Of a stretch of DNA of 51,400 bases, positions 1 to 51,400 are shown piece by piece. Under the pieces are notes generated by a model. The model did not search any database and had not been told where the DNA came from. It was given only the letters and a program-made list of their open reading frames with translations. Numbering within the stretch: position 1 is the first letter of the stretch; each line of letters starts with the position of its first letter. Location of the stretch: the IMG/VR virus record IMGVR_UViG_3300020204_000096, positions 1 through 51,400 of that record. One strand, written 5' to 3'. The translations under genes and the position numbers were made by a program. The DNA is from a virus.

Positions 1-770
1 AAGGGATGAATATCAAACTCTCCATATTTTTTAATATACAAATCACATCTTTCATTATAGGTCAACTCTCTTGTATAAACTTGAAATCCATAATGACAAG
101 GTGGAAGCGTCATTTGGTCTAATTCACCTACATTCCAAGCATTAACCATTAGTCGTCTTGAGTCTGGATTTGTTTTGAGTTCGTTGATTAAGTTTGCGAT
201 TTGGTCTATTCTTGGATTATGTTTTTTTATTTCGTCAATAACAAATTTTCTATTCGATGAACCATTTGGTAATCTCCCATTTTGGATATCATAATTTACT
301 TCATGTGTATAAACATCATCTAAATCATCGATAAAACTACTACCCCAACTTCTCCATTGCTTACCATACAGAGGTCCTAATTCACCCCACTTGTTAGTAA
401 ACTCAAAATCTGTTTTAATTTTGTTGACGAATTCTTCTTGTGTGTAGTAGTCAGGAACTCCACCAGTTTGCTCATTTAACTTTTTACCTTTGGTAAGATA
501 ATTCTTATAAGCGTCTCCATCCCAAATATGACAATCATTGTCAACGAGGAATTTGATATTTGTATCACCACGTAAAAACCATAGTAATTCAGTTACAATA
601 CCTTTCCAATACATTTTCTTTGTGGTTAGCAACGGAAACCCATCTTTCATCTTGTGTCGAATTTGTTTTCCAAAAACAGATCTAGTTTTTCCGTTGCGTG
701 TTTCTTTTATAGTACCATTTTCTATAATATCAAATAAAAGTTCGATATATTGTTTATCTAGTTGATTCAT
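1..770 (-). CDS. thyA: Thymidylate synthase ThyA (3' end cut by window edge)
   Basis: Makes dTMP from dUMP using methylene-tetrahydrofolate. I read 256 residues from the ATG at 770 to the window edge with no stop. Family motifs are in order: DNDCHIWDGDAYKNY (about 77-91), GELGPLYGKQWRSW (about 129-142), the phosphate-binding pair in PDSRRLMVNAWN (about 202-213), and the catalytic Cys225 in LPPCHYGFQVYTREL. The missing C-terminus should hold the last folate-binding segment. The start overlaps the preceding gene's stop as ATGA (767-770), which fixes it and suggests translational coupling. With nrdA and nrdB it forms the phage's dNTP supply. No dihydrofolate reductase gene is visible in the window. 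Confidence 0.97.
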   Translation of the reverse strand, partial: MNQLDKQYIELLFDIIENGTIKETRNGKTRSVFGKQIRHKMKDGFPLLTTKKMYWKGIVTELLWFLRGDTNIKFLVDNDCHIWDGDAYKNYLTKGKKLNEQTGGVPDYYTQEEFVNKIKTDFEFTNKWGELGPLYGKQWRSWGSSFIDDLDDVYTHEVNYDIQNGRLPNGSSNRKFVIDEIKKHNPRIDQIANLINELKTNPDSRRLMVNAWNVGELDQMTLPPCHYGFQVYTRELTYNERCDLYIKKYGEFDIHP

Positions 771-991
771 AATATTACCCCTTTTGCTCGTTTATAATTT
801 GATCTTTCTTCTTCATGTATATGCTCAGTTAATTCATGTGGCCCATAATACCATTCCTCATTTACATTTAAACATATGTTTTTAATATCTGAAAAACCAG
901 CATAATGAAACCCGCCTTCATATCCAGGAACAAAAACATATAATTCTGGGTCTAGTGTTTTAAGTTTTTCAATTAGTTCTTTTACTGTCAT
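767..991 (-). CDS. Small conserved hypothetical protein (74 aa)
   Basis: A 74-residue protein opening MTVKELIEKLKTLDPELYVF, followed by PGYEGGFHYAGF. This resembles short bacterial and phage hypotheticals of the MTV.ELIEKL..L.P...V.VPGYEGG type, whose function I do not know. It has no signal peptide, membrane segment or catalytic motif that I can see. It overlaps its neighbours on both sides by ATGA junctions (988-991 upstream, 767-770 downstream), so it is part of a coupled thyA operon. That packing is good evidence that it is a real gene. Confidence 0.75.
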   Translation of the reverse strand: MTVKELIEKLKTLDPELYVFVPGYEGGFHYAGFSDIKNICLNVNEEWYYGPHELTEHIHEEERSNYKRAKGVIL

Positions 992-1212
992 CTTAAATTT
1001 AAAATTAGTTTACCTGGGTTCATCCATTCTTCTTGGGTTTGGATATCATAGTCTTGGGCAACATGTTCAACAAGTTTTTTCATTTTTTGAGAATGACCTG
1101 TAATTATATAAATTTCTAAAGATTTAGATAAAATATGTTTTCCTACAAATTGATCTACAATTTGATAAACATATTCATGTTTTACACCATGTAAATCTAA
1201 TGTTTTATTCAT
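988..1212 (-). CDS. Stand-alone Smr-domain protein
   Basis: A 74-residue protein consisting of little more than an Smr (small MutS-related) domain. The N-terminal LDLHG motif is at residues 5-9 and the second family motif appears as ITGHS (about 38-42), where family members usually have HGKG or TGKG. Smr domains bind nucleic acid and several are structure-specific or RNA endonucleases; that is family knowledge, and no activity can be read from this copy. There is no MutS part. It overlaps the upstream gene by 8 nt and the downstream gene by 4 nt, placing it in the thyA operon. Confidence 0.72.
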   Translation of the reverse strand: MNKTLDLHGVKHEYVYQIVDQFVGKHILSKSLEIYIITGHSQKMKKLVEHVAQDYDIQTQEEWMNPGKLILNLR

Positions 1213-1714
1213 ATACTACTTTTTTAGGTCGTCCACGTCTCTCGGGTTGTTTGCCTGTTCTATCAAATGTTTTGAGACAATAAAAATAAAATTCCTCTAT
1301 TGTACCTCCAAATTCTTCTATATGTTGTTCATATTCTTCTTTAGTCATCTCAAATTCGTTTAAAAAACCATCTTGTAATGCTTTTAAACGATCATTTTCA
1401 TCTTTTTCAAAATCTTCAATTAATCTTTTTCTACGAGCTAAATCAACTGAATTTTTTTCGAGTAATTTTTGAATATCACCTTTATATTGGGTGTATAATT
1501 CATTGATTTCAATTTCAGTTAGTTTCCATTGCCAAAAATAATGGGAAAATTCATATTCACCATTTTGAATACGTTGTAAAAATGTAGCTCCTTTAGGTAA
1601 TGGTTTTGTTTTTGTATCAAAACGTCTCCACCATTTAAATTGATTATAGTTAAGTGGTTTAAGTTTTTTAATTTCCTTTAAAACTAAATTTAAATCAGAC
1701 GTTTTGTATAACAT
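1205..1714 (-). CDS. Hypothetical protein with basic C-terminal tail
   Basis: A 169-residue protein I do not recognise. It is rich in charged and aromatic residues, has a predicted helical middle (about 75-120, heptad-like KLLEKNSVDLARRKRLIEDF), and ends in QPERRGRPKKVVYE. That tail contains an AT-hook-like RGRPKK core, so minor-groove DNA binding is possible but not shown. There are no membrane segments or signal peptide. Start at 1714 follows the sequence AATTAAGGTT and an AT-rich element like those upstream of other genes here. It overlaps the Smr gene by 8 nt. Likely first gene of the thyA transcription unit. Confidence 0.7.
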   Translation of the reverse strand: MLYKTSDLNLVLKEIKKLKPLNYNQFKWWRRFDTKTKPLPKGATFLQRIQNGEYEFSHYFWQWKLTEIEINELYTQYKGDIQKLLEKNSVDLARRKRLIEDFEKDENDRLKALQDGFLNEFEMTKEEYEQHIEEFGGTIEEFYFYCLKTFDRTGKQPERRGRPKKVVYE

Positions 1715-1767
1715 AACCTTAATTTTGCAATAAATATAAAAAGACCCCTTTGGGAAGCCTAATATTT

Positions 1768-2805
1768 TTAGTAAGTTTTTATATTGTCATCTAAATTTCT
1801 TAACTTATTTTGAAGTTCTTCTATAGCTTGACCTCTTTTTTTACTAGATACTCCTGAGTTTTCAATTTTATTTATCTCTTCTTGTATTTTTTGTTTTTCC
1901 TCTTCTGTATTTGGAGTAGATTCTTCTTCAAATATTACTTGTCCAGGGTAAGTTATGGAAAGAGTATCGTCTGTAAATTTAGCTTCACCATATATGTTAG
2001 TTTTTCTTTTTACTCCAATAAATGCTTGGTTAGTTGCTATAATTAAAGTAATAGCTAAAGGATCAAATACAAATATTAATAAAAGTATAAACCAGTTTAC
2101 TACAGTTTGTAAACTTGCCCCTGTAATTTCACTTATATATTGTATTGCTCCAAGTTCATTTCCTTCAATCACAGCAGATTCCATATCTAGTATTTTAACA
2201 TCTAAAAATGTTATACTATCGTTTAAATTATTTATTTTACTAAATAATGTATCTTGTTTAATTTGGGCTATTTTAAGTTGATTTTCAAATGATTTTCTAT
2301 TTGCATTATTTGCTTTAGTGATAAGTTGTCCTGTTCTTTTATCCACAGTTTGGGTAGTAGTATTTGAGGCAAGTCCTTCTCTTAATTTTGCAATATCATT
2401 ATCTAATATAGTTTTTTCAATAGATAATTCTGTTTTAATATCTTCAAATCGTTGCTTTTTAACTTCAATATTTTTAATTTGTTTATCGCTTATTTCAAGT
2501 TTAGCTATGTTTTCTTGAAATCCTGTACTCAATAAACCATAAATACCAAGAGAAGTAATTACAGATAAAGTAACTAAAGCAACTGTTAAATATATTTTTA
2601 AAGCAGTATATGTTTCTTTCCACTTATCGTGTAGATAAGTTGCAATTGCAATTTTAGAAATTTCTAAAAATGAACCCATTATGATAACAGGTAAAGCAAC
2701 ACCAATAAACACTACAGATAAACCTACAACACTATAGTATGCTGCTGTTGTAGAAAGTCCTATTGCACAAAATAGGAGAAACCAAGGTAAAAATTGTTTT
2801 TTCAT
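1768..2805 (-). CDS. Four-TM membrane protein with long coiled-coil insert
   Basis: About 345 residues from the ATG at 2805. Three hydrophobic segments lie in the first ~100 residues (WFLLFCAIGLSTTAAYY; VVFIGVALPVIIMGSF; LTVALVTLSVITSLGIYGLL), then ~120 residues of heptad-rich sequence, then a fourth (FILLLIFVFDPLAITLII) and a hydrophilic Glu-rich tail ending in a second helical stretch. I chose 2805 over the ATG at 2844 because the longer start would run through a GC-rich inverted repeat (2819-2838) that looks like the upstream gene's terminator. Similar proteins occur in marine T4-like phages, but I know no function. Next to the lysis genes, a role in lysis timing or superinfection exclusion is possible and unproven. 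Confidence 0.8.
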   Translation of the reverse strand: MKKQFLPWFLLFCAIGLSTTAAYYSVVGLSVVFIGVALPVIIMGSFLEISKIAIATYLHDKWKETYTALKIYLTVALVTLSVITSLGIYGLLSTGFQENIAKLEISDKQIKNIEVKKQRFEDIKTELSIEKTILDNDIAKLREGLASNTTTQTVDKRTGQLITKANNANRKSFENQLKIAQIKQDTLFSKINNLNDSITFLDVKILDMESAVIEGNELGAIQYISEITGASLQTVVNWFILLLIFVFDPLAITLIIATNQAFIGVKRKTNIYGEAKFTDDTLSITYPGQVIFEEESTPNTEEEKQKIQEEINKIENSGVSSKKRGQAIEELQNKLRNLDDNIKTY

Positions 2806-2818
2806 ATATGAAATATAA

Positions 2819-2838
2819 GAAGCCCCTATTGGGGCTTC
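2819..2838 (-). terminator. Hairpin after the small membrane-protein gene
   Basis: An 8-bp perfect stem (GAAGCCCC / GGGGCTTC) with a TATT loop lies 23 bp beyond the stop of the 2861-3028 gene. The downstream tract is only moderately T-rich (TTATATTT), so termination may be partial. Confidence 0.55.
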
Positions 2839-2860
2839 AAACATTTTTAAAAAAAGTTAA

Positions 2861-3028
2861 TTACTTTTTGTTTTTGTCTATGATTGACCAGATAGTACCT
2901 GCTAAAGCTAAACTACCACCAATTAATTCATTTAGCAAGCTCTCATCAAGATATCCTTTAACTACAAGGAAACCTCCAAGAAATGTTAAGATGTGTCTTG
3001 CTACTCCGAAAATTTGATCTTTACTCAT
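2861..3028 (-). CDS. Small two-TM protein, holin-like
   Basis: A 55-residue protein read from the ATG at 3028 to the TAA at 2861. It begins MSKDQIFGVARHILTFLGG and ends WSIIDKNKK. Two short hydrophobic stretches (about 11-24 and 36-50) are separated by a charged turn (KGYLDESLLNE). This matches small phage membrane proteins often annotated as putative holins, beginning with a QI.G..RH.LTF.GG-like motif. It is immediately downstream of the M15 endolysin, the expected place for a holin, and a hairpin follows it. Holin function is an inference from size, topology and position. Confidence 0.72.
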   Translation of the reverse strand: MSKDQIFGVARHILTFLGGFLVVKGYLDESLLNELIGGSLALAGTIWSIIDKNKK

Positions 3029-3048
3029 TTTATTTGGTTTTTAAATTA

Positions 3049-3516
3049 TTACTCTTTAATTTCAAAGTGCATCCAATCGTAATTTTTTTCTCTACCTAAA
3101 CTAATAAAGCCATGTTTGTAAAAAATATCAATCATTGGTTTATATTCAGGGCGAGCAAAACGAGCTGTTTTGGATGTTTCTTTGAGTGTATTTCTTGATG
3201 GGTCTAAATCAATTGCAATCCCCCAAGAATGTTTTGACCATGCACTTCCTCCTCTCATTTTACGGAAATTAAAGCAACCACCATAAAGGTCAATTCCGAG
3301 TTCTTTAATTTTATCTTTTCCATAATGAGCTAAAATATCATTAAATACAGCAAGTAATTTATCTGCTATAAGTTTATGACATCTTACTTTACTTGTAGTA
3401 CTATTGGTATCCCATGCTATGCGAAGTGAATAAGGACACGTAATAGTGGTAAGATAACCTTCTCCAGTTACATTTGGAGTACCATATTTTCTAGTGGCTT
3501 GACGTGTTGTTAACAT
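3049..3516 (-). CDS. M15-family peptidase endolysin
   Basis: A 155-residue peptidoglycan peptidase of the VanY / L-alanoyl-D-glutamate peptidase group, expected to cut peptide stems at the end of infection. The zinc site is visible: His96 and Asp103 in [13 protein letters not shown] (S.H..G.A.D motif) and His150 in YDWMHFEI. No signal peptide or cell-wall-binding domain, so it needs a holin to reach the wall. Small membrane-protein genes lie directly before (3534-3740) and after (2861-3028), forming a compact lysis cassette. A second M15 domain is fused to the tail hub (14999-18937); the two are clearly different sequences. Confidence 0.92.
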
Positions 3517-3533
3517 AACGTTTATATTTTATA

Positions 3534-3740
3534 TTATTTTTCTGTAAAAAAATTGGTTAAAAACTTACCTACTACACCTGTAATTAGTGCTGTTAAAGCA
3601 ACCCATTTTACATCTTCGTACATAGCATAACCTGTTATAGTTGTACTTACAACAAGTAAAGCATCTCCCAATTTTCTCCATTTTATTGGTGTTGGGCTAT
3701 AGTAACCGCGTTTTGTTTTGGTTTTTTTAACTCGTGCCAT
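3534..3740 (-). CDS. Small basic membrane protein, second holin candidate
   Basis: A 68-residue protein starting MARVKKTKTKRGYYSPTPIKW, with a strongly basic N-terminus, two hydrophobic segments (about 27-41 and 46-60) and a short tail ending NFFTEK. I placed the start at 3740, not 3752, because the earlier ATG lies inside the recurrent upstream motif (reading ATATGTATAATAAAA) that precedes other genes here. Size, topology and position just before the endolysin fit a holin or antiholin. No specific family is recognised. Confidence 0.68.
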   Translation of the reverse strand: MARVKKTKTKRGYYSPTPIKWRKLGDALLVVSTTITGYAMYEDVKWVALTALITGVVGKFLTNFFTEK

Positions 3741-3755
3741 TTTATTATACATATT
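3740..3755 (-). promoter_or_regulatory. Recurrent AT-rich upstream motif (lysis cassette)
   Basis: Reads ATATGTATAATAAAA in the coding direction and abuts the chosen ATG. It is the ATATGTATAAYAAAA variant of a motif repeated before many genes in the window. Possible promoter or translation-initiation element. Confidence 0.4.
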
Positions 3756-4437
3756 ATGATTTATATTCCCATATGTATCCTCCTGCAGTTTTATGTTTTT
3801 TTCTTAAGCATTCTGAGATACATGGTTGGGGTGTATTTGTAAAAATGGATGCATCTTTAAGAGAAGAGTATTCTTGGATAAAGTTCATGTTTTTATCATA
3901 TTGTAAAATAGTTTTACCTTTCCCTTTGTTTGGAGATATCCTTCCTTTATATGATCTATCTTTTCCTTTTAGTGGGGATGGTTTTCCTTTTTTAGAAACA
4001 GATATTTTTTCTTTCCATTTTTTACTATTTTGCCATTTTTTTCTTTTTTCCCCAAAATCTATTGGTTTTGGTTTACCTTTTAAAGATTCAGATATTTTTT
4101 GTTTTGATTCAGTTGTATGTTTTGAAGTCCCACATCCTCCTCTATTTTGATTAAGTCCAATATTGTTACTTTGATAAAAATTTATCCAATACCGTTCTCG
4201 TTCTCTTAAAATTTTATTATTTTGTTGATCAGTTAAATTAATTTGAGGTTCAACACGTTCTTTGATTTCAAAAATATGTTGATTATACCCGTATTTTTTT
4301 AAAGAATTCTTCAATAGAGAATTACTCCCCATTGAAGAACTGTTTTTGTAATGGGACCATCTTAAAAGTATATTTTTTGATAAACCAATATATATTTTTC
4401 CTTCGGGGTTAGTAATTTTATAAATTCCTCTTTCCAT
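3754..4437 (-). CDS. GIY-YIG homing endonuclease with NUMOD-type modules
   Basis: A 227-residue probable free-standing homing endonuclease. The nuclease domain opens with GIYKITNPEGKIYIGLS (residues 4-20, giving GIY and YIG) and continues with the conserved Arg in LLRWSHYKN. After a linker come short repeated basic modules (SLKGKPKP, SKKGKPSPLKGK, SPNKGKGK) of the NUMOD3 type. The C-terminal block from ILQYDKNMNFIQEYSSLKDA to GGYIWEYK resembles a NUMOD1/IENR helix-turn-helix. Inserted between nrdA and the lysis genes, and preceded by its own copy of the recurrent motif. A related endonuclease is at 49871-50560. No intron is visible in either neighbour. Confidence 0.9.
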   Translation of the reverse strand: MERGIYKITNPEGKIYIGLSKNILLRWSHYKNSSSMGSNSLLKNSLKKYGYNQHIFEIKERVEPQINLTDQQNNKILRERERYWINFYQSNNIGLNQNRGGCGTSKHTTESKQKISESLKGKPKPIDFGEKRKKWQNSKKWKEKISVSKKGKPSPLKGKDRSYKGRISPNKGKGKTILQYDKNMNFIQEYSSLKDASIFTNTPQPCISECLRKKHKTAGGYIWEYKS

Positions 4438-4443
4438 ATGTTA

Positions 4444-4459
4444 TTTTATTATACATATT
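4444..4459 (-). promoter_or_regulatory. Recurrent AT-rich upstream motif (homing endonuclease)
   Basis: ATATGTATAATAAAA in the coding direction, 6 nt before the endonuclease ATG. Same variant as at 3740-3755 and 21487-21503. Confidence 0.4.
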
Positions 4460-4480
4460 GGAAAATATATTCAAGATCGC

Positions 4481-6205
4481 TTAACTCTCACAGGCAACAC
4501 AATTGTCATCTCTTGAAATTGTATCTCCTCTCAAAATCGACTCGCTTCGCATATAATAAAGTGTTTTAATGCCTTCTTTCCAAGCTAATTTATGAACATC
4601 ACTTATATATTTTGGTGAATCAGAAGGATCAAATGTTAAATTTAATGAAATTGCTTGGTCTACAAATTTTTGTCTAATTCCATTTTGGCGAACAATTTCA
4701 TATGGATTAATTTCTTTAAATGTTAAGAAAATTTCTTTTTCTTCATCAGTTAAAATATAATCAGGTAATCCTAAAACTGATCCTTTATCTTTTGCAATTT
4801 GTTCCCAAACACTGTCAATGTTATATCCTTTAGATTCAAGTAATTTTTCTAATGTTGGATTACGTTTAATAAAAGTACCTTTAGCTGTTTTTAAATTAAA
4901 TACATTTGCAGGAATTGGTTCAATTGAAGGTGAAACACCACCTGAAATATGGGCATTTGATACAGTTGGGGCAATTGCTAGGTGGTGTGTATGTCTTAAA
5001 CCAGTGCCTTTACACCATTCAGGTTCTCCATATTCTTTTGCTTGATCACGAGATGCTTTTAATGCTTCTTTTTCTATAAAATCAAACATTAAGCGAGTAT
5101 AAGAATTTGCTTGTAATCCAGTAAATGAAAGTCCTTTTTCTTGTAAAAATGTATGCCAACCTAAAACACCAATACCAATTGCTCTGCCTTTAGATGCTGA
5201 ACGGTATGTGTTTTCCATAAAACGGATATTTTTTGATCTATCAATAAATTCTTGTAATACACCTTCTAAAAACCAACATGTTAATTCAGGTAAAGACATT
5301 CCATTTTCAAATTTATATTCATTCCATTCATCCCATCTTGCTAAATTTAAAGAAGATAAACAACAAATAAATGAATGTAGTTCATCTGTATAAAGAGAAA
5401 TTTCAGAACAAATATTAGTCATTGAAACATGTAAATTGTTTTTTTTATATGCTTCAGGATTAGCATTATTAACATTGTCCTCAAACATAATATAAGGTTC
5501 ACCAGTTTCAAGTCGTGTTTTTAAGATTTCACCCCATAATTTAATAGATTTTGGGTCTTTTTCTTCCACTTTATTCATAAATTCATCATCAATTACAATA
5601 CATTGATGCATGTTTAAACATTGGCGATTAACATCACCTTTTGGTCGTCGAATCATTAAAAATTCTTCAATGTCTGGGTGATTAATGTTTAGATTAACTG
5701 ATGCTGCTCCTCTTCTAACTGAGCCTTGGTTAGTAGCTAGTATTGTAGAGTCATATATTTTAACCCAAGGAACTACACCCTCTGATACTCCATTGTCTTT
5801 AATAGTTTTACCTCTTCCTCTAATTCGAGATACTCCAATTCCAACACCTCCACCTTGAGACGATAAACGCATTAATTCTGAGTTGGCAAGTGCAATTCCT
5901 TCAATTGAGTCATCTGTGTCAATCCCAAAACATGAAATAGGCATTCCCCGTTCTGTTCCCATATTTGATAAAACAGGAGATGCTAGACATAACCAATTTT
6001 TAACTATTGCCTCGTAGAAATATGGTTGTAAATCTTTACGTTTTAAGCGTTTAGCGGCAGCACGAGATACTCGCTTAAATGCTCCAAAAACATCTTCATC
6101 AGGTAATAAATAACCTTTAGAGATCATTGATAGACCAATTTCATTAAACCATGTAGGATAATTTTTACCTTTAACCCAATCTGTTGTGTCTGTATTAATA
6201 CTCAT
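4481..6205 (-). CDS. nrdA: Class Ia ribonucleotide reductase, large subunit
   Basis: Reduces ribonucleoside diphosphates to deoxy forms with NrdB. At 574 residues it is short for class I (E. coli is about 760): the N-terminal ATP-cone is absent, so dATP feedback inhibition through that domain is not expected. Catalytic features are present: Cys92 in PISCFGI, the Asn264-Cys266-Glu268 set in TNICSEI, a Cys pair at 281-282, the radical-transfer tyrosines in KTLYYMRS (about 553-554), and a C-terminal redox pair Cys569/Cys572 in NCVACES. The substrate-site signature TVSNAHISGGVSPSIEP is intact. It follows nrdB by only a few bases and is presumably cotranscribed. Confidence 0.97.
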   Translation of the reverse strand: MSINTDTTDWVKGKNYPTWFNEIGLSMISKGYLLPDEDVFGAFKRVSRAAAKRLKRKDLQPYFYEAIVKNWLCLASPVLSNMGTERGMPISCFGIDTDDSIEGIALANSELMRLSSQGGGVGIGVSRIRGRGKTIKDNGVSEGVVPWVKIYDSTILATNQGSVRRGAASVNLNINHPDIEEFLMIRRPKGDVNRQCLNMHQCIVIDDEFMNKVEEKDPKSIKLWGEILKTRLETGEPYIMFEDNVNNANPEAYKKNNLHVSMTNICSEISLYTDELHSFICCLSSLNLARWDEWNEYKFENGMSLPELTCWFLEGVLQEFIDRSKNIRFMENTYRSASKGRAIGIGVLGWHTFLQEKGLSFTGLQANSYTRLMFDFIEKEALKASRDQAKEYGEPEWCKGTGLRHTHHLAIAPTVSNAHISGGVSPSIEPIPANVFNLKTAKGTFIKRNPTLEKLLESKGYNIDSVWEQIAKDKGSVLGLPDYILTDEEKEIFLTFKEINPYEIVRQNGIRQKFVDQAISLNLTFDPSDSPKYISDVHKLAWKEGIKTLYYMRSESILRGDTISRDDNCVACES

Positions 6206-6209
6206 AATT

Positions 6210-7160
6210 TTATAAATCGCTCCAATCAGCGGTTGATTTTGAATAATCTGTTACTCGGTTTGCAAAGAAATCTTGGTGTGTTTTACCACTTGTTAAATGT
6301 CCGAACCATTCCATTTGTCTTAATAAATTTGGATCAATATCATTATATATTGCTGAGTAGCCTAGTTCAATTAGTTTTTGGTTTGCTCGTTCTTTAATGA
6401 AATTTTTTAGTTGGTCTTTATTTAAACCCTCAATATCACCCATTTCAAATGCTTTATCAATAAAATCAAATTCTAATTTTACAGATAAATCACAAGCCTC
6501 ATATATTGCTTGAGTTAATTGTGGTGTATCTAATTCTGGTTGTTCAGATAAAAGTGTTCTATATATCCAACATCCAGCTTTTGAATGTAACGATTCATCA
6601 CGTACAGACCACTCTACAATTTGACCTGTTCCTTTCATTAAATTACGTAATTGAAAAGACATTAATATAGCAAATGAACTAAATAAATTTACACCTTCAG
6701 TAAATGCTGAAAATATAGCTAGTGAAAGTGCTTGATCATGTAAAGTATCTCCAGGTTGTTCAACTAAACGATCAATTTTAGCTTTTGCTTCTTCATCTTC
6801 CATGAATGCTTCAAAATTATCCAAACCAAGCTCTTCATTTAAACGAGCATATGCTTCAGCATGAATTGATTCAAAATCTGCAAATGCACAAGCCATAGCT
6901 TTAATCTCGTGTTTTGGAAACCAATTAACAACTTTAGTTGACCAATAATCATTTACATAAGTTTCAGTTTGAGCAAACGACTTTAATATATTTCCAATTA
7001 AATTCTTTTCACTTTCGGTAAGTTTAAGTTTCCAATCATTTAAATCAGAAGATAATGGTACTTCATCTGCAAGCCAATGGGCTCGATGTTGGTCTTTATA
7101 AAATTCAAATGCAGTTTGATATTCAAACGGCTTGTAATGCGGTCGTAATTCAGTTATCAT
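6210..7160 (-). CDS. nrdB: Class Ia ribonucleotide reductase, small subunit
   Basis: A 316-residue ferritin-like subunit carrying the diiron centre and tyrosyl radical. The first ligand motif is FESIHAEAYARL with Glu97, His100 and Tyr104 at the spacing of E. coli E115/H118/Y122. A second E..H motif is in VRDESLHSKAG. The presence of the radical Tyr supports a conventional class Ia enzyme. The ATG overlaps the helicase stop (7157-7160, ATGA), tying nucleotide synthesis to the replication operon. The nrdA gene follows directly. Confidence 0.97.
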   Translation of the reverse strand: MITELRPHYKPFEYQTAFEFYKDQHRAHWLADEVPLSSDLNDWKLKLTESEKNLIGNILKSFAQTETYVNDYWSTKVVNWFPKHEIKAMACAFADFESIHAEAYARLNEELGLDNFEAFMEDEEAKAKIDRLVEQPGDTLHDQALSLAIFSAFTEGVNLFSSFAILMSFQLRNLMKGTGQIVEWSVRDESLHSKAGCWIYRTLLSEQPELDTPQLTQAIYEACDLSVKLEFDFIDKAFEMGDIEGLNKDQLKNFIKERANQKLIELGYSAIYNDIDPNLLRQMEWFGHLTSGKTHQDFFANRVTDYSKSTADWSDL

Positions 7161-8509
7161 GTGTTTAGTTCAAAAAATTTATTTGCTAGCATTCGCCGGT
7201 CAAGGTCTTCAAACTCTTCGTTTGACATTTTTCTTGGTGAATCTGTTTCTTCATCATATTGATTTCCAATATCAATTCTTCCAGTTGAAGTATTAACTTT
7301 AACTTGAAAAGTAAGTCCATCCATCCCATATCTGTTTTTCATAATATGAAGTCTTCCTGTTCCGTTAACTTTATCTTCTTTTTTTCTTGATAATGACATT
7401 GAAAGGTCAGTTATCATCATTTTATCATAACTTCCTGCTGCTTTATCACCTTCAATAACATCATCTTTAGCACCTGCGCGATTTACTTGTGAAACTGACC
7501 AAATAGGTAAATTTAATTCACGAGCTAAACCTTTAGTACTTGTATAAATATCATCTATTTCTCCCTTACGGTCAATATTTCTTTTTCTTGTTGAAAGAAG
7601 ATCAATGTAATCTATAATAATTAAATCTGGTTCGATTCCTAAATCTTTTACTTTTTGAATGTGTGCTTCTATGGTAGAAATTGTAGTTTTTCCCATAGAA
7701 AATTCACGAATAATTAATTCACCTGGTAGTTCTGCTGTTGATTTTTCAACTGTTCTTTTATGTTTTTCTAGTTGATCAACTGGTGTGCCTGTAAAGAAAG
7801 CATCATATCGTCTTCCAGTATATGCTTCACTTAACTCTAAAGTATAATGTATAACATTAAACCCCATTTGAACAGCATATCCACCTAAAGCAACTAATGT
7901 CCATGATTTACCTCCACCAGGATTACCAAATATTAATCCTAAATCTCCATTACCTAAACCACCTTGGATTAATTCATTTATTTCAGGCCAAGGTGTAGGA
8001 ACAGTAGTTCTATGATCTTCTCTATAACGTGATTCAACATCTCGTTTATATTCATGTCCAATATTCTTGTCAGCACCAGCTTTCATAGCTGATTCAATCA
8101 TATATTTAATTGAATCATAATCTCCAGCTTTAAGTAGATCTACACTATTTAATAGTGCTTTTTTAAGTTGTTGATTTTTACAAAATGTAGAAAATTCTTC
8201 TTGCACATAATGTAAATCATCAATATCAGCTTTATATGCTTCACGTAATTGTTCTTTAACGGATACTTTAAGTACTTCATTATCTAACTTTTTCATTTCA
8301 ACTTTTAAAATGTCCATTGAAATAGTTGTATGATATTTTTCGTAGTACTTTAAAATTTCATTTATAACCCATTTATGTGCAGGATTTGAAAAATATTCAT
8401 CACTTAATACATCATTTATGTTTTGTAAAAATTCTTTATGTGTTAAGAGTGATGAAATAACCTTCATTTGGAAGGACGGTCCATACTCGTCAATTGATTG
8501 TAACGTCAT
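7157..8509 (-). CDS. gp41: DnaB-like replicative helicase (T4 gp41 type)
   Basis: A 450-residue ring helicase expected to unwind DNA at the fork. It has a helical N-terminal domain (about 1-150), Walker A GNPGGGKS at 195-202, Walker B in DLIIIDYIDLLS (about 293-304), and the RecA-fold C-terminal motifs including WSVSQVNRAG (sensor-like) and a basic MKNRYGMDG stretch. Length is close to T4 gp41 (about 475). No primase domain is fused, and no separate primase is visible in the window. Sits between the FEN nuclease (30-bp gap) and nrdB (4-bp overlap). Confidence 0.95.
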   Translation of the reverse strand: MTLQSIDEYGPSFQMKVISSLLTHKEFLQNINDVLSDEYFSNPAHKWVINEILKYYEKYHTTISMDILKVEMKKLDNEVLKVSVKEQLREAYKADIDDLHYVQEEFSTFCKNQQLKKALLNSVDLLKAGDYDSIKYMIESAMKAGADKNIGHEYKRDVESRYREDHRTTVPTPWPEINELIQGGLGNGDLGLIFGNPGGGKSWTLVALGGYAVQMGFNVIHYTLELSEAYTGRRYDAFFTGTPVDQLEKHKRTVEKSTAELPGELIIREFSMGKTTISTIEAHIQKVKDLGIEPDLIIIDYIDLLSTRKRNIDRKGEIDDIYTSTKGLARELNLPIWSVSQVNRAGAKDDVIEGDKAAGSYDKMMITDLSMSLSRKKEDKVNGTGRLHIMKNRYGMDGLTFQVKVNTSTGRIDIGNQYDEETDSPRKMSNEEFEDLDRRMLANKFFELNT

Positions 8510-8539
8510 TTTTTATAACTTTTATTTAAATTTAATAAC

Positions 8540-9571
8540 TTATTGTTGGTTTTCCAAAAACCCTTTAAAAATATCGCGAACCCAAAAATCTGTATTTCTG
8601 ATTAAATTTCCAATTTGATCTTCTTCACACATATTAACGAATTCTTCTGGGAGAAATTTAAGTTGAGTATACTGGATAAAATAATCTATATATTCTTTAT
8701 CTTTATCTGATACCATTGGGTTAGATAAATCCATTACTTTATACTTGTTTTCTAATCCTTCTACATCATGTAGTATTCTTGCATACACGATATGTTCTTT
8801 TAGTTTACTTTCAGCAATATCTAATAAATTATCAAACGATATATATTGATTTTGTAGTTCAGGGAATAATTTAAATATTTTTTTAGCACCTAAACCTTTA
8901 ATACCTGCAATTCCATCTGAATTATCACCCATTAATAGTTTATAGAGTAAAAAATTGTTAGGATTAACCCCAAATCTTTCCTTTACTGTATCCGTTGTAT
9001 AATATTCTTTTTCAATTGGACGGTATACAATTATTTTTTCTGTAACTAATTGAAGGTAATCTTTATCACTTGATACAATAAATACTCTGTCTTCTGGTTG
9101 GGTAGGCAATATTGAGCTTAAATGTGCTATAATATCATCTGCTTCTATCCTACTTAAAGATATTGTTTTAACAGGTAATGTTTGTAGGTATTGGATAATG
9201 CGAACAATTTGATCTACTTTAGAATCATCTTCTTCTTCCAAATTATCAAATAATTCATGTTTTGTAACTCGAGTTATGTTTCTTGTAGATTTATATTCTG
9301 GGATAATGTTTTTTCTATTGTTTGAAGAGCCAGGTCCATCAAACACAACATAAACTTGAGTTGGTTGTATTGTTCTAATTAAAGCACCTAATGAACGAAA
9401 AAATCCCCCTAAACCTCCTATATGGACTCCGTTTGAATTTACAGCATTTATAGCGCTAAAGTTTCTAAAAAATAAATTAAGTCCATCTATTAAAAGGTAA
9501 CGTTCAGATTGTGGCAATTCTTCTCCTTGTTCTTGTATATTATTGAGAAGGTTTAAGAGGTCTTTTTTCAT
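8540..9571 (-). CDS. rnh: 5'-3' exonuclease / FEN nuclease (T4 RNase H type)
   Basis: A 343-residue flap-endonuclease family protein, expected to remove RNA primers and flaps on the lagging strand. Metal-binding acidic residues sit in the usual blocks: LLIDGLNLFF (Asp29), VYVVFDGPGSSNNRK, EADDIIAHLS, SSDKDYLQLV and GDNSDGIAGIKGLGAKK, the last being the helix-hairpin-helix that grips the duplex. Somewhat longer than T4 RNase H (about 305). Located between uvsX and the helicase, as expected for a replication operon. Confidence 0.93.
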   Translation of the reverse strand: MKKDLLNLLNNIQEQGEELPQSERYLLIDGLNLFFRNFSAINAVNSNGVHIGGLGGFFRSLGALIRTIQPTQVYVVFDGPGSSNNRKNIIPEYKSTRNITRVTKHELFDNLEEEDDSKVDQIVRIIQYLQTLPVKTISLSRIEADDIIAHLSSILPTQPEDRVFIVSSDKDYLQLVTEKIIVYRPIEKEYYTTDTVKERFGVNPNNFLLYKLLMGDNSDGIAGIKGLGAKKIFKLFPELQNQYISFDNLLDIAESKLKEHIVYARILHDVEGLENKYKVMDLSNPMVSDKDKEYIDYFIQYTQLKFLPEEFVNMCEEDQIGNLIRNTDFWVRDIFKGFLENQQ

Positions 9572-9579
9572 ATAAAATA

Positions 9580-10671
9580 TTAAATTAAATCTTCTGGTTC
9601 AAATAGATCTGAAATGTCTTTCTTTTCGTCCCATTCAGATTCATCAATATCAATCCCATAGGTTCCTGCTCCTAAAATATTAATCCACTCAGCAGCATGC
9701 TCTTTTTTATATTTATCTATTGCATATGGTTTATCATCAATAAACCCATGTACAGTTGAAATTATAGTTCCAGTTGTTGTAATACCATTAATGTGATTTT
9801 TATCACAAGCAATTTTAGTACGTAATGCAAATTCAACTTTTTTCTTATCTTTAGTAGCACTAATTTTTGATGTGCCTGCATTTGTAACATTTCCAAATGT
9901 TAAGCATAAAGATACATCATAATAAAATGTGTCTCCACCTTTATTTGTCATTCTAGGTTGTGACATTGGAGTTAAAGCCGGAGCAACACCTACTTTGTTT
10001 ACAATAAACAAGGTATTCGTGTATTTTGAGCTTTCTTTACGAGACATTACAATCTGCTGATTGATAAAATTACCAAATTGAGTTGCAATAGCCCCCGCGT
10101 TCCACATTGGATTATTTTTGCCTTGTTCAATCGACATTTGGCAAGGAATTGAACCAACTGAATCCCACATAAATAATAGGTCATATGGTAGGTTTCCTTT
10201 TTTCTGTTCAGTTAATAAATCAATAATAAATTCTGCAATATCTTCAATTGAATTTAAAGTACTTCTATCTTTATAGATAAAAAATCCAGTTTGATCTACA
10301 ATTTCACCTGTTTCTTTATCAACTATATCTTCAATTTGAAAACCCATTTTTCTCCAGTGTTCCCAATCATGTTTCATTTCGGTAATAATCAATACAGGTA
10401 ATACTCCCATTTTTTGAGCATTTACTGCTATTTCAATAGTCATAGTGGATTTACCAGTATTTGATTTACCGCGAACCATGGAATTATGACCCATAGGAAT
10501 ACCAGGAATAGATAATGCTTCTTGTAAAGCTGGTGAAAATGGAATCCACCTTTGCGGTTTAAATTTAATATTTGATGCTAGACCTTTATTTGCTTTAAAT
10601 TTATCTAAACTAAAAGCGGTTTTTAGTTCTTTATCCGCCGCTTCTGTTAGCGATTTTCTTCCTTTTGCCAT
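9580..10671 (-). CDS. uvsX: UvsX-type RecA recombinase
   Basis: A 363-residue RecA-family strand-exchange protein for recombination-dependent replication and repair. Walker A GKSNTGKST is at residues 68-76, a Walker B-like FMWDSVGSIP lies in the middle, and the segments QFGNFINQQIVMSRKES, FIVNKVGVAP and KGGDTFYYDVSLCLTFG correspond to the L1/L2 region and subunit core of UvsX. The C-terminus is acidic (DISDLFEPEDLI), as in T4, where it modulates DNA binding. Slightly shorter than T4 UvsX. It lies directly after SSB, a common T4-like arrangement. No UvsY is recognised in the window. Confidence 0.95.
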   Translation of the reverse strand: MAKGRKSLTEAADKELKTAFSLDKFKANKGLASNIKFKPQRWIPFSPALQEALSIPGIPMGHNSMVRGKSNTGKSTMTIEIAVNAQKMGVLPVLIITEMKHDWEHWRKMGFQIEDIVDKETGEIVDQTGFFIYKDRSTLNSIEDIAEFIIDLLTEQKKGNLPYDLLFMWDSVGSIPCQMSIEQGKNNPMWNAGAIATQFGNFINQQIVMSRKESSKYTNTLFIVNKVGVAPALTPMSQPRMTNKGGDTFYYDVSLCLTFGNVTNAGTSKISATKDKKKVEFALRTKIACDKNHINGITTTGTIISTVHGFIDDKPYAIDKYKKEHAAEWINILGAGTYGIDIDESEWDEKKDISDLFEPEDLI

Positions 10672-10687
10672 AATTTATTTTAACTAA

Positions 10688-11503
10688 TTAAAATGGTACA
10701 TCATCATCGTCAAACAAATCATCAAATTGATCTGCTTTAGATTTTTTAGCAACTGGTTTTGTAGACAAGCTATAGTTTGATTTTGGTTCTTCTTTTACTT
10801 CATTAACTGTTGCTTCATCTTCATCTTCATCTTCTTCTGGGTTTAGCCATTCTTGAAGTGCTTGTTTGATTGTATCAAATGGAAGTGGTTTATATAAATC
10901 TTTTGGATTTTCTTGTTCTTCTAACCATTTTTCAATTTGTTTTGAATCTTCAGACAATGCTGATACTTTCATTGAAGGAGCAATTGTTGTTTTATTGTAA
11001 GCTGTTCCTGTTGATTCAGGTCCTACAGTAACCAATTTAATGTCTCTACCTGACATAACATCTGTAAAATCACCTACTTCCTCATCAGCAGCCATTTGCA
11101 AAAATGCTTCGTAAATTTCTTTACCAAATTCCCACAATTGAACACCTTCAGATTCTTCACCACGTACAATTACAGGAGCGTAAATACGAGTTTTAGGGTC
11201 TAATTTTTTAGCCAAACGCCAATTTTCCTTATCGTTTGTACCTCTAAGTTGTTTTGCAAATTCAGCAATTGGATCTTTTTCCCCCCAATTTAATGGTGAA
11301 GCAATTACTTTACGACTTCCGATTCCATAATAAAATCTCATTTCAGTAAATGGATACTCTTTGTTGAATTTGAACGGTACAACTCTTACCGTTTGTTTGC
11401 CAATTGTTGGTTTAAAACGCTTGACATTACTTGAATTGTTAGATCCTCCATTTGAGGTCTTTTGCATTGATTCAAGTTTTTTCTTGATTGCATCTAGATT
11501 CAT
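10688..11503 (-). CDS. gp32: Single-stranded DNA-binding protein (T4 gp32 type)
   Basis: A 271-residue SSB. The N-terminal LAST-like basic segment includes NVKRFKPTIGKQTVRVVPF. The OB-fold core contains EMRFYYGIGSRKVIASP and the D-rich C-terminal tail ends DDLFDDDDVPF, the typical flexible protein-interaction tail. I see no cysteines, so the zinc-binding site of T4 gp32 is missing, as in many distant relatives. It heads the uvsX-rnh-helicase-nrdBA series after a ~78-bp AT-rich gap, which probably contains a promoter I cannot define. Confidence 0.9.
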   Translation of the reverse strand: MNLDAIKKKLESMQKTSNGGSNNSSNVKRFKPTIGKQTVRVVPFKFNKEYPFTEMRFYYGIGSRKVIASPLNWGEKDPIAEFAKQLRGTNDKENWRLAKKLDPKTRIYAPVIVRGEESEGVQLWEFGKEIYEAFLQMAADEEVGDFTDVMSGRDIKLVTVGPESTGTAYNKTTIAPSMKVSALSEDSKQIEKWLEEQENPKDLYKPLPFDTIKQALQEWLNPEEDEDEDEATVNEVKEEPKSNYSLSTKPVAKKSKADQFDDLFDDDDVPF

Positions 11504-11581
11504 ATATAACTTAATTTATAATTTACAACGTTTAATATAATAACCTTAATTTAAATAGCCAAACTATTTTAATTTGAAATT

Positions 11582-12184
11582 CTACTTTCTTAAATATATT
11601 CTTTCTTCTTCATATTGAGGCACCTCATCTATAGAAATTTCTTCTCCAGCACCATTAAAAATTTTAAATCTATATTTTTCAGTCATTAGTTTAAAAAAAT
11701 TTAAATCATTACGCCCAGAAACTTCTTCATCTTTCATTTCAAAATCAATTACATCAGCATAAAAAATTACTTCTCCTCCAGGAGAAAGAGCATCATTTAT
11801 GGTTTTTGTAAAATTTTCTTGATTAGAAATATAATGGGTAATTTTAGAAGTTACAATATTTAAAACTTTTGGAAGAGAAATATAATTATTCAAGTTATGT
11901 CTAATATAATATACTTCATTATATTCATCACCTAAACCATAATCCACTGCCTCTTCCCCAAATTCATCAGGATCCATAATGTCAACATGAACATATCCTT
12001 CTTCTTCAGGCATGCCTCCTCCTCCTAGATTGTAGCCTGTAATATTTGAAGGGAGAGATGTAATTGTGTCATATTGGTACTCATCGTCAGGGAATGTAAA
12101 GTGGTATATTTTATCAGATGGGGATTCATTTAATTGAATTCCTGCAAGTTTTTGCATTCTTTTAAATTCTTCAGATAAAATCAT
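11582..12184 (-). CDS. Methyltransferase-like protein with putative head-targeting leader
   Basis: A 200-residue protein in two parts. Residues 1-20 read MILSEEFKRMQKLAGIQLNE; FKRMQKLAG is also the C-terminus of the scaffold protein (39201-40496) and LNE matches the (I/L)-x-E sites cut by T4-type prohead proteases. The rest resembles a class I SAM-methyltransferase fold: a motif I-like NLGGGGMPEEEGYVHVDIMD, then YYIRHNLNNYISLP, then LSPGGEVIFYADVID. Whether it binds SAM is unknown; the fold could be degenerate. It lies next to replication genes, not the head genes. Methyltransferase-like is moderately sure; targeting is an inference. Confidence 0.62.
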   Translation of the reverse strand: MILSEEFKRMQKLAGIQLNESPSDKIYHFTFPDDEYQYDTITSLPSNITGYNLGGGGMPEEEGYVHVDIMDPDEFGEEAVDYGLGDEYNEVYYIRHNLNNYISLPKVLNIVTSKITHYISNQENFTKTINDALSPGGEVIFYADVIDFEMKDEEVSGRNDLNFFKLMTEKYRFKIFNGAGEEISIDEVPQYEEERIYLRK

Positions 12185-12189
12185 TTTTT

Positions 12190-12651
12190 TTATAGTTCAA
12201 CTATTTTAAATATTTTTGTATTTAATTGTTTAATCTCATTATGTTGAGTTAGCAATATACAATTTTTATAATGTTGCCAGTTTACTGGGTATTTTGTATC
12301 AACTACTCCACCATTTAATCTTTTAATTAACTCGTTTAATGCATTTATAGTGTAAAGTGTGTTTGATTCTTTTTTTCTGTGCACTAAAATAGTCTGTTCA
12401 GGAATATCGTTAATATTTCCTTGATCAACATTATATGTGATAACATATTCGTTATTACTTTTAATATGTAATACAAACATTTTATTATACATTATAGAAT
12501 ACTTACTAGATAATTCTGCAATCAGTTCATCCAACGCCTCTAAAGCTGTAAAAGTACAAAATAGTCTATTATTCATTAATGTAAAATCAAAAACTTGATC
12601 AAAGTCATACTGATCATACATATGATATGGTTGGTTCAAAATAGTGTGCAT
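12190..12651 (-). CDS. Hypothetical protein in replication region
   Basis: A 153-residue protein without recognisable catalytic motifs, signal peptide or membrane segments. It has a mixed alpha/beta composition, and its C-terminal part (INALNELIKRLNGG, then YPVNWQHYKNCILL) looks like a small conserved phage domain whose function I do not know. It is packed tightly between the polymerase (4-bp gap) and the methyltransferase-like gene (5-bp gap), so it probably belongs to the same transcript. A regulatory protein such as a RegA analogue would fit the position, but I see no sequence support for that. Confidence 0.65.
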   Translation of the reverse strand: MHTILNQPYHMYDQYDFDQVFDFTLMNNRLFCTFTALEALDELIAELSSKYSIMYNKMFVLHIKSNNEYVITYNVDQGNINDIPEQTILVHRKKESNTLYTINALNELIKRLNGGVVDTKYPVNWQHYKNCILLTQHNEIKQLNTKIFKIVEL

Positions 12652-12655
12652 AACT

Positions 12656-13921
12656 TTATTTAATATTATTGTAGTTTGTACCTTTTTTAATTTTAACTTG
12701 TAATTTATGTTTATTAAATATCTCTAGTATTTTAGGTATTATTTCTGATTCATTCTGGTCAAAATCAAATAAAAATGAATCGTAAACATATAATACAAGT
12801 TTAGTATTTTTTCCTTGTAATATTTTAAAAATGTCCCATAATATAAGAACATTATTTGCAGTCTCCAAGTTTTGTAAAACATAATTTAAAAGCTTTTGTG
12901 GATTCATATCCTCCATTTCATTTTTTATAAATTTATGGTCTGAAATAGGGCATTTAATATATCCACCAGAGCTAAAAGTATTCCATAAATCATCTATATA
13001 CGCTTGGGTTCTTTTAAAGAATTCTATTTCTTTGTATTCTTTCCAAATTCCACCGTAAAGTTGTTTAAACGTGATTTCTTTTGCTTTGGCATAGTCCACT
13101 CCATACATTTGAGCGAAACTACTGTGAATATCCACATCACCAAAATTATAATCCAATAAACTAGCAAGAAGGGTAGGGTGGTAAGCACTAATATCCATTT
13201 CAATAAAAATGTTATTGCGGGGGATAAAACATTCTCTTTCTCCATTGTCTTTATTTAAAGTTGAAAAATTAATTCCTCCAAATGTGTTTGAAGGACGGGT
13301 TGTTAATGTATTTAAATTGTATTGCGTGTATATAAACTCATCTATTTCTTTATCAAAATGTTGTTCGAATAATGCTTGGTCTACTTTTATACCCGCTCGT
13401 TCTAGTTGATTAAACACAAGCGCTGCTTTATTGTAAAATGGATTTAATTCTTTTAACTTAAAATTAGCAAAATTTTGTTCACATACCTCGTAATGTTTTA
13501 CAATTGGAACTATTGTATTTAAATTGTATAAAGTTGGGTATTTGTTGTAAACATATGTGTGAGCTTGTGTTAGTTGTGGTATATACGTATGTGGGGAAGG
13601 TGAGTATTGGGCACAATGTTTAATGCAAAAATAATGTAAAAACTCCTTCCTATCTCTTACATAAATATGTTTTATACTATTTAGTACTTTTAAACAATCT
13701 TCTATTGTTGTATTTATTGTTTCACTGTGGTTTATTGGTATGATATATCCTTTTGAATCGTCTCTTGGACGAATATATAAGGCACATATTTCGTTTTCAA
13801 CAGGATGTAAATTATGTGATGTAGGTATTACTTCAACATAAGCTACCTCGTACTTAATTTGACAAAATATATCTATTTTCTTTTGATCTTCTATAAGCCA
13901 ATACATGTTTTGAAGATACAA
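12656..13921 (-). CDS. Short family A DNA polymerase (PolA-like)
   Basis: A 421-residue polymerase of the Pol I family. Motif A is EMDISAYHP with Asp243. Motif B is AKEITFKQLYGG with Lys281, Phe285 and Tyr289 at the O-helix spacing. Motif C is VYDSFLFD with Asp381, where most family members have HDE. The thumb/palm start is seen in NQLERAGIKVD (about 171-181). The N-terminal ~150 residues could be a degenerate exonuclease-like domain but lack clear catalytic acids, so proofreading is not expected from this gene. T4 uses a family B polymerase, and none is visible here. Located between tail and SSB genes. Confidence 0.85.
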   Translation of the reverse strand: MYLQNMYWLIEDQKKIDIFCQIKYEVAYVEVIPTSHNLHPVENEICALYIRPRDDSKGYIIPINHSETINTTIEDCLKVLNSIKHIYVRDRKEFLHYFCIKHCAQYSPSPHTYIPQLTQAHTYVYNKYPTLYNLNTIVPIVKHYEVCEQNFANFKLKELNPFYNKAALVFNQLERAGIKVDQALFEQHFDKEIDEFIYTQYNLNTLTTRPSNTFGGINFSTLNKDNGERECFIPRNNIFIEMDISAYHPTLLASLLDYNFGDVDIHSSFAQMYGVDYAKAKEITFKQLYGGIWKEYKEIEFFKRTQAYIDDLWNTFSSGGYIKCPISDHKFIKNEMEDMNPQKLLNYVLQNLETANNVLILWDIFKILQGKNTKLVLYVYDSFLFDFDQNESEIIPKILEIFNKHKLQVKIKKGTNYNNIK

Positions 13922-13947
13922 AAAGTATTTTAAATATCCAAAAAAAA

Positions 13948-14976
13948 TTAATAACCCCCACCTCCTCCACCACTATATCCTCCACCACTACTCATTCCTC
14001 CACCACTATATCCTCCACCACTACTCATTCCTCCACCACTAGATCCCATATTTTCTGTAGTATCAGGTTGGGAATAAGAAGTATTTGTATTATTTTGAAG
14101 AAATGTTGGCAAATTTTCTGGGTTAGATAGGTATTTGGTAACTATTTGGAGAAGGGTTTTGCCTGAAACAGGGATAAGGGTTTCATGAGGAGCATCAGTA
14201 TGAGTTTTTCCTACCATTGGGGTGGTGTTTTTATGTACATGGTAAAATCCTACATAATTTTGGCCATTTTGAGTAGTAAATTCATCTCCAGAAGTATATA
14301 AATCATTAATATTACTAGGTGATGATGGATTTGCTATGTTGCCGGTTGTTCTACTTCCTTCAGTATATACTTTTAATAGTTTTGCATATTTAGAAAATCC
14401 AATCCACCCAAGCCGAGATTCAATAATTGATGGGGAAAGGTAAAATGATCTACTATTAAGATTATATGTTAAAGATGTAGGAGTATATAAGTCCCATGCT
14501 ATTGATTTATCTTGAGATTGAAGTTTATTAAATGTGTCTTTATTGATTTCAATGTATTTATACTCATTGTTCTTTTTACAAAAATATCTTGTAATTGCTC
14601 CTTGTTGAATTTCTTGTGGGGTTGGTTTTGGATAATGAAATGAGGGGATTGAACGAGGTAGTAAATTTTGATTTAATGGAGTATAATTATGATCAAAATC
14701 TGGGTCTCCTGCTCTATCACCTACTACTACATTGTTTACAATTATGTATGTATCTGGTTGATAATTAGAGAGATCATAAGGGTTTACTTCTCCTGAAGGT
14801 ATGTTAGGGGTTAATAGTGTATTTAATCCATCTCCAGGGAATTTTCCAGTATATTTTTTACCAGAAGAAGTTTCATAGTAATATCCTTTATATCCTTCTA
14901 TAGGGGAAGAAGGAATTCTATATTTTCCTGCTGTGTAAAGATTAGTTTTTATTTGAGATTTTGGATAATATGACAT
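13948..14976 (-). CDS. Tail/baseplate-associated structural protein with Gly-Ser-rich tail
   Basis: A 342-residue probable virion protein following the hub gene. It contains a module GQNYVGFYHVHKNTTPMVGK followed by THTDAPHETLIP, a GxYHxH...MxG..H...PH pattern I associate with structural proteins of marine phages, and a weaker related piece near the N-terminus (GYKGYYYETSSGKKYTG). The C-terminus (about 310-342) is almost pure Gly/Ser/Tyr/Met, encoded by perfect 33-nt DNA repeats. Function unknown; location suggests baseplate or fibre attachment. Confidence 0.65.
   Translation of the reverse strand: MSYYPKSQIKTNLYTAGKYRIPSSPIEGYKGYYYETSSGKKYTGKFPGDGLNTLLTPNIPSGEVNPYDLSNYQPDTYIIVNNVVVGDRAGDPDFDHNYTPLNQNLLPRSIPSFHYPKPTPQEIQQGAITRYFCKKNNEYKYIEINKDTFNKLQSQDKSIAWDLYTPTSLTYNLNSRSFYLSPSIIESRLGWIGFSKYAKLLKVYTEGSRTTGNIANPSSPSNINDLYTSGDEFTTQNGQNYVGFYHVHKNTTPMVGKTHTDAPHETLIPVSGKTLLQIVTKYLSNPENLPTFLQNNTNTSYSQPDTTENMGSSGGGMSSGGGYSGGGMSSGGGYSGGGGGGY
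13964..14041. repeat. Perfect 33-nt tandem repeat (2.4 copies)
   Basis: Two identical 33-nt units (13964-13996 and 13997-14029) plus 12 nt of a third. They encode GGGMSSGGGYS repeats at the end of the structural protein. Identity at DNA level suggests recent slippage or duplication. Confidence 0.9.
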
Positions 14977-14998
14977 TATTACTATTATTTAATATATG

Positions 14999-17900
14999 TT
15001 AACTCCATTTACCTGTGGTTTGGTTATAAGTAGAAGTTCCTTCATAGATAGAAAAATGCATTGCATCGTTTCTCCATAACCACCCAATTCCAGCTATCCC
15101 CATAGGTTTAGCAACATATTCTATAAATCCTTCTACAATATTTCTCTTTGGATGGGATGATATTAGTTTTAAACTAGAGGTTGTTGTTGGCTTATATTGC
15201 ATTGTATTTGGATCAATTTTTTCTCCAATGTCAAATCCATCTATGTTATAATTGAAATCTATAGCAAGACCAAAAGCATGGTTTGATAATCTAGTTGATG
15301 TGGAAGAATTACGAGAGGCTAAAGATTCTGGGAATTGGGTAATATATTTCCATCCTTCGGTATCTATTGTTGATCCTGGGGCTAATAGGGGTTTAAGTTT
15401 AGCAGCATAGTCTTTATATACTCTAAGTTTTCGAAATTTTTTAGTTCCTTTGTCATTCCAAGGAAATTGTATTTCTTCTAAATTTGCAGCTCCCCATTTT
15501 GGACATAGGTAAAACCAAGCTCGTTTCTTTTCAATAGGTTTTTTTAATGGAGCAGTTCCATCAGAATAATATTTAATAGGAATGCCAAATCTTGTTTCTA
15601 AGGATGTTTGTTTCCATTTATATCCACCTCCACCAGGAATAAGGCATTCTGTACTAGTTATAGTTGGAGTGGATGCCCCTCCTCCACCTCCGATATTTGG
15701 GTTACTTGGGGATTCATTGCTAACAACGCTAGATATTCTAACCCGGCTAGATTTATTTGGGGATGATTTTGGAATTACAGTGGTTTCAATACTTGTTTCC
15801 CAATCCTGGTTTTGGATTCTATGGGATACTCCCGTTACTATTAAATCTAAATTATTTCCATATGATTGAGGTAAAAAACTAGTATCGACATTAAGTTTAT
15901 TATATATCTTTATTCCAGATAAGCCATCCATAGTAATGCTTAATTTAAATGGAATGAATCCAATAGTACCTCCACCATTGTTTTCTTTATTAGAGGTTTT
16001 AGCTACATAATGTTTATAATATTCTGTTCCAATAGTAATGTTTTCTTTAATAATACTATCCTTTAATTCAAAAAATGGATCTTCCCCACTTTCTTCTACA
16101 ATTTGAATATACCCAAATCTTTGTATTTTTTGATCATCTCTTAATTCTTCAAATTTGTCTTTCCAGTTTGATTCTGCTTCTTCCTCCTCATTCTTCTCTG
16201 TTTTAGATGATGTTGATTTTGTAACAACTAATTTTGGTTTATATGGGTCTACTAAGCCATCATTCCATTTTGAAAATGCTGTTGCATCTGTTCCTTTTAT
16301 ATAACCCCCTGCAGTTGCTCCAACAGTAATCATAGTTGCAAATTCTGGTGTTATTGCTGTTTTTAAATCTACTTTTCTAATAAAATTTGATTCATATATA
16401 TTTTTTTTATTACTATATCCTGTTAATATAAGACTATAGTCTTTTGGGTTGAAATCTCTATGGGTTCCAGGTATTGGAGTAGTATCTATAATTCGTAAAG
16501 AATTAGTATCTTCATCTAATATTGGTTCTAAATTGTTAATTCCACCTAGAGCCCTATTTATCCCATTACATATGTTGCTAAGAAATTGAAATAAATTTAC
16601 ATCTCCTCTTTCATCTTCTGCTAAACTTTCCTCTATAAAATCAAAATTTAAATAAATGTTCATTATATATCCAGCAAAATCTTTATTTACTTTTGGGTGA
16701 TTAGGGTCTGAGCTAGAGTATGGGTTGTCTGCTACTTTAAAAATCAAACAACCTCCCTCAAATGCTTTGATCGAGGTTCCACTAGAATTGGTTAGAAATT
16801 TATCGTTTCTAATGATACATACTTTAGGATCCAATGAAATATGATCTTCAACAGAAAACATTATATCCTTCACAGAATCAAATTTAATATCGAATATAGG
16901 AGGGTTATTATTTTTCCCTAATTTAATTTTAGGTAAAATATTTTCTCGGATAAATTTAAGTAAAAATCCAAATCTTAAATAATATGCAGGATTTTTAGAT
17001 ATTATTTTAATAGCATCTTGGGGTTCAGCATCTTTTAATGGATTTGAAAGTATCTGTGGACCAAAATCCTTTCCTTTTTTTTCTTTAATGTAATTTGTAA
17101 TGGGGCCTCTTTCAGAGGAGTTTTTGGAAATAGTCTGTGTATTATATATTATTGCTTCTAAAAACCCATCAGGCTTTACTTTACCACCTATTAACCAGTC
17201 ATGTGGAATATTTAGGAAGATTTTTTTTTCTTCACCATTTGGGTATATAACGCTACTATATAAATTATAGTAGTGGGGATTATCATATTTATCTTTTGAT
17301 TTTGGTCCTTTGGTATTGTAAAAAAACCCCGCTCCATCATCAAATCTTCCATCACTTACAACATTTACACCATCATTTTTTTCTTTCTCATCATCTGAAT
17401 CTGTTAAAAATGTTTTATCAACTTGTGTTGTAAGTATTGAAGAATTTGCCAAATAATTTGGATTACCCTTAGACATATCTTCTGCAAACCCTCCTCCATT
17501 ATTAAAAAGTTTTTTTCCCCATTTATATATTTCATTTTCATAATGTTTTAATACCTGGGGGGAATCATTATAAGGGAGGGAATAGTCCTTTATCTCATAT
17601 CTATACATTGTGATGTAACCCCCGTTTAACTGGTCAGGATATAAACTAGTTTCAGTTGTATAAGCCCCATGTTGCCCCCTATATGTTACATATGTCCCCC
17701 ATGAAATTCCATCATATGATAAATCAAAGATAGATGAGTTTATGTTTTCCCAATCTTCAAGATCTTTGGGGTTTGGGTTGCGGAATTTTTTACCAGCTCC
17801 CGTACTTCCTTGTTCTGTTCCCCAATATAAAGTAATTTCTCCTATAAAAAGATATGAAAATTGATGTGTACCATAGGTAATTATATCATCATTTAGGCTA

Positions 17901-18937
17901 TCCCTTAATCTATTAGCCATGTTATAACCATAAAAAGTTTCATAGATATTAACACCATAATAAGTGGGATCCTTTATTACTCCTTTATTCACTTCATCTA
18001 TCCATTTCCATATATAAAGCATAGAATTGATTACACTAGAGGCTTGATTAGGTTCTGTTGGAGCTTCTGCTTCTTCATCATTTTTCTCTTGTGGTTCAAT
18101 AGTCACAATTTCATAAGGTTTAGTACCTTTAATAAATTTAACTGTTTCATTATCTGGGGATAGATTGGTTTTAAGGGATTCAACAACATCTCCTAAACTA
18201 ATTAGGGTTAATTCAATATCATATGAACCATCATTATTTACACTCCAAGAAAAATTAGATACTTTTGCTAAAAACCCATCGTAATTTCCTTTATGAAAAT
18301 CTCTTTCTTCTTCAATTTTACTATTTGTTTCTCGAAAATCCGTATTACTATAAAAATATTTTTCTAAAACAGTATCGCGAATAATATGTTTATCTATTCC
18401 GTTTTTAGTATAAAAAGAATTACCCCACTCTAATAAAACAGTATATCCTAATCTTAGATATAATAAATCTATAATTTGTAGTTGTGCAGTATCTTGGGCA
18501 ATTAATTTTACTGTGGCTTTTTTAATTGAACCTCTATTTAATGTTTTAATATCTGCGGATATTAACCCAGGCATAGGAACATACCCATATGGGCCATATG
18601 TATATGATGAATCATTGTCGGCGCTTAAAGGATTAAATCCTCCTCTATTTATAAGATTATTACTGTTATCTAATACAGACACTCCACTGCTTAAAATGAA
18701 TTTTTTAGCTAGTAAAAGTCCAGTAAGATCGTCCTCAATACCTATTTCTTTAAGGCGTTGTTGTTTGGTAATTTTAACGGATGAAGCTAGTTTCATCCAT
18801 GCTGTTGGAGAATTCAAAACATTTATTTGAGTAAATGTTCTAAATTTATCTACTCCACTCCCATGAAGAGATTGCCGAGCTTTTATTTGATCTATTACAT
18901 AATCCTCTAAAGGTTCTCCTATTATATTACTCTTCAT
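14999..18937 (-). CDS. Baseplate hub protein with C-terminal M15 peptidase domain
   Basis: A 1312-residue tail-hub protein. The N-terminal part (about 110-260) has features of T4-like hub proteins, for example KKATVKLIAQDTAQLQIIDL followed by LYLRLGYTVLLEWG. The region around 980-1090 (GLSGIKIYNKLNVDTSFLP, then VTGVSHRIQNQDWETSIET) also fits a hub/gp27-like fold. After a GGGG linker (about 1100), the last 200 residues are an M15 peptidase: His1220 and Asp1227 in SNHAFGLAIDFN and His1294 in NDAMHFSIYE. The role would be local peptidoglycan opening during injection, done in T4 by the lysozyme domain of gp5. The peptidase assignment is firm, the exact hub homology less so. Confidence 0.88.
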   Translation of the reverse strand: MKSNIIGEPLEDYVIDQIKARQSLHGSGVDKFRTFTQINVLNSPTAWMKLASSVKITKQQRLKEIGIEDDLTGLLLAKKFILSSGVSVLDNSNNLINRGGFNPLSADNDSSYTYGPYGYVPMPGLISADIKTLNRGSIKKATVKLIAQDTAQLQIIDLLYLRLGYTVLLEWGNSFYTKNGIDKHIIRDTVLEKYFYSNTDFRETNSKIEEERDFHKGNYDGFLAKVSNFSWSVNNDGSYDIELTLISLGDVVESLKTNLSPDNETVKFIKGTKPYEIVTIEPQEKNDEEAEAPTEPNQASSVINSMLYIWKWIDEVNKGVIKDPTYYGVNIYETFYGYNMANRLRDSLNDDIITYGTHQFSYLFIGEITLYWGTEQGSTGAGKKFRNPNPKDLEDWENINSSIFDLSYDGISWGTYVTYRGQHGAYTTETSLYPDQLNGGYITMYRYEIKDYSLPYNDSPQVLKHYENEIYKWGKKLFNNGGGFAEDMSKGNPNYLANSSILTTQVDKTFLTDSDDEKEKNDGVNVVSDGRFDDGAGFFYNTKGPKSKDKYDNPHYYNLYSSVIYPNGEEKKIFLNIPHDWLIGGKVKPDGFLEAIIYNTQTISKNSSERGPITNYIKEKKGKDFGPQILSNPLKDAEPQDAIKIISKNPAYYLRFGFLLKFIRENILPKIKLGKNNNPPIFDIKFDSVKDIMFSVEDHISLDPKVCIIRNDKFLTNSSGTSIKAFEGGCLIFKVADNPYSSSDPNHPKVNKDFAGYIMNIYLNFDFIEESLAEDERGDVNLFQFLSNICNGINRALGGINNLEPILDEDTNSLRIIDTTPIPGTHRDFNPKDYSLILTGYSNKKNIYESNFIRKVDLKTAITPEFATMITVGATAGGYIKGTDATAFSKWNDGLVDPYKPKLVVTKSTSSKTEKNEEEEAESNWKDKFEELRDDQKIQRFGYIQIVEESGEDPFFELKDSIIKENITIGTEYYKHYVAKTSNKENNGGGTIGFIPFKLSITMDGLSGIKIYNKLNVDTSFLPQSYGNNLDLIVTGVSHRIQNQDWETSIETTVIPKSSPNKSSRVRISSVVSNESPSNPNIGGGGGASTPTITSTECLIPGGGGYKWKQTSLETRFGIPIKYYSDGTAPLKKPIEKKRAWFYLCPKWGAANLEEIQFPWNDKGTKKFRKLRVYKDYAAKLKPLLAPGSTIDTEGWKYITQFPESLASRNSSTSTRLSNHAFGLAIDFNYNIDGFDIGEKIDPNTMQYKPTTTSSLKLISSHPKRNIVEGFIEYVAKPMGIAGIGWLWRNDAMHFSIYEGTSTYNQTTGKWS

Positions 18938-18945
18938 AACTTTAT

Positions 18946-19263
18946 TTAATTATTATTTAATATATTATATTCAGCTAATATATTTGATATTCTGTTAGGT
19001 GATGGAATTCTTATTTGAGACCCAAGTTCAGGGATCAATGAAATAGCCCCTTGAGAAGGATTAGATAAACTAATAATCCACCATAAACTAGAATCTCCAT
19101 AATAAATTTGAGCTAAAGTATCATATCTATCACCTTGGGCAATATATACATAAATATCTGAAAAATCAAGGGAAATTGAAGGATATCTTACTTTTTTATA
19201 TACAATAGGAGAAGAATTCTCTAATTGTATTTTTGTTGTTGGTATTTGTGAATATCTGCTCAT
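18946..19263 (-). CDS. gp53: Baseplate wedge gp53-like / LysM-like tail protein
   Basis: A 105-residue protein with the signature QGDRYDTLAQIYYGDSSLWW followed by IISLSNPSQGAISLIPELG and IRIP. That is the LysM-like core found in gp53-type baseplate proteins and in tail protein X-like proteins. T4 gp53 is longer (about 196); here only the core remains. No membrane segment. It sits between the hub-peptidase gene (8-bp gap) and the 649-residue baseplate protein (4-bp gap), consistent with a role in baseplate assembly. Confidence 0.75.
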   Translation of the reverse strand: MSRYSQIPTTKIQLENSSPIVYKKVRYPSISLDFSDIYVYIAQGDRYDTLAQIYYGDSSLWWIISLSNPSQGAISLIPELGSQIRIPSPNRISNILAEYNILNNN

Positions 19264-19267
19264 AACA

Positions 19268-21217
19268 TTAATTTCCCCTAATATATAAATCTGCTGCGGA
19301 TTGTATGAATGCTAGTTCTTCTTCAGAAATTGAGCCTAAAGGTTGAGTTGATGAGGGTGATGTTTCAGAAGTTGGTGAGGTAGATGCAGGCGGAGTATAT
19401 GAAAATAATGTTTTTCCTTCTTTAGTATAACTTATATTCTCTGGAACTTTTCTACTTGGATTAATATATTTTTGTATTCCTAAATCTGGGAGATCATTAT
19501 TTTCATCATCTACTTTTTTATTAGTATTTTCAAAATATAATTTCTGTGGTCTAAATGTATGAATAGGAATAAATTTAAGATCAACATCTATCATATGGGG
19601 TAAACGTTTAGGAGATTGGGGATCCTTGTATAGGCTTCCATCTCTCTCTCTTCCTGTTTCCCAAGGAGAATCATCTGGAATATCAAATCCTAAACTGGTT
19701 ATAATTCCTGGTTGGTCTACTATATAATCTCCTATAGTTAAATAGGCTATATTCCCAGCCATATACCCGTTAATTAGATATTCTGGGGCTAGGGATGAAG
19801 CTAAGAAATTCAATTTGTCATACATAGAATTTTGTTCTTTAACAGATTGAGCAACTACAGTAAAACCAATAGACATATCTCTATCAAATCCTTTATATCT
19901 ATAAAAATTTTCAGCCCTTCCCATATATTCTATTGATTTCCAATCAGCTTTATATGAATCAGACATTTTTTTAATAAATGCCCTAAAATGCATATATTTT
20001 ACATTTTTTTTTTCACCTTCATTATTTAATATTCCTATAACAAAAGGAATTAAATCATCATATTCTGATGATGTAGAGGGTGTATCTGATTTATATATAT
20101 AGGATGCATTTACTTTATCTAATGGTTGCCCGTTATGTTTTCCTTTTTTATAATCAGATAAATCCCCTTGTTGCCCTGGGTTTCCTAAATTAAATAGAGT
20201 TTCTATATTGTTCTTAGAATCATAAGGAGCACCTAAAAATGTTTTAGAATAATCTGAGAAGAGGGTCTTTCTAAAATCATCACTAGTTGTACTAGATAAA
20301 TTAATTTTAGATTCTTCTTTGCTCTTAGTATTTGTTAAAAATTTAGATGAATCAGTACTTCCTTTAGATGGATTTGGTGAATTTGTAGTGATTCCTAATC
20401 TATTATCTGGTGAAATACCATTATTGCCTTCTATATAATTATCTTTTCCAAATAAATCATTTTCTGATGTATTATTCTTATTAATATGTTTTAAAGATAC
20501 ACTATTACTTCCATTGGTACTATCTTTATAAAATTTAGACTCTTTTTTACCAAATATGTTCTTAAGATTATATTCTATTGGTCTAGTATAATTTATTTGG
20601 GGATATGATAATCCATCTGTGGTTTTTAATGGAATTAACGAATTATTTTTAGTAGCAAATTTTATTTGTGTTTCTCCAATACCTTGATTAGAACCAGGAC
20701 CACCATCATATGAACGTAAAATTGGATTATTATTATTCTCTTCATAATTTGAATCTAACTCTTCTTTTAATTGTATAAGCCTATTATTATTGGCATTATT
20801 TGAATAAGCTACCGTTTGGTAAGATAAAATTGAATTAAGAAAATGGGTTCCTAAATATCCAACACCAGCTTGTCCTAATGTTACAGAAGGAGTATAAATT
20901 CCATTAAAAGCTTCTGTTTTTGGTGATATTCTAGATAATATATTTTGTTTTTCAATAAAAAGTAACCCATCAGGATTTTTACTATCAAAAAAATATTGAG
21001 TTAAACGCGAAACGTCTTCAAGTGCAGAAGAAGGTGCCTTTAAACCACCTCGTAAAATTGTATCTTCATCAGATATTGAAGAAGGTTGATCAATTGAACT
21101 TATAATGTAAGGCTGTCCACTATCTCCTCCACCTGGTCTATCATGGCCGTATTTAAGAGATTTTAGAGCAGTACCTCCCTCATTAATTGGAGATTTTAAT
21201 CTTATTAAAAGGCCCAT
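19268..21217 (-). CDS. Baseplate / tail-tube-junction protein (gp48/gp54-like candidate)
   Basis: A 649-residue structural protein. The N-terminal ~370 residues are low-complexity, Asn/Ser/Lys-rich and probably extended. The conserved part is C-terminal (about 390-570): YMHFRAFIKKMSDSYKADW, then EYMGRAENFYRYKGFDRDMS, then YLTIGDYIVDQPGIITS. Such segments occur in T4-like baseplate proteins that cap or initiate the tail tube. The last ~50 residues are Ser/Thr/Pro-rich. It follows the tape measure and precedes gp53, where T4-like phages carry tube-initiation genes. The specific homologue is inferred. Confidence 0.7.
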   Translation of the reverse strand: MGLLIRLKSPINEGGTALKSLKYGHDRPGGGDSGQPYIISSIDQPSSISDEDTILRGGLKAPSSALEDVSRLTQYFFDSKNPDGLLFIEKQNILSRISPKTEAFNGIYTPSVTLGQAGVGYLGTHFLNSILSYQTVAYSNNANNNRLIQLKEELDSNYEENNNNPILRSYDGGPGSNQGIGETQIKFATKNNSLIPLKTTDGLSYPQINYTRPIEYNLKNIFGKKESKFYKDSTNGSNSVSLKHINKNNTSENDLFGKDNYIEGNNGISPDNRLGITTNSPNPSKGSTDSSKFLTNTKSKEESKINLSSTTSDDFRKTLFSDYSKTFLGAPYDSKNNIETLFNLGNPGQQGDLSDYKKGKHNGQPLDKVNASYIYKSDTPSTSSEYDDLIPFVIGILNNEGEKKNVKYMHFRAFIKKMSDSYKADWKSIEYMGRAENFYRYKGFDRDMSIGFTVVAQSVKEQNSMYDKLNFLASSLAPEYLINGYMAGNIAYLTIGDYIVDQPGIITSLGFDIPDDSPWETGRERDGSLYKDPQSPKRLPHMIDVDLKFIPIHTFRPQKLYFENTNKKVDDENNDLPDLGIQKYINPSRKVPENISYTKEGKTLFSYTPPASTSPTSETSPSSTQPLGSISEEELAFIQSAADLYIRGN

Positions 21218-21226
21218 CTAAATAGT

Positions 21227-21475
21227 TTATTCTGGGAGATTATTCAAGTAAGGCAATTGTTGTGAAGATCCAGGCACTGTTGAAATTGGGGGTATTATTC
21301 CATCTAAATCTAATTGTGAAGGGGTTGGAAATCCTGTCATGTTTGGAGTACCATTAATAGAATATTGATCATGTAAAGTAGATCCTTGCACATCTGTATT
21401 TGATAGTGGAGGGGTTTGCCCGCTAAATTGGTTTAATTGTGAACCTTCTGTTGTTAATTTGTCTAATAGTCCCAT
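21227..21475 (-). CDS. Small Pro/Gln/Ser-rich structural candidate
   Basis: An 82-residue protein with no recognised domain. It is rich in Pro, Ser, Gln, Thr and Asn and likely disordered. It begins MGLLDKLTTEGSQLNQF; the next gene also begins MGLL. It lies between the tape measure and the large baseplate protein, with the recurrent upstream motif 11 nt before its ATG. The position argues for a small tail component; the composition cannot say more. Confidence 0.6.
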   Translation of the reverse strand: MGLLDKLTTEGSQLNQFSGQTPPLSNTDVQGSTLHDQYSINGTPNMTGFPTPSQLDLDGIIPPISTVPGSSQQLPYLNNLPE

Positions 21476-21486
21476 AGTTAATTAAT

Positions 21487-21503
21487 TTTTTGTTATACAT
21501 ATT
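21487..21503 (-). promoter_or_regulatory. Recurrent AT-rich upstream motif (after tape measure)
   Basis: ATATGTATAACAAAA in the coding direction, between the tape measure and the 82-residue gene. It could start a transcript for the baseplate genes. Confidence 0.4.
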
Positions 21504-21508
21504 GAACA

Positions 21509-23821
21509 TTACATTATTTGATAATTTCTGTTTTTCATTTTTAAGAATGAAGCTTCTCCTACTTTTTCACCATCCATATAATTATTGATAGGTCTATTTG
21601 CTAAGGATGTTATTGCTGATACCATTGCTGACATGTCTTGTCCTCCACCACCTTCAGATTTAATTTTAATTTCTCCCTTATTAGCGGATTGGGTAGCTTT
21701 TCCAGGTTCCATAACAGCATCATCGGCAAATAAATCTGTTCCAGCTACAATAGTATCTTTATTGTTAAGTTTAATAGCACCTTCAGGACCAAACAATACT
21801 CTTTTTCCATATCCGCTATCTCCAAGAGATGATGATAAAACATCATCTCCAGTATTAGATATACTAGATATAAGAGCTATTCCTGCAGCAATGGCGGCTA
21901 TTGCTAGACCAGCACCTACAAATGGGATAATACCTGAAGAGGACCATGCCCCTTTAATAAGGGATAGTTTTGCAGCTCCTTCTTCAGCTTGTTTCATTTT
22001 TTTCACCCATTGATATGCTTTCATAGCCCCTCCAGTAAAATCCATAATCCCTTTAACTATTTTAGCAGTCATTATACCTGCTATTATCATCATAACTGTT
22101 TTCATTCCTCCAAGACGGTCTATAATACTCTTTACCTTCTTAAAAATATCTTCAAAATTATCAGATACTTTTGTTAAAGTATTAGCTATAGCAGGCATGG
22201 TTTCATCTGCCATTTTTTGTTGGGCTAATTGGGCTTTTTCAGCTACTGAGGTTTGTTCAAGTTGTTTACCTAGTGCTTCGTCACCAAGTTCATTTAAAAA
22301 TTCTTTTTCTCTTCCTTCTTTTACTGCTAAATTATATTGTTCTTGGGCTTGTGCAATAGATTCAGCACCTATATTTTTAAGTGCTGTTTGTTCCATTAAA
22401 GCACCAGCTAATTCTTCTCTACTCATACCAATAGCTTTAGCCATTGCTTCTTGCTGGAGGCGGTTCATTTTATTAAATTCAGCTGCTGATCCTACTTGTT
22501 TAGTGATTTCTTCTGCTACTGTTGCTAGATCACCATTTAATGCTGCTTGTCTTGCTTTTTCAAGATTTATATCTTTTCCTAACAATAATTCAGCACTTAA
22601 TTCGTTTTCAATTGATTGTTCAAAATCTAACAAACTACCTGCTATATCATCAACTTTATTTAATTCAACACCTAATCCTTTGGCAGCAGCTAAGGCTTTT
22701 CCAAGTTCTTTAGCATTACCACCATAAGACATTTGGATAGCTTTAGATGTTTTTTCTATGGCTTTCATAGCATCTTTTTCATTTAGTACAAGTCCTGATT
22801 TAAGGCCTTGAACTTTATATGAAGCCATTAATTCTTTAGTAACGTCTTTAGCATGTTGCCCAGTGCCCATAGAATATTTCATTATAGCTTGGGATTGTTC
22901 TCCTGTTAACCCAGCTGCTGCTTCTAATTGGGACATTAATTGAATATCTTTTTTAAGTGGCTCACTTAAATCAGAATATTTAACACTAGATCCTAAAGCA
23001 GCATTTATGTTTACGAGAGTAGCTTCCATGGCTTTAGAGTTCAAAGTTAACTCTCCTGAAGCATCAGCAGCAGCTGCCATTTCCTCTCTCATTCTTACAG
23101 CTTCGTTGTAGGAAATATTCATACTTTTAGCCGTTTTTCCAGCGGCTTCGTCTACTTCTTTAAATTGACCAAAAACAAAACTAATAATTGTATTAATTAA
23201 ATTAAGGGGGTTTAAAAGGCCATCTAAAGGAGTTCTTACACTATCTATAGCCTTTCCAAAACCACCCATAGCTTTTTCAAATCCTTCTATATCTTTAGCT
23301 TTTTTAGCAGCTTTGTCTAAATCACTTTCTAGTTGTTGGACTGCCCCACCAACATTTTTTAAAATTAACTCATTTTGGGCCATTTGAATCCCTTGCTCTG
23401 CAATAGTTTGTTTTAATTCTTTATTTTTATTAATAGCTTCTTTTAAATCAACTATTTCTGAATTTGAAATTTCATCTGATTTTTCTTTTAATTTAAGAGA
23501 TTTTATAAGACTTTCATTCGATAATTTTTGTTTCTCAGCTAATGTTTTTTGTGCTATAAGAGCTTGTTGGGATATAGAAAGATTTTCCTTTTCTGTTTTA
23601 AATTTTTCTTGAAGAGCTTTTAATTGCTCATAACTTGCTCCAGTTGAACTTTCTTGATACTCTGTAAATTGTTGGGCTGCACCTAATAGTCCTGCTAAAG
23701 CATCTTTACTAGCAGACATACCATCAGCTATTCCTAATCCAGATTTACGTGCGGCTTCCATTGCCGCTTGAACTTCTCTAAGTACACCTTTTAAGTCTTT
23801 AGCATCATCACTAAGAGCCAT
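21509..23821 (-). CDS. Tail tape measure protein
   Basis: A 770-residue tape measure, which sets tail length and is ejected with DNA. Residues ~30-180 are strongly coiled-coil (repeated KLKEKSDEISNSEIVDLKEA-like heptads). The middle is Ala/Leu-rich helical with conserved phage tape-measure phrases (NKMNRLQQEAMAKAIGMSRE). Two hydrophobic segments follow (MKTVMMIIAGIMTAKIV and FVGAGLAIAAIAAGIALISS, about 600-690), typical of membrane-inserting segments. The gene is preceded by the gp26-like and overlapping small ORF, exactly where tail assembly chaperones occur. Corresponds in role to T4 gp29. Confidence 0.88.
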   Translation of the reverse strand: MALSDDAKDLKGVLREVQAAMEAARKSGLGIADGMSASKDALAGLLGAAQQFTEYQESSTGASYEQLKALQEKFKTEKENLSISQQALIAQKTLAEKQKLSNESLIKSLKLKEKSDEISNSEIVDLKEAINKNKELKQTIAEQGIQMAQNELILKNVGGAVQQLESDLDKAAKKAKDIEGFEKAMGGFGKAIDSVRTPLDGLLNPLNLINTIISFVFGQFKEVDEAAGKTAKSMNISYNEAVRMREEMAAAADASGELTLNSKAMEATLVNINAALGSSVKYSDLSEPLKKDIQLMSQLEAAAGLTGEQSQAIMKYSMGTGQHAKDVTKELMASYKVQGLKSGLVLNEKDAMKAIEKTSKAIQMSYGGNAKELGKALAAAKGLGVELNKVDDIAGSLLDFEQSIENELSAELLLGKDINLEKARQAALNGDLATVAEEITKQVGSAAEFNKMNRLQQEAMAKAIGMSREELAGALMEQTALKNIGAESIAQAQEQYNLAVKEGREKEFLNELGDEALGKQLEQTSVAEKAQLAQQKMADETMPAIANTLTKVSDNFEDIFKKVKSIIDRLGGMKTVMMIIAGIMTAKIVKGIMDFTGGAMKAYQWVKKMKQAEEGAAKLSLIKGAWSSSGIIPFVGAGLAIAAIAAGIALISSISNTGDDVLSSSLGDSGYGKRVLFGPEGAIKLNNKDTIVAGTDLFADDAVMEPGKATQSANKGEIKIKSEGGGGQDMSAMVSAITSLANRPINNYMDGEKVGEASFLKMKNRNYQIM

Positions 23822-23830
23822 ATTCTGTTA

Positions 23831-23846
23831 TTTTGTTATAAATATT
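23831..23846 (-). promoter_or_regulatory. Recurrent AT-rich upstream motif (tape measure)
   Basis: AATATTTATAACAAAA in the coding direction, 9 nt before the tape measure ATG. A close match to copies before the sheath, tube and neck genes. Confidence 0.45.
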
Positions 23847-23860
23847 AAGTTATAATACTT

Positions 23861-24163
23861 TTAACTATATTTAATTGGTTTTTTAACGTGTTTTAAATAT
23901 TCAGGAGATTTTACTTTACCTTCTGAGTCTATTACTGTTTTTGTATTAGGTTGGGATTTAGACTTATATGATTGTTGTTCTTCCGAATAGTAGGTTTTAA
24001 TTTCGGAGAAAATAAAACGACGGAGCCAAATTGGCATGTTGTAAACATCATGCCAACTGTATCCTCCTTTTCCATGAAAACAAATTTGATGAATTTGTTT
24101 GTATATTGCTATTTTAGCTTGAGAACTATTCTCCAAAGTCAGGCCAAAAAAACTTAAGCCCAA
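23861..24163 (-). CDS. Small ORF overlapping gp26: tail assembly chaperone extension or gp51-like protein
   Basis: A 100-codon ORF overlapping the 3' end of the gp26-like gene by 38 nt in another frame. It contains KGGYSWHDVYNMPIWLRRFI (about 33-52), a phrase I know from small conserved phage proteins placed before the tape measure. Its only upstream start is a TTG at 24163; the first in-frame ATG is around codon 43, inside the conserved part. A run of seven T in the mRNA (24152-24146) could allow a +1 or -2 shift from the upstream frame into this one, making a fused protein. Either a TTG start or a frameshift is therefore required. Confidence 0.72.
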   Translation of the reverse strand: MGLSFFGLTLENSSQAKIAIYKQIHQICFHGKGGYSWHDVYNMPIWLRRFIFSEIKTYYSEEQQSYKSKSQPNTKTVIDSEGKVKSPEYLKHVKKPIKYS

Positions 24164-24860
24164 TTGGTATATTGATTTTAGTTGAACTATCGTCGGGAAA
24201 AAAAGTTAGATCTACATCTGGTTGGAAAGCTTTAATATATGTTCTAAGGGCTTTTGAATCTCTAGCTAAGAGATGCTTATCTACAAAGTCTCGAATATAT
24301 TTTGTTTCTTGATTTTTATTTATAGAAGTTATTATATATTTCATTCGAGTTGATAGTTCTGGAGAGCTATCTTTGTTCATTTTTTTAAGTCCCTCTAATT
24401 CTCTATCTATATTTTTTTCATCTAAAGAAGTTAATAGTTTAAATGTAATATTAATTTTAGAATGAGGTAACGTAAAAGGAAAATCGTTTACACCTTTAGG
24501 GAAATTTTCTTCATCTAATGGTTTGTTTTCTATTTGAGATAAATCAACAGTATGTTCTTCACCATTATGTTCAAATGTATATTCAGGTCCATATCCTAAA
24601 ATACGAGAAGCAACCATAATTGCATTTCTATCACCAACTATTAAATCATCATAATTAATTTTAGATACAATAAGTGCTTTCATTAATTTATCAATAGCAG
24701 TACCATTTTTAATGTAATTTTGATTCAAAAGAATATCTTCTTCTTTTGCAGTCATATACTTCATTTCAATGGTGCCTGATGATAATGGGTTTTCTGGGGG
24801 GTAAATTAAACCTTTAGAGGGCAATTCAATTGTTTCTGTTTGAACTTCAAATTCTTCCAT
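24126..24860 (-). CDS. gp26: gp26-like baseplate hub assembly chaperone
   Basis: A 244-residue protein of the T4 gp26-type baseplate family, thought to help build the hub and tail. Recognised by the opening VQTETIELPSKGLIYPPENP, the TAKEEDILLNQNYIKNGTA segment (about 38-56), LIVGDRNAIMVASRILGYG, and the C-terminal FFWPDFGE. The last codons include a seven-T run that may be slippery (see the overlapping small ORF). Gene order tube, unknown, gp26, small ORF, tape measure mirrors the tail assembly chaperone position in many phages. A role in chaperoning the tape measure is an inference from that position. Confidence 0.85.
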   Translation of the reverse strand: MEEFEVQTETIELPSKGLIYPPENPLSSGTIEMKYMTAKEEDILLNQNYIKNGTAIDKLMKALIVSKINYDDLIVGDRNAIMVASRILGYGPEYTFEHNGEEHTVDLSQIENKPLDEENFPKGVNDFPFTLPHSKINITFKLLTSLDEKNIDRELEGLKKMNKDSSPELSTRMKYIITSINKNQETKYIRDFVDKHLLARDSKALRTYIKAFQPDVDLTFFPDDSSTKINIPIGLKFFWPDFGE

Positions 24861-24902
24861 AATTTTTATTTTATTATAACTTTATTGTCTTATATACATA
24901 TA

Positions 24903-25274
24903 TTAAAGAGGAGAAATATTATCAGGATTAAAATTAAAAGCAATAACTCCTGGTACTTTTCTAATTTGGGCAGCTATTTCTGTCATTTTATCTCTACTAA
25001 ATCCTCCTTTTGTCATGAATGGGTAACCATCTACTTTAACTGTTAATATTGATTGAAATTTAGTAGTATCTTGTTCATTATATTCAAGTGGTTCTTTTGA
25101 TGAAATAACTGATATTCCAGTAATTGAACGAATATCTGAATAAATTTCTTTTTGGGGTCTAGATTCAAGGTTAGTAATAAGAGTTCCTACCATTTTAAAT
25201 TTATCCTGGTAGTCTTCACTTAAAGTTTTTTTGAGTTCTTCTTTTACTAAAGTACGTAAAGTAGTTAAGTTCAT
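24903..25274 (-). CDS. Conserved hypothetical tail-region protein with N-terminal leader-like helix
   Basis: A 123-residue protein. The first 20 residues (MNLTTLRTLVKEELKKTLSE) form an amphipathic, basic helix ending in LSE. The remainder (FKMVGTLITNLESRPQKEIY, SDIRSITGISVISSKEP, ILTVKVDGYPF) suggests a small ferredoxin-like alpha/beta fold. Similar proteins lie near tail tube genes in other T4-like phages, but I know no function. The leader resembles that of the 48519-49298 protein. A variant of the recurrent upstream motif (25288-25299) lies before it. Confidence 0.68.
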   Translation of the reverse strand: MNLTTLRTLVKEELKKTLSEDYQDKFKMVGTLITNLESRPQKEIYSDIRSITGISVISSKEPLEYNEQDTTKFQSILTVKVDGYPFMTKGGFSRDKMTEIAAQIRKVPGVIAFNFNPDNISPL

Positions 25275-25318
25275 TTACTATAATATAGTTATAAATATTT
25301 AATATTCTAAAGAAAAAT

Positions 25319-25349
25319 AAAAGCTCCAACAAATATATGCGGAGCTTTT
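25319..25349 (-). terminator. Intrinsic terminator after tail tube gene
   Basis: A 9-bp stem (AAAAGCTCC / GGAGCTTTT) with a 13-nt loop lies 24 bp past the tube stop and is followed in the coding direction by TTATTTTT. It would let the abundant tube and sheath transcripts end here. Confidence 0.8.
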
Positions 25350-25372
25350 GTTCTTATGTTGGATTATGTATA

Positions 25373-25861
25373 TTAATAATTTAATATGCAATAATCTGGT
25401 TGGACTGTTAATGTAATATCTACTGGGGCACCTTCATCATCCCAAGTATAGTCACCAAATGTTGCATTAGTAATCATAGCTCCTTTAAGTATCCATTCAG
25501 AAACTACATCACCTACTGGGCCTAAAACATTAAATGTTAGGTCTTTTTTATAAAAATCAGAATATCCATCTCTACCTGTTACTGATTCGTGACCTAAACG
25601 AACCCATTCCATTACAGATTGAGCTCCTGAAGGAGTAATAGGATCAAATAAAGTAAACTGGACAGTTGACCATTTTGTTTTTCCTTTTACATAACGTTGT
25701 ATGTTAATGTGATTAAGGGCAACAGCTGTTTGTTCTAATGTAATAGCGCCCATTCCTTTTACTATAAAAGATGGAATGCCATCTATATAAAGGATAAAGC
25801 GATTTTTCTGTTTTGGTTCAAACGCTGTGAAAAAAATTTCGTTGGGATTTAAAATTGCCAT
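25373..25861 (-). CDS. gp19: Tail tube protein gp19
   Basis: A 162-residue protein, almost exactly the length of T4 gp19 (163). It shows the tube-fold pattern NRFILYIDGIPSFIVKGMG (about 21-39), followed by KTKWSTVQFTLFDPITPSGA and a C-terminal VDITLTVQPDYCILNY. It polymerises into the inner tube through which DNA passes. Downstream of the two sheath genes and followed by a strong terminator. The recurrent motif (25881-25895) lies about 20 nt before its ATG. Confidence 0.93.
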   Translation of the reverse strand: MAILNPNEIFFTAFEPKQKNRFILYIDGIPSFIVKGMGAITLEQTAVALNHINIQRYVKGKTKWSTVQFTLFDPITPSGAQSVMEWVRLGHESVTGRDGYSDFYKKDLTFNVLGPVGDVVSEWILKGAMITNATFGDYTWDDEGAPVDITLTVQPDYCILNY

Positions 25862-25880
25862 TTTGTTTTTGTTTTATTTC

Positions 25881-25895
25881 TTTATTATAAATATT
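25881..25895 (-). promoter_or_regulatory. Recurrent AT-rich upstream motif (tail tube)
   Basis: AATATTTATAATAAA in the coding direction. With the terminator at 25319-25349, it would frame the tube gene as a separate highly expressed unit. Confidence 0.45.
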
Positions 25896-25909
25896 CCGTC
25901 TTTAAATTT

Positions 25910-27622
25910 TTATGCTGGGAATTCTGCTCCCGTTGGTAATAAAATAAAATCTAGGGAAATAAATTCTGCTGTACGAGTTGGTTGAATATAAATTTGTCCA
26001 ATTAATTGATTATTATCTATTATATCTGGTCCATTATTTGAATCATCTATTACTACTCTAAAGGCATATAAACCTTGTTTTTGTTGAATTGTTTCTAAAT
26101 ATGGAGTAACTTTAGCAACAAATGAATTTCTTGTAGTAGCTGTGTTTTGTTCAAATACTATTGTATCTGCAATTTGACGAATATAGTTTTTTAATTCTAT
26201 CATTAAACGTCTTACATTTACTCTATCAAGTGCAGATGATGATTTTTGTAATGTTTTTTGTCCAAATACTACAACACCCTGTTTAGGTAAAGTTGCAAGA
26301 GGATTTACATTACTAGAATATAAAATGTCTTTTTGTGCTTGAGATAGTTTTGATTCAACTTGAAGGACAGTACTTAATCCCCCGCGATTAATACCTGCTG
26401 GTGCAAACCATGGGGCTGCTACTTTATCATTAAATGCATATACTCCTGGTATTAGTGTTGAAGCTGGGACCCATACATGTTTTCCTGTTCCAGGGTCAAT
26501 AATGCGAGCCCAAGGCCAATAAGTTGCAGCATATGAAGTATCTTTTGATTGAAGAGCTTGTGTTACTGTTTGTGAAATTGCAGTTCCATAAGATACTAAA
26601 TCAACTACATACATGTTGTCACCTCTTGCTATGGTATTAGTTATGATACTTGTAACTTGAGATGTATGAACATCATTTAATAATCCTGGGGTGAATAAAA
26701 GACCAAATTGGTAAGCAAGTGGATTTGAAAATAATGTGATCATATTATTATAATCACTTCCTGCTAACCCTTGAGTATTATTTGAAATTTTATCATATAA
26801 ATTAATAGTAGTATTTACATTTCCAGTAGCACCTGTAAATGAACCACCATATAAACCACTTCCATTTTGTGGAATAGAAGCAGTATATGCAGAAACTGCA
26901 ACTCCATTAGCATCAAAATAATTTATAGTAGGTAAATTAACAGATTTAATGCGAATAAACCTAGAACTATTTGGATAATCCCCTGTAACTTCTATTTGAT
27001 TAGTATTAGAATTATAATTAGTTGATTGGTTTCCAATTATTTTAGCAATATAACGGGGTGAGTTTGGATCTAAATTTATATTGTTCCAAGATTCTAATAT
27101 AACTTTATTATTTTCAGTATCATTACCCTGCCTAATTAATAAATTAAAGGTACCTGATCCTGTGTTTGAATTAGTAATTTCCCATCTTATATTATCTTTA
27201 CTTCCCAAAACTAAAGAACTACTAACTATAGACCCTGAGTTATTCATAAGAATACCTTCAGAAAGGGTTTCTAAAACAAATGAAGCTGAGGATTGGTTTA
27301 AATAAGAACTAATAGTAGTACTAGTTGCGTATTCATATGAACCAGAAGCTACTCTAGCTACTAGTAATGAAGTTCCTCCATAAGTAAAGTAATTATAAGC
27401 TGCAATTGAAGTTAAATATGAATAAGATTGTCCACCACTTATAAAAGTGTCTCCAAAAAGGTTTTGATACTCTGAATAAGAAGTAACTAGGGTGGGGATT
27501 TCAACAGGACCTTTTACTGTAGGGCCTATAAGAGCAGCCCCTGCTTGAATAGGTTGTCCTGCTAAAAAAGTTTTATCTATTTCATTTATTGATGTTCCTG
27601 GAGAAACTGTAAATTTTGCCAT
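25910..27622 (-). CDS. gp18: Contractile tail sheath protein, short paralogue
   Basis: A 570-residue sheath protein. The N-terminus (TVSPGTSINEIDKTF) and PIQAGAALIGPTVKGPVEIP (about 24-43) are typical of T4-like sheaths. The conserved C-terminal core contains YAATYWPWARIIDPGTGKHV, FAPAGINRGGL, VVFGQKTLQKSSSALDRVNV, then RRLMIELKNYIRQ. It ends with QIYIQPTRTAEFISLDF. Parallel to the neighbouring 719-residue protein along nearly its whole length, but lacking an insert near residue 110. T4 gp18 is 659 residues. Both copies look complete. Confidence 0.93.
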   Translation of the reverse strand: MAKFTVSPGTSINEIDKTFLAGQPIQAGAALIGPTVKGPVEIPTLVTSYSEYQNLFGDTFISGGQSYSYLTSIAAYNYFTYGGTSLLVARVASGSYEYATSTTISSYLNQSSASFVLETLSEGILMNNSGSIVSSSLVLGSKDNIRWEITNSNTGSGTFNLLIRQGNDTENNKVILESWNNINLDPNSPRYIAKIIGNQSTNYNSNTNQIEVTGDYPNSSRFIRIKSVNLPTINYFDANGVAVSAYTASIPQNGSGLYGGSFTGATGNVNTTINLYDKISNNTQGLAGSDYNNMITLFSNPLAYQFGLLFTPGLLNDVHTSQVTSIITNTIARGDNMYVVDLVSYGTAISQTVTQALQSKDTSYAATYWPWARIIDPGTGKHVWVPASTLIPGVYAFNDKVAAPWFAPAGINRGGLSTVLQVESKLSQAQKDILYSSNVNPLATLPKQGVVVFGQKTLQKSSSALDRVNVRRLMIELKNYIRQIADTIVFEQNTATTRNSFVAKVTPYLETIQQKQGLYAFRVVIDDSNNGPDIIDNNQLIGQIYIQPTRTAEFISLDFILLPTGAEFPA

Positions 27623-27626
27623 TGTA

Positions 27627-27643
27627 TTTTTATTATAAATATT
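27627..27643 (-). promoter_or_regulatory. Recurrent AT-rich upstream motif (short sheath)
   Basis: AATATTTATAATAAAAA in the coding direction, 5 nt before the short sheath ATG. Among the best matches. Confidence 0.45.
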
Positions 27644-27666
27644 AATTTTTTTCTAAAAATCCTATA

Positions 27667-29826
27667 TTAAGCAGGAAAAGTTGCACCTGTAGGTAAGATA
27701 TTAAAATCTAATACAATAAATTCAGCTGTTCTTGTAGGCTGTAAATATATTTGGCCTACTAACTGGTTATTATCTATTACTTCAGGGGTATTATTTGATT
27801 CATCTACTATTACTCTAAATGCTGTTAAACCTTGTTGTTGTTGAACAGAAGCTAAATATGGATTAACTTGAGATAAAAAATTATTACGTGTTGCAGCAGT
27901 ATTTTGTTCAAATACTAAAGTATTTGCTACCTGGGATATGAAATTTTTTAATTCAATAAGTAAACGTCTTACATTTACACGGTCAAGAGCACTTCTTTTT
28001 TTCTGTAATGTTTTTTGTCCAAATACTGTTACACCTGTATTAGGGAAAGTTGCAATTGAATTTATATTGGATTCATAAAGTAAATCTCTATTACCTTGGG
28101 TTAGATTACGTTCTGTTCTAATGACATTAGACATTACACCTCTACTAATACCCGCGGGTGCAAACCATGGAGCTGAAACTCTATCATTAAATGCATATGT
28201 TCCAGGAATCATAGTTGAAGCAGGAACCCAAACTTGTCTTCCTGAGTTAGGGTCAATGGTTAAAACCCAAGGCCAATATGTTGCAGCATATGATGTATCA
28301 TATGTTATAGCATTTGTAGTTACTGGGAGTATATTGGAACCGTATCCAACTAGATCGATTACTGTCATTGCATCTCCTCTATTTTGCACTGTATTAATTA
28401 GTTGGGATACTACTGGAAAGTGGGATGGGAAATTAGTTCCATCTGCTATTAAACCAGGAGCAGTAATTAAATTATATTTATAAGCATTTTGATTTGCTAA
28501 AAGCGAAATAGATTCAGCATATGCAGAAGCCGGTAAACCTTGGATATTTGTGTTTGAAATGTTATTGTAATATGCTCCTGCTACTCCTGTTGGTAAATTT
28601 TTTCCTATTGCTCCACCAAATACACCTAAAGAAGATGTTGGAAGAGAACCAGTATATTGAGGTTTTGGATTCCCTGTATTATCAAAATAATCTGGGGTAG
28701 TCAAATTTACTTGTTTAACACGTATATAACGTGATTTATTAAGATATTCACCATTTAATTGAACATAATATTCACCATTGTCATTTGCAATAGTTTCATA
28801 TTGATTTCCAATTACTCTTTCAATATAATTTGAAGCAAATGGATCTAATGATAAATTAGACCATGTTTCTAAAATTGAAGGAGTAAGTGTAGAATCATTA
28901 CCTCGTCGAATTAATAAAGTAAAGGTTCCATTATTTACATTATGTGAAACAATTTGCCATCTAAGATTGTCTGCTGTTCCATTTTCTAATGTACCATTAG
29001 CATATAATGAACCTGAGCTGTTCATTATTTCACCTTCGGACAGGGTTTCTAATACAAATGCTTCAGTATTTGTACCTCCAAAAAATTGACTTTGGGTTGG
29101 GTACATTGTATTAAATGCATTTGAAAAAGCATTAGAAAATGCTCCAGAAATATTATTTGGTATATTTACATACTGAGAATTACCTAATAAACCATTTGAT
29201 CCAATATAAGTAAACACTATATTAGATGATAAAACACTTGAAGAAATATATTGTAATGAACTACTATATGCTGTTGCAGAACTACTAATATTAAATATAG
29301 CAGATGAGGTAACAGCATAACTTGCTGGAGTTGAATCAGAAAATGAAGCTGTATTAATATATATAATAGTTGGAGTATTGTCTACAGTTGACCCAGTAAA
29401 ATAAAATGTAATTCCATTTACTCCAAATGAACTTGAACCTACAAGGTTTACATCAATAGGAATATAAGATAAATTTAAAGTTAGTGAAGCTGAAGTAGCG
29501 GCATTTGATGAAGGAATAATTGATGAAGTAGCTGGTTCAAATGTCCCACTTACTACTCTAGTTACAAGTAATGAAGTGCCACCATTATTAAAATAATTAT
29601 AAGCTGAAATTGAGGTTAGGTAGGAATAGGTTTGACTTCCACTTAAAAATGTAGAGCCAAATTTATTTGAATAATCACTATATGTAGTACATAATACAGG
29701 GATTCCTACTTTTCCTTTTACTGTTGGGCCAATTATAGCAGCTCCTGCCTGTAATGGCCCTTGAGTAATAAATGATTGATCGTTTTCTATAGCTAATACA
29801 CCAGGTGATACAATAGTTTCAGGCAT
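27667..29826 (-). CDS. gp18: Contractile tail sheath protein, long paralogue
   Basis: A 719-residue paralogue of the adjacent sheath protein. It shares ETIVSPGVLAIENDQSF, PLQAGAAIIGPTVKGKVGIP, YAATYWPWVLTIDPNSGRQV, VTVFGQKTLQKKRSALDRVNV and the C-terminus QIYLQPTRTAEFIVLDF. It differs by about 150 extra residues after position ~105, Ser/Thr/Asn-rich and probably a surface domain, containing SGAFSNAFSNAFNTMYP. Two sheaths could assemble together, or one could form a special ring. Its own upstream motif is at 29836-29850. Confidence 0.93.
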   Translation of the reverse strand: MPETIVSPGVLAIENDQSFITQGPLQAGAAIIGPTVKGKVGIPVLCTTYSDYSNKFGSTFLSGSQTYSYLTSISAYNYFNNGGTSLLVTRVVSGTFEPATSSIIPSSNAATSASLTLNLSYIPIDVNLVGSSSFGVNGITFYFTGSTVDNTPTIIYINTASFSDSTPASYAVTSSAIFNISSSATAYSSSLQYISSSVLSSNIVFTYIGSNGLLGNSQYVNIPNNISGAFSNAFSNAFNTMYPTQSQFFGGTNTEAFVLETLSEGEIMNSSGSLYANGTLENGTADNLRWQIVSHNVNNGTFTLLIRRGNDSTLTPSILETWSNLSLDPFASNYIERVIGNQYETIANDNGEYYVQLNGEYLNKSRYIRVKQVNLTTPDYFDNTGNPKPQYTGSLPTSSLGVFGGAIGKNLPTGVAGAYYNNISNTNIQGLPASAYAESISLLANQNAYKYNLITAPGLIADGTNFPSHFPVVSQLINTVQNRGDAMTVIDLVGYGSNILPVTTNAITYDTSYAATYWPWVLTIDPNSGRQVWVPASTMIPGTYAFNDRVSAPWFAPAGISRGVMSNVIRTERNLTQGNRDLLYESNINSIATFPNTGVTVFGQKTLQKKRSALDRVNVRRLLIELKNFISQVANTLVFEQNTAATRNNFLSQVNPYLASVQQQQGLTAFRVIVDESNNTPEVIDNNQLVGQIYLQPTRTAEFIVLDFNILPTGATFPA

Positions 29827-29835
29827 AATAAATTA

Positions 29836-29850
29836 TTTTATTATAAATAT
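29836..29850 (-). promoter_or_regulatory. Recurrent AT-rich upstream motif (long sheath)
   Basis: ATATTTATAATAAAA in the coding direction, about 10 nt before the long sheath ATG. Confidence 0.45.
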
Positions 29851-29868
29851 GGTGTATTTTGATCTAAA

Positions 29869-30132
29869 TTAATCTAATTTAGTGATCTCACCTGTTTTTG
29901 GGTTAATATTTACTTTACCATATTTATCAAATATTGATTTTGTAAAATCTTTTTCTAAATTTGAAATTTCAGCTAAAAATTCTTTAGCATTTTGGTAACG
30001 TGCTTCAATTTGAATTTTGATCATTTCAATTTCACCTAATTCTAATATTAGGGATTGTGTTTGGTTTTGAATTTGTTTTAAGTTATTTAATTCTTCTTCA
30101 ATTAAAAACTGTTTTTCTGTAACTGTTTCCAT
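29869..30132 (-). CDS. Small coiled-coil hypothetical protein
   Basis: An 87-residue, mostly helical protein (EEELNNLKQIQNQTQSLILE, then LGEIEMIKIQIEARYQNAKE), with a short C-terminal beta-like end KYGKVNINPKTGEITKLD. The pattern of a coiled coil followed by YG.g.in...Ge.t is common among small proteins of phages of Bacteroidota; I know no function. It has no Cys and no signal peptide. It lies between the basic 47-residue protein and the sheath genes. Confidence 0.68.
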   Translation of the reverse strand: METVTEKQFLIEEELNNLKQIQNQTQSLILELGEIEMIKIQIEARYQNAKEFLAEISNLEKDFTKSIFDKYGKVNINPKTGEITKLD

Positions 30133-30196
30133 TTTTTATTTATTTATTTGTTTTATTTATTATCAATATAATATAAAAATATTATGTAACCAAGTT

Positions 30197-30340
30197 TTAT
30201 TTACCTTGTGCTGTATAAGGTTTAATATAGTTTTTACTTGATTTAAGTTTACTAGTTTTTGATTTTGCATGAACACCAGGTCTTTTTTTACGAGGTTTTT
30301 TCATGAATGAAACTGCGGTTTGTGCTTTTGCTTTTGCCAT
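30197..30340 (-). CDS. Very small basic protein (47 aa)
   Basis: A 47-residue ORF from the ATG at 30340 to TAA at 30197: begins MAKAKAQTAVSFMKKPRKKR, continues PGVHAKSKTSKLKSSKNY and ends KPYTAQGK. About a third of residues are Lys or Arg. Its KKPRKKRPGVHAKSKTSK segment matches tiny conserved proteins I have seen next to tail genes in phages of Bacteroidota and marine bacteria. A nucleic-acid-binding or disordered structural role is likely, but no function is known to me. A terminator for the preceding gene and a motif variant (ATATTTATTAGAAA) lie directly upstream. Confidence 0.78.
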   Translation of the reverse strand: MAKAKAQTAVSFMKKPRKKRPGVHAKSKTSKLKSSKNYIKPYTAQGK

Positions 30341-30355
30341 TTTCTAATAAATATG

Positions 30356-30381
30356 AAAAAAAGGGCCTCATTTAGAGGCCC
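30356..30381 (-). terminator. Intrinsic terminator after fibre-like gene
   Basis: A 7-bp GC stem (GGGCCTC / GAGGCCC) with a 5-nt loop is followed in the coding direction by seven T. One of the strongest terminators here, closing the 30404-31144 gene. Confidence 0.88.
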
Positions 30382-30403
30382 ATTTTAAAAAATTATTATA
30401 AAT

Positions 30404-31144
30404 TTATTTATGTGCCGTTATTCTACAATATAATAATCTTGAAATTGCGTTAGAGCCAGGGGTAAGAGTTATAACTAAAAGATAATTATCAATCGTAGTA
30501 TCAATTGAAGAAGATGTAATTGCTAGGGTAGATACTACAGCATCTGTTGCCGCTGTGGAATTTGGGGTTAATGATATAATTGAAGAACCACTTATAGCAA
30601 AATTTCTCCATAACGGGGAATATGTTTGATTTGTGTTAAGTGTTGCAGATGCAAGAGTATTTGATGCAAGTGAAGAGGATAAAAACAAATAAACATTAGT
30701 TGCTCCATTAGAAGTATCTTTAACAATTCCTACTTCAACTTCTAAAATTGAAGAAGTAGTTAATGTATTAGCAGGAATTAAATATTCTTTATATGTGTTA
30801 GCACTGCTTGAAACAAAATCACTTCCAATTCCATCAACAGCTACTAAAACTGAAGCTGGTGATGTCGGCAACACATATGAAGCAGTTGCAGCAGTTGTTA
30901 CATAGGAAGCCGTTTGAGCCGTTACAACATAGGAAGCAGTTGTTGCTGTTCCTTGTAATGAACCGGTAAATGAAGTTGCAGTAAGAGATCCTGTAATATC
31001 TTGAGAGCCACTATTAAACAGGAGGCTATCCGTCATGTTAATCAAGTTATCTCTTACATCTGCTGCAGAGATATCACCTGATGTATTATCAGCTAATTGG
31101 CTATTAATTGCTGATTGTAAAGTAGATTTGTTTTGTTGAGACAT
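30404..31144 (-). CDS. Fibre-like structural protein with ATASYV repeats
   Basis: A 246-residue virion protein candidate. The N-terminus (STLQSAINSQLADNTSGDIS, then AADVRDNLINMTDSLL) is a pattern seen in phage tail-fibre or appendage proteins. Residues ~50-90 carry short repeats (TGSLTATSFTGSLQGTATTA, then TASYV three times), shared with the fibre at 34135-35730. The C-terminal ~150 residues have a beta-rich, Ser/Thr-rich composition that may trimerise or bind a receptor. Ends in a strong terminator. Confidence 0.7.
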   Translation of the reverse strand: MSQQNKSTLQSAINSQLADNTSGDISAADVRDNLINMTDSLLFNSGSQDITGSLTATSFTGSLQGTATTASYVVTAQTASYVTTAATASYVLPTSPASVLVAVDGIGSDFVSSSANTYKEYLIPANTLTTSSILEVEVGIVKDTSNGATNVYLFLSSSLASNTLASATLNTNQTYSPLWRNFAISGSSIISLTPNSTAATDAVVSTLAITSSSIDTTIDNYLLVITLTPGSNAISRLLYCRITAHK

Positions 31145-31161
31145 TATCTGTATTTTATATT

Positions 31162-32157
31162 TTAACTAAAAGCATTAGAAAAGGCACTTGAAAACACGTC
31201 ATCTTGAGGTGATGGAGGTAGTGGTTCAGGTACAGGTGATATAGAGGAAGGTGTAAATGATGCTATTGAACTTACACTTTCTATTCCAATAATAATCTGA
31301 GATTTACTATTGTATTTTTTTATAGCTGTTAATTGTTTTTGAATATTATCAGGTACTATGTATCCTTTAATAATTAAAGAAAATGTAGCTTTTGCAATTC
31401 TATTAGTATTATCTGAAATTTCAATTGGGGTTTGATAAGAATCAATTCTAGCCATAAATTTAAATCGTTCAGGGTTTCCCCAATATGAATCAGATGCATA
31501 ATTTATAGCTTCAACTATTTTATTTAATTGAGAAACATAATATGTTTGAATAGCACAATCATATGTTATAGTAACATAATCAGGAATTACATTAACTATA
31601 AATTGTTCTGTTGGTATCCTATTATTTAATACATTAAAATTTGAATAGGCATTTTTTGTATTGTATGTTTTTTTAAAAGATGTATATAAATTTGGACTAT
31701 TTGCATCTAATTTATTACCTATAGACCTATTTTTATCTATACTACTACGTTTAAACATGATTAATGGTGCCATGATAGCTCCATTTTTATCTTTATAATA
31801 CCCATCTTTTTGAGTTGATTTCCATCGTTCTGGGGAACCATAAATTATAGGTACTGCAATTCTATTATTATTTTGTATAACTGAGGGTTTGATTACATTA
31901 GAAAAATAATAATGGATAGATTCATCTATATCTTCAAATCCAAGAGTAAATGGTTTTACTGAATCATTTTTAAATGACATTTGTTTGGAACGATTATGAT
32001 CGATTCCACTTTGTTCATTTGGTGTAAATTGATTAAAATTAGATGGAGAATTAGGGTTACCATGTGACTCTCCAGTTTCAGGAAAAACATATGGCTCAAT
32101 TTGTTCATTTAAAATTTGCCTTTGAGATTTTGGATTTGGTTTTCTAGTTCTAGGCAT
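31162..32157 (-). CDS. gp15: Tail completion / sheath-terminator protein gp15-like
   Basis: A 331-residue protein comparable to T4 gp15 (272), which caps the tube and sheath and joins the tail to the head. Matching segments in order are RIAVPIIYGSPERW (T4 has IRVPITYASKEHF), IPDYVTITYDCAIQTYYVSQ (T4 IKMIYELSIFTRYED), and FSLIIKGYIVPD (T4 FEVNGWMYPP). A disordered N-terminal ~70 residues and a Pro/Ser-rich C-terminus ending VFSSAFSNAFS are extra. The AFSNAF end also occurs in the long sheath insert. Gene order gp13-gp14-gp15 supports the call. Confidence 0.8.
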   Translation of the reverse strand: MPRTRKPNPKSQRQILNEQIEPYVFPETGESHGNPNSPSNFNQFTPNEQSGIDHNRSKQMSFKNDSVKPFTLGFEDIDESIHYYFSNVIKPSVIQNNNRIAVPIIYGSPERWKSTQKDGYYKDKNGAIMAPLIMFKRSSIDKNRSIGNKLDANSPNLYTSFKKTYNTKNAYSNFNVLNNRIPTEQFIVNVIPDYVTITYDCAIQTYYVSQLNKIVEAINYASDSYWGNPERFKFMARIDSYQTPIEISDNTNRIAKATFSLIIKGYIVPDNIQKQLTAIKKYNSKSQIIIGIESVSSIASFTPSSISPVPEPLPPSPQDDVFSSAFSNAFS

Positions 32158-32209
32158 GCACTAAATTCTTTATATGTAAAAAGTAAAATTTTTAGTTTTA
32201 TTATATATA

Positions 32210-32719
32210 TTAAATTCTCTCGGAACTTATTTGAACTTTATCTGCAGGAACATAATGTGCTGTACAAATAATAGAAACATTAAAACCAAAATTTTCTAAT
32301 CCTGGGTTAAGTGGGTTTGTATTATATGGATAATTTGGATCTTTACCTGCAAAAAGTTGATTATCATTAACATTATTTATTTCCCAATATGATTCATACC
32401 ACATGATAATATCTCCTACTCTAGGTAATATTTCAGCATAAATTAAATCATCTCTAAAAAATTTAAAGGTCATAGGCCTGTCTATAGTTACTCCAAAATC
32501 ATCAACTGGGGATGAAAAGTCTCCTCTTTCAATTAATACGTTTAATAAAACAGGTTCATTATAATGTCTAGCACCTGCTGCTTCACCATAAATATTTACT
32601 TTAGTTTCAGCTGTTTTTAATTGATAAAATGCACATTGTTGAGTAATGATGTCCCACAACAATTCTTTATTAAGATGTTTAAATAATGAAATATCACGAG
32701 CTGAGCCAAATAATGCCAT
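32210..32719 (-). CDS. gp14: Neck protein gp14-like
   Basis: A 169-residue head-completion/neck protein. Recognised by ISLFKHLNKELLWDIITQQC near the start, KVNIYGEA (about 41-48), then RPMTFKFFRDDL, EILPRVGDIIMWYESYWEIN and a C-terminal YPYNTNPLNPGLENFG. This is the compact core of T4 gp14 (256). It directly follows the gp13-like gene (1-bp gap) and precedes gp15, the normal T4-like order. Confidence 0.82.
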   Translation of the reverse strand: MALFGSARDISLFKHLNKELLWDIITQQCAFYQLKTAETKVNIYGEAAGARHYNEPVLLNVLIERGDFSSPVDDFGVTIDRPMTFKFFRDDLIYAEILPRVGDIIMWYESYWEINNVNDNQLFAGKDPNYPYNTNPLNPGLENFGFNVSIICTAHYVPADKVQISSERI

Positions 32720-32720
32720 C

Positions 32721-33863
32721 TTATCCTATAAAAATTGTCATTGGTACATAATTAATTGTTTTTTGTTGGCTTTCTGCTTCAAGTGCTTTTTTTTCAAGTA
32801 AAGCTTTACGTGAAGTTGTATCTAAATATGCTCTTAAACGCTCTATTAATGCCTGTTTTTCTGTTGATGCAGCAGATATTAAATCGGATTGATTTAATGT
32901 TATTTCAGAACCAGGAATTGGAATATTTGCATATTTTCCTCTAATGTATCCTAATATTTCTTTTGAAATAGCTAGAGCATATTCAAATATCCAAGAACGA
33001 CCAATTGAATTTATATTAGTATAAACTGGGTTATTATATGGAACATCTGCCACATTTGTTATAACACTGCCACTTATATCTGCATACGGTTGTCTAGTTT
33101 CACTTAATTTAACATATTGAAAACAAAGTTTATGTGCATTTCGTGGAATTGGGAATATTTTTAATTGATTATTAACAAGTTCAAAAGTATATTGTGATTT
33201 TCTAATTTGATCATTAAATTCAATTGCTTGTATTTTTTGTAAATCATAATTTATAGGCATTAACATAAAGTTAATAGCAGGAGAATATGAACCCCATCCA
33301 AAACTATCTAACATTTGCATCATACCAGTACCAGTACCAGCATATGGGTCAAAATATCTTGTAATTGCTGGGGGTGCCTCGTAATATATTCTTCTAATTT
33401 CAATACCACCTGAAATACTTTGGGAAATTGCCCAAGTATTCATGTTATAATTTTGCTGATTTGCAATAAGATCAATTGAACCTGAGTAATATGTGACTTT
33501 ACCTCCAACTCCTGCTTCTGTTCCGTATTGGTTTGAAAGTAAAACAACATTAGATAATGTTTCTTGAACAAGTTTATTATTTGGAGAAGAAATAGTTAAT
33601 GGATTTCCTTGAAAAGTTAATAAATTATCTGCTACTTGGTAAGCATATACTTCGTTTCCATAGGTTGTTACTGCATCTTCTAAAGCAGTGTAGAAATTTA
33701 TATCTTGAAGTTCAATTTCGACTAATGGATATCCTAAACGTTGAGCGGCAAATTTAGCAAATTTATCAGCATCTTGTTGAAATTGATTATCATTATCATA
33801 AAATCCAAACGGTGTAGATCCAGAAGCAAATGAACTTGAACCTGGCCAAATAGGAATATTCAT
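32721..33863 (-). CDS. gp13: Neck protein gp13-like
   Basis: A 380-residue neck protein that with gp14 seals the filled head for tail joining. Features include KFAAQRLGYPLVEIELQDIN followed by FYTALEDAVTTYGNEVYAY near the N-terminus, and in the C-terminal third WIFEYALAISKEILGYIRGK followed by YANIPIPGSEITLN, a characteristic gp13 segment. Longer than T4 gp13 (309). Its ATG is preceded by a good copy of the recurrent motif (33871-33885). Confidence 0.84.
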   Translation of the reverse strand: MNIPIWPGSSSFASGSTPFGFYDNDNQFQQDADKFAKFAAQRLGYPLVEIELQDINFYTALEDAVTTYGNEVYAYQVADNLLTFQGNPLTISSPNNKLVQETLSNVVLLSNQYGTEAGVGGKVTYYSGSIDLIANQQNYNMNTWAISQSISGGIEIRRIYYEAPPAITRYFDPYAGTGTGMMQMLDSFGWGSYSPAINFMLMPINYDLQKIQAIEFNDQIRKSQYTFELVNNQLKIFPIPRNAHKLCFQYVKLSETRQPYADISGSVITNVADVPYNNPVYTNINSIGRSWIFEYALAISKEILGYIRGKYANIPIPGSEITLNQSDLISAASTEKQALIERLRAYLDTTSRKALLEKKALEAESQQKTINYVPMTIFIG

Positions 33864-33870
33864 AGTAATA

Positions 33871-33885
33871 TTTTGTTATAAATAT
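33871..33885 (-). promoter_or_regulatory. Recurrent AT-rich upstream motif (neck genes)
   Basis: ATATTTATAACAAAA in the coding direction, 7 nt before the gp13 ATG and just after the phoH-like remnant. Confidence 0.45.
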
Positions 33886-33887
33886 GG

Positions 33888-33953
33888 TTAACTTCTAAAT
33901 GATTTGTAGACTTTAAGAACATCGTCTACTATTGGATGTCTATGATTTTTTCC
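33888..33953 (-). pseudogene. Remnant duplicate of the phoH 3' end
   Basis: Read in the minus frame this gives KNHRHPIVDDVLKVYKSFRS followed by a stop, against KNHRHPIVDDILEVYKSFRG at the end of PhoH (36709-37407). The two stretches differ at only a few positions over about 55 nt, so this is a recent or constrained copy. There is no upstream PhoH coding sequence: similarity stops at about 33953. It is in direct orientation with the intact gene. Confidence 0.9.
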
Positions 33954-33975
33954 TAGTTTGTATGTTATATTAAAA

Positions 33976-33998
33976 AAAACTAAGTAGATTTTAGTTTT
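33976..33998 (-). terminator. AT-rich hairpin at end of small coiled-coil gene
   Basis: An 8-bp stem (AAAACTAA / TTAGTTTT) overlaps the last codons and stop of the 51-residue gene and is followed in the coding direction by further T. It may terminate the fibre transcript. Confidence 0.5.
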
Positions 33999-34135
33999 TG
34001 TAATTCTTCATACATTGCTAAAAGTTCTGCTTCTTTTTGAGCAATTAATTCTTCTTGTGATAATTCAGTTGTTTCAATGAATTCAACTTTTACAAGTCCA
34101 TTTTCGTCGTATATTTCGTGTCTTATTTGTGCCAT
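33980..34135 (-). CDS. Small coiled-coil protein after the fibre (51 aa)
   Basis: A 51-residue ORF from ATG at 34135 to TAG at 33980: begins MAQIRHEIYDENGLVKVEFI and ends ALLAMYEELQKLKST-like helical sequence (EAELLAMYEELQKLKST). The start shares one base with the fibre stop (TAATG), strongly suggesting coupled translation. A short beta-like N-terminus is followed by a charged helix. It may be a fibre chaperone or accessory, by position only. Confidence 0.7.
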   Translation of the reverse strand: MAQIRHEIYDENGLVKVEFIETTELSQEELIAQKEAELLAMYEELQKLKST

Positions 34136-35730
34136 TATAAATTAAATATTAAATGTAAAAAATTAACTCCTATTGCAGGGTAACTTGCACCAGATGTTGT
34201 TAATGTTGATGGTACAGAACCTAAAGAGTATGAATATAAAATATGGTTTACTGGTTGGTTACCTGCTCCTGATTGATTCCAACCAAATCCCCCGGCTGTT
34301 CCATGAGTATGAATAGAAATAGCGGCACTTGTATGAACACATAACCAATATGCAGTACCGGCGTTAAATGTATATGATTGTATTACTGTCTTAACCCCCG
34401 TAGTACTTGTGCTTATATTTGTTGATTCGTGTAATTTTGTATTAGGGGCACCGTTTAGATCACTAAAAAATAATATTCTAGCATTTGAACTTGCAACCGC
34501 CGTAGTAACATTGAATGAATAACTGACAATTGTAAAAGTTTTCATTGGAAAAAATGGATAACATCGTAAAGCATTTGCTGTTTGTCCAACTGAAAGTAAC
34601 TGTTGGTTGGTTACCATTAGTGCATTTATAAATCCACCAGATCCTGGTATTCTTGGTGCGTGAATACCTACTGGGGCTGTTGTTGCAAATGAAGCACTTG
34701 TTGCAGTTGTAGCAGTTGTTGCAAATGATGATGTGGTTGCAAATGAAGCAGTACCATAAAATTGTGCATTTTCCCAATCTAGTGATACATTTCCAACGCT
34801 ATCGTAAGCTTGTCTATTTCCCCAATCTAGTGATGTATTTGTATTGCTATCGTAAGCTGCTCTGTTTTCCCAATCTATTGATGTATTTCCAGCGCTATCA
34901 AGAGCTGCTCTGTTTTCCCAATCTATTGATGTGTTTCCAGCGGTATCTACCAATACACCATTTGCCCATTGAACTCGAACCGTACCATTGGTATCAAATA
35001 AAACCGGTTTGCCACCACCAATTGTACCTAATGTATCAATGCCACCTATAGACCCGGATGCAAATATAGATCCTGTGATTATTACATCTTGTGTGAGTGG
35101 ATTAACATATGAAGCTGTTGAAGCAAAAGATGCAGTTGTTGCAGTTGTAGCACTTGTAGCAAATGAAGCAGTACCTAAAAGTGAACCAGTTAATGAACCA
35201 GATGCTCTTAAAGCTAAACTTGAGGTTAAGGATGTAGTAGCAAATGAAGCGCTTATAGCATTAGTTGAGTAGGAAGAAGTACCTGTTAAGGTACCAGTAA
35301 AAGATCCAGTAAATGAACCTGTATTGTATGATCCACTAAATATTTCAAAACTTGAACTTAAATTAGCTATACTTGCACTTAAAGAAGCTGTAGCTGCGTT
35401 TAATTCTGCGTCAGTTGCAAAAGATACATCAAGCGATGAGCTAAAACTCTCTAAATTAATTATACGTGTAGAAAATGAACCACTAGTTGTTACAAAACTA
35501 CCTGAAAGTGATGAAATACTTGAACTAAATGATGCACTATCTGTATAATATGATGCAGTAAAAGTATTGAATGATGATGTAGTTACTAAAGAACCTGTAT
35601 TGATATTATTTGACCCAGTGATGGTAAATAAGGATCCAGTTCCATCATATATATCAGTACCATCAGTTTGAAGAACTCTATGGTATGTTGTTTCTATATT
35701 TTGACCTGTAAAATCAAAAGGTCCGGCCAT
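34135..35730 (-). CDS. Tail fibre-like protein with tandem DWENR repeats
   Basis: A 531-residue appendage protein. The N-terminal ~240 residues are Ser/Thr/Ala-rich with many short repeats (SGSFTGSFTGTLTGTSSYST, ATTATTASFASTASYV), typical of beta-structured phage fibres in Bacteroidota phages. Residues ~250-330 hold five 16-residue repeats of the form (I/L)DWENRxxxDSxGNTS. The C-terminal ~170 residues differ and likely carry the receptor-binding head. Encoded between PhoH-linked genes and the neck genes and bracketed by duplicated phoH 3' sequences, suggesting a movable cassette. Confidence 0.8.
   Translation of the reverse strand: MAGPFDFTGQNIETTYHRVLQTDGTDIYDGTGSLFTITGSNNINTGSLVTTSSFNTFTASYYTDSASFSSSISSLSGSFVTTSGSFSTRIINLESFSSSLDVSFATDAELNAATASLSASIANLSSSFEIFSGSYNTGSFTGSFTGTLTGTSSYSTNAISASFATTSLTSSLALRASGSLTGSLLGTASFATSATTATTASFASTASYVNPLTQDVIITGSIFASGSIGGIDTLGTIGGGKPVLFDTNGTVRVQWANGVLVDTAGNTSIDWENRAALDSAGNTSIDWENRAAYDSNTNTSLDWGNRQAYDSVGNVSLDWENAQFYGTASFATTSSFATTATTATSASFATTAPVGIHAPRIPGSGGFINALMVTNQQLLSVGQTANALRCYPFFPMKTFTIVSYSFNVTTAVASSNARILFFSDLNGAPNTKLHESTNISTSTTGVKTVIQSYTFNAGTAYWLCVHTSAAISIHTHGTAGGFGWNQSGAGNQPVNHILYSYSLGSVPSTLTTSGASYPAIGVNFLHLIFNL
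34765..34980. repeat. Tandem ~48-nt repeats in fibre gene
   Basis: About four to five imperfect 48-nt units, each with a core like TTTTCCCAATCTATTGATG, encode the 16-residue DWENR repeats. Adjacent units are similar enough to recombine, so copy number may vary between relatives. Confidence 0.82.
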
Positions 35731-35739
35731 AACTTATTT

Positions 35740-36285
35740 TTAAATTAATGTGTGAATAATGCCTTCTATTATTTTATTTTTTTCACCGTCACTAATTTTA
35801 TTTATTTTTAGATAAGAAGCTATAATATTATTTAATTTATCTTTACTTTTAGACATATTATTTATATTAATGTTTTCTTTTATAAGCATTTTAGATAAAT
35901 TTTGAATATGATCACCTACTTTAATGTTTTTAATGGTAATTCCCATTTTATTTTCTGTAAGTGTATTTTTATTTGCTTGAGATTTTACTTCCACGGTTAC
36001 TTTTTTAGCAGTTTCTACTTCAAAATTAGATTCCCATGGTGTAAAATACATATCATCTGCTATAACTTCAAGCCTTATTTTACCTTTTGTTGATTCTTCT
36101 AAAAGATTTTTTAATTTACGAATAGGAACAGTACATTTTCCATTAGAATCAATGGTTCCTTTAAATAAAAGATTTAAATCATCTGCTTCTACTATTAAAC
36201 GAACTTTACTGTTTTTAACTGATGCTCCCTCTAATGATATAGAACACTCAAAAAGTTCTTGTTTATCTGTGTATAAAGTATACAT
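35740..36285 (-). CDS. Hypothetical structural-region protein
   Basis: A 181-residue protein I do not recognise. The N-terminal ~100 residues alternate hydrophobic and polar residues in a beta-sandwich-like way (LFECSISLEGASVKNSKVRL, DLNLLFKGTIDSNGKCTVPI), followed by a Lys/Asn-rich helical region with ITIKNIKVGDHIQNLSKML. This could be a decoration or head-associated protein by location and fold impression, but no motif proves it. It shares its boundary base with the upstream gene and precedes the fibre by 9 bp. Confidence 0.6.
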   Translation of the reverse strand: MYTLYTDKQELFECSISLEGASVKNSKVRLIVEADDLNLLFKGTIDSNGKCTVPIRKLKNLLEESTKGKIRLEVIADDMYFTPWESNFEVETAKKVTVEVKSQANKNTLTENKMGITIKNIKVGDHIQNLSKMLIKENININNMSKSKDKLNNIIASYLKINKISDGEKNKIIEGIIHTLI

Positions 36286-36635
36286 TATTTGTTAATTTTT
36301 ACGTCTATTCCTAGTACTTCTTTAGCGACTAGTTTTATGTCTTTAATAAATATTTTAGTTTTATGTACTTCTTTAGTTTCTTGGTACTCTTTTCCTTGAA
36401 CTTTACAAAGTAATTTAATAAACTGTTTTTTCTTTTTAGGATTTTGGTTTAAATATTCTTCATAACTGCCTCCTCCTTGGATAACTCCAATAATTTCAAT
36501 TACTAAAGCACAATCATCCCATAAATTAGTTCCTATTACTTGTTCATTTGGAGGATATACATTTCCATCTGTTGGATTAACAGCATCCCAGTTAAAATTA
36601 GCATTATTCCATTGAAAAGGTATTCTTGTTGACAT
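36285..36635 (-). CDS. Hypothetical protein downstream of phoH
   Basis: A 116-residue protein opening MSTRIPFQWNNANFNWDAVN, with WDDCALVIEIIGVIQGGGSY in the middle and a Lys-rich C-terminus (FIKDIKLVAKEVLGIDVKIN). No known domain. It has no membrane segments. It is one of two unknowns inside the segment flanked by phoH-derived direct repeats and is probably translated with the next gene, whose start overlaps its stop. Confidence 0.6.
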   Translation of the reverse strand: MSTRIPFQWNNANFNWDAVNPTDGNVYPPNEQVIGTNLWDDCALVIEIIGVIQGGGSYEEYLNQNPKKKKQFIKLLCKVQGKEYQETKEVHKTKIFIKDIKLVAKEVLGIDVKINK

Positions 36636-36708
36636 TAAATTTATATACGAAATGATTTAAGTATTAACAACAATTAATGTAAATAAATTTTATTTATTAT
36701 AACTATAA

Positions 36709-37407
36709 TTATCCTCTGAATGATTTGTAGACTTCAAGAATATCGTCTACTATTGGATGTCTATGATTTTTTTCTAAGGTTATTACATTAAATCCAGGTA
36801 CTTCTTTCATATGTTTACATATGACATCAAATCCAGATGTTTTTTTATCTTTTAAATCAATTTGAGAATTATCTCCACAAAATATCATTTTACTACCTGA
36901 ACATATACGGGTTAAAAGGAGTTCAGTTTGGTTATCTGTTAAGTTTTGGGCTTCGTCTACTACAACTAAACAATTTGTAAAGTTTCTACCTCGCATAAAT
37001 GATACAGGTACAATTTCAATTTCACCTTCAGATATACATTTTTCAATTTTTTCTTTACTATACAAACGATGCATATTTTCATAAACAGGAGCAGTAAATG
37101 GAGCTAATTTTTCATTAACATCACCAGGTAAAAAACCAATGTCTTGACCGGCAACAACTGTAGGGCGAGTAATTACTATTTTTTCTATATCTTTATTAAA
37201 TAATAAATCTAGAGCAATATTGGCTGCTAGTAATGATTTTCCAGATCCTGCTTTACCACGTAAAACTGTTACAATATCATTTAATATTTGGGATTTAGCA
37301 ATTTTTTGTTCTTCGTTTAATGAAATATTAAACTTAATAGGACCTTTTGGTTTTCTTTTTGCTTTAAAAACATCTTGTGCTTTAGGAGTGCGATTGTAAT
37401 CTGTCAT
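36709..37407 (-). CDS. phoH: PhoH-like ATPase
   Basis: A 232-residue P-loop ATPase of the PhoH family, widespread in phages as a single-domain form. Walker A GKAGSGKS is at residues 51-58, Walker B is in NCLVVVDEAQNL, and ITRPTVVAGQDIGFLPGDV and FCGDNSQIDLKD are the other conserved family motifs. Its role in infection is unresolved; RNA-helicase-like activity has been proposed for bacterial relatives. It is directly downstream of the capsid gene terminator, with its own motif variant at 37417-37432. Its final ~20 codons recur as a remnant at 33888-33953. Confidence 0.95.
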   Translation of the reverse strand: MTDYNRTPKAQDVFKAKRKPKGPIKFNISLNEEQKIAKSQILNDIVTVLRGKAGSGKSLLAANIALDLLFNKDIEKIVITRPTVVAGQDIGFLPGDVNEKLAPFTAPVYENMHRLYSKEKIEKCISEGEIEIVPVSFMRGRNFTNCLVVVDEAQNLTDNQTELLLTRICSGSKMIFCGDNSQIDLKDKKTSGFDVICKHMKEVPGFNVITLEKNHRHPIVDDILEVYKSFRG

Positions 37408-37416
37408 ATAACTATA

Positions 37417-37432
37417 TTTCTCTAATAAATAT
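37417..37432 (-). promoter_or_regulatory. Recurrent AT-rich upstream motif variant (phoH)
   Basis: ATATTTATTAGAGAAA in the coding direction, between the capsid terminator and the phoH start. It is a weaker match but is placed where a new promoter is expected. Confidence 0.35.
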
Positions 37433-37440
37433 AACTGAAA

Positions 37441-37471
37441 ATAAAAAAGCCCCGCTTTTAGCGAGGCTTTT
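37441..37471 (-). terminator. Intrinsic terminator after major capsid gene
   Basis: An 11-bp stem with one G-U pair (AAAAGCCTCGC / GCGGGGCTTTT in the coding direction), a 5-nt loop and a TTTTTTAT tail, 21 bp beyond the capsid stop. Confidence 0.88.
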
Positions 37472-37492
37472 ATTTTCAGTTAATTGTTATTC

Positions 37493-39169
37493 TTATAGAA
37501 CATGTAAATCATTAACAAAGATACGACCATAAAATTCAGGACGAATCATTTTCTTAGCATAACGAGTCAATAAACCTTTTCTTGGTGTAAAGGTTTCTGG
37601 ATCGTACACTAATGGAGTCATGATAAGTGGAACATATGGAGCAAATACAGCACCTGTTTCAAGGAATTGAGATCCTCTATAACCCATCAAAATTACATTT
37701 TCAGTCATGTATGGATTTTTGTATACTGTATAACGGTTGTTTAAATTACCTGATTTTTGGATACCAAATGCATAGCTTGCTTTTGCTGCATCACCATCAG
37801 AAGTTGAAGCAAATCCTGGGATTGATTCAAGGATAGTTGCTACACTTGGAGAACATACTAGGAAGTTTGCACCACCACGTAATGTTTTTTGGTGAATTTT
37901 GTTAGAAACTTTTTGCATTTTAGTTCCTAAAGTTTGGAACCACTGGCCTTGTGTATTATAGAAATTAGCATTATCATAATTAGTTTTAGCAGCATTCAAT
38001 ACACGATTATTAACAGCATACCAGTATTCATCTGCTGCAGAAGCATCTTGGATCAACATATCTAAGTTTTCTAGATCAATTTCTAGAGCGATATACTCAG
38101 ACATAATTGAAGTCAATTCAGCTTCAGCATCTAATGATTGGTAAGCATTCAAATCTTGAGCAAATTCTGGTGTCCATTGTGCTTTCAATTTTCTTGTTTT
38201 AGCAACAATAGCTTCAGATTTCATTTTAATATCAATTTGTGGAATAGCTAATGCATCAGCAGCTGTTGATTCAGCATTTGCATATCCAGCACCACTATTA
38301 TCTTCAAAATCACCACGTTTGTTATCAACTGGTTGAGCGTTGTAGAATAATGTACGGGATGCATTTCCATTTATTGTGTTTGAATTAAAGATAAATTTCA
38401 CATCACCAGCTGCAGTATAAGTAGTATATTGTGGTAACAAATTAGCAACAGTAGCACCATTATCTGTTAAAGCAAACGCACGAACACCTTTAGTATCAAT
38501 TGAATGAGACAATGCTGCAATATTAGCAGCAGATACAGTAATTGATGAAAGAGTAGCTAATGCTGCTGAACCTGAGTATGTTGAATTGTATTCAACATCA
38601 ACCCAATCTACTGAACCAGTAGCAATTGTAAATGATTGTGAAAATTGGTTGATTGAATAAGCAAATCTACCAGCACCATACAAACCGTTAGTAGGGTCTG
38701 CACCATTAGCCGGGTTAGTATCACCATACATAGAAGCATTATCATCATAAACATTTCCAGCAGGTCCAAAGTTTCCGATAGGAGCAACTTTATCTTGTCC
38801 ATATTGGAAATCTAGGAAAAATACTAGACCTGAAGGTAGGTTCATTGGTTGTACTGACATGAATTCTTTAGTTGATAAAGAACCAAATACTTTACGTACC
38901 AATGGAAGAGCTACACCAGCCCATTGCTCACCTTGTCCAGCTGTAAAAGTACCAGTACCGGCACCACCAGTTGTCATAGAAGATTGCTCAACAACAAGTT
39001 GTTTTGCTTGGTTTTCGAGGATCAAAGCCATGTTGTTTTTTTCAACTTCGCTTCCTAATCCTTCTAATAGGCCTGTTTTAGCCCATTTGCTCGCCATACG
39101 TGCAGCATCACTTTGCATGTTTCTCCACCCGTTGGCTGAGCTTTCTAAAAGAGAATTAATACTTGACAT
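37493..39169 (-). CDS. gp23: Major capsid protein gp23
   Basis: A 558-residue HK97-fold capsid protein of T4 type (T4 gp23 is 521). The N-terminus (SSINSLLESSANGWRNMQSD) is helical and probably removed by the prohead protease; candidate cut sites are after Glu52 (ILE) or Glu61 (LVVE), the first matching (I/L)-x-E. Then follow GEQWAGVALPLVRKVFGSLS and MNLPSGLVFFLDFQYG, both characteristic of gp23. The C-terminal part contains KLKAQWTPEFAQDLNAYQSL, GANFLVCSPSVATILESIPG and LMTPLVYDPETFTPRKGLLT. A strong terminator follows. Confidence 0.96.
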   Translation of the reverse strand: MSSINSLLESSANGWRNMQSDAARMASKWAKTGLLEGLGSEVEKNNMALILENQAKQLVVEQSSMTTGGAGTGTFTAGQGEQWAGVALPLVRKVFGSLSTKEFMSVQPMNLPSGLVFFLDFQYGQDKVAPIGNFGPAGNVYDDNASMYGDTNPANGADPTNGLYGAGRFAYSINQFSQSFTIATGSVDWVDVEYNSTYSGSAALATLSSITVSAANIAALSHSIDTKGVRAFALTDNGATVANLLPQYTTYTAAGDVKFIFNSNTINGNASRTLFYNAQPVDNKRGDFEDNSGAGYANAESTAADALAIPQIDIKMKSEAIVAKTRKLKAQWTPEFAQDLNAYQSLDAEAELTSIMSEYIALEIDLENLDMLIQDASAADEYWYAVNNRVLNAAKTNYDNANFYNTQGQWFQTLGTKMQKVSNKIHQKTLRGGANFLVCSPSVATILESIPGFASTSDGDAAKASYAFGIQKSGNLNNRYTVYKNPYMTENVILMGYRGSQFLETGAVFAPYVPLIMTPLVYDPETFTPRKGLLTRYAKKMIRPEFYGRIFVNDLHVL

Positions 39170-39200
39170 TTTTGTTTTTTTTAGTTTTTAAATTAGTTAA

Positions 39201-40496
39201 TTAAATTAATCCAGCCAATTTTTGCATTCTTTTAAATACATCGTTTGACTCTACGATTGGTTGTTTTGCGGTAGGAGTAACAGTTGATTTTGAAGCTCTA
39301 CCTAGGTTTTCTTTAATGATTTCTTTTTTAACTTTAATACCCTCGTTTAAAGTTTCATATACCATTTTTACTTCACCTACGTTTTTAGCTTTGTCAAATG
39401 AACTTAATACTTTTACCTTTTGATTTTCGTTTAAGTTTTTAGCTTTGAAGATTTTGTTTGAGTAGAGTAACTTAGCGTTCAGTAAATTGATTTCGTTAAT
39501 TTCTGTTTTTAAAGTTTCAATTGTAGAATAAGCTTCTTCAAGTTCTTTTTTTATTTCTTCAGATTCATTAGTTGACATATCAATACCACCTCTACCGTCT
39601 GGACCAAAAGTTGTGGGTACTGGGGAATATGGAGTACCGTTAAGGGCTGTTGTAACTATGTTTTGAAGATCTTTTAAAGGGGCACCGACTAATGGATTTT
39701 TAGGTCCTCTTGTATCGTTCGTTGTATAGTTTAAGAAATCCTTTATATCTTCTTTTGTGATATATTTTTTAAGGTCCTCTCGAGCCTCAGCATTATTTGG
39801 ATTTTTATCAAGATTATTAACAATATTCTTAGCAACTTTTTTATCTACTTTTTTTTCATCAATTAAATAATTTAGCAAATTATTTATTTTAAAAAATCCA
39901 AATACTTCATTAGTTTCTTCCTTTTTTTCGTACACTTCTTCTTCCATTTCTTCAATTTCTCTTAAAAGTTCTGCTAAATCTACTTCTTCCTCTTCTTCAG
40001 CACCCATTTCCATTTCTTCACCTTCTTCTTCACCTTCGAATTCAGGTCCTGCTTCTAACTCACCGTCTTTAATCATTTGTGCGATTACGTCTTCAATCAT
40101 TTCCTTAATTTCATCGTCTGAAAGGTCTTCCATTTCCATGTCACCTTCTTCGCCTTCTTCCTCTTCACCTTCTTTTTCGCCTTCTTCTTCAGCTTCATAA
40201 AGATTTTCTTCTACATCATCATCTTCTTCTAATTCTAGCTCTGCTAAAAGCTCTTCCAAATCAACTTCCATCGTGTCTTTTTTTACTTCTTCCATTTCCG
40301 TGTATTCAGCTTCATTCGTTTCTTCTACGTCTTTAGCTTCTTCTATTTCCATTTCTTGAAGTTTCAAAGATAACATTGATTTAAGTTGAGGTGTAAAGGC
40401 TTCTTCTAGAGCTGCTTTTGCGTTTGCTATTGCCATTTCTTTTACAGCTTTAGCTTCAGCGATTGCTTCTTTGAGCATTTCTCTGTTTTTTGCCAT
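39201..40496 (-). CDS. gp22: Prohead scaffold protein gp22-like
   Basis: A ~431-residue acidic scaffold. I chose the ATG at 40496 (MAKNREMLKEAIAEAKAVKE) because an AGGA-like site lies just before it; an in-frame ATG at 40538 would add 14 residues. The middle is extremely Glu-rich (residues ~60-190). The C-terminal third (KLLYSNKIFKAKNLNENQKV, then KVKKEIIKENLGRAS) matches the conserved end of T4-like gp22. It ends with FKRMQKLAGLI, a sequence also found at the N-terminus of the 11582-12184 protein. Located between protease and capsid genes as in T4. Confidence 0.88.
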   Translation of the reverse strand: MAKNREMLKEAIAEAKAVKEMAIANAKAALEEAFTPQLKSMLSLKLQEMEIEEAKDVEETNEAEYTEMEEVKKDTMEVDLEELLAELELEEDDDVEENLYEAEEEGEKEGEEEEGEEGDMEMEDLSDDEIKEMIEDVIAQMIKDGELEAGPEFEGEEEGEEMEMGAEEEEEVDLAELLREIEEMEEEVYEKKEETNEVFGFFKINNLLNYLIDEKKVDKKVAKNIVNNLDKNPNNAEAREDLKKYITKEDIKDFLNYTTNDTRGPKNPLVGAPLKDLQNIVTTALNGTPYSPVPTTFGPDGRGGIDMSTNESEEIKKELEEAYSTIETLKTEINEINLLNAKLLYSNKIFKAKNLNENQKVKVLSSFDKAKNVGEVKMVYETLNEGIKVKKEIIKENLGRASKSTVTPTAKQPIVESNDVFKRMQKLAGLI

Positions 40497-40635
40497 TTTT
40501 CCTAAATTTTTTGTTGGGAAAGTACGTTTATTTATCAAACGTAATAGAATTTCATTAATATAATGCTACATAGTTATGAGGGGCAGCATATTCACGTTAT
40601 ATATATGTGGGGGGGATGGAAAAATTACAAAAAAT

Positions 40636-40659
40636 AAAAAAAGCTCTCAAAAAGAAAGC
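40636..40659 (-). terminator. Hairpin with T-run after prohead protease gene
   Basis: A 6-bp stem (GCTTTC / GAGAGC, one G-U) with a 5-nt T loop is followed by seven T in the coding direction, 23 bp beyond the protease stop. The following leader (40500-40635) contains a seven-G run on the plus strand but no gene. Confidence 0.6.
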
Positions 40660-40682
40660 AATTTTTCACCGGTTTGTATATT

Positions 40683-41315
40683 TTAAAATATCGGGCATGT
40701 GCCTTTTGCACACAAAATCTCAGTTAAAATTGAATTTGTACGTGCATATGGATCTAAATATGTTGTTCTTGATTCGTTTAATTGGCCATTTTTCATCCAT
40801 GAATCAGGGTTTGAAGGATTAGAAACTAGATCCCAAGTTAATAATTCAAAGTCATCTTGTACTTCCATTGTTTCACCCATTTGTTTGAGGGAACCCATTC
40901 CACGAGAAGAAATACCAATTGTTAAACCATTATTAACTAAAGCACCCGCTATACGACCAGATACTGTTCCTTTTGGTCCTGGGTCTGAAAAGATTTCAAC
41001 TGTTCCCCATATTTCATCTCCATCCCACCACATTTTTCTAATGGCATGGGATGCATTTTTTAAATTTATAACTTGAGAATCAGGGTGATCTAATTCACCA
41101 CATGTTTCTGTTGTTTTTTGGTTTATTTTTTGTTGGAAATTGTCAATTTCACGTTCCCACAACTCACGTTTGTAGTATCTTCCGTTACCGTTTTTAACCT
41201 CCACGGTAGCTAAAATACCTTCAACAAAGATATTTCCATTACCTTTTAATCCTTCTAAAAGGCGAACAGGTTGGGGAACAAAATGTCTGGTTTCTATTAA
41301 GAGTTGCTTATTCAT
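40683..41315 (-). CDS. gp21: Prohead core protease gp21
   Basis: A 210-residue serine protease (T4 gp21 is 212), which matures the capsid. The catalytic His is in GELDHPDSQ and the Ser in IGISSRGMGSL; these are the S80/U35-type motifs. RYYKRELWEREIDNF and AIRKMWWDGDEIWGTVEIF are conserved neighbouring segments. Its own C-terminal region holds QLNES and LTE, both of the (I/L)-x-E form expected for self-cleavage. It lies between an unknown head protein and gp22. Confidence 0.94.
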   Translation of the reverse strand: MNKQLLIETRHFVPQPVRLLEGLKGNGNIFVEGILATVEVKNGNGRYYKRELWEREIDNFQQKINQKTTETCGELDHPDSQVINLKNASHAIRKMWWDGDEIWGTVEIFSDPGPKGTVSGRIAGALVNNGLTIGISSRGMGSLKQMGETMEVQDDFELLTWDLVSNPSNPDSWMKNGQLNESRTTYLDPYARTNSILTEILCAKGTCPIF

Positions 41316-41318
41316 GAT

Positions 41319-42986
41319 TTAATATTCTTCAGATTCTTCAGGATCTTCTTCAAAAAGTTTTGTTTTAGATATTTTATCTGCTAAAGCTTGAATACTTTTT
41401 ATTGATGCTTCAGCAGCATCTAATTCTTTAGGATCTAAATCTCCTTCAGCTTCTTCAATTGGTTCATCTTCATCAATGATTTCTTTTTTCTTACCTTTAG
41501 TTTTGCTAAGCATTTTTTCAACCTTAGATTTTGCTTTTTCTAAAGCTTTAATATCTTTTTCAAGTTCTTTAACTTTTTTCTTGTCAGTTAAAGCTTTCAT
41601 ATCTTCATCCTCGTCTAATTTACTAAGTTTAGATTTACGACTATCAATTAAAGCATCAATTTTATCTAGTTTAGATTGTAGAACTTCATGTTCTGCTTCT
41701 TTATTAATATCAGCTAAATCTTTTTCTACACCTTCACGTAAAATTTCTTCCATTGGTTTTTGGTACTTTGGATTTGGAGTTTTAAATGAAAGCCTTTCAT
41801 CTCTTCCTACATTAACATTATTTAAAACAGTATAATTGTCTATAGTTCCTTCTTTTGTAGGAAGATTAATTTTACCCCCAATATTATTAGCAGTATTTAA
41901 AAAACTTGCAAACATTGAATTTATATCATATGGTAATGTTTCTAAATTTTTAGAAACTAATAATGTAGAGCGAATAGCTATACCTGTAATTTCTTCTGGG
42001 TTTTTGGGGTTTCTTAAAAGTCTTAGATCTTGGTTTTTTTTCATTAATTTTTCAGTCGAAGCTGTTAAATATACAGTAAGAAAAGGTTGTGGATCTCTTT
42101 CTTCTCTTTCTTTATCACTTACTTGTGGGCGAATATTTACTAATTGATATGCTTCTTCTAATTCAGCATCAATCATTTCTTGAATAGCTTTACGTAATGA
42201 AATTTCTTCAAGTGATTCACCTGCTTCTTTTCTACGTTTAAGTTCTTCTTCACGTTTTTGTTTTAATTTAGCTTTAATTTGCTCTTCCGATGGTTTTGTT
42301 TTACTTGAAGGTTCTTTAATTTGTTTTTCAAGGCTTGTTTTAATTTCACCTCTTTCTTCTTTACCTTCACTCAAATTACCATATCCAGATGAAGCATATT
42401 TTCCTTTAGGTTCTTTTGGAGTACCTAAACCAGGATGTTCAGTCACATATCCTAAATCTTTAACACCAAATTGACCATCTTTTGTATAGTGAATTGGGTC
42501 TTTTGCTAAATTTTTCAATACAATGTCTTTTAATTGTTGCATTGTTTTATCAGCATTTTTAGGATCTTTCATTTCAGCGTAATATCCCATCATGATTTGA
42601 TCAAATATCAAATTATCTGGGTTTTTATCGTCTGAATAGTCAAAGTTTTTTTCAAGATCTTTTTCTACAGGTTTAGAGACTTTTTTCTCTTCTGCTTTTA
42701 CTTTCTCGTCTTCATTTTCTTTTGCTTTTCTAGCTTCAGCCAAAAATGCCTCAAATGCCGTTTCGTAAGATTCTTTTTTTCTTGGTTCATATCCAGCAAC
42801 AGCAGTTAAACCAATTACATTTTCTGAGATAATGTTTTTGGTTTTAAGAGAAGCAGCAGCTTCCTCAAATGTAGCAGAATTTGGTACAATATGGGGAAAA
42901 TTACGTTTAGCATCTGCAAGGAAAACACCTTTATGTCCTTTACCCTCTTTAATTAATAAATACTGATCTTGTAATGTTTTTTTCAT
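41319..42986 (-). CDS. Large charged head-region protein, possible prohead core component
   Basis: A 555-residue protein, very rich in Lys and Glu. The N-terminus begins MKKTLQDQYLLIKEGKGHKG, then VFLADAKRNFPHIVPNSATF (about 21-40). LLIKE resembles a prohead-protease site. A central segment (about 270-390: EISLRKAIQEMIDAELEEAY, QPFLTVYLTASTEKLMKKNQ) may be a folded domain and the last ~130 residues are a coiled coil of alternating acidic and basic heptads. Proteins like this sit next to gp21 in other T4-like phages; I know no established function. Core or internal head protein is inferred. Confidence 0.68.
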   Translation of the reverse strand: MKKTLQDQYLLIKEGKGHKGVFLADAKRNFPHIVPNSATFEEAAASLKTKNIISENVIGLTAVAGYEPRKKESYETAFEAFLAEARKAKENEDEKVKAEEKKVSKPVEKDLEKNFDYSDDKNPDNLIFDQIMMGYYAEMKDPKNADKTMQQLKDIVLKNLAKDPIHYTKDGQFGVKDLGYVTEHPGLGTPKEPKGKYASSGYGNLSEGKEERGEIKTSLEKQIKEPSSKTKPSEEQIKAKLKQKREEELKRRKEAGESLEEISLRKAIQEMIDAELEEAYQLVNIRPQVSDKEREERDPQPFLTVYLTASTEKLMKKNQDLRLLRNPKNPEEITGIAIRSTLLVSKNLETLPYDINSMFASFLNTANNIGGKINLPTKEGTIDNYTVLNNVNVGRDERLSFKTPNPKYQKPMEEILREGVEKDLADINKEAEHEVLQSKLDKIDALIDSRKSKLSKLDEDEDMKALTDKKKVKELEKDIKALEKAKSKVEKMLSKTKGKKKEIIDEDEPIEEAEGDLDPKELDAAEASIKSIQALADKISKTKLFEEDPEESEEY

Positions 42987-43420
42987 TGTTTTTGTTTTAA
43001 TAAATCTACTGCTTTTTGAATATATGCTAAAACCATTGAAGACGGTTTATAGATATCATACGATCCCGGGTTAGCAGCGTAATATTCTATAGTTTCGTTT
43101 TTTGCGTTTGATATAAGTGGAGATAATTGTTTAAGTAAACTTTCAACTTGATCAAATTCTTTAACTCTATCATCTTGAAATTTATCTGCTCCAGTTTTTT
43201 CCTTTTCTTCTTCCCACAATTTTTTAATATCGTAAGATTTAGGTTTAATATTAGAAACAGGTTTAAATCCTAACTTATAATAATAAATATTTTTATTTTT
43301 ATTAAAAGCAGGTTTCGTAGCCATTCCAATTCCTTCTCCAGATGTAGCAGTAGCACCACCTATATTAGTAGCACTCATTTCTTTGAGTTTTTTACGGACT
43401 ATTTCCTTTAACTTATCCAT
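42983..43420 (-). CDS. Head-region hypothetical protein with leader-like N-terminus
   Basis: A 145-residue protein with no known family. The N-terminus MDKLKEIVRKKLKEM is a basic amphipathic helix like that of other proteins here, followed by a Gly/Thr/Ala-rich linker (SATNIGGATATSGEGIG). The remainder is helical, with FDQVESLLKQLSPLISNAKN and SSMVLAYIQKAVDLLKQKQ. It overlaps the next gene's start by 4 nt. Probably head- or scaffold-associated by position. Confidence 0.62.
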   Translation of the reverse strand: MDKLKEIVRKKLKEMSATNIGGATATSGEGIGMATKPAFNKNKNIYYYKLGFKPVSNIKPKSYDIKKLWEEEKEKTGADKFQDDRVKEFDQVESLLKQLSPLISNAKNETIEYYAANPGSYDIYKPSSMVLAYIQKAVDLLKQKQ

Positions 43421-44270
43421 TTACAGTTTCTAATTCATTAATTAAATCACAGTATTGCAATAAATCAACTAAATCATTATCTGTTATTTTAGCATTTTTT
43501 ACTGGGGGAGTAATTATAGATATAATTTCGTCAATTTTAATTTTAGTAACTGGGTTTTGGGTCTTTTTATTTAGGGTTTTTAATTCAGTTTTAATTTCGT
43601 TTATTTTAGTGGTATAAAATTCTTTTAAACGAGAAGTATTGTCTACTGAATTTATGTATTCTTTAAGAATGATTTTTTGGTTAAGATTCAGATTGTCATA
43701 TTTATTATTGAATTTCTCCATTAATATTTTATATGTAAGAAATTTAACATCTTTATCAGAATTTTTTATTTCTTCTAGTACTTCATCTCTTACAATATTT
43801 TCTTTAATTTGAGCAGCTGTTAAATGTTCAAGTATAGTAACTTTATTTATAATGGTTTGTTCAGGATCAATAGAAACTTGAGAGTGTGTTATTTCTAATA
43901 ATGTATAAAAAGCAGCATATGCTTTATAATTAGGTAATTTATGATTAAAAAATATGTTTAAATCATAATTTTTTTGGATTTCAGAAATTAAATTATATTT
44001 TTGTCTTTTAAGTATTCCTCTATTTAGAGTTTTAGAAGAATCTATTAATGTAGAAATCACAATATTAGCTTTTGCTTCAGTTAATGTAGTTTTTTTTAAT
44101 AGTGTTTCATATAATTTATACTCACGTCCTAATTCTGTTTTAACAAAATATTTTTTAAGTATATCTTTTGCTAAAGAATCTTTCCCTTCTAACGTATCTG
44201 TAGTGATTTGACGAACTAAAAGTTCAAAAAGTATACCAGTGTTTTTATACTTTGAATGTTTTATTTGCAT
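43413..44270 (-). CDS. Head-module hypothetical protein between portal and protease genes
   Basis: A 285-residue, mainly helical protein. The N-terminus QIKHSKYKNTGILFELLVRQ and the block KYFVKTELGREYKLYETLLK are recurrent in proteins found after gp20 in T4-like phages of this type, but I know no function. No membrane segment, signal peptide or catalytic motif is visible. It overlaps the downstream gene by 8 nt and follows the portal by 37 nt, with a variant of the recurrent motif before its start (44282-44295). Confidence 0.68.
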   Translation of the reverse strand: MQIKHSKYKNTGILFELLVRQITTDTLEGKDSLAKDILKKYFVKTELGREYKLYETLLKKTTLTEAKANIVISTLIDSSKTLNRGILKRQKYNLISEIQKNYDLNIFFNHKLPNYKAYAAFYTLLEITHSQVSIDPEQTIINKVTILEHLTAAQIKENIVRDEVLEEIKNSDKDVKFLTYKILMEKFNNKYDNLNLNQKIILKEYINSVDNTSRLKEFYTTKINEIKTELKTLNKKTQNPVTKIKIDEIISIITPPVKNAKITDNDLVDLLQYCDLINELETVNG

Positions 44271-44307
44271 TCTAATATTTGTTTATTTATAAATATGTAA
44301 AAAATTA

Positions 44308-46206
44308 TTACTCTCGTATTTGTGATTCATCTAATAATGAATTTCCTTTAACATCCGATTCAAAAATCATTTGTTTCTTTTGATTTTTAATATTATTGAA
44401 AGCATACACGTTTTTATTTCGTTTTGATTTAGTTTCTAATGCTAAAGGAGATCCACCTTTGTATTGAGGTTTGATAGAATCTGATTCATCGTTGTCTTGA
44501 GTTACACCTGCTGTACCAATTCTATCTTTGCCAAAAGCATTGTCTTGTGTATTTCTATCAGTTACATTTTCTTTTGGTCTTCCTAGAGGTTCTTTTTCAT
44601 CATATCCTTCAGGTACTTCTCCACTTTCATATCTTTGTCTTCCATATAAAGAGGCTAAATCATGTGGTGTACCATAAGATTTACCTGTTTCAAGTGGATC
44701 GTTTCCTTCATTTTCAACTTGGGTTAAACGGAATTTACGTTTAGCATCTTGAAGAACTAAGTCTCTGTATTCATCATATTGATCCTCACTCATATGGAAT
44801 AATTTTTCATATATAAAGTCAGTAGGGAATATTTTAGCTTCAATCATGCTTTTTGCTACTTCTATTTTTTCTTTCATTAATGCTAATCTTTCTTGATCAT
44901 ATATTATTGAAGGAGTAGTTAATGAAAGTTCAAAATTTGTTAGACTTTCATCAGTATAACCTTGAGCATATAAATGAACTAAAGCAATTTTAGTTAATTC
45001 AGATATTATAATGCGTTGAATACGTTCAATTGTACGAGCAAATCTGATATCTTCAGCTGCTAATGTTGCTTTGCCAGTTAAATCTTTTTCATAACCCATA
45101 AATGCTTTTGGAACTTTAAGAGCAGCAAATAATTTATCTCTTAAATACTCAACATCTTGAATACCATCGTATTGCAGACCACCTAAATTATCTATTTTAG
45201 TTGCTTGGTCAGTGCCTCTTACTGGGATGTAAAAATCCTCAAGTAAATTTTGCATGTTATACTTTAAGTTATAGTCGCCTGTTTGTTGATCAATATATGG
45301 AGTACGTTTCATTTTAGAAATCGTTTTCTGCATAAAATTTTCTACTTCAGCAGGTGCAATATTTCCAACATTAATGTAAAATATACGTTTTTCAGGTGCT
45401 CTAACTATACGATGAATTAACATTGCATCTTCCATCATCGTGTATTGTTTAAATAACTTACGAGCAGGCTCTAAATATGATCTGCCATAAGGTAAAAAAT
45501 TAGTATCTGTTAATAAACGGAAATGAGCCATTTCATAATTGTCAAAGAAAATATCTTTTGCGTGATTTCCTGAGTTAGGCACATTGTAATATCCGTAATC
45601 TGAAGGGGAAGAAATACCATCTGGATCAAATTTAAATCTTACAGACATAGGGTGATCTTTATCGTATCCATCTTGTCTTTCAATATGAAATGCATTATAT
45701 GGTATAACATTATATACACCAAATTTTTCAGCAATTTCTAGTTTTAAAAAGAAATCACCATATTTCAACATATTGCGAACCCAAGGCCATAAATTAAATT
45801 CTACATTTAATACATCGTAAAATAAATTGTATAAGATTTTTTGAATATCTTCATCAGATGATTTAATCTGTAATACTTCACCCATATCATTACGTAAAGT
45901 ACTTTCATCAGCTATAATGTCTAAAGCAGAGGCGACAATAGCATCTGTATCCATTGAGTCATATTCAGAATAAAGCGTAGGGCGTAATGTTTGATAATTA
46001 AAGCTACTTTGGTATCCATATATTGATGTGTGAGAGTTAGTGTAAATTCTGTTAAATCTATCTACTAGAGCATTTGTTTCATATTCACCCGAGATTTGGA
46101 TTTTATTAATATCAATTAATTTGAGTTGGGTTCCTCCTTCATTACGGATAATTACATCTGTTGAAAATAATCTTTTTAGTCTTGAAAATAATAGTATCTG
46201 TGCCAT
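44308..46206 (-). CDS. gp20: Portal protein gp20
   Basis: A 632-residue portal (T4 gp20 is 524), a dodecamer at one capsid vertex through which DNA passes. Recognised by the pattern DRFNRIYTNSHTSIYGYQSS, then LYSEYDSMDTDAIVASALDI (about 77-96), the wing/stem region RMLKYGDFFLKLEI-like segment (NMLKYGDFFLKLEI), VRAPEKRIFYINVGNIAPAE, QKTISKMKRTPYIDQQTGDY, and LKVPKAFMGYEKDLTGKATL. The C-terminal ~120 residues are charged and extra. Follows gp17 by 10 bp, the standard packaging gene order. Confidence 0.95.
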   Translation of the reverse strand: MAQILLFSRLKRLFSTDVIIRNEGGTQLKLIDINKIQISGEYETNALVDRFNRIYTNSHTSIYGYQSSFNYQTLRPTLYSEYDSMDTDAIVASALDIIADESTLRNDMGEVLQIKSSDEDIQKILYNLFYDVLNVEFNLWPWVRNMLKYGDFFLKLEIAEKFGVYNVIPYNAFHIERQDGYDKDHPMSVRFKFDPDGISSPSDYGYYNVPNSGNHAKDIFFDNYEMAHFRLLTDTNFLPYGRSYLEPARKLFKQYTMMEDAMLIHRIVRAPEKRIFYINVGNIAPAEVENFMQKTISKMKRTPYIDQQTGDYNLKYNMQNLLEDFYIPVRGTDQATKIDNLGGLQYDGIQDVEYLRDKLFAALKVPKAFMGYEKDLTGKATLAAEDIRFARTIERIQRIIISELTKIALVHLYAQGYTDESLTNFELSLTTPSIIYDQERLALMKEKIEVAKSMIEAKIFPTDFIYEKLFHMSEDQYDEYRDLVLQDAKRKFRLTQVENEGNDPLETGKSYGTPHDLASLYGRQRYESGEVPEGYDEKEPLGRPKENVTDRNTQDNAFGKDRIGTAGVTQDNDESDSIKPQYKGGSPLALETKSKRNKNVYAFNNIKNQKKQMIFESDVKGNSLLDESQIRE

Positions 46207-46216
46207 TTTTTATTTA

Positions 46217-47809
46217 TTATATCAACCAAGAAATATCTTCTTGATCATTTGAATAAGGATTATCTATTTTGAATGGGTTATTGTGATATTTATTTGGTTG
46301 TTGGTTTGAATAACCCCCTGAGTATCCGTAATTATGAGTACTTATATTGTTAAGCATACTTTTAGTCATTTCCATTCCATTCTGTCTTAATTTAAAAGCT
46401 GTATCTCTTAAAAAACATCCAATAGAAGCTGCCATAATTAGGTCATCATTATATCCTGGTTGTGCTTCTGGTCGTCCGTTTCTCCATATAAATACTTTCA
46501 TCTCCTCCAGAAGTCGAATTGATTGAATAGTAATACCTTTATCTCTGATTGCTTCTTGAAATTTACCAATTGATATAGGTCTAGTAGCAGAAGACATTGT
46601 AAAACCAGGAGTCATTTTACTATGGTCCATGTAAGGATCAAAATAAGTATCAACTGTTAAAGCATTTCCTTTAGGAGAATAATACAAATTATGGTATCCT
46701 CTATCCATAATTGTTTGAATAGTTGACCAAGCTATACTTGAATTTTCTGGGGCTAATAAAGCATTGTTGTATTCTGTTGCAATTCCAACTAACAAATGGC
46801 CAAAATCTTTTGTACTAATTTGCCCTTTATATTCACCTACTTGGCTATACGTTTCTATATCCCATATATGAAATGTAGAATAATCAGCTCCATCTCCTCT
46901 AGCAACATCAGCTGTTATTAAATAATTACGAGAATAATCTACTGGTTCCCAAATCCATAAATTTTGGTCAACTCCACGTTTTTCAAGTGGTTCTTTTATA
47001 AAAGATTTTTCATAAAAATCAATATCATCAGATAAAAATACAGTATCACCTGAGGTGCTAAAATCACAATCACATTCTTGGGCTGCCATTTTAGGTCCTA
47101 GATCAGCATCTTGTTGATCTCTCCATGTTTGGTCTCTTTCAGGATGTACGTTCCATGGTAATCTAATAGGTAAAAAACTATTTTCACCCATTTCTGCAGC
47201 AATCCATGTTTTATGGAACCAATTACCTGTACCATAAGGTGTAGATAATGCAATACAACCTCCACCAGTAGCTAAAGTTTGTTGAGCTGAGGCCCATATT
47301 TCACCTATATTATATATAAAAGCTGCTTCGTCTATTAATAATAAAGAAACTGCTTCTGAACGACCTGCATCACTTGATGCTGAAGTAGCTTTAATTTGGG
47401 AACCGTTTGGTAGTCGAAGTGTTAATTTGTTTGCTTCATCAGGTTTAGTTGGAAACTTTAGCCAAGAAGGTAAATTATCATACATAAACTTAACCTTTGT
47501 AACCATATTTTTTGCAGTATCTTGTTTAGTTGCAATACAAAGTACATTTTTATCTTGATAAAACATCATCAACCATAACGAATATCCTGCTGTTAAGGTT
47601 GAAATCCCTAACTGTCTAGATTTTAAAACCATTGAATATGGGTTTTCTTGAAATAATGTTAAAACTCTTTCTTGAAATGGGTATAGATTAAATTGAATCC
47701 GGCCACGTTTTGGATGTTGAATATAGCAATATTTTTTCATAAAATATGCTGGTGAGGCAGCACATTTAATATATTCTTCTCGTATTGCTTGTTTCAGTTC
47801 GCTAGCCAT
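46217..47809 (-). CDS. gp17: Terminase large subunit gp17
   Basis: A 530-residue packaging motor. The ATPase domain has Walker A-like SRQLGIST (64-71), the Q-loop-like FQERVLTLF before it, and Walker B SLLLIDEAAF (Asp160, Glu161) with STPYGTGNWFHKTW as coupling motif. The nuclease domain begins with LITADVARGDGADYSTFHIW and ends with PGYNDDLIMAASI (metal-binding acids). Shorter than T4 gp17 (610). The Asn/Tyr/Gln-rich C-terminal tail (about 490-530) is probably flexible. No certain small terminase is recognised; the 48519-49298 protein is one candidate. Confidence 0.96.
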   Translation of the reverse strand: MASELKQAIREEYIKCAASPAYFMKKYCYIQHPKRGRIQFNLYPFQERVLTLFQENPYSMVLKSRQLGISTLTAGYSLWLMMFYQDKNVLCIATKQDTAKNMVTKVKFMYDNLPSWLKFPTKPDEANKLTLRLPNGSQIKATSASSDAGRSEAVSLLLIDEAAFIYNIGEIWASAQQTLATGGGCIALSTPYGTGNWFHKTWIAAEMGENSFLPIRLPWNVHPERDQTWRDQQDADLGPKMAAQECDCDFSTSGDTVFLSDDIDFYEKSFIKEPLEKRGVDQNLWIWEPVDYSRNYLITADVARGDGADYSTFHIWDIETYSQVGEYKGQISTKDFGHLLVGIATEYNNALLAPENSSIAWSTIQTIMDRGYHNLYYSPKGNALTVDTYFDPYMDHSKMTPGFTMSSATRPISIGKFQEAIRDKGITIQSIRLLEEMKVFIWRNGRPEAQPGYNDDLIMAASIGCFLRDTAFKLRQNGMEMTKSMLNNISTHNYGYSGGYSNQQPNKYHNNPFKIDNPYSNDQEDISWLI

Positions 47810-47810
47810 A

Positions 47811-48239
47811 TTACTTAACTAAAGATAATGTAAGTAAAGAGATTAACACTCCCACGAACCCTCCACCAAGCCATTTAACACCTGTTTTAAGATTTTTGTT
47901 TTCTCTTTTAAAACTTTCAACATCTTTTTCTAAACCAGTAATTATACTGGTTTGTTTTTGTTTAAGCTCATTAAAAGTAGCTACTTGTTTTATACAAGTA
48001 CTATCTTTTTTAATATAATCATTTATGACACTATCTTTTTCAACTATAGTCTCATTTAGTTGCAAAACCAATTTTTGAGTTTTTTGCAATTCAGCTTTTG
48101 CTGAATCACCTTTAACTAAATCTGCAGCTATTTTTTGAGCGGTTTTATGGTCAAAGCAAATTTTATTTATATCGCTTTGAGAAAAAATCGTCAAGTTGCT
48201 GTGGAGTATAATTAAGAATATCCCTAATTTTTTTACCAT
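47811..48239 (-). CDS. Exported protein with C-terminal TM, spanin-like candidate
   Basis: About 142 residues from ATG at 48239 (an in-frame ATG at 48254 would add five). The N-terminus VKKLGIFLIILHSNLTIFSQ looks like a type I signal peptide of flavobacterial kind, cut near FS-Q; no lipobox is evident. A coiled coil (LQKTQKLVLQLNETIVEKDS) follows and the C-terminus has a TM segment (GGGFVGVLISLLTLSLV). The gene overlaps the preceding one by 77 nt in another frame. It could be a spanin-type protein that links outer and inner membrane; the lack of a lipid anchor makes that provisional. Confidence 0.65.
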   Translation of the reverse strand: MVKKLGIFLIILHSNLTIFSQSDINKICFDHKTAQKIAADLVKGDSAKAELQKTQKLVLQLNETIVEKDSVINDYIKKDSTCIKQVATFNELKQKQTSIITGLEKDVESFKRENKNLKTGVKWLGGGFVGVLISLLTLSLVK

Positions 48240-48519
48240 AATATTCACGTACATCTGCTATTTCTTTATTTGTATTACTTATTTCATTGTTTAGTGAATC
48301 AATTCTATTTTGGTGGAATAAAATGGATTTATCTAATTCAAGTTGGTGTTTTTGTAAATTTACTAATACATTATTTAAACTATCAATTTCTTGTTTTTGT
48401 TTATCGTATTTTGATAAATCTACTTTAGTAGGTTTAAGTAATAACCATAACAGGAGTAAAATGATCGCACCTAAAATTAGGTGCGATACATTTAAAGTTA
48501 TGGATTTATCTTTTACCAT
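48163..48519 (-). CDS. N-terminal TM plus coiled-coil protein, i-spanin-like candidate
   Basis: A 118-residue protein with one N-terminal membrane segment (ILGAIILLLLWLLLK, about 16-30) followed by a coiled coil (YDKQKQEIDSLNNVLVNLQK, ILFHQNRIDSLNNEISNTNK) and a short end. This is the topology of Rz-type inner-membrane spanins. The following gene overlaps out of frame, as in Rz/Rz1 pairs, but lies next to the terminase, not the endolysin. The start overlaps the previous stop (TAATG). A perfect inverted repeat is embedded near its start. Confidence 0.68.
   Translation of the reverse strand: MVKDKSITLNVSHLILGAIILLLLWLLLKPTKVDLSKYDKQKQEIDSLNNVLVNLQKHQLELDKSILFHQNRIDSLNNEISNTNKEIADVREYYGKKIRDILNYTPQQLDDFFSKRYK
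48464..48487. repeat. 24-nt near-perfect inverted repeat inside i-spanin-like gene
   Basis: Eleven-base arms (ATCGCACCTAA / TTAGGTGCGAT) separated by two A, encoding the start of the TM segment. It lies about 30 nt after the ATG. It can form a stable hairpin in the mRNA, with only a moderate T-rich stretch after it. Confidence 0.9.
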
Positions 48520-49298
48520 TAAATATTAACTTGTTTAGCTTGATTGTATTTTTTAATAATATCTTGTTTAGATTTTAACCAAGCCATAGCTTCTTTATCT
48601 CCCTCTTTTGCTTTTGCAATTTTATTTTTTAATTCTGGTTCAACTTCAGATTTATACTGTTTAACTAGTTCATCTTTGCCTCTAGCAGCTTTTTCTATTT
48701 CAATATCTCCTGCTGGGGCTTTTTCTGTATCAAAAGTATCTTCATCTTCATCTTTATAGTAAGTGTCTTCTACTTCTTCGTCTGAATATGATACATCATC
48801 AAATCCATCATCTCCTGGTGTGCGAGTAGCTGTTTTAGTTCCTGCTGGTCTTCCTCGTTGTCCTGTTGAAGGTGCTTTTTCTGGTTTGTTTGGGTCTGCT
48901 TTTCTACCACGTTGTCCTGGGGTTACTAAACCTAAAGATTTTAATATAGCATTGTTAGTTTGATTGTCTTGTAATTTACTTCCAGAATCGTCAAATTCTA
49001 TTTGTTTTTCTAGAGCATGTTTAACTCGAACATCTTGTTTTTTACCTGAGATTTGTTGACGGATGTCTTTTAAAAGACCTTTAAGATCTTCTTTTTCCAT
49101 TTTAGTTACATCTGATTTAGATAAACCTCTATCTCTTAGTACTCTATCAACAATTTCATCTGTAGCCGTTTGTAATGTATCTTCTTCACCATATTTTGCT
49201 GCTACTTGTTGATCAAATCGGCCACCAAAATCAGGTTTTTCATTTAACGCAAAAGCAATTTCTTCACGTACTATTTCGAGTAAACGGGTTTTTTTCAT
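48519..49298 (-). CDS. Hypothetical protein with AT-hook-like motifs and leader helix
   Basis: A 259-residue protein. Residues 1-20 (KKTRLLEIVREEIAFALNE after the Met) form an amphipathic helix ending LNE, an (I/L)-x-E-type site. A helical part follows (about 35-110), then two AT-hook-like pieces (PGQRGRKADP, TGQRGRPAGT), then a very acidic region (SYSDEEVEDTYYKDEDEDTF) and a helical C-terminus. The DNA-binding-like motifs and its position two genes before gp17 make a small terminase or DNA-packaging accessory role possible; a head-internal DNA-binding protein is the alternative. Neither is proven. Confidence 0.62.
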   Translation of the reverse strand: MKKTRLLEIVREEIAFALNEKPDFGGRFDQQVAAKYGEEDTLQTATDEIVDRVLRDRGLSKSDVTKMEKEDLKGLLKDIRQQISGKKQDVRVKHALEKQIEFDDSGSKLQDNQTNNAILKSLGLVTPGQRGRKADPNKPEKAPSTGQRGRPAGTKTATRTPGDDGFDDVSYSDEEVEDTYYKDEDEDTFDTEKAPAGDIEIEKAARGKDELVKQYKSEVEPELKNKIAKAKEGDKEAMAWLKSKQDIIKKYNQAKQVNI

Positions 49299-49308
49299 TT
49301 TAGTATAT

Positions 49309-49325
49309 TTTTATTTATAAATATT
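49309..49325 (-). promoter_or_regulatory. Recurrent AT-rich upstream motif variant (packaging genes)
   Basis: AATATTTATAAATAAAA in the coding direction, about 10 nt before the 48519-49298 gene. Variant with AAA in place of AYA. Confidence 0.4.
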
Positions 49326-49854
49326 ATGAGAATAACGTCTGTTTAACTTTCTGTACTCTTTCCTCAACACTACCCGTTAATTTAACTATTCTTTGATTTT
49401 TATGACCATATTTATTTAATAAACTTTTAATTTCTTTGTCAACATCTTTTCTATATTCTGCATCTGTTGTTCTAACACCATTATCTTCTATTTCAACTCC
49501 TTTAGGTGAAATGTAAAATATGTAATCATATTCTTTAATTAAATGTGATGCTGCTTGACAAATTTCATCTGCTATGTAATATGGTATTGATTCAGCTAAA
49601 CGTGTAAAAGCCATAACATCTACAACTGTTCTATCAGTAATGATATTACTATAAAATAATTCAGAGGCACGTTCAGCTAAAAATACAAATTGACCTTTTA
49701 ATGTTGAATCTGTATTTAATGGGATGCCTAAATCACGTAAATATTTTGAACGTTCTGTTTTAAATTCATATTCTTTAAATTCTGGTAGTTCTCTTAAAGC
49801 ATTAACTATTGTAGTTTTACCTACACTCATTGTTCCACAAAATCCTATTTTCAT
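49324..49854 (-). CDS. NadR-like P-loop nucleotide kinase (AAA_28 type)
   Basis: A 176-residue P-loop protein. Walker A GTMSVGKTT is at residues 7-15; then EYEFKTERSKYLRDLG (about 28-43), a NadR-like EvaR segment, LNTDSTLKGQFVFLAERASE, NIITDRTVVDVMAF (Walker B-like, Asp) and a C-terminal QRIVKLTGSVEERVQKVKQT. Family members include the nicotinamide riboside kinase domain of NadR and several kinases of unknown substrate. A role in NAD or nucleotide supply is possible. Located between a homing endonuclease and the packaging genes. Confidence 0.8.
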   Translation of the reverse strand: MKIGFCGTMSVGKTTIVNALRELPEFKEYEFKTERSKYLRDLGIPLNTDSTLKGQFVFLAERASELFYSNIITDRTVVDVMAFTRLAESIPYYIADEICQAASHLIKEYDYIFYISPKGVEIEDNGVRTTDAEYRKDVDKEIKSLLNKYGHKNQRIVKLTGSVEERVQKVKQTLFS

Positions 49855-49870
49855 AACTTTAATATATTAA

Positions 49871-50560
49871 TTAATTTTTATATTTCCAAATAAATCCATA
49901 AGCTGTTTTTTGTAAGTCCTTAAGGCATTTTCTAATTGGTTCACCTTGGTTTCCTTTTAATTCAAAACCAGCTTGTCTAATACTAGGCCATTCTTGGATA
50001 AAGTTTCCTTGAAGATCAAATTGCAATATGTGATCTCCAGTCCAGTCTACTTTTCTTCCTTTTAACTTTTGGGAGATTTTTTTATTTCTTTCACTTCCCT
50101 GGGTGTAATGTTTTTGGTTTGAAATAAATGATTTTTTACCTGCATCTTTATGGTTTCGGTTTTGTTTTATTTTATCCCCAAATCCTGGTGGTTTAGGTAG
50201 ACCTTTTAATTTTAATGATTGTTTTAATCTTGTTTTTTTAGTTACTATAACTCCTTGTTTTCCTCCTTGCCCTCCAAGGCTTTTATTTACTAATATTCCA
50301 TCAATTTCATATCTTTTTCTTCCATATTGAGCTATATATTGTATTTCCAACAAACATGCTTCTTCTTGGGTTAAGTTATCATGTATTATTTCTATAATAG
50401 GGTTACCATATTTTTTAACATAATATCTATGGTGTTTTCCCCTTTTCTTTAAATCTTCAGCTCTTTTATATTTTTGGTATAAAATATGAGAACCTAGTCC
50501 TACATAAAACACTTCTAAAGTTTTTGGATTTTTATGAAAATATACATAATAGTTACCCAT
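49871..50560 (-). CDS. GIY-YIG homing endonuclease, second copy
   Basis: A 229-residue GIY-YIG family endonuclease. The first motif is a variant (YYVYFHKNPKTLEVFYVGLG, residues 4-23); conserved His/Arg residues follow (RGKHHRYYVKKYGNPIIEII). Repeats of the NUMOD3 type (KLKGLPKPPG, KLKGRKVDWT) lead to a NUMOD1-like end from HILQFDLQGNFIQEWPSIRQ to AYGFIWKYK, closely like that of the 3754-4437 protein. It has the recurrent motif 6 nt upstream. It probably inserted between the oxidoreductase and kinase genes. Confidence 0.88.
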   Translation of the reverse strand: MGNYYVYFHKNPKTLEVFYVGLGSHILYQKYKRAEDLKKRGKHHRYYVKKYGNPIIEIIHDNLTQEEACLLEIQYIAQYGRKRYEIDGILVNKSLGGQGGKQGVIVTKKTRLKQSLKLKGLPKPPGFGDKIKQNRNHKDAGKKSFISNQKHYTQGSERNKKISQKLKGRKVDWTGDHILQFDLQGNFIQEWPSIRQAGFELKGNQGEPIRKCLKDLQKTAYGFIWKYKN

Positions 50561-50565
50561 AATAT

Positions 50566-50580
50566 TTTTATTATAAATAT
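50566..50580 (-). promoter_or_regulatory. Recurrent AT-rich upstream motif (second homing endonuclease)
   Basis: ATATTTATAATAAAA in the coding direction, one of the cleanest copies, directly before the endonuclease start and just after the oxidoreductase stop region. Confidence 0.45.
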
Positions 50581-50598
50581 TGGCAGAGCCAGGAACTG

Positions 50599-51400
50599 TT
50601 ATTCCTCTCTTAATATAGATTCAGCTATAAATACACCATGGGCTCCACTAACACTAATTCCCCTTGCACTTAAAGCATCCCCAGCAAAATGCACATTTGG
50701 ATAATTTATTAAAGATAAATCAGAATAATTTACTAGTGGTTCTGCAGAAAGATATTTGCACTCGGGTATATAGATCCCCCAGTCATCTCCTAATGTTGGG
50801 AATACTTTTTTCATATCTTCAATAAAATCCTCTACATATTGAAAATAACCACCCATTACCTCTCTCACACCATCCAAAAATTCAATTTGATATGCTGTTA
50901 CATTATTACCTTCTGATGTTGTTGAAGGTGTACGTGTTGGACTATAATATAAACCAGTACCATTAAATTGTAATTTATTTACAACGTTACGTGACCAAGT
51001 AAATGGATCTTCAATACCGTTAATTTCCATCAAGATGCCAAAGTTGGTCATATCATTTCGATAACGCTCATCTTTTTTAGCATGGCCATTGTAACTATGA
51101 TCTCCATATGTTTCCTCTACAGCAACATAAGCCGCATTATTATTTGTACAAAATGAACGTAGCGAAACACCTTTATCATCAAATTTTCTATATAACTTAA
51201 AGTCATATGAAATATCAATTAATTTTTGAAAGTGTTTTTGTGGTGCTTCAAATCGAACTCCAATTTGCACTGATTTTGGTTCATCTGGGAGTTCATATTC
51301 GTTTGCTATTTCTTGGGCAAAATCAATACCTGATTTACCTACTGCAAAGATAAGTTCATCATACTCTACAGTTAAACCACTTATTGAATCTAATGTTTTA
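50599..51400 (-). CDS. FAD-dependent oxidoreductase (COG2509-like), 5' end cut by window edge
   Basis: The last ~266 codons of a flavoprotein. The frame is open past 51270 to the window edge, so the GTG there is not the true start. Seen are YDELIFAVGKSGIDFAQEIA (a phrase shared with COG2509-type FAD-dependent dehydrogenases, which have VGRSG.....), VQIGVRFEAPQKHF, a central region with FCTNNNAAYVAVEETYGDHS, and the C-terminal flavin-binding NVHFAGDALSARGISVSGAH. The N-terminal dinucleotide-binding GxGxxG motif lies outside the window. Substrate unknown. Unusual for a phage; possibly an auxiliary metabolic gene. Confidence 0.82.
   Translation of the reverse strand, partial: KTLDSISGLTVEYDELIFAVGKSGIDFAQEIANEYELPDEPKSVQIGVRFEAPQKHFQKLIDISYDFKLYRKFDDKGVSLRSFCTNNNAAYVAVEETYGDHSYNGHAKKDERYRNDMTNFGILMEINGIEDPFTWSRNVVNKLQFNGTGLYYSPTRTPSTTSEGNNVTAYQIEFLDGVREVMGGYFQYVEDFIEDMKKVFPTLGDDWGIYIPECKYLSAEPLVNYSDLSLINYPNVHFAGDALSARGISVSGAHGVFIAESILREE

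Follow-up and report, generated by a model that had tools for sequence, protein, structure and literature searches.

The window analysed here, 51,400 nucleotides of viral DNA, contains the T4-type head genes gp21, gp22 and gp23 between positions 37493 and 41315 and, placed among the replication genes, a gene for a small methyltransferase-like protein (Table 1); the ip genes of T4 likewise lie away from the head cluster. The N-terminus of this protein reads MILSEEFKRMQKLAGIQLNESPSDK... in the translation of the open reading frame, and the C-terminus of the scaffold reads ...PIVESNDVFKRMQKLAGLI. In the AlphaFold2 model of the methyltransferase-like protein the leader has a pLDDT below 50 and a helix at residues 5-14. 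No paper with the exact leader strings was found in a literature search.

Table 1. Positions of the leader-bearing gene, of the head genes and borders that relate to it, and of selected leader-bearing proteins in related viral loci (L numbers).
Feature	Position	Strand	Basis or remark
Leader-bearing methyltransferase-like protein	11582..12184	-	ORF, 200 aa, ATG start
Leader MILSEEFKRMQKLAGIQLNE (residues 1-20), predicted head-targeting propeptide	12125..12184	-	Motif common to the scaffold C-terminus and ~58 other bodies
Leader core FKRMQKLAG, same letters at the scaffold C-terminus	12140..12166	-	Exact 9-mer, none shared in shuffles; genome search places it at 12141-12166
Predicted gp21 cleavage site L-N-E (residues 18-20), cut before Ser21	12125..12133	-	[IL]xE statistics; homologues with other leaders joined here
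Predicted mature body, methyltransferase-like	11585..12124	-	~80% identity kept under four different leaders
153-aa gene, upstream border of the cargo hotspot	12190..12651	-	In 13 listed configurations its homologues lie next to different leader genes
ssDNA-binding protein gp32, downstream border of the cargo hotspot	10688..11503	-	Equivalent to immuto26A_4 ssDNA binding protein
gp22-type scaffold	39201..40496 (ORF open to 40538; likely ATG at 40496)	-	Between gp21 and gp23; position and ends match immuto26A_204
Scaffold C-terminal motif FKRMQKLAGLI	39204..39236	-	Scaffold C-termini at ~80 loci and those of immuto, Mel-JY01 and RM378 conserve R[MWFI][QK]xLAG[IL]
Predicted gp21 site I-V-E, shortly before the scaffold motif	39249..39257	-	Listed scaffold C-termini have an [IL]xE-type site ahead of the motif
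Prohead protease gp21	40683..41315	-	phrog_207 head maturation protease, E 2.2e-51
Major capsid protein gp23	37493..39169	-	58% identity to the immuto major capsid protein
Head-cluster small protein, second leader type (MDKLKEIVRKKLKEM)	42983..43420	-	Portal-protease interval, like immuto26A_199
Protein with second-type leader MNLTTLRTLVKEELKKTLSE	24903..25274	-	Class 2 leader pattern and LxE
Protein with second-type leader MKKTRLLEIVREEIAFALNE	48519..49298	-	Class 2 leader pattern and LxE
Acb1-like 2H phosphoesterase (anti-CBASS family), class 1 leader	L022:584-1147, L029:4273-4836, L042:3425-3991, L057:2855-3418, L013:4251-4829		
ADP-ribosyltransferase-like bodies	L028:3659-4240, L051:2341-2859, L082:3005-3898, L171:1755-2576		

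The first-pass annotation had pointed out that the protein begins with FKRMQKLAGI followed by QLNES and that the scaffold ends in FKRMQKLAGLI. Both strings are present, and the two proteins have the exact 9-mer FKRMQKLAG in common; when the 51 window proteins were shuffled 50 times, no 9-mer was shared. With the last 20 residues of the scaffold as query, the methyltransferase-like protein was the best match in the window (score 48), followed by a protein scoring 30, and the best of 200 shuffled queries reached 39. The same annotation had cited QLNES as a string found also in gp21; it does occur there, but as evidence it lies within chance. The methyltransferase-like protein has seven 5-mers in common with other window proteins against 2.3 expected (shuffle maximum 7), and five of these are accounted for by the FKRMQKLAG overlap; QLNES by itself is therefore not significant. 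Since T4 gp21 is reported to be processed C-terminally (PMC9026906), QLNES in the gp21 of the window may by analogy be a processing site; in an alignment of gp21 proteins its LNE is kept only in near relatives.

The tail of the scaffold is conserved well beyond the window. At about 80 loci the protein encoded immediately upstream of gp23 has R[MWF]QxLAG[IL] at its C-terminus, followed by a few more residues, and the motif is preceded by [IL]xE-type sites (PIVE, PILE, PIME and others of the form PI[VLIM]E). Among cultured phages, the scaffold of Flavobacterium phage immuto has the tail VSRWQKLAGIIK, that of Mel-JY01 has VERMKKLAGIVK, and that of the distant Rhodothermus phage RM378 has LERIKRLAGL; the motif is therefore an old feature of the scaffold. 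With the patterns used, Mel-JY01, LR756508 and RM378 gave the scaffold match only and no N-terminal leader. The scaffold tails at loci L131-L210 carry W, M or F at the second position of the motif, cargo leaders nearly always carry M, and no strict covariation of leader and scaffold tail within a genome was seen. Many contigs with the W-type tail are without a leader of the FKRMQKLAG type, termed class 1 here.

Viral contigs were scanned at the DNA level, blind to position, with the patterns F-K-R-M-Q-[KEQ]-L-A-G (95 stretches) and F-x-R-W-Q-x-L-A-G, and contigs around gp21 were added. Counted as unique sequence contexts, R-[MWF]-Q-x-L-[AS]-G-[ILV] occurs in the related viral contigs 92 times at an N-terminus, 72 times at the C-terminus of a scaffold and six times internally; the loci centred on gp21 inflate the C-terminal count, and the informative contrast is therefore that between terminal and internal positions. 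Three loci among the internal contexts (L031, L038 and L045) resemble fused or run-on leader genes. The N-terminal motif sits on small proteins, and the C-terminal one on the scaffold beside gp21 and gp23, upstream of gp23. The bodies behind the N-terminal matches form 63 clusters at E 1e-5, or 59 after removal of four RWQ matches (L301, L316, L320 and L328), which were set aside as chance from their sequences; because the leaders are related by descent, these 59 do not count as fully independent tests. A search for the leader on other proteins of related phages, as proposed in the first-pass annotation, thus yielded some 58 further unrelated bodies that carry it N-terminally. The outcome that was to speak against a head-targeting role, a leader that mostly marks non-virion proteins and lacks a match to the scaffold, was looked for as well; it was not borne out, the motif being almost confined to the N-termini of diverse small proteins and the scaffold C-terminus. 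A T4-like gp21 is present on all ten leader-bearing contigs of at least 75 kb, and the leader-bearing contigs that lack it are fragments no longer than about 51 kb. The first pattern was also run, blind to position, against 84,980 bacterial and archaeal genomes and matched at one place, which is taken as chance because it lies antisense to a gene.

The leader is followed by a protease-type site. An [IL]xE tripeptide lies within eight residues after the motif in 53 of the 59 unrelated bodies, compared with a background of 5% in the bodies and at most 26 in within-segment shuffles. In 40 bodies the glutamate occupies one common position, and shared descent could be enough to account for that; among the 19 leaders with the glutamate elsewhere, 18 keep a shifted [IL]xE (as in LAGIQLNE, LAGIKKLNE and LAGIEILTE) against at most 11 in shuffles, and therefore the site itself has been kept. 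[L/I]xE is the established site of T4 gp21 (PMC9026906), and the LNE at the end of the leader in the window matches this consensus.

Exchange of leaders takes place at the same site. The methyltransferase-like body, at about 80% identity, is found under the four leaders MILSEEFKRMQKLAGIQLNE, MKEKLRMQFLAGVITENEYKAKLDE, MNKELIRMQFLSGIITESQYNAKLNE and MIKLTNLLKE, and under each of them it begins right after [IL]xE. Other bodies exchange the class 1 leader for one of class 2 (MKxxELRxxIREEIxxxLNE) or class 3 (FDLKKYLAExKLL). Class 2 resembles the N-terminus of the head-cluster protein encoded between portal and protease genes in the window and in immuto (immuto26A_199), class 3 that of immuto26A_202, encoded beside gp21, and class 4 (MIKLTDLLKE) that of T4 gp24 (MAKINELLRE; shuffle p 0.005, uncorrected for 54 comparisons); these links of classes 2 to 4 to head proteins rest on pattern resemblance and carry less weight than the evidence for class 1. 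The second leader type, LRxxIREExxxxLxE, was also observed on two window proteins in addition to the small head-cluster protein, and the phage therefore probably uses more than one type of leader. Stacked leaders occur in single N-termini, class 3 followed by class 1 at L077:3358-3723 and class 3 followed by class 2 at L106:8733-9074.

In all 13 listed configurations, some of them near-duplicates, the gap between the 153-aa gene and gp32 holds a leader gene of class 1, 2, 3 or 4, the least clear leader being that of L059 (MKQSQLHQLIKEELNRYMFF). Judged by its gene content, this gap is a hotspot for leader genes. In L101 an open reading frame that starts with MIHTTYIYLITNIDNNPNKVYIGKSNSPHLRKHYH and resembles a GIY-YIG endonuclease lies ~1.56 kb downstream of the homologue of the 153-aa gene, inserted between the homologue of the methyltransferase-like gene and gp32.

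The methyltransferase-like motifs reported in the first-pass annotation are present in the body (YNLGGGG...YVHVDI and DALSPGGEVIFYAD), the glycine-rich motif and the PGG motif being recognised by eye, and the suggested check by structure prediction pointed the same way. Class I SAM methyltransferases are the top Foldseek matches in the PDB to the AlphaFold2 model (pLDDT 73); nearly all of the 50 PDB matches listed are methyltransferases, with E values from 2.3e-5 and TM-scores of about 0.46, NodS being the best, and the structure search also matched viral methyltransferases. The model thus predicts a Rossmann-type class I SAM methyltransferase fold. The protein differs from NodS and other members of that class in having no family profile match in Pfam or PHROGs and TM-scores of just ~0.46, and a sequence search of the PDB returned no methyltransferase family. 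The body is read, from the model, as a putative methyltransferase, possibly a degenerate one.

Most of the other cargo bodies are without a known family. The Acb1-like proteins matched the Pfam family PF23474 at E 5e-6 with 26.8 bits against a cut-off of 27 and have two HxT motifs; the AlphaFold2 model has a pLDDT of 34, and the assignment therefore rests on the below-cut-off Pfam score and the paired HxT motifs. From sequence, these class 1 proteins are predicted to be head-packaged anti-CBASS proteins. A Zeta-toxin-type kinase (PF06414, E 7.7e-18) follows a class 4 leader at L106:2010-2813, and Pfam recognised an AAA_33 kinase in L319 and, weakly, 2CompART in L260; PHROGs added RNA ligase and polynucleotide kinase families. 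Bodies with the motif KQVGxLYHxT, which resemble ADP-ribosyltransferases (YHxT ... IL), occur under class 2 and class 4 leaders, and the four listed in Table 1 had no Pfam match. PADLOC gave weak single matches only.

In T4 an N-terminal capsid-targeting sequence (CTS) is enough for packaging (PMC9026906), and the injected IP proteins block type IV restriction (PMC12373910); they are the natural model for a possible role of the leader cargo. The leaders described here resemble the CTS of IPI-III and Alt in being short, N-terminal, attached to diverse bodies and followed by an [L/I]xE protease site, and in the polymorphic gene sets that carry them (PMC3012670, PMC9026906). A leader of ~10-20 residues on a variable body in T4 compares with one of 20 residues and ~59 unrelated bodies here, and the phage of the window is T4-like in its gp21, gp22 and gp23. 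Unlike the CTS, the leader matches the C-terminus of the scaffold, which has no such counterpart in T4 gp22, and it belongs to a set of several interchangeable leader types, with ~59 bodies across this phage group. In pairwise shuffle tests the class 1 leader had no significant similarity to T4 IPI-III, gp21, gp22, gp23, gp24, gp67 or gp68, and no alignment to the leaders of ipI, ipII and ipIII (MKTYQEFIAEA...) reached a shuffle p of 0.05 or less; it is therefore not classed as a member of the T4 CTS. The analogy with the CTS proposed in the first-pass annotation consequently holds for the (I/L)xE site, the swapping of leaders there and the T4-type head genes, but does not extend to likeness in sequence. 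By analogy we infer a leader system that would function like T4 capsid targeting, with a leader that is unrelated to that of T4 and copies the tail of the scaffold. In phage P1, too, N-terminal residues of an injected anti-restriction protein, DarB, suffice for head targeting, although P1 apparently has no separate scaffold and no consensus leader was found on its Dar proteins (PMC9024508). The giant phages SPN3US and phiKZ have protease-removed N-terminal propeptides on inner head proteins, including two diverged proteins with identical N-termini; they differ in that several propeptides exceed 100 residues and in having no confirmed counterpart of gp22 (PMC5694885).

The leader of the methyltransferase-like protein is probably a capsid-targeting propeptide, so that its cargo would be packed in the head, cut by gp21 and delivered with the DNA. 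The sequence itself shows the common motif and its position at protein termini, the protease-type site with leader exchange at it, and the hotspot, and the fold comes from structure prediction; we infer the docking partner, packaging, cleavage and delivery, as well as the catalytic activity of the protein and its target. Cargo and scaffold would dock on the same partner during prohead assembly, gp23 at its inner face or else the core; that they share a partner is probable because the gp22-type scaffold has this short amphipathic motif at its end. The docked cargo would be trapped in the prohead, and gp21 would cut at [IL]xE, namely at LNE/S in the cargo and IVE/S in the scaffold, removing the tag from the cargo body and detaching the tail peptide of the scaffold. 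Once mature, the methyltransferase-like protein would remain in the head and enter the host with the DNA, where it would most likely modify a host or phage molecule early in infection.

The motif is linked only to the scaffold and the protease, and not to the mature virion, as would also be expected of a general assembly or localisation tag that, for instance by binding the scaffold core, gathers proteins at the head factory with no packaging or injection, [IL]xE serving to release them into the cell. We regard this as improbable, because the Acb1-like, ADP-ribosyltransferase-like and kinase domains of the cargo make sense as injected effectors and because in T4 and P1 such leaders do function in head targeting, and their anti-restriction cargo is injected (PMC9026906, PMC9024508, PMC12373910). 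The presence of the leader on many swapped bodies and in a hotspot might be attributed to the DNA itself, a short conserved coding stretch that acts as a recombination seam for swapping genes into hotspots, the peptide being unimportant. Such a seam is very hard to reconcile with the conservation of amino acids while codons vary: the mean entropy of the leader core is 0.24 at codon position 2 and 1.16 at position 3, the former nearly fixed and the latter free, and therefore selection acts on the peptide. In addition, the same peptide ends the scaffold, which is no swapped cassette, and different leader types are joined to the same body at the protease-type site.

Common ancestry through gene duplication, with no targeting role, would explain why the leaders are alike and why several leader genes stand side by side (L017, L034 and L067). 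It deserves hardly any credence, since the leader persists on bodies that show no relationship at E 1e-5, homologous bodies retain leaders of differing types, and the motif ends the scaffold too.

Under the capsid-targeting reading, the shared tag suggests that related phages load many different proteins in the head, cut off the tag and deliver them with the DNA. We lean, if only slightly, towards a broader proposal, in which the C-terminal docking peptide of the scaffold would serve as an address label in Bacteroidota-type T4-like phages; any protein that gains it, or one of the several other leader types that are similar to N-termini of other head-cluster proteins, would be loaded, processed by gp21 and injected. 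Heads would thus hold an exchangeable arsenal of effectors (Acb1-like, ADP-ribosyltransferase-like, kinases and the methyltransferase of the window) delivered before phage gene expression. If this is true, a simple sequence rule predicts the proteins that are carried in heads and injected by a group of aquatic phages; most of them are without known function, and the rule would at a stroke single out dozens of candidates for counter-defence or host takeover and suggest how scaffold and cargo are recruited together. The idea of head loading would be directly testable in the cultured phage immuto, for which no published virion proteomics was found in a literature search. Immuto has, besides the motif on its scaffold, two proteins with class 1 leaders, immuto26A_41 and immuto26A_188, with a predicted cut after the ITE of LAGIITE; with its scaffold C-terminus as query against 599 ORFs, the two best matches were N-terminal leaders, scoring 42 (alone not significant, because the best of 100 shuffled queries reached 43) and 49, followed by a third match at 31.

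Follow-up and report, generated by a model that had tools for sequence, protein, structure and literature searches.

PeSL-mediated shuffling of gene modules has been described for T4-like myoviruses (Arbiol 2010 and Comeau 2014, as cited in PMC4503421 and PMC3797505), PeSLs being presented in the citing articles as short, conserved intergenic regulatory sequences that flank the exchanged modules. Swapping of distal fibre and adhesin domains in T4 gp37 and gp38 is also discussed in PMC3797505. The stretch of DNA analysed in this work, hereafter called the window, is a 51.4-kb virus record in which the genes around phoH are arranged as in Flavobacterium phage Immuto, with homologs of the capsid, phoH and neck genes in Immutovirus order. 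Gene order is shared with vB_FspM_immuto_2-6A (Immutovirus), to which PhoH and the head-completion protein are 54.5% and 48.5% identical, respectively; identity of about 50% denotes relatedness to Immutovirus, not genus membership. In that phage, the interval between phoH and the neck gene (slot A) holds one 139-aa gene and, unlike in the window, no relic of phoH. The isolate Microcystis phage Mel-JY01 also shares the gene order, and differs from the window in its empty slot (phoH lies 14 nt before the neck gene) and its distant sequence.

A sequence-only reading of the window had described near-identical direct repeats of the phoH 3' end, about 55 nt long, on either side of a fibre gene, its small partner and two genes of unknown function. 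Direct comparison of positions 33888-33955 and 36709-36776 showed that, read in the same orientation, they agree at 62 of 68 bases, and the runner-up match on both strands of the window reached 37/68. The repeat is thus real but somewhat longer than had been stated, namely 68 nt, or 84 nt at 88% identity if the adjoining leader is included (33872-33955 versus 36693-36776). As had been claimed, the short copy is in frame up to the stop codon (..KLGKNHRHPIVDDVLKVYKSFRS versus ..TLEKNHRHPIVDDILEVYKSFRG), and the four predicted open reading frames lie between the copies. The short copy comprises the last 22 PhoH residues plus stop. All genes discussed here (phoH, cassette and neck genes) are located on the minus strand of the window (Table 1). 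The short copy and its flanks are also present, with 99.5% identity over 9 kb, in IMGVR_UViG_3300021376_000370 from another metagenome, and the left side of the block was found on two further contigs (L003 and L004). Since an independent contig has the same junction and flanks, the short copy is not an assembly error.

Table 1. Features of the phoH-neck region of the window, in the direction of the genes.
Feature	Position	Strand	Evidence or remark
Intact phoH, 232 aa	36709..37407	-	Pfam PhoH 5.6e-61; ~90% nt identity to clade along its length
Diverged leader after phoH, TTATAGTTATAATAAATA; motif at 36693-36706 with 1 mismatch	36689..36708	-	
Left scar (decayed fibre-gene 3' end)	36639..36688	-	40/50 bases match L041
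Module gene, 116 aa	36285..36635	-	No Pfam or PHROG match
Module gene, 181 aa	35740..36285	-	57-92% identity to relatives in slot A, slot B (gp15-sheath) and downstream of ribonucleotide reductase
Chimeric fibre, 531 aa	34135..35730	-	Anchor, shaft and distal part compared separately
Small gene after fibre, 51 aa	33980..34135	-	
A+T-rich terminator-like hairpin with U-tract	33971..33999	-	-4.7 kcal/mol, z = -3.2
Right scar: relic of phoH 3' end, last 22 codons + stop	33888..33956	-	Sequence comparison
24-nt spacer containing leader ATATTTATAACAAA (33872-33885); cassette-free relatives have it in the same length and context	33864..33887	-	
Head-completion or adaptor gene (neck gene; earlier "gp13")	32721..33863	-	PHROG head-tail adaptor Ad2 2.7e-13

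Compared with the PhoH consensus, the short copy carries four residue changes (E to G, I to V, E to K and G to S). The C-terminal 22 residues of PhoH vary little among the approximately 100 phoH tails compared, and nearly all tails with up to 12 mismatches to the short copy show no or one amino-acid change. Because its four changes fall in a stretch that is almost invariant in relatives, the short copy looks like an unconstrained, decaying relic. That it is instead retained as a functional element, be it an RNA hairpin, a promoter or a translated peptide, is highly improbable: a 6-bp stem (GTAGAC/GTCTAC) is intact in both phoH copies, yet predicted folding barely exceeds that of shuffled sequence (z -1.4 and -1.0), other relatives have a disrupted stem in their phoH tails, and the changes in the relic are mostly non-synonymous. 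Moreover, the neighbouring leader, which is probably functional, requires no phoH sequence.

Relatives were compared at 63 distinct loci comprising both phoH and the neck gene; the close relatives are all metagenomic contigs, many of them fragments. The phoH-neck interval ranged from 24 nt to 7.9 kb and fell into five classes: (i) empty (7 loci); (ii) one small gene, F0 (26); (iii) F0 plus fibres (19); (iv) a 133-aa gene, F3, plus fibres (9); (v) the module with the 116- and 181-aa genes (2; the window and L009). At least 19 class changes were counted on the phoH tree and at least 16 on the neck-gene tree, four being the possible minimum. Slot A is therefore a hypervariable fibre slot, and the earlier view that the block was inserted or exchanged, with swapping of fibres at this site, is supported by its five cassette classes and the range of its length. 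The arrangement seen in the window is not common to all relatives with independently diverged copies, the relic being present in one of the 63 loci. Partial copies of flanking genes within the slot were limited to this relic and, in L026, to 27 nt that match the start of the neck gene. The MxxWKKVIVSGS type of fibre gene occupies slot A in L008 and L009 and is found after gp15 in L017. As a separate observation, the interval between gp15 and the sheath gene (slot B) measures only about 490 nt in several genomes with a large slot-A cassette, and L017, whose slot A is empty, shows an array of fibre genes following gp15; the two slots look complementary when L016, L034, L115 and L121 (large A, minimal B) are set against L017. 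The window also encodes two tail-sheath paralogues side by side (25910-27622 and 27667-29826), with 54% identity over 473 residues.

Downstream of the relic follow TAA, CC, the leader ATATTTATAACAAAATATT and the neck gene. Exactly this context was found in L017, L018, L022 and L024, in which 24 nt separate the end of an intact phoH from the neck gene, and the predicted deletion junction with phoH directly before the neck gene thus exists in four relatives. No deletion allele was found in the window's own species, for which no other contig spans the whole block, nor was any phage found in which phoH of this clade directly precedes this neck gene, i.e. the exact parental state. Pattern scanning for further contigs that carry either the phoH tail of this species or the empty junction returned only loci already known. 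In the first 52 nt of the neck gene, informative sites support the empty-slot type over the clade by 7:3, versus 0:13 in the next 188 nt, which suggests that the 5' end is a small patch imported from the empty-slot type; support is moderate because informative sites are few and several are adjacent. A scan of bacterial genomes yielded no relative of the neck gene.

The cassette itself is a mosaic. The window and L009 carry the module consisting of the 116-aa gene, the 181-aa gene and a fibre gene in slot A; L041, L011 and L170 carry it in slot B, and in L164-L167, L169, L171, L172 and L180 it lies downstream of ribonucleotide reductase. Relatives of the 116-aa gene are found at the same places with the exception of L180. 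The module of the window is mostly 73-92% identical to the copies at the distant sites versus 54-65% to the copy in L009, and because it is nearer to the former, the two slot-A modules were probably acquired separately. In L041, where the module lies at another site than slot A, the last part of a fibre gene and the 116-aa gene overlap. This fibre end is matched, with a broken reading frame, by the 50 nt preceding the 116-aa gene of the window; the alignment scores 56, whereas none of 500 dinucleotide shuffles exceeded 41. As this left scar indicates, the module was excised from an array of fibre genes and took with it a remnant of the neighbouring one.

When the fibre gene was analysed in parts, nt 1-152 (the N-terminal anchor) matched the fibres of the module (83% to L041), while nt 131-492 (the shaft) matched slot-A fibres of the window's own clade (80-82% to L074, L010 and L006); the distal part had no clear relative among the loci compared. 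Judged by these alignments, the fibre is a chimera whose anchor and shaft have different relatives. No match to the fibre was found among annotated phages. Pfam returned no match for the four cassette genes, and PHROG a single one, to a family of unknown function, for the fibre. The fibre gene also contains a 48-nt tandem repeat (34769-34995) encoding a 16-aa unit around NTSxDWxNRxAxDSxG, and this repeat is one unit shorter on L003 and L085, which hold the same species. Like the cassette of the window with its 51-aa gene, several other cassettes end in a small gene of about 50-70 aa. The hairpin at 33971-33999 is absent from the consensus terminator scan, which demands G-C pairs.

An element of approximately 15 nt, the leader ATATTTATAAYAAA, is shared at the cassette edges. 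It follows phoH in 61 of the 63 loci. Before the neck gene it is present in 29 of the 30 cassette-bearing loci outside the class with F0 only, and in 4 of 26 within that class. In pairs of loci of different class, identity was 0.97-0.99 in the leader core as opposed to about 0.3 on the cassette side, and terminator hairpins lie just before the leader in many cassettes. With up to one mismatch, the motif occurs at 12 sites in the window compared with 1.3 expected, all on the coding strand; these sites range from 3741 to 50580 on the minus strand and are mostly situated just upstream of genes. On these patterns, the promoter-like leader appears a likelier exchange point than the phoH repeat, although selection for promoter function would also conserve it. 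A tentative extension, which we regard as somewhat less likely than not, is that receptor-binding cassettes move between three or more fixed genome slots (phoH-neck, gp15-sheath and one downstream of ribonucleotide reductase) throughout a large clade of Immuto-like myoviruses, the late-gene leader serving as recombination linker. A GIY-YIG/NUMOD homing-endonuclease-like gene was observed beside ribonucleotide reductase (3754-4437), and a second gene, at 49871-50560, gave a weak NUMOD1 match.

We consider it very likely that Immuto-like myoviruses exchange receptor-binding (fibre) cassettes at slot A, and that the phoH repeat is a scar which a genuine exchange left there, not a swapping device. 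The cassette is composite, a module from a fibre array elsewhere probably having been fused to the shaft of a slot-resident fibre. A cassette-bearing left side may have been joined illegitimately, with no long stretch of homology, to an empty junction some 70 nt upstream of the phoH stop, which would leave an intact phoH to the left of the cassette and a stub to its right. The stub is very likely what remains of a phoH formerly located directly before the neck gene, as in empty-slot relatives, and host range may have changed with the exchange. Its source may be either the empty allele of another phage or the lineage's own phoH during insertion. A foreign origin for part of the intact phoH was considered and found to be unsupported, the gene having no clear breakpoint.

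The sequence-only reading also invites the idea that the phoH repeats drive the swapping, which is not supported. That the two copies are working recombination sites, att-like or as homology arms, for regular exchange or deletion of cassettes accords with a block bracketed by direct repeats and with the existence of the predicted phoH-neck product in relatives. Yet cassettes differ throughout the 63 loci and those of other lineages sit at this site without any phoH copy; because the repeat is present in one locus, it cannot be a general swapping device, and the different cassettes expected between the same repeats were not found, the repeat being confined to this species. As the relic is also decaying and no integrase or other recombinase was recognised among the cassette genes, there is very little to recommend this explanation. 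Nor is there support for an integrative element of the kind that rebuilds the 3' end of the gene it targets: Pfam and PHROG revealed no integrase in the four cassette genes, and among the 63 loci the flanking repeat is confined to this species.

A sub-route that overlaps with the preferred scar reading is that the cassette entered the lineage's own empty phoH-neck junction with duplication of the target, a backward template switch in recombination-dependent replication having copied phoH tail and leader twice. At phoH position 678, relic and own phoH have in common a base absent from every other tail compared, and in-lineage duplication is therefore favoured over a foreign empty allele. Both genes that flank the slot are of the lineage's own clade, and the repeat takes in the leader. 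However, the shaft matches slot-A fibres of the clade, so that the ancestral slot was probably not empty, and the empty-type 5' patch of the neck gene is left unexplained. Taken together, this sub-route seems rather unlikely.

Module swapping is usually inferred from mosaic patterns; at this locus, a single event, if read correctly as a cassette exchange, left scars on both sides. As the sampling covers the empty site, different cassettes and the occurrence of the module elsewhere, the route to a new fibre becomes readable and testable, and the locus marks the position of host-range genes in a widely sampled but little-studied group of aquatic phages.

In comparison with T4 gp37 and gp38, exchange is similarly concentrated in the host-specificity end of fibre genes, but whole cassettes also move within the genome. 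With PeSLs, as far as they are described in the citing articles, the locus has in common a conserved regulatory sequence at the module edges, here often a terminator followed by the promoter-like leader. It differs in that the leader stands before late genes, the modules carry fibres, and the nearest isolate infects Flavobacterium. The layout of the leader thus resembles that of PeSLs, and exchange may take place at the leader; under the tentative extension to three slots, the leader system would be a late-promoter counterpart of the T4 PeSL system.
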